From: Burkholderiales bacterium
GTDB taxonomy: Bacteria > Pseudomonadota > Gammaproteobacteria > Burkholderiales > Casimicrobiaceae
Length of the DNA: 12,392 bases
Assembly (NCBI GenBank): GCA_025354075.1
Contig: JANXNO010000471.1
Location: 1 to 12,392 of the forward strand
Reading direction: 5' to 3'
Shown: positions 1 through 12,392 of the stretch, one piece after another
Layout of the letters: the number at the start of each line of letters is the position of its first letter
Position numbering within the stretch: the first letter of the stretch is position 1
Translations under genes and position numbers: made by a program
The notes under the pieces: model-generated
What the model was told of the DNA's origin: nothing
The model's input: the letters and a program-made list of their open reading frames with translations, nothing else
The model's database searches: none

Positions 1-36
1 CTCTCCCGCTTGCGGGAGAGGGTTGGGGTGAGGGTG
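1..36 (-). repeat. REP-like palindromic repeat, copy A
   Basis: Positions 1-9 pair with 12-20 in a 9-bp GC-rich stem (CTCTCCCGC / GCGGGAGAG). The stem is followed by the box GGGTTGGGGTGAGGGTG. Read on the minus strand this is a CCCTCACCCC box followed by a hairpin, a layout common in REP-like intergenic repeats of proteobacteria. The left edge of the window may cut the outer base pairs. It lies downstream of the polA stop and mirrors copy B. No T-run follows the stem, so it does not look like a classical intrinsic terminator. Confidence 0.8.
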
Positions 37-78
37 CCAGCGGCGAATCCAAACAAGACGGCTGCATTGCAACCAACC

Positions 79-117
79 ACCCTCACCCCTGCCCCTCTCC
101 CGCTTGCGGGAGAGGGG
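79..117 (+). repeat. REP-like palindromic repeat, copy B
   Basis: The box CACCCTCACCCC is followed by a perfect 12-bp stem (92-103 with 106-117, CCCCTCTCCCGC / GCGGGAGAGGGG). It belongs to the same family as copy A but is inverted relative to it. The pair therefore reads hairpin, box, spacer of about 42 bases, box, hairpin. It lies 38 bases past the polA stop on the minus strand, where it could stabilise or attenuate the 3' end of the polA transcript. No U-tract is present. Confidence 0.85.
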
Positions 118-155
118 TTCAAGACGCCAAATCCGTCGATAGTTAACTGCATGCG

Positions 156-3005
156 TTAATGCGCCTCGTCCCAGTTCGCGCCAACACCTACCTCGGCAAC
201 CAGCGGTACGCGCAACTGCGCGACGCTGGTCATGCGTTCTGGCAACATTTTTTTGACGATTTCCAGTTCGTCCTGCGGCACTTCGAGCACCAATTCATCG
301 TGCACCTGCATGACCAGTTTCGATTGCAGTTTCGATTCGCTTAGCCATGCGTCAACGGCGATCATTGCCAGCTTGATGAGGTCGGCCGCTGTGCCCTGCA
401 TTGGCGCGTTGATGGCTGCGCGTTCAGCACCAGCGCGACGCGGGCCGTTGCCGCCGTTGATGTCGGTGAGCGTGAGACGTCGCCCGAAAACGGTTTCAAC
501 GTAACCATTAGCACGGGCCGATTCGCGCGTTGCTTGCATGTACTCGGCCACGCCCGGATAGCGCGCAAAATATTTGTCGATGAACTGCTGTGCGGCTCCG
601 CGCTCGATGCCAAGTTGCGAGGCAAGACCGAATGCGCCCATGCCATAGATTAGTCCGAAGTTCACTGCCTTGGTGTAACGGCGTTGCTCGCTAGTGATTT
701 CTTCAATCGGGATGCTGAAAATGTCGGCCGCCGTAGCTTTATGAATGTCGAGGCCTTTCGCAAATGCATCCAGCAGCGACGCGTCCTGCGAAATATGCGC
801 CATGATGCGCAGCTCGATTTGCGAGTAGTCGGCGGACACAATCACGCTGCCCGGTGGCGCGATGAACGCCTTGCGAATCTCGCGGCCCTGCGACGTGCGC
901 ACAGGGATATTTTGCAGGTTTGGATCGTTACTCGACAGGCGTCCCGTAATTGCCGTGGCCTGACCGTAGTTGGTGTGTACGCGTCCGGTGTTCGGGTTCA
1001 CCATCTTCGGCAATTTATCGGTGTAGGTGCTTTTGAGTTTTGAGATTGATCGATGTTCGAGCAGGAGCTTGGGTAGCGGATAGTCTTCCGCCAGCTCACT
1101 CAAAACCTCTTCGTCCGTAGACGGTTGCCCCGTCGCAGTTTTGCGTTTGACCGGTATGCCTAATTTGACGAACAGGATCTCACCAAGCTGCTTGGGTGAG
1201 CCGAGATTGAACGGCTGGCCTGCGAGCTCAAACGCTATTTGTTCGAGTGTGTTGATCTGCAATCCGAGTTCGTGCGATTGCTTTTGCAGCAGCGCCGAAT
1301 CAATCAACACGCCGTTGCGTTCGATGCGCACCAACACTTCGCGCGTTGGCATTTCGAGCGCTTCGTAGATGTATTGAAGCTTGGGATCAGCGGCGAGCAG
1401 CGGATAGATCGCATGGTGCAAACGCAGCGTCACGTCGGCATCCTCGGCGCTGTATTCGGTTGCGCGTGCGATGTCTACTTCATCGAAGCCAATCTGTTTC
1501 GCGCCTTTGCCTGCGACCTCCTCAAACTTGATCGTATTTTCGTCCAGAAAACGCAGCGCCATCGCGTCCATGTTGTGCAGTTTGTGGCTCTCCAGCACGT
1601 AGTCTTCAAGCAGCGTGTCATGCGCCACGCCGCACACTTGAATGCCCGCATTGAGCAGAATGTGTTCATCGTATTTGGCGTTTTGTGCGAGCTTTTTTTT
1701 GCTCGCGTCCTCAAACCACGGTTTGAGTTTTGCGAGCGTTGCATCGAACGGCAATTGTTCAGGCGCACCGGGGTACCGGTGCGCGAGCGGAATGTAGACC
1801 GCATCGAACGGCTGCCATGCGAATGACAGGCCGACGATCTTGGCGAGCATCGGTTCGAGGGAGGTGGTTTCGGTGTCGAAGCAGGTCAGCTCGGCGGCGT
1901 TGATGGCGGCAATAACTTCGTCGAGCTGGGCGGCGGTTGAAATGGTGCGGTAGGTGCGGGGCTTTTTCTCGGCAGCAGCTTTACTCCCCTCCGCCAGCGG
2001 GAGAGGGTCGGGGTGGGGGTGGCTCGTGGTGAGCAGATCCGGTTGAATTGGGTCGCCACGTTGGCCCTGCGTGTCACCAACGCCCTCACCGCCCGCTCCG
2101 GCGCCAACTGTCGCAAGCGTGCTGCCGCGCTCGCGGGCGAGGGGGACTGCACTGCGCAACTCATTGGCCATCCCCTTAAACTCAAACCGCTCAAAAAACG
2201 CAAGCAGCGCGGCTGTATCCGCCGCCGTTACTGCCAACCCATCAGGCGCGTATGGCAATGTCAAATCACACTTCACGGTGAGCAACTGTTTCGCTTTCGG
2301 CAACCATTCGAGCGTGTTGCGCAGGTTCTCACCGACCACGCCAGTGATCTTGTCTGCGTGGGCGACAATCGCGTCGAGCGAGCCGTGTTCTGTGAGCCAT
2401 TTCACAGCTGTCTTCGGCCCGACTTTGGGCACGCCGGGCACGTTATCTACCGTGTCACCAATCAACGTGAGGTAGTCGAGAATCTGCGTGGGTGCGACGC
2501 CGAATTTTTCTTTCACGCCCGCGATATCGAGCGTTTCCATCGACATTGTGTTCTTCAAAATCACATGCTGAGTGACCAGTTGCGCGAGGTCTTTGTCACC
2601 CGTTGAAACAACGCAGTCCAAGCCCGCTGCTTCCGCCTGCACGGCGAGTGTGCCGATCACGTCGTCGGCTTCCACGCCCGTTTCCATGATCAGCGGCCAG
2701 CCCTGTGCCTTGATGATGTCGTGCAGCGGTTTGATTTGCGGACGCATGTCGTCTGGCATCGGCGAGCGCGTTGCTTTGTACTCGGGATACCAGTCGTCGC
2801 GAAACGTTTTGCCCGGTGCGTCGAAGATGACGGCGAAGTAATCGGGCTTCTCTCTGTCGACGAGCAGACGCAGCATCGACAACACGCCGCGTATCGCGCC
2901 GGTCGGCTCGCCTGCCTTGGTGCGCAGGTCTGGCAACGCGTGAAAAGCGCGGTAGAGATATGATGAGCCGTCAACTAAAACGAGTTTTTTGCGGGATTCC
3001 GACAT
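156..3005 (-). CDS. polA: DNA polymerase I with a repeat-derived interdomain linker
   Basis: DNA polymerase I (949 aa; E. coli has 928) fills gaps and removes RNA primers in replication and repair. Residues 1-285 are the 5' nuclease, with VDGSSYLYRAFHALP at 11-25, EADDVIGTLA, STGDKDLAQLV and the GDTVDNVPGVPKVGPKTA helix-hairpin-helix. The 3'-5' exonuclease spans about 350-540 and keeps D377 and E379 (FDTET), D446 and Y518/D522, so proofreading should be active. The polymerase has motif A around D726 (VSADYSQIELR), motif B with R775, K779, F783 and Y787, and motif C VHDELVLEVP with D903/E904. The ATG at 3005 is chosen because families begin a few residues before this KKLVLVDGSS motif; the longer reading would need a TTG. 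No good Shine-Dalgarno is visible. Residues 287-350 form an unusual low-complexity linker, described separately. The start codon shares two bases with the divergent gene. Confidence 0.97.
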   Translation of the reverse strand: MSESRKKLVLVDGSSYLYRAFHALPDLRTKAGEPTGAIRGVLSMLRLLVDREKPDYFAVIFDAPGKTFRDDWYPEYKATRSPMPDDMRPQIKPLHDIIKAQGWPLIMETGVEADDVIGTLAVQAEAAGLDCVVSTGDKDLAQLVTQHVILKNTMSMETLDIAGVKEKFGVAPTQILDYLTLIGDTVDNVPGVPKVGPKTAVKWLTEHGSLDAIVAHADKITGVVGENLRNTLEWLPKAKQLLTVKCDLTLPYAPDGLAVTAADTAALLAFFERFEFKGMANELRSAVPLARERGSTLATVGAGAGGEGVGDTQGQRGDPIQPDLLTTSHPHPDPLPLAEGSKAAAEKKPRTYRTISTAAQLDEVIAAINAAELTCFDTETTSLEPMLAKIVGLSFAWQPFDAVYIPLAHRYPGAPEQLPFDATLAKLKPWFEDASKKKLAQNAKYDEHILLNAGIQVCGVAHDTLLEDYVLESHKLHNMDAMALRFLDENTIKFEEVAGKGAKQIGFDEVDIARATEYSAEDADVTLRLHHAIYPLLAADPKLQYIYEALEMPTREVLVRIERNGVLIDSALLQKQSHELGLQINTLEQIAFELAGQPFNLGSPKQLGEILFVKLGIPVKRKTATGQPSTDEEVLSELAEDYPLPKLLLEHRSISKLKSTYTDKLPKMVNPNTGRVHTNYGQATAITGRLSSNDPNLQNIPVRTSQGREIRKAFIAPPGSVIVSADYSQIELRIMAHISQDASLLDAFAKGLDIHKATAADIFSIPIEEITSEQRRYTKAVNFGLIYGMGAFGLASQLGIERGAAQQFIDKYFARYPGVAEYMQATRESARANGYVETVFGRRLTLTDINGGNGPRRAGAERAAINAPMQGTAADLIKLAMIAVDAWLSESKLQSKLVMQVHDELVLEVPQDELEIVKKMLPERMTSVAQLRVPLVAEVGVGANWDEAH
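1985..2022 (-). repeat. REP-like repeat inside the polA linker (copy C)
   Basis: On the plus strand, GCGGGAGAGGGTCGGGG followed by TGGGGGTG (1997-2021) matches copy A (12-36) at 23 of 25 positions. The partly degraded left arm is CTCCCCTCCGC. The copy lies in frame in polA and encodes residues 329-341, HPHPDPLPLAEGS. This is the peptide this repeat family typically yields when it is translated. It sits exactly between the 5' nuclease and Klenow-type domains, where an insertion should be tolerated. Confidence 0.8.
2081..2145 (+). repeat. Probable degenerate REP-like repeat in polA (copy D)
   Basis: A CGCCCTCACCGCC box is followed by GCTCC, a spacer, and GCTCGCGGGCGAGGGG with a 5-bp stem (CTCGC/GCGAG). 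Order and orientation are as in copy B, so copies C and D repeat the hairpin-box-box-hairpin layout seen at 1-117. It encodes roughly residues 288-308, including PLARERGS. The similarity is weaker than for copy C, and chance in a GC-rich linker cannot be excluded. Confidence 0.4.
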
Positions 3006-3747
3006 GACAGTGAACAATGAAAGCACGAAGGCAAAAGTAGCGCAGCTCAAGAGCGCCGTGAGCGCTGCGGATTTGACGCCGGGGCAGGAAGCCTGGCGGG
3101 CGTTGCAGATTATGTCGGAGTTCGTCTACGCGACAGAAAAGCTGCGTCCGGTGCAGCCCGCCGTGTCCATTTTTGGCTCCGCACGCATTCAGGCCGACAA
3201 CCCGTGGTATGGGCGTACGGTTGCGATTGCGCGGCTGTTGTCAGACTCCGGTTTCAGCGTGATTTCCGGCGGCGGGCCGGGCATCATGGAAGCTGCGAAC
3301 GTCGGCGCGTTTGCCGGCAAAAGTTTGTCAATAGGGCTCAATATTCAATTGCCGCATGAGCAAAGCGGCAATCCGTTTCAGGATATGGGCATTTCGTTCA
3401 AGTATTTTTTCAATCGCAAGCTGGCGTTTGTGCGCACCTCCGCCGCGCTGATTTGCATGCCCGGCGGCTTCGGCACACTCGACGAATTGACCGAGGCGTT
3501 GACGCTGATACAGACCGGCAAAGCGCGGCGGATCCCGATCATTCTGGTTGGCCAGGAGTTCTGGGGCGGGCTGCACGGCTGGATGCGTGACACGTTGTTG
3601 CGTGACAAGCTGATCTCGCCAGGCGATGTTGAGCTGATGCAAATTCTCGAAGAGCCGCAGGAAATCGTGGACGTGATTTTTGACGCGTACGAGCGAATGG
3701 GCATCGCGCCGACCAAGGAAGAGCGGCAACAGATTTTGGGGATTTGA
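3004..3747 (+). CDS. LOG-family protein (TIGR00730-type Rossmann fold nucleotide phosphoribohydrolase)
   Basis: This 247-aa cytosolic protein belongs to the LONELY GUY family. Members cleave nucleoside 5'-monophosphates, cytokinin ribotides or ordinary purine/pyrimidine nucleotides, into base and ribose 5-phosphate. Visible motifs are SIFGSAR (55-61), the glycine-rich SGGGPGIMEAAN (88-99) and the family signature PGGFGTLDELTE (153-164). The N-terminal 50 residues, with LTPGQEAWRALQIMSEFV, match the longer proteobacterial subtype. The ATG at 3004 is preferred over an in-frame TTG at 2989; a GGGA at 2993-2996 is a weak ribosome-binding site. GTG at 3010 or 3058 are alternatives. The gene diverges from polA with start codons overlapping in the palindrome CATG, so its promoter must lie inside polA. 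The exact in vivo substrate cannot be told from sequence. Confidence 0.93.
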   Translation: MTVNNESTKAKVAQLKSAVSAADLTPGQEAWRALQIMSEFVYATEKLRPVQPAVSIFGSARIQADNPWYGRTVAIARLLSDSGFSVISGGGPGIMEAANVGAFAGKSLSIGLNIQLPHEQSGNPFQDMGISFKYFFNRKLAFVRTSAALICMPGGFGTLDELTEALTLIQTGKARRIPIILVGQEFWGGLHGWMRDTLLRDKLISPGDVELMQILEEPQEIVDVIFDAYERMGIAPTKEERQQILGI

Positions 3748-3805
3748 GCGTGATTTTGGAGAGAGGCCGTAGTCAGCAGCTTTTCTTTGAAATGACCACT
3801 GCATT

Positions 3806-3863
3806 GGGGCTAAGTGCCTATTTTATTAAAAGTCGAATATGCACAATTATTGCGGTTAGCCCC
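3806..3863. repeat. Long-spaced inverted repeat GGGGCTAA / TTAGCCCC
   Basis: The perfect 8-bp arms at 3806-3813 and 3856-3863 enclose 42 AT-rich bases. The right arm is followed after one base by another hairpin. In RNA the arms could close a stem-loop downstream of the LOG gene or in the cysQ leader. Function unknown. Confidence 0.5.
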
Positions 3864-3864
3864 A

Positions 3865-3881
3865 GTGAAGCGGCGCTTCAC
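3865..3881. repeat. Compact hairpin GTGAAGC-GGC-GCTTCAC
   Basis: A perfect 7-bp stem (3865-3871 with 3875-3881) closes a 3-base loop. No T-run follows, so it is unlikely to be a simple intrinsic terminator. Confidence 0.55.
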
Positions 3882-3899
3882 AGAGAAAGCTGTACGCCG

Positions 3900-3989
3900 G
3901 CAGGGTGGGCACCCCGTGCCCACCACAGCGTTGCGTTACGACCCAATTTGCTTAGGCGAGGCTTGGTGGGTAGAGGCTGCCCACCCTAC
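3900..3989. repeat. GGTGGGC-type palindromic repeat doublet
   Basis: Two hairpins face each other. The first pairs 3904-3912 with 3916-3924 (GGTGGGCAC / GTGCCCACC, 9 bp, 3-base loop). The second pairs 3965-3973 with 3977-3985 (9 bp with one G-T pair). The outer ends, AGGGTGGGC at 3902-3910 and GCCCACCCT at 3979-3987, are also inverted copies of each other. The whole 90-bp unit is therefore a palindrome of palindromes, like a BIME. It ends 20 bases before the cysQ start. It differs in sequence from the repeats at 1-117. Confidence 0.75.
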
Positions 3990-4009
3990 AGTGATGACGT
4001 CAACAGCAC

Positions 4010-4762
4010 ATGCTGAGCCGCGTGGCAGCGACGGCAGATATTGCGCTTGCCCGGCGACTGGCTCGCGAGGCGGGCGTGTTGCTGATGAATTTGCGTGATA
4101 GTGGTGCCCACGAAGGCTGTGCGCTGGGTGATGCGGGCGATCGTGAGGCCAATGTTTTTTTGCTGAAAGCGCTTGCTATTGAGCGCCCCGATGACGCCGT
4201 GTTGTCCGAAGAATCAGTGGATGATGGCATGCGCTTCACGGCAGAACGCGCGTGGATCATCGACCCACTGGACGGCACCCGCGAATACCGCGAATCGCGT
4301 GATGATTGGGCTGTGCACGTGGCACTCGTGGCGCGTGGCGAGGTGATCGCCGCGGCGGTCGCGCAGCCGATGCGCGATGAGGTTTTTGACTCGACGCCTG
4401 TACCTTTGACGCGCGGTCCTCAGCGGGTGATCGTCGTCAGTCGCTCGCGACCGCCAGCTTTCTCTGCGGATATCGCCAAGGCGCTGAACGCGCGCATCGA
4501 GCCCGTGGGCTCAGCCGGAGCGAAGGCGCTAGTGGTCGTACGTGGCCACGCACTGGCCTACGTACACGAGGGCGGTTTGAATGAGTGGGACGCGGCAGCA
4601 CCCATCGGCGTGGCGCTCGCACACGGGCTGCATGTGTCCGATTTGCAGGGTCGCACGATTGTCTTCAATCAACGCGATGTCGTGCTGCACGGCGGACTGG
4701 TGCTGTGTCGACCGGAATTTGCGCCCGCGATTCTGGCGATCACGAAGACGGTCTCCCTGTAG
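4010..4762 (+). CDS. cysQ: 3'(2'),5'-bisphosphate nucleotidase, CysQ-like (inositol monophosphatase superfamily)
   Basis: This 250-aa Mg-dependent phosphatase probably hydrolyses 3'-phosphoadenosine 5'-phosphate (PAP) to AMP, clearing the inhibitory by-product of sulfate assimilation. Metal-ligand motifs of the superfamily are present: LSEES (E67), WIIDPLDGTREY (D85, D88) and NEWDAAAPIG (D194). GDAGDREAN at 40-48, RDDWAVHVALV at 97-107 and VGSAGAKAL at 166-174 resemble, from memory, the actinobacterial CysQ type (M. tuberculosis Rv2131c) more than the enterobacterial one. The ATG at 4010 directly precedes the first helix. The stop codon lies at the edge of a perfect inverted repeat and a palindromic doublet lies just upstream, so the gene is bracketed by repeats. 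No sulfur-assimilation gene is adjacent. Action on inositol phosphate or fructose bisphosphate cannot be excluded. Confidence 0.85.
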   Translation: MLSRVAATADIALARRLAREAGVLLMNLRDSGAHEGCALGDAGDREANVFLLKALAIERPDDAVLSEESVDDGMRFTAERAWIIDPLDGTREYRESRDDWAVHVALVARGEVIAAAVAQPMRDEVFDSTPVPLTRGPQRVIVVSRSRPPAFSADIAKALNARIEPVGSAGAKALVVVRGHALAYVHEGGLNEWDAAAPIGVALAHGLHVSDLQGRTIVFNQRDVVLHGGLVLCRPEFAPAILAITKTVSL

Positions 4763-4823
4763 GAGCGGCTTGCCGCGACCACGCGCTGCACGTGCCAAAC
4801 TTGGGTCGCGGCAAGCCGCTCCT
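4761..4823. repeat. Perfect 20-bp inverted repeat between convergent genes
   Basis: The arms at 4761-4780 and 4804-4823 (beginning AGGAGCGGCTTGCCGCG) are perfectly complementary around a 23-base loop. The last two bases of the cysQ TAG stop belong to the left arm. The arm resembles the GTAGGAGCGGCTTGCCGCG repeats common in gammaproteobacteria and their relatives. It sits between cysQ and the convergent ferredoxin gene, ending 16 bases from the latter's stop, and could act as a transcription boundary or mRNA stabiliser for both. There is no clear U-tract on either strand. Confidence 0.85.
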
Positions 4824-4839
4824 CCAAAAGCACCGCGCG

Positions 4840-5148
4840 CTAGATCTGTAGCCGCTCCACCACGCGCCCACCCCGCAGGTGTTCACTGATGATTTCGTCG
4901 ACGTCGGCTTCGGTTTCGTAGTGGTACCAGATCTCTTCCGGATAAATCACCATGACCGGGCCTTCATCGCAGCGGTCCAGGCAGCCCGCGTTGTTCACGC
5001 GCACGCGTCCGTGGCCAGCGAGCCCGAGGCCCTTGACCTTTTTCTTGGCGTAGTCGCGCAGATCGCCCGCGCAGCGCTCACCGCAGGACGGACGACCATC
5101 GTCGCGCTCGTTGGTGCAAAAGAAAACGTGGTGTTTGTAGTAACTCAT
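4840..5148 (-). CDS. (2Fe-2S) ferredoxin, thioredoxin-like fold
   Basis: This 102-aa protein probably carries a thioredoxin-like 2Fe-2S cluster, as in the small ferredoxin family related to the NuoE domain, and acts as a cytosolic electron carrier. Cysteines lie at 11, 22, 26, 56 and 60. C11, one of C22/C26, and the CLDRC pair (56/60) fit the family ligand pattern, leaving one spare cysteine. The ATG at 5148 is chosen because MSYYKHHVFFC is a family-like start and AGAGGTG lies 5 bases upstream. An alternative in-frame ATG at 5169 would add seven residues (MNFRGAL) encoded by the terminal repeat of the neighbouring MITE-like element and is likely spurious. The partner is not evident from the neighbours. 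It converges on cysQ and diverges from the CoA-transferase. Confidence 0.9.
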   Translation of the reverse strand: MSYYKHHVFFCTNERDDGRPSCGERCAGDLRDYAKKKVKGLGLAGHGRVRVNNAGCLDRCDEGPVMVIYPEEIWYHYETEADVDEIISEHLRGGRVVERLQI

Positions 5149-5305
5149 AAGGGCACCTCTAAAATTCATTTATAGGGCGCAATGCGTCGTTGCGCCGTGC
5201 TCGCACTTTTTGTCAAAATCGCCCATGTACCGGTGCGCACTGAGGGTTGCTGCGCGCGCCGCGGCTAACACTGCATCCCTTTAAATGAATTTTAGAGGTG
5301 CCCTT
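5149..5305. mobile_element. MITE-like element with 24-bp perfect terminal inverted repeats
   Basis: The left end at 5149-5172 (starting AAGGGCACCTCTAAAATTC) and the right end at 5282-5305 are exact reverse complements over 24 bp. The match extends inward over 4 of the next 5 positions. The 157-bp unit has no open frame that could be a transposase. Inside lies a smaller hairpin, GGCGCAA / TTGCGCC (5176-5182 with 5190-5196). The size, AT-rich tips and lack of coding fit a non-autonomous miniature element. I find no clear target-site duplication, so a non-mobile palindromic intergenic repeat or a bidirectional leader remains possible. Both tips read outward with AGAGGTG. Confidence 0.6.
5154..5160 (-). 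promoter_or_regulatory. Ribosome binding site AGAGGTG of the ferredoxin gene, within the terminal repeat
   Basis: On the minus strand AGAGGTG is followed by 5 bases and then the ATG at 5148, a good Shine-Dalgarno match. All of it lies in the left terminal inverted repeat. It decides the start at 5148 over the upstream ATG. Confidence 0.7.
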
Positions 5306-5335
5306 TGACCAACGTTGCATTCACCTGAGTTAATT

Positions 5336-6577
5336 ATGGCTGGCCCGCTCGCGCATCTCCGTGTTCTCGATTTAACCCGCGTGCTGGCGGGGCCCTGGTG
5401 TACCCAAACACTCGGTGATCTCGGGGCCGATGTCATCAAAATTGAGCGACCCGATACCGGTGACGACACGCGTGCATGGGGGCCTGCGTGGCTTTCCGAC
5501 GCGGATGGGAAAGCGACTGAAGACTCTGCGTATTTCTCAAGCTGCAATCGCAACAAGCGGTCGATGACGGTGGACATTTCCAAGCCTGAAGGGCAAGCGC
5601 TGCTCCGCGAACTTGCTGCCAAGTGCGACATCCTCGTCGAAAACTACAAGCTCGGTGACCTGAAGCGCTACGGCCTTGACTACGAGGCGCTTGTCAAAAT
5701 CAACCCCAAGCTCGTGTACTGCTCAATCACCGCCTACGGGCAAGACGGTCCGTACGCGCATCGACCGGGCTACGACTTGCTGTGTCAGGCCGAGGGCGGT
5801 TTGATGGCTATCAACGGTCATGCCGACGTCGATAAGGGCGGCCCCGGCGGCGGGCCGGTGAAGGTGGTGATTGCCGTCACCGACGTGCTCTCCGGCCTCA
5901 ACGCGACCATCGCGGTGCTTGCCGCAATTGAAGCGCGTCACACCACAGGGCGCGGGCAGCATATAGACATCGCGCTGCTCGATTCCATTGTGCAGTTTGG
6001 TGCTAACCAGATCGCAACGTACTTCATCACTGGCAAGCTGCCAGAGCGCGTCGGCAATGCGCACGTGAATCTTGCGCCTTATCAGTCATTTAAAACCGCA
6101 GACGGTTACATGATCGTCGGCGCGGGTAACGACGGTCAGTGGCGCAGACTCTGCGACGCCATGGGTGTGCCCGACATGGCGTTCCGACCGGAATATCTGG
6201 AAATGAAAGATCGCAATGCGCATCGGCCACAACTGGTGGTCGATCTTGAGGCGATTCTCACCACGCAGACCACCGCGTTCTGGCTGGAAAAATTCGGCAG
6301 CCTCGGCATTCCGCACGCGCCGATCAATACCTACGATCAGGTGTTCGCGCATCCGCAGGTGCAACATCGCGAACTGCGTCTCGATATGCAGCGCCCGCCT
6401 GAGCAGGGCGGCGGCAATATCGCGATGGTGCGCAGCCCGATTCGCATGAGCGACACGCCCGTAACGTATCGTCATGCACCGCCGGTGAAAGGGTCGAGCA
6501 CGGATGACGTGTTGCGTGATGTACTTGGCAAGAGCGATGCTGAAATCGAAGCGCTGAAATCTGTGACTGGCGAATAG
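5336..6577 (+). CDS. Family III CoA-transferase (CaiB/BaiF type)
   Basis: This 413-aa cytosolic enzyme moves coenzyme A between carboxylic acids through an aspartyl-CoA thioester. The N-terminal LRVLDLTRVLAGPWCTQTLGDLGADVIKIE (8-37) is the family hallmark. RPGYDLLCQAEGG places the catalytic aspartate at D147, and GRGQHIDIALLDS follows as in family members. The C-terminal part, with the LGIPHAPINT stretch, completes a full-length protein. The ATG at 5336 is chosen because MAGPLAHLRVLDLTRV is the usual start; the longer reading begins at TTG 5315. The Shine-Dalgarno is weak. The acyl substrates cannot be deduced; formyl-, succinyl- and glutaryl/itaconyl-type enzymes look alike. No acyl-CoA dehydrogenase or regulator is adjacent. 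Its leader starts just beyond the right tip of the MITE-like element. Confidence 0.93.
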   Translation: MAGPLAHLRVLDLTRVLAGPWCTQTLGDLGADVIKIERPDTGDDTRAWGPAWLSDADGKATEDSAYFSSCNRNKRSMTVDISKPEGQALLRELAAKCDILVENYKLGDLKRYGLDYEALVKINPKLVYCSITAYGQDGPYAHRPGYDLLCQAEGGLMAINGHADVDKGGPGGGPVKVVIAVTDVLSGLNATIAVLAAIEARHTTGRGQHIDIALLDSIVQFGANQIATYFITGKLPERVGNAHVNLAPYQSFKTADGYMIVGAGNDGQWRRLCDAMGVPDMAFRPEYLEMKDRNAHRPQLVVDLEAILTTQTTAFWLEKFGSLGIPHAPINTYDQVFAHPQVQHRELRLDMQRPPEQGGGNIAMVRSPIRMSDTPVTYRHAPPVKGSSTDDVLRDVLGKSDAEIEALKSVTGE

Positions 6578-6684
6578 GGCGGCCTCGTTGCGCTCGTCTG
6601 GCAGACTGGCAATTCCCCGAGCAGGTAGCTTGATGCTGCGAGCCCGAACGAAGCGACAAGTGCTGAGCCCCGGATCTGCGTCGG
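6578..6684. other. Gap between convergent CoA-transferase and DUF1853 genes
   Basis: These 107 bases contain no gene, no strong terminator hairpin and no T-run that I can see. Confidence 0.5.
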
Positions 6685-7608
6685 TTATGCAGCTTTGAGT
6701 AAACCCGATTCAGCACGCACCACGAACCTCCGTTCGGTTTCTGCCCACTGCTGGCCGCGTTCCACCAGATGCGCATACATGCGCGGCATCGCGGGATCGT
6801 TTGGCCAACCGCTTTCCTCCGCTACGCCGCAGTAAGGGCCAAGCCATTCGCGGCTCGACAGGTTGCGCCACACGTTCTCCGAATCAACAGGCAGTGCATG
6901 TTCGTCGGTTTGCCACAAACCGCGTCCATGTTGTGGAGACAGTTCAACCGGAATCACTGCGTCGGGCGATGGGTGAAACACGTAACCACGAGCCAGTGCG
7001 TAGTTTTCGACGACCAGCTCCTCTGGCGTTCGCGTTTCTCCGCACGTTGTTTCAAGCCAGCGGCAGATCGCCAGACGTCCGGCTTCCGTATGCCCGAGAT
7101 CGGTTTGTCGCGTAGTCATCTTGCGGTATTTGTCGGTCATGCGGTCAAATGCGCGCGGACCGAAACAACCGGCCATGCCGAGTTCAGGATGCAGGTTGAG
7201 GTAATACTTGACCGTCACTTCCAGCGTCTCGATGACGCCGTCGTGACGCAGTAGCACCACGTCAAATTCGCCAACAGTGCGGCCCGCCGTTCGGACGATC
7301 AGGCCACGCGTTGCCGCGCGAACATCAGGCCGCGCCGCCTGCCAGAACAGCACAAATTTTTCGAAAGTGTGACCCAGCGGCGTGTTGACCAACGGATCGC
7401 CCAGTGACGCTTGGAGCGCAGCGGGCTCGTGGTCAATGGCGTGCAGCCAGTCCGTGCAACGAGCTAACTCCTGCGCTGACCACGCGTCAGTTCGCAAGCG
7501 ACCTTGCCAGGCCGGGTTAGCAGCGTCAAACAGCGACGGCGAACCCATCGCCCACGCGAGACGGCGGGCATCGCCGTTATGCAATGAGTCGAGTAGCGAA
7601 GTCAGCAC
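6685..7608 (-). CDS. DUF1853 family protein
   Basis: This 307-aa protein of unknown function is assigned to DUF1853 on the pattern NTPLGHTFEKFVLFWQ (75-90), RTAGRTVGEFDVVLL (106-120) and LEVTVKYYLNL (129-139). The acidic residues E83, E114, D116 and E130 with K134 recall the core of PD-(D/E)XK-type nucleases, but that is an inference and the spacing is not canonical. It has no signal peptide or membrane segment. The start is a GTG at 7608; an in-frame ATG at residue 21 is possible but would remove a region that reads as part of the fold. It follows the esterase by 48 bases on the same strand and may be co-transcribed with it. Confidence 0.8.
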   Translation of the reverse strand: MLTSLLDSLHNGDARRLAWAMGSPSLFDAANPAWQGRLRTDAWSAQELARCTDWLHAIDHEPAALQASLGDPLVNTPLGHTFEKFVLFWQAARPDVRAATRGLIVRTAGRTVGEFDVVLLRHDGVIETLEVTVKYYLNLHPELGMAGCFGPRAFDRMTDKYRKMTTRQTDLGHTEAGRLAICRWLETTCGETRTPEELVVENYALARGYVFHPSPDAVIPVELSPQHGRGLWQTDEHALPVDSENVWRNLSSREWLGPYCGVAEESGWPNDPAMPRMYAHLVERGQQWAETERRFVVRAESGLLKAA

Positions 7609-7656
7609 GCAGACACGTCGCCCACGTAACCGTCCCGCCGGTGCATTACCTGCACG

Positions 7657-8322
7657 CTAGCCAATCGCCAGCACACGTTTTAAAAACGCAGCAATGTCGT
7701 CCACTTCTTCAGCGCACACCGAATGCGGCATGCCGTATTCATGCCACTCCACTTTGTAGCCGTGGGTGTCTAACCGCGCCTTTGAAAGCTTTGCCAGTAC
7801 AATCGAAATCACCGGATCCATCGAGCCATGCGCATAAAAAATAGGCAGATCCCGATTGCTGCTGGACGCTTCCGCCCCGAGCGTTTCTGCGCAGGCGAGA
7901 TACGTGGATAGCGCCATAATGCCGCCCAATTTTTCCGGGTAGCGCAACCCCGTTTGCAACGCGATTACGCCGCCTTGCGAAAAGCCAGCGAGCACGATGC
8001 GTTTTGATGCAATGCCTTTGGCGCACTGGTCGGCGATCAGCTCATCTATGGCAACAGCGCTCCTGCGAACGCCGACCTCATCTGCGCGCTTGTCCAGCTC
8101 CGCCGCCACAATGTCGTACCAGGCGCGCATGACATAGCCGCCGTTGATGGTGACCGGCATGGTCGGCGCGTTGGGAAAGATGAAGCGCACGGTATGGTCG
8201 CGTGGCAAACCCAGCTCGGGCACCATCGGCACGAAGTCATTGCCATCGGCTCCGAGGCCATGCATCCAGATGACACAGGCGGTGGCCGGGGTTGCGGGTT
8301 CTAAAGTGATGCAGTCGAGCAT
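7657..8322 (-). CDS. Carboxylesterase / phospholipase (alpha/beta hydrolase, Abhydrolase_2 type)
   Basis: This 221-aa cytosolic serine hydrolase acts on short-chain carboxylic or thioesters, and the family also includes acyl-protein thioesterases. It shows the oxyanion-loop motif HGLGADGNDF (21-30), nucleophile elbow GFSQGG (S115), HGSMDPV (D169) and YGMPHSV (H200), giving a complete catalytic triad. The length is typical. The ATG at 8322 (MLDCITLEP) is chosen because homologues begin close to this sequence; the longer reading starts at TTG 8352. No clear Shine-Dalgarno is visible. The gene diverges from the Amt-GGDEF gene and precedes the DUF1853 gene. The natural substrate is unknown. Confidence 0.93.
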   Translation of the reverse strand: MLDCITLEPATPATACVIWMHGLGADGNDFVPMVPELGLPRDHTVRFIFPNAPTMPVTINGGYVMRAWYDIVAAELDKRADEVGVRRSAVAIDELIADQCAKGIASKRIVLAGFSQGGVIALQTGLRYPEKLGGIMALSTYLACAETLGAEASSSNRDLPIFYAHGSMDPVISIVLAKLSKARLDTHGYKVEWHEYGMPHSVCAEEVDDIAAFLKRVLAIG

Positions 8323-8444
8323 GTCCAGCGTCAATAAAAAGCAGTTGAACAATTGTAGGGCGCACGGGCACGTAGCTTGCTTTATTTTTGTGCATAAATG
8401 CCAAAAGTAGGCGGCCCAATCAAAAAGTTACCGATGGATCAATT
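8323..8444. promoter_or_regulatory. Divergent intergenic region, esterase / Amt-GGDEF
   Basis: This 122-base region must carry or adjoin the promoters of two divergent genes. It contains an AT-rich stretch (8377-8400, including TTTATTTTTGTGCATAAAT) that could hold promoter elements, but no well-spaced sigma70 pair. I see no obvious sigma54 GG-N10-GC site, which would have been expected for nitrogen control of an Amt gene. Confidence 0.4.
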
Positions 8445-10328
8445 GTGAGTTCGTTCGACGCTGTGAACACCAGTTGGATACTCATTTGCGCCGTTCTCGT
8501 ATGCATGATGCAGGCGGGTTTCACAGCAGTGGAAGCGGGCATGGTGCGCAGCAAAAACAGCATCAACGTTGCCTTCAAAAACCTGAGCGATTTCTACATC
8601 TCCTGCACGCTGTTCACGCTGGTTGGGTTCGGCTTGATGTTCGGCGCCAGTGCTGGCGGTCTGGTCGGCATTGAGCCCGGCCTCGCGTTCAATGCGCCCA
8701 GCAGCGGATTGCTCGCATTCTTTTTCTTTCAGATGGTGTTTTGCGGCACCGCGACCACTATCGTGTCGGGCGCGGTGGCCGAGCGCATGCGCTTCAGTTC
8801 GTACTGCATTACCGCCGTCATCATCTCGGCGCTGATTTATCCCGTAGTTGGCCATTGGGTATGGGCGGGTGCTTTTGAAGGCAAGTCGACGGGGTGGCTC
8901 GGTCAACTGGGCTTTATCGACTTTGCCGGGTCAACGGTGGTGCATTCGGTCGGCGGCTGGGTGTCACTCGCTGCGGTGTTGATCATCGGACCACGTTTGG
9001 GGCGCTTTGGAGAGTATGGCCGTCCCATTGATGGGCATGATTTGACGATAGCCACGCTCGGGGTTTTTTTGCTGTGGTTCGGCTGGTTCGGTTTCAATGG
9101 TGGCAGCTCACTGGCGATCACCGAAAAAACGCCGATGATCATCATCAACACCGCGCTTAGCGGCGCGGCGGGTGGCTTGTCCGCTATGGCAATCACCTGG
9201 TGGCGCTACGGGGTGCCGGCGGTGGACAAATCGATGAATGGCGTGCTCGCCGGCCTGGTGGCGATCACCGCTGGCTGCCATTTGTTGACGGTGCCGATGG
9301 CGATGTTTGTCGGCGCGGTAGGCGGCGTGGTCTGCGTGTACGGCGCGTCGATGCTTGAACACATGGAAATTGATGATGCGGTCGGTGCGGTGCCTGTGCA
9401 TTTATTCGCGGGCATCTGGGGCACGCTCGCTGTGGCGCTCGCGCCCGATGGTGCGTGGGGCGAGGGCGTGTCGCGCGGGCAACAGTTCGTCAACCAGATG
9501 ACCGGTGTGGTGAGTGTCGCGTTGTATGCGTTCGTAGCGAGCTACGTCCTGCTGTGGGTGGTCAACCGCTTTTTTCCGTTGCGCGTGACGGCGAACGACG
9601 AGCGATTGGGACTCAATTTCGCGGAACACGCGGCGGGCAGCTCACTGCTCGATCTCATCGTGCAGATGGATCGGCAGGCGCGTAAGGGGGACTTTTCGAA
9701 TCGGGTGAATGTGGAGCCGGAGACCGAGGCCGCTCGCATCGCCGTTTTCTACAACGCGGTGCTCGACAAGTTCAATATCGACAATGATCGCCTGCAAATG
9801 GCGATGAAAAAGCTTGGCCAACTGGCTAACTACGATACCTTGACGGGGCTCGGCAATCGGCGCCTGTTCTTCGAAGCGCTGAAGCTCGCGCTAAGCCGCG
9901 TCGACTTGCTCGGCAAGTCGGTGGCGGTGTTCTACATCGACCTGGATCGTTTCAAAATCGTCAATGATCGCCACGGCCACGAGACCGGAGATCACTTTTT
10001 GAAAGAGGCGGCGCGGCGCATGATTGCCGCAGTGCGCGAGCGCGACAACGTGTGTCGCGTGGGAGGGGACGAGTTCGCGATTGTTGCCGAGGGTATTGCT
10101 GATGTTGACGAGGCAATGGCGCTGGCTGATCGAATTCACGCGCGCTTCGCGCTGCCCTTTGAAGTGAAGGGCAAATCGTTCCAGATTCAGGGCTCGATCG
10201 GGCTTTACGTCGTTGCGCCGGGCGGCGAGGAAACGGTCGTCTCGGCCGTCAAAAAGGCTGACGAGGCGATGTATACCGCCAAGGTGGCCGGGCCGTCGCG
10301 AACCCGGCTGTATCAGGACGCAGACTAA
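8445..10328 (+). CDS. Ammonium transporter (Amt) fused to HAMP-like linker and GGDEF diguanylate cyclase
   Basis: This 627-aa inner-membrane protein has an Amt/MEP/Rh channel domain (about 1-378, around eleven hydrophobic helices) and a cytosolic diguanylate cyclase (about 455-620). Residues equivalent to AmtB ligands are present: F95/F99 and F217 (Phe gate), W140, D159, S221, and twin histidines H167 and H319, so the pore looks functional. The Amt tail GLNFAEH (389-395) is followed by a HAMP-like segment, GDFSNRVNVEPETE (415-428) and YNAVLDKF (436-443). The GGDEF domain has DTLTGLGNRRLF, metal-binding D499, GGDEF at 540-544, and an RxxD inhibitory site (R531, D534) five residues before it. 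It probably converts ammonium binding or transport into c-di-GMP output. The GTG at 8445 is chosen because the Amt helix 1 follows at once; the longer reading starts at TTG. No glnK is adjacent. Confidence 0.95.
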   Translation: MSSFDAVNTSWILICAVLVCMMQAGFTAVEAGMVRSKNSINVAFKNLSDFYISCTLFTLVGFGLMFGASAGGLVGIEPGLAFNAPSSGLLAFFFFQMVFCGTATTIVSGAVAERMRFSSYCITAVIISALIYPVVGHWVWAGAFEGKSTGWLGQLGFIDFAGSTVVHSVGGWVSLAAVLIIGPRLGRFGEYGRPIDGHDLTIATLGVFLLWFGWFGFNGGSSLAITEKTPMIIINTALSGAAGGLSAMAITWWRYGVPAVDKSMNGVLAGLVAITAGCHLLTVPMAMFVGAVGGVVCVYGASMLEHMEIDDAVGAVPVHLFAGIWGTLAVALAPDGAWGEGVSRGQQFVNQMTGVVSVALYAFVASYVLLWVVNRFFPLRVTANDERLGLNFAEHAAGSSLLDLIVQMDRQARKGDFSNRVNVEPETEAARIAVFYNAVLDKFNIDNDRLQMAMKKLGQLANYDTLTGLGNRRLFFEALKLALSRVDLLGKSVAVFYIDLDRFKIVNDRHGHETGDHFLKEAARRMIAAVRERDNVCRVGGDEFAIVAEGIADVDEAMALADRIHARFALPFEVKGKSFQIQGSIGLYVVAPGGEETVVSAVKKADEAMYTAKVAGPSRTRLYQDAD

Positions 10329-10334
10329 GGCGGA

Positions 10335-11483
10335 TTAACGAATAATCGCGCCCATGCGGTCGATGGTGACGAAATCGACGTAGCTGCTGCCGCCGCGCTT
10401 CAGGTCGGCGAAATCAACGCTCATACCACCAAGATCGAGTGCACGTAACGCTTTCATCGCGATGCTTACGCCCTCGGGGGTAGCCTTGCCGCGTTGCAGC
10501 GCGGCAACAATCACGCGCGCCGTGACATAGCCTTCTAGCGAACGGGTGCCGTAGTCAGCCGAAGGGGCGGCCGCCTTGAGCTTCAGGTATTCGCGAATGA
10601 TCGGCAATGAGGTGCGCGACTCGACCGGGCCAACCGTAGATGCAACGTAGCCGCGCAGCAGATCTTTGCTGAGTTGCTTTTGCAGGTAGGAAATGTCGAC
10701 CGGTGACGGTCCGATCAACATGGCGTTGCCGCCCCGCTGCTTGTAGGCCTTGATGAAGCTGGCGGCGGGCGCAGAAATTGCGGCCAGAAAGATGACCTGT
10801 GCGTCCACCTTTAGCAGCGCGGCGACCGCCGGTTCAACGTTGCCGGTGATGCGGTCGTACGGGCTTTTGGCCAGTAATTCAATCTTGTATTTGGGCGCCA
10901 GCGCGGTCGCACTCGCCAGCAAGTCGCGACCGTAGCCATCGTCCTGAAACAGCACGGCAACGCGGGTCAGACCCATGCTGTTTAACGTGATAAACAACTG
11001 ATTGACTTCATCGGCATAGCTCGCTTTGGTGACGAACACGCCGGGCTGGCCGATCACGCTGGACGCACCAGAACTCGGGCCGATCAATGGGATGCCGCTG
11101 CTTGTCAGCACGCCTGCCTTGATCAGTGCGTCCGCGTTTGCCGTGCCGACAGTCGCCGCAAACGCCACCGGGCTTTCGCGGGTGATGGTTTCCCGGGCGA
11201 GACGAACGGTGTCCTCGGGCTTGTAGGCGTCGTCGACCGACACCAGACGCAGCGGCGAGCCGTTGATGCCGCCGCTTGCATTAACTGCGTCAAATCCGAG
11301 ACGCAAGCCCGCTGCGTAGGCTTTTCCTGCAACCGCCTGAACGCCGGTCAGTGGCGCGATTTGCGCTATGACAATGTCTTTGGCTGTCACGGCGCTGGGT
11401 GCAGCGAGTCCAAGGCTAAAAAGCAGTGTTGGCAGAAGTGCGCGCATAGCGGTTGTGCCCGCCGATGCATTGAACCGAAACAT
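10335..11483 (-). CDS. Periplasmic substrate-binding protein, branched-chain amino acid (LivK) type
   Basis: This 382-aa ABC-transporter binding protein has an N-terminal signal peptide: positive R14, hydrophobic ALLPTLLFSLGLAA, likely cleavage after AVTA (residue 34). The mature protein starts KDIVIAQIAPLTG, the first strand of a Peripla_BP_6 fold. It continues with DAVNASGGINGSPL, DDAYKPEDTVRLARE and IPLIGPSSGASSV, as in LivK-like proteins. The ATG at 11483 has GGAG 6 bases upstream. The ligand cannot be read from sequence; this family binds amino acids, amides, urea or aromatic acids. No permease or ATPase gene is next to it, so it is an orphan here. It lies 123 bases downstream of the dehydrogenase on the same strand, and its stop is only 6 bases from that of the convergent Amt-GGDEF gene. 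Confidence 0.93.
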   Translation of the reverse strand: MFRFNASAGTTAMRALLPTLLFSLGLAAPSAVTAKDIVIAQIAPLTGVQAVAGKAYAAGLRLGFDAVNASGGINGSPLRLVSVDDAYKPEDTVRLARETITRESPVAFAATVGTANADALIKAGVLTSSGIPLIGPSSGASSVIGQPGVFVTKASYADEVNQLFITLNSMGLTRVAVLFQDDGYGRDLLASATALAPKYKIELLAKSPYDRITGNVEPAVAALLKVDAQVIFLAAISAPAASFIKAYKQRGGNAMLIGPSPVDISYLQKQLSKDLLRGYVASTVGPVESRTSLPIIREYLKLKAAAPSADYGTRSLEGYVTARVIVAALQRGKATPEGVSIAMKALRALDLGGMSVDFADLKRGGSSYVDFVTIDRMGAIIR

Positions 11484-11489
11484 TGAATT

Positions 11490-11493
11490 CTCC
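11490..11493 (-). promoter_or_regulatory. Ribosome binding site GGAG of the binding-protein gene
   Basis: On the minus strand GGAG stands 6 bases before the ATG at 11483. It supports this start over the internal ATG at residue 13. Confidence 0.6.
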
Positions 11494-11524
11494 GTGTCTA
11501 GTTATGCCATCGGAATATACTGTT

Positions 11525-11554
11525 GTCATAGGACTTTTCTGTGGAGAAAATCAA
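11525..11554 (-). promoter_or_regulatory. Possible sigma70 promoter of the binding-protein gene
   Basis: On the minus strand a -35-like TTGATT (11549-11554) and a -10-like TATGAC (11525-11530) are separated by 18 bases in a locally AT-rich stretch. The match to consensus is partial. It would give a leader of about 35 bases and make the gene independent of the upstream dehydrogenase. Confidence 0.3.
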
Positions 11555-11606
11555 ATTATCTGTACAACCATATTAACTTTAATTGCTCAACGCCCGATCG
11601 GCAGCG

Positions 11607-12392
11607 TCAGAACGTCAAATGCACCTTCATCGACTGCGACCGGTCTGCCGCCATCAAAAAGGCGTCGTTCGCAGCGCTCATTTTGTAGCTGTGCGTCAAC
11701 AGCGACGACACGTCAATCGCCCCCGACGCCAGCTCCTGCACCGCAGCGCCGTATTCGCCATCAAAGCGAAACGCGCCCAGCCAATCCACTTCACGCGACA
11801 CCATGCGATTGACGGCAACGTCGGCCGTGGGCACGCCCAGCATGCCCACTTGCACCACGCATCCGCCTGATGCCGTAGCCTGAATCGCCGAAGCAATGGC
11901 GGCGGCGTTGCCAGAGCATTCAAACGTCACGTCAAACGTGCCTTTGTTGGCGTACCAGGCTTCCACTCTTTCGGGCGCGGTGACGGCGTTCACCGCTTCG
12001 TCAATGCCCAGTGCCTCCGCCCTTTTGAGCGCCGCATCGGCCACATCGGTCACCGCGATATGGGCCGCCCCCGCGCGCTTGGCGGCGAGCACCAGCAGGC
12101 TGCCAATGGGCCCGACGCCGGTCACCAGCACGCTCTTGCCCACGAGCGAGCCGGCGCGGCGCACGGCGTGTAGCGCCACGGCCAGCGGCTCAGCCATCGC
12201 CGCTGTTCGAAAGTCACAGCTTTCCGGCACCACAAAACACTGCGCCTCGGTCGCCACAATCACCTCGCGAAATATGCCTTGAATGTGCGGGAAGAGGGCC
12301 GCGCTGCCATAGAAATTCATCGCCAGACAAATGTGCCCGTTGCCCGCCTTGCAGGTGCGACACACGCGGCACGGCTGATTGGGATTGATGGC
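11607..12392 (-). CDS. idnD: L-idonate 5-dehydrogenase-like zinc alcohol dehydrogenase (5' end beyond window)
   Basis: The last 261 codons of a medium-chain dehydrogenase/reductase are present; the open frame runs to the right edge of the window, so the start and the catalytic zinc motif are missing. The CxxCxxCx7C structural-zinc loop is complete (PCRVCRTCKAGNGHIC). MNFYGSAALFPHIQG, AMAEPLAVALHAV and the NAD(P)-binding GVGPIGSLLVLAAKRAGA closely recall L-idonate 5-dehydrogenases, which oxidise L-idonate to 5-ketogluconate. Related sorbitol or threonine dehydrogenases are alternatives, so the substrate is less certain than the family. It lies upstream of the binding-protein gene on the same strand, which might suggest a link to sugar-acid use, but that binding protein is of the amino-acid type. 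Confidence 0.85.
   Translation of the reverse strand, partial: AINPNQPCRVCRTCKAGNGHICLAMNFYGSAALFPHIQGIFREVIVATEAQCFVVPESCDFRTAAMAEPLAVALHAVRRAGSLVGKSVLVTGVGPIGSLLVLAAKRAGAAHIAVTDVADAALKRAEALGIDEAVNAVTAPERVEAWYANKGTFDVTFECSGNAAAIASAIQATASGGCVVQVGMLGVPTADVAVNRMVSREVDWLGAFRFDGEYGAAVQELASGAIDVSSLLTHSYKMSAANDAFLMAADRSQSMKVHLTF

Follow-up and report, generated by a model that had tools for sequence, protein, structure and literature searches.

The fusion protein encoded in the window (the whole 12,392-nt stretch of DNA analysed) is a new member of a recently described receptor class, and its sequence makes it very probably an Sd-Amt1-type ammonium receptor that answers with c-di-GMP. An ammonium transporter (Amt) domain, a HAMP-like linker and a GGDEF domain follow one another in one open frame that runs on the + strand from a GTG at 8445 to the stop at 10328. 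The features of the gene are the following.

8445 to 10328, + strand: Amt-linker-GGDEF fusion gene, GTG start, 627 aa
8475 to 9635, + strand: Amt domain, residues 11-397 (Pfam Ammonium_transp, E 2.8e-113), with F99, W140, H167, F217, S221 and H319 intact
8511 to 8591, + strand: predicted two-ammonium site, first half, Q23, E30, N46 and D49, aligned with Ks-Amt5 Q24, E31, N47 and D50 (alignment; excerpts of PMC5764959)
8757 to 8768, + strand: predicted two-ammonium site, second half, T105 and S108, aligned with Ks-Amt5 T109 and T112
9636 to 9824, + strand: HAMP-like linker, residues 398-460 (helix prediction, profile comparison and alignment)
9825 to 10292, + strand: GGDEF diguanylate cyclase domain, residues 461-616 (Pfam GGDEF, E 2.1e-43)
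9939 to 9941, + strand: metal-binding D499, identical in 120/120 homologue rows
10035 to 10046, + strand: RxxD product-inhibition site, R531-D534 (R in 94/120 and D in 96/120 rows)
10062 to 10076, + strand: GGDEF motif, residues 540-544 (residue check in the alignment)

The N terminus read from the GTG is in register with Sd-Amt1 and Ks-Amt5, and the ribosome-binding site looks weak by eye. The first-pass annotation had described one frame joining a complete Amt domain to a GGDEF domain, and the open frame and the two Pfam matches bear this out. The residue numbers it gave for H167, H319, F99, F217, D499 and the GGDEF motif are all correct, the RxxD site it mentioned falls at 531-534, and D159, which it named as a key residue, is invariant in an 81-row alignment. 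The survey of Amt-GGDEF architectures that it had suggested found both Pfam domains in 120/120 homologues (the best 120 of 8000 scored, among them P0002, the window's own protein with a later start), which shows that the join is real and not an accident of assembly. The close homologues P0003-P0006 lie on other contigs, are 83-90% identical to the window protein and have equally continuous frames; no frameshift separates the domains in these independent records. An assembly or annotation artefact was considered because the assembly is fragmented (689 contigs) and a full-length match is found in 0/63 other family genomes searched. The independent homologue records refute this explanation, as does the full-length homologue in the PDB, and its probability is negligible.

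The top PDB sequence match is 8qj3/8qj4 (644 aa), which covers residues 9-618 of the window protein with E 1e-142. In the structural comparison 8qj3 is the OFF-state and 8qj4 the ON-state of 'Receptor Sd-Amt1', and 8qpf comes from Shewanella denitrificans; all three entries were released on 2024-06-12, and their solved parts that align are the Amt domain only. The alignment over residues 9-618 shows that the deposited Sd-Amt1 chain is an Amt-GGDEF protein, and the deposited structures mean that this architecture is already known. The first-pass proposal of an ammonium-to-c-di-GMP receptor thus stands as the best reading, but the window protein is not the first of its kind. Sd-Amt1 is said to consist of an Amt module, a HAMP domain and a diguanylate cyclase and to have a two-ammonium site. 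We take 8qj3, 8qj4 and 8qpf to be the structures of Pflueger et al. 2024 (Sci Adv 10 eadm9441). That paper is cited in passages of PMC11377263, PMC12245846 and PMC12300582; the first cites it alongside a paper of 2018 when it mentions a histidine kinase that senses ammonium, and a cyclase is mentioned neither there nor in the citing passage of PMC12245846. The literature searched, a set that does not include the 2024 Sd-Amt1 paper, contained no study of an Amt-GGDEF protein. Joining of Amt to other domains was observed before, according to an excerpt of PMC10433425 that refers to Tremblay and Hallenbeck 2009; for that reason we claim no novelty for the diversity of such fusions. The window protein resembles Sd-Amt1 in having a complete Amt domain with its pore residues, a C-terminal GGDEF-type domain and the identical site letters QENDFTS (Q23, E30, N46, D49, F50, T105 and S108), but Amt identity is 48%, linker identity is 11/60, and Sd-Amt1 carries GGEEF at the GGDEF motif and K at the position of R531.

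The predicted ammonium site was located by alignment with Ks-Amt5 of Ca. Kuenenia stuttgartiensis (PDB 6eu6), where Q24, E31, N47, D50, T51, T109 and T112 bind a pair of ammonium ions (excerpts of PMC5764959). The two proteins share an Amt sensor domain and the residues of the two-ammonium site, and differ in that Ks-Amt5 T51 and T112 correspond to F50 and S108 in the window protein. Ks-Amt5 also has a histidine kinase output instead of GGDEF, and is described in the same excerpts as lacking a HAMP-type module. Conservation in the 120 homologue rows is nearly complete, with Q, E, N, D and T105 each in 119 and S108 in 118. E. coli AmtB with GlnK differs in that Q, E, N and D are replaced (3c1h alignment, by eye), its partner is a PII protein and it has no fused output. 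The AmtB of the window's own genome (L004, frame ending at a contig edge) is preceded by a P-II gene; its site positions are occupied by T, Y, V, V, F, A and V, with 0 of the equivalents of Q23, E30, N46, D49, T105 and S108. Two further Amt frames occur in this genome: a divergent stand-alone Amt on a long branch (L003, site HEIDFAS) with no PII-like frame by eye among the listed surrounding frames, and a frame interrupted by one TAG (L002), which points to a pseudogene or to an error in sequencing. Neither the ammonium site nor the HAMP-like linker was mentioned in the first-pass annotation.

The site is also common in stand-alone Amts. A species-level genome collection yielded 592 confirmed loci, and the best 80, an uneven sample because they are ranked by similarity to the window protein, fall into 20 fused loci, in which a longer C-terminal part follows, and 60 stand-alone ones. 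All four of Q, E, N and D are present in 15/20 fused loci (four others have Q, E, N, T, and L018 is cut before the site) and in 41/60 stand-alone Amts of this sample. F at position 26 is present in 79/79 loci that reach this position, fused and stand-alone alike, and the longer loop 5 is present in four stand-alone Amts inspected. The two-ammonium site was therefore rejected as a sensor-only mark; it does not identify a receptor by itself. No discussion of a shared ammonium site in stand-alone Amts was found in the literature searched. The fetched stretch contains a PII-like gene in 33/41 of the stand-alone loci with the four residues (tblastn with the own-genome P-II query), and the four PII-like matches that were checked are all Pfam P-II.

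The GGDEF output domain retains its catalytic residues. Over the 120 homologue rows D499, G540 and E543 are conserved in 120 and G541, D542 and F544 in 119, and the RxxD site begins nine residues ahead of the GGDEF motif, a spacing we take to be the same as in PleD. The match to DgcN/YfiN, at 164 of 325 bits, falls far short of the NCBIfam cut-off, and YfiN has a periplasmic sensor and no Amt domain. Many GGDEF domains are enzymatically silent, so the domain could be a docking or GTP-binding module attached to an ordinary permease. Retention of the metal and GGDEF residues in 119-120/120 rows argues for catalysis and makes a silent domain very unlikely.

The linker that connects the two domains (residues 398-460) consists of predicted helices at 400-414 and 428-462 with a 13-residue connector. 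The Pfam HAMP model misses the window protein even with the threshold relaxed to E 1, and matches 4/50 aligned members at E<=1 (best 5.6e-5 in L009, under the curated cut-off). Profile comparison with 14 HAMP stretches of the window's own genome, 13 of them above the Pfam cut-off, gave E 1.5e-4, a score of 23.2 and a probability of 52% over 30 columns confined to the second half of the HAMP domain. All 100 column shuffles stayed below 23.2 (maximum 15.3), and nine further stretches of 67 residues from the family gave scores <=13.1. A profile match combined with the lack of a Pfam match indicates a diverged, HAMP-like linker. It aligns without gaps in the window protein, Sd-Amt1 and proteins with different outputs, which are a kinase plus receiver (L006), PAS-GGDEF-EAL (L007), a SpoIIE phosphatase (L008/L016), a methyl-accepting chemotaxis protein (MCP; L009) and a PAS-kinase (L018). 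Linker identity to the window over 60 columns ranges from 37/60 (L005, a GGDEF protein) down to 11/60 (Sd-Amt1 and L016). In this form the linker is absent from the aligned HisKA_3 fusions L050, L052 and L066, and from the MCP fusion L020. A homology search with the linker alone returned 36 proteins, all Amt-GGDEF; the other outputs came from the genome-collection search. Retention of the register while outputs change supports a signal-transmitting role for the linker.

L009 of Vibrio sinus is an Amt-HAMP-like-MCP fusion and a candidate ammonium chemoreceptor. L008, L010-L017 and L019, from single-cell and metagenome-derived genomes of Pelagibacteraceae, are Amt-linker-SpoIIE (PP2C-type phosphatase) fusions with the site QENDFTS, possibly ammonium receptors that act through a phosphatase in streamlined genomes. 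No paper treating SAR11, an ammonium transporter and SpoIIE together was found in the literature searched.

Amt-domain trees, built by a quick method with SH-aLRT support only, place 30/31 fused rows on one branch within the stand-alone Amts (support 98 and 95.9 in two trees). The tree holds 13 fused loci, seven others, all Pelagibacteraceae, having been left out, and L020 is the sole fused locus outside the fused clade. A single origin of all fusions examined was rejected when the 31 fused rows were forced together (AU p 1.5e-6), a constraint set by architecture after the position of L020 had been seen in an earlier tree. A single clade of simple GGDEF fusions containing Sd-Amt1 and the window protein is not rejected (AU p 0.39); in the quick tree Sd-Amt1 groups with the SpoIIE and PAS-GGDEF-EAL fusions. 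L020, from Orenia metallireducens, is an Amt-MCP fusion among stand-alone Amts with two PII-like matches ~1.7 to 2.4 kb past the end of the fusion frame.

Gene neighbourhood and individual residues set the fused branch apart. A PII-like gene is present at 1/20 fused versus 46/60 stand-alone loci (Fisher p 1.1e-8 with kinship ignored; short loci such as L016, 4.6 kb, and L018, 7.0 kb, are included), and at 1/10 fused loci when the ten Pelagibacteraceae loci are removed (p 1e-4, kinship again ignored). The single fused locus with such a gene is L020. Diagnostic positions were sought between 34 fused rows (the window protein, Sd-Amt1, Ks-Amt5, 11 loci and, from the 120 homologues, each sixth row) and 37 of the 41 stand-alone rows with Q, E, N and D; the four omitted are L022, L025 and L043, which lie beside the fused clade in the tree, and L062, which is the second of two Psychrobacter loci and has the site letters of L043. 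The fused versus stand-alone residues are G/P at 219, P/S at 317, L/G at 320, R/G at 344, N/D at 391, R/K at 187 and A/G at 331, with milder differences at 42 (V/I) and 111 (V/M), and several of these positions adjoin the Phe gate, the second pore His or the start of the linker. Position 320 is G in Ks-Amt5, so no single position is absolute. We give about even odds to a history in which the two-ammonium site predates the receptors as an older trait belonging to a broad class of PII-linked Amts that stand alone, and the receptors are mainly one nested branch without PII that acquired a portable HAMP-like adaptor and swapped cyclase, kinase, phosphatase and chemoreceptor outputs. If this is true, many Amts annotated as plain transporters would either use the site for transport or act as ammonium sensors via PII. 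Receptors would then be marked by L rather than G at 320 (by the second pore His), G rather than P at 219 (by the Phe gate) and N rather than D at 391 (by the linker).

The pore residues F99, W140, H167, F217, S221 and H319 are all kept in the fusion protein, and the first-pass annotation had reasoned from the intact twin His pair that it may transport and sense at once. This reasoning fails, since Ks-Amt5 keeps the His pair, the Phe gate and the selectivity filter, yet does not translocate ammonium (excerpts of PMC5764959 and PMC10433425); an intact twin His does not imply transport. All three bulky pore-blocking residues are present in Ks-Amt5, and the fusion protein keeps only F26, with V29 and M33 at the other two positions, so a transporting receptor is conceivable. 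In such a transceptor the GGDEF domain would report transport turnover, and flux instead of site occupancy would set the c-di-GMP output. Consistent with it are the intact pore, the small V29, the correspondence of M33 to M30 in the transporter Af-Amt1 (excerpts of PMC5764959), the same ammonium site in stand-alone Amts beside PII-like genes, and a passage of PMC12245846 that regards dual transporter and sensor roles as possible for Amts and cites the 2024 work in support. The equal pore residues of non-translocating Ks-Amt5 count against it, as do the bulky F26, where Af-Amt1 has V23 (the same excerpts), and the separate P-II/AmtB pair of the window's own genome. A PII gene beside amt is usual, although not universal, for assimilatory AmtB-type transporters. 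No PII-like gene was matched within the 12,392-nt window, which also counts against a transceptor. We consider a transceptor improbable and favor a receptor that responds to site occupancy, through which transport is probably lost or minor.

The fusion gene lies between two genes on the opposite strand.

7657 to 8352, - strand: upstream neighbour, carboxylesterase/phospholipase-type (PF02230, Pfam); the start that it shares with relatives is the ATG at 8322
10335 to 11483, - strand: downstream neighbour, periplasmic binding protein (PF13458, Pfam)

The fusion gene is accessory in the genus. It was found in 1/17 genus genomes (E 1e-60) and 1/64 family genomes (E 1e-80), in each case only its own genome; 13/17 and 38/64 of these genomes are of good quality, so a few of the absences may be gaps. 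In seven genus genomes the binding-protein and esterase genes are adjacent without the fusion gene. The nearest of these seven genomes (L150) has flanks that are 89-90% identical and 71 bases from the stop of one gene to the conserved start of the other. In the window the gaps are 8322-8445 and 10328-10335, with six bases between the stop of the fusion gene and that of the convergent downstream gene. Repeats within 8300-10400 are short and none flanks the fusion gene, and there is no shift in G+C at the gene. Gain in this lineage and repeated loss both fit these data.

In the proposed mechanism the Amt domain would form the usual trimer of its family, and ammonium would enter at the outer vestibule. 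Two ammonium ions would bind in the buried site composed of Q23, E30, N46, D49, T105 and S108, all of which are present. Occupancy of the site would shift the Amt domain at its cytoplasmic end, together with the conserved GLN..EH tail, and the HAMP-like linker would relay this shift and alter the pairing of the GGDEF domains. Paired GGDEF domains, which have the residues for catalysis and for RxxD product inhibition, would then make c-di-GMP within the limit set by that inhibition, and nitrogen uptake would be left to the separate PII-AmtB pair of the same genome. Some observations speak against this reading: the Q, E, N and D residues of 41/60 stand-alone Amts; the lack of a Pfam HAMP match, with a profile match of 30 columns; the low linker identity to Sd-Amt1; and the loss of two of the three Ks-Amt5 pore-blocking residues, which would suit a receptor that also transports.

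The protein is a well-preserved addition to a young class of ammonium receptors, and the PII-linked AmtB of its own genome provides an internal contrast. The site invoked for receptor function is common to stand-alone PII-linked Amts, and one linker register serves several outputs. The ammonium site extends beyond the receptors and is perhaps older than they are. The shared site and the shared register open two questions to direct testing: which features distinguish transporters from receptors, and how a sensor built as a trimer can control outputs that act as pairs.
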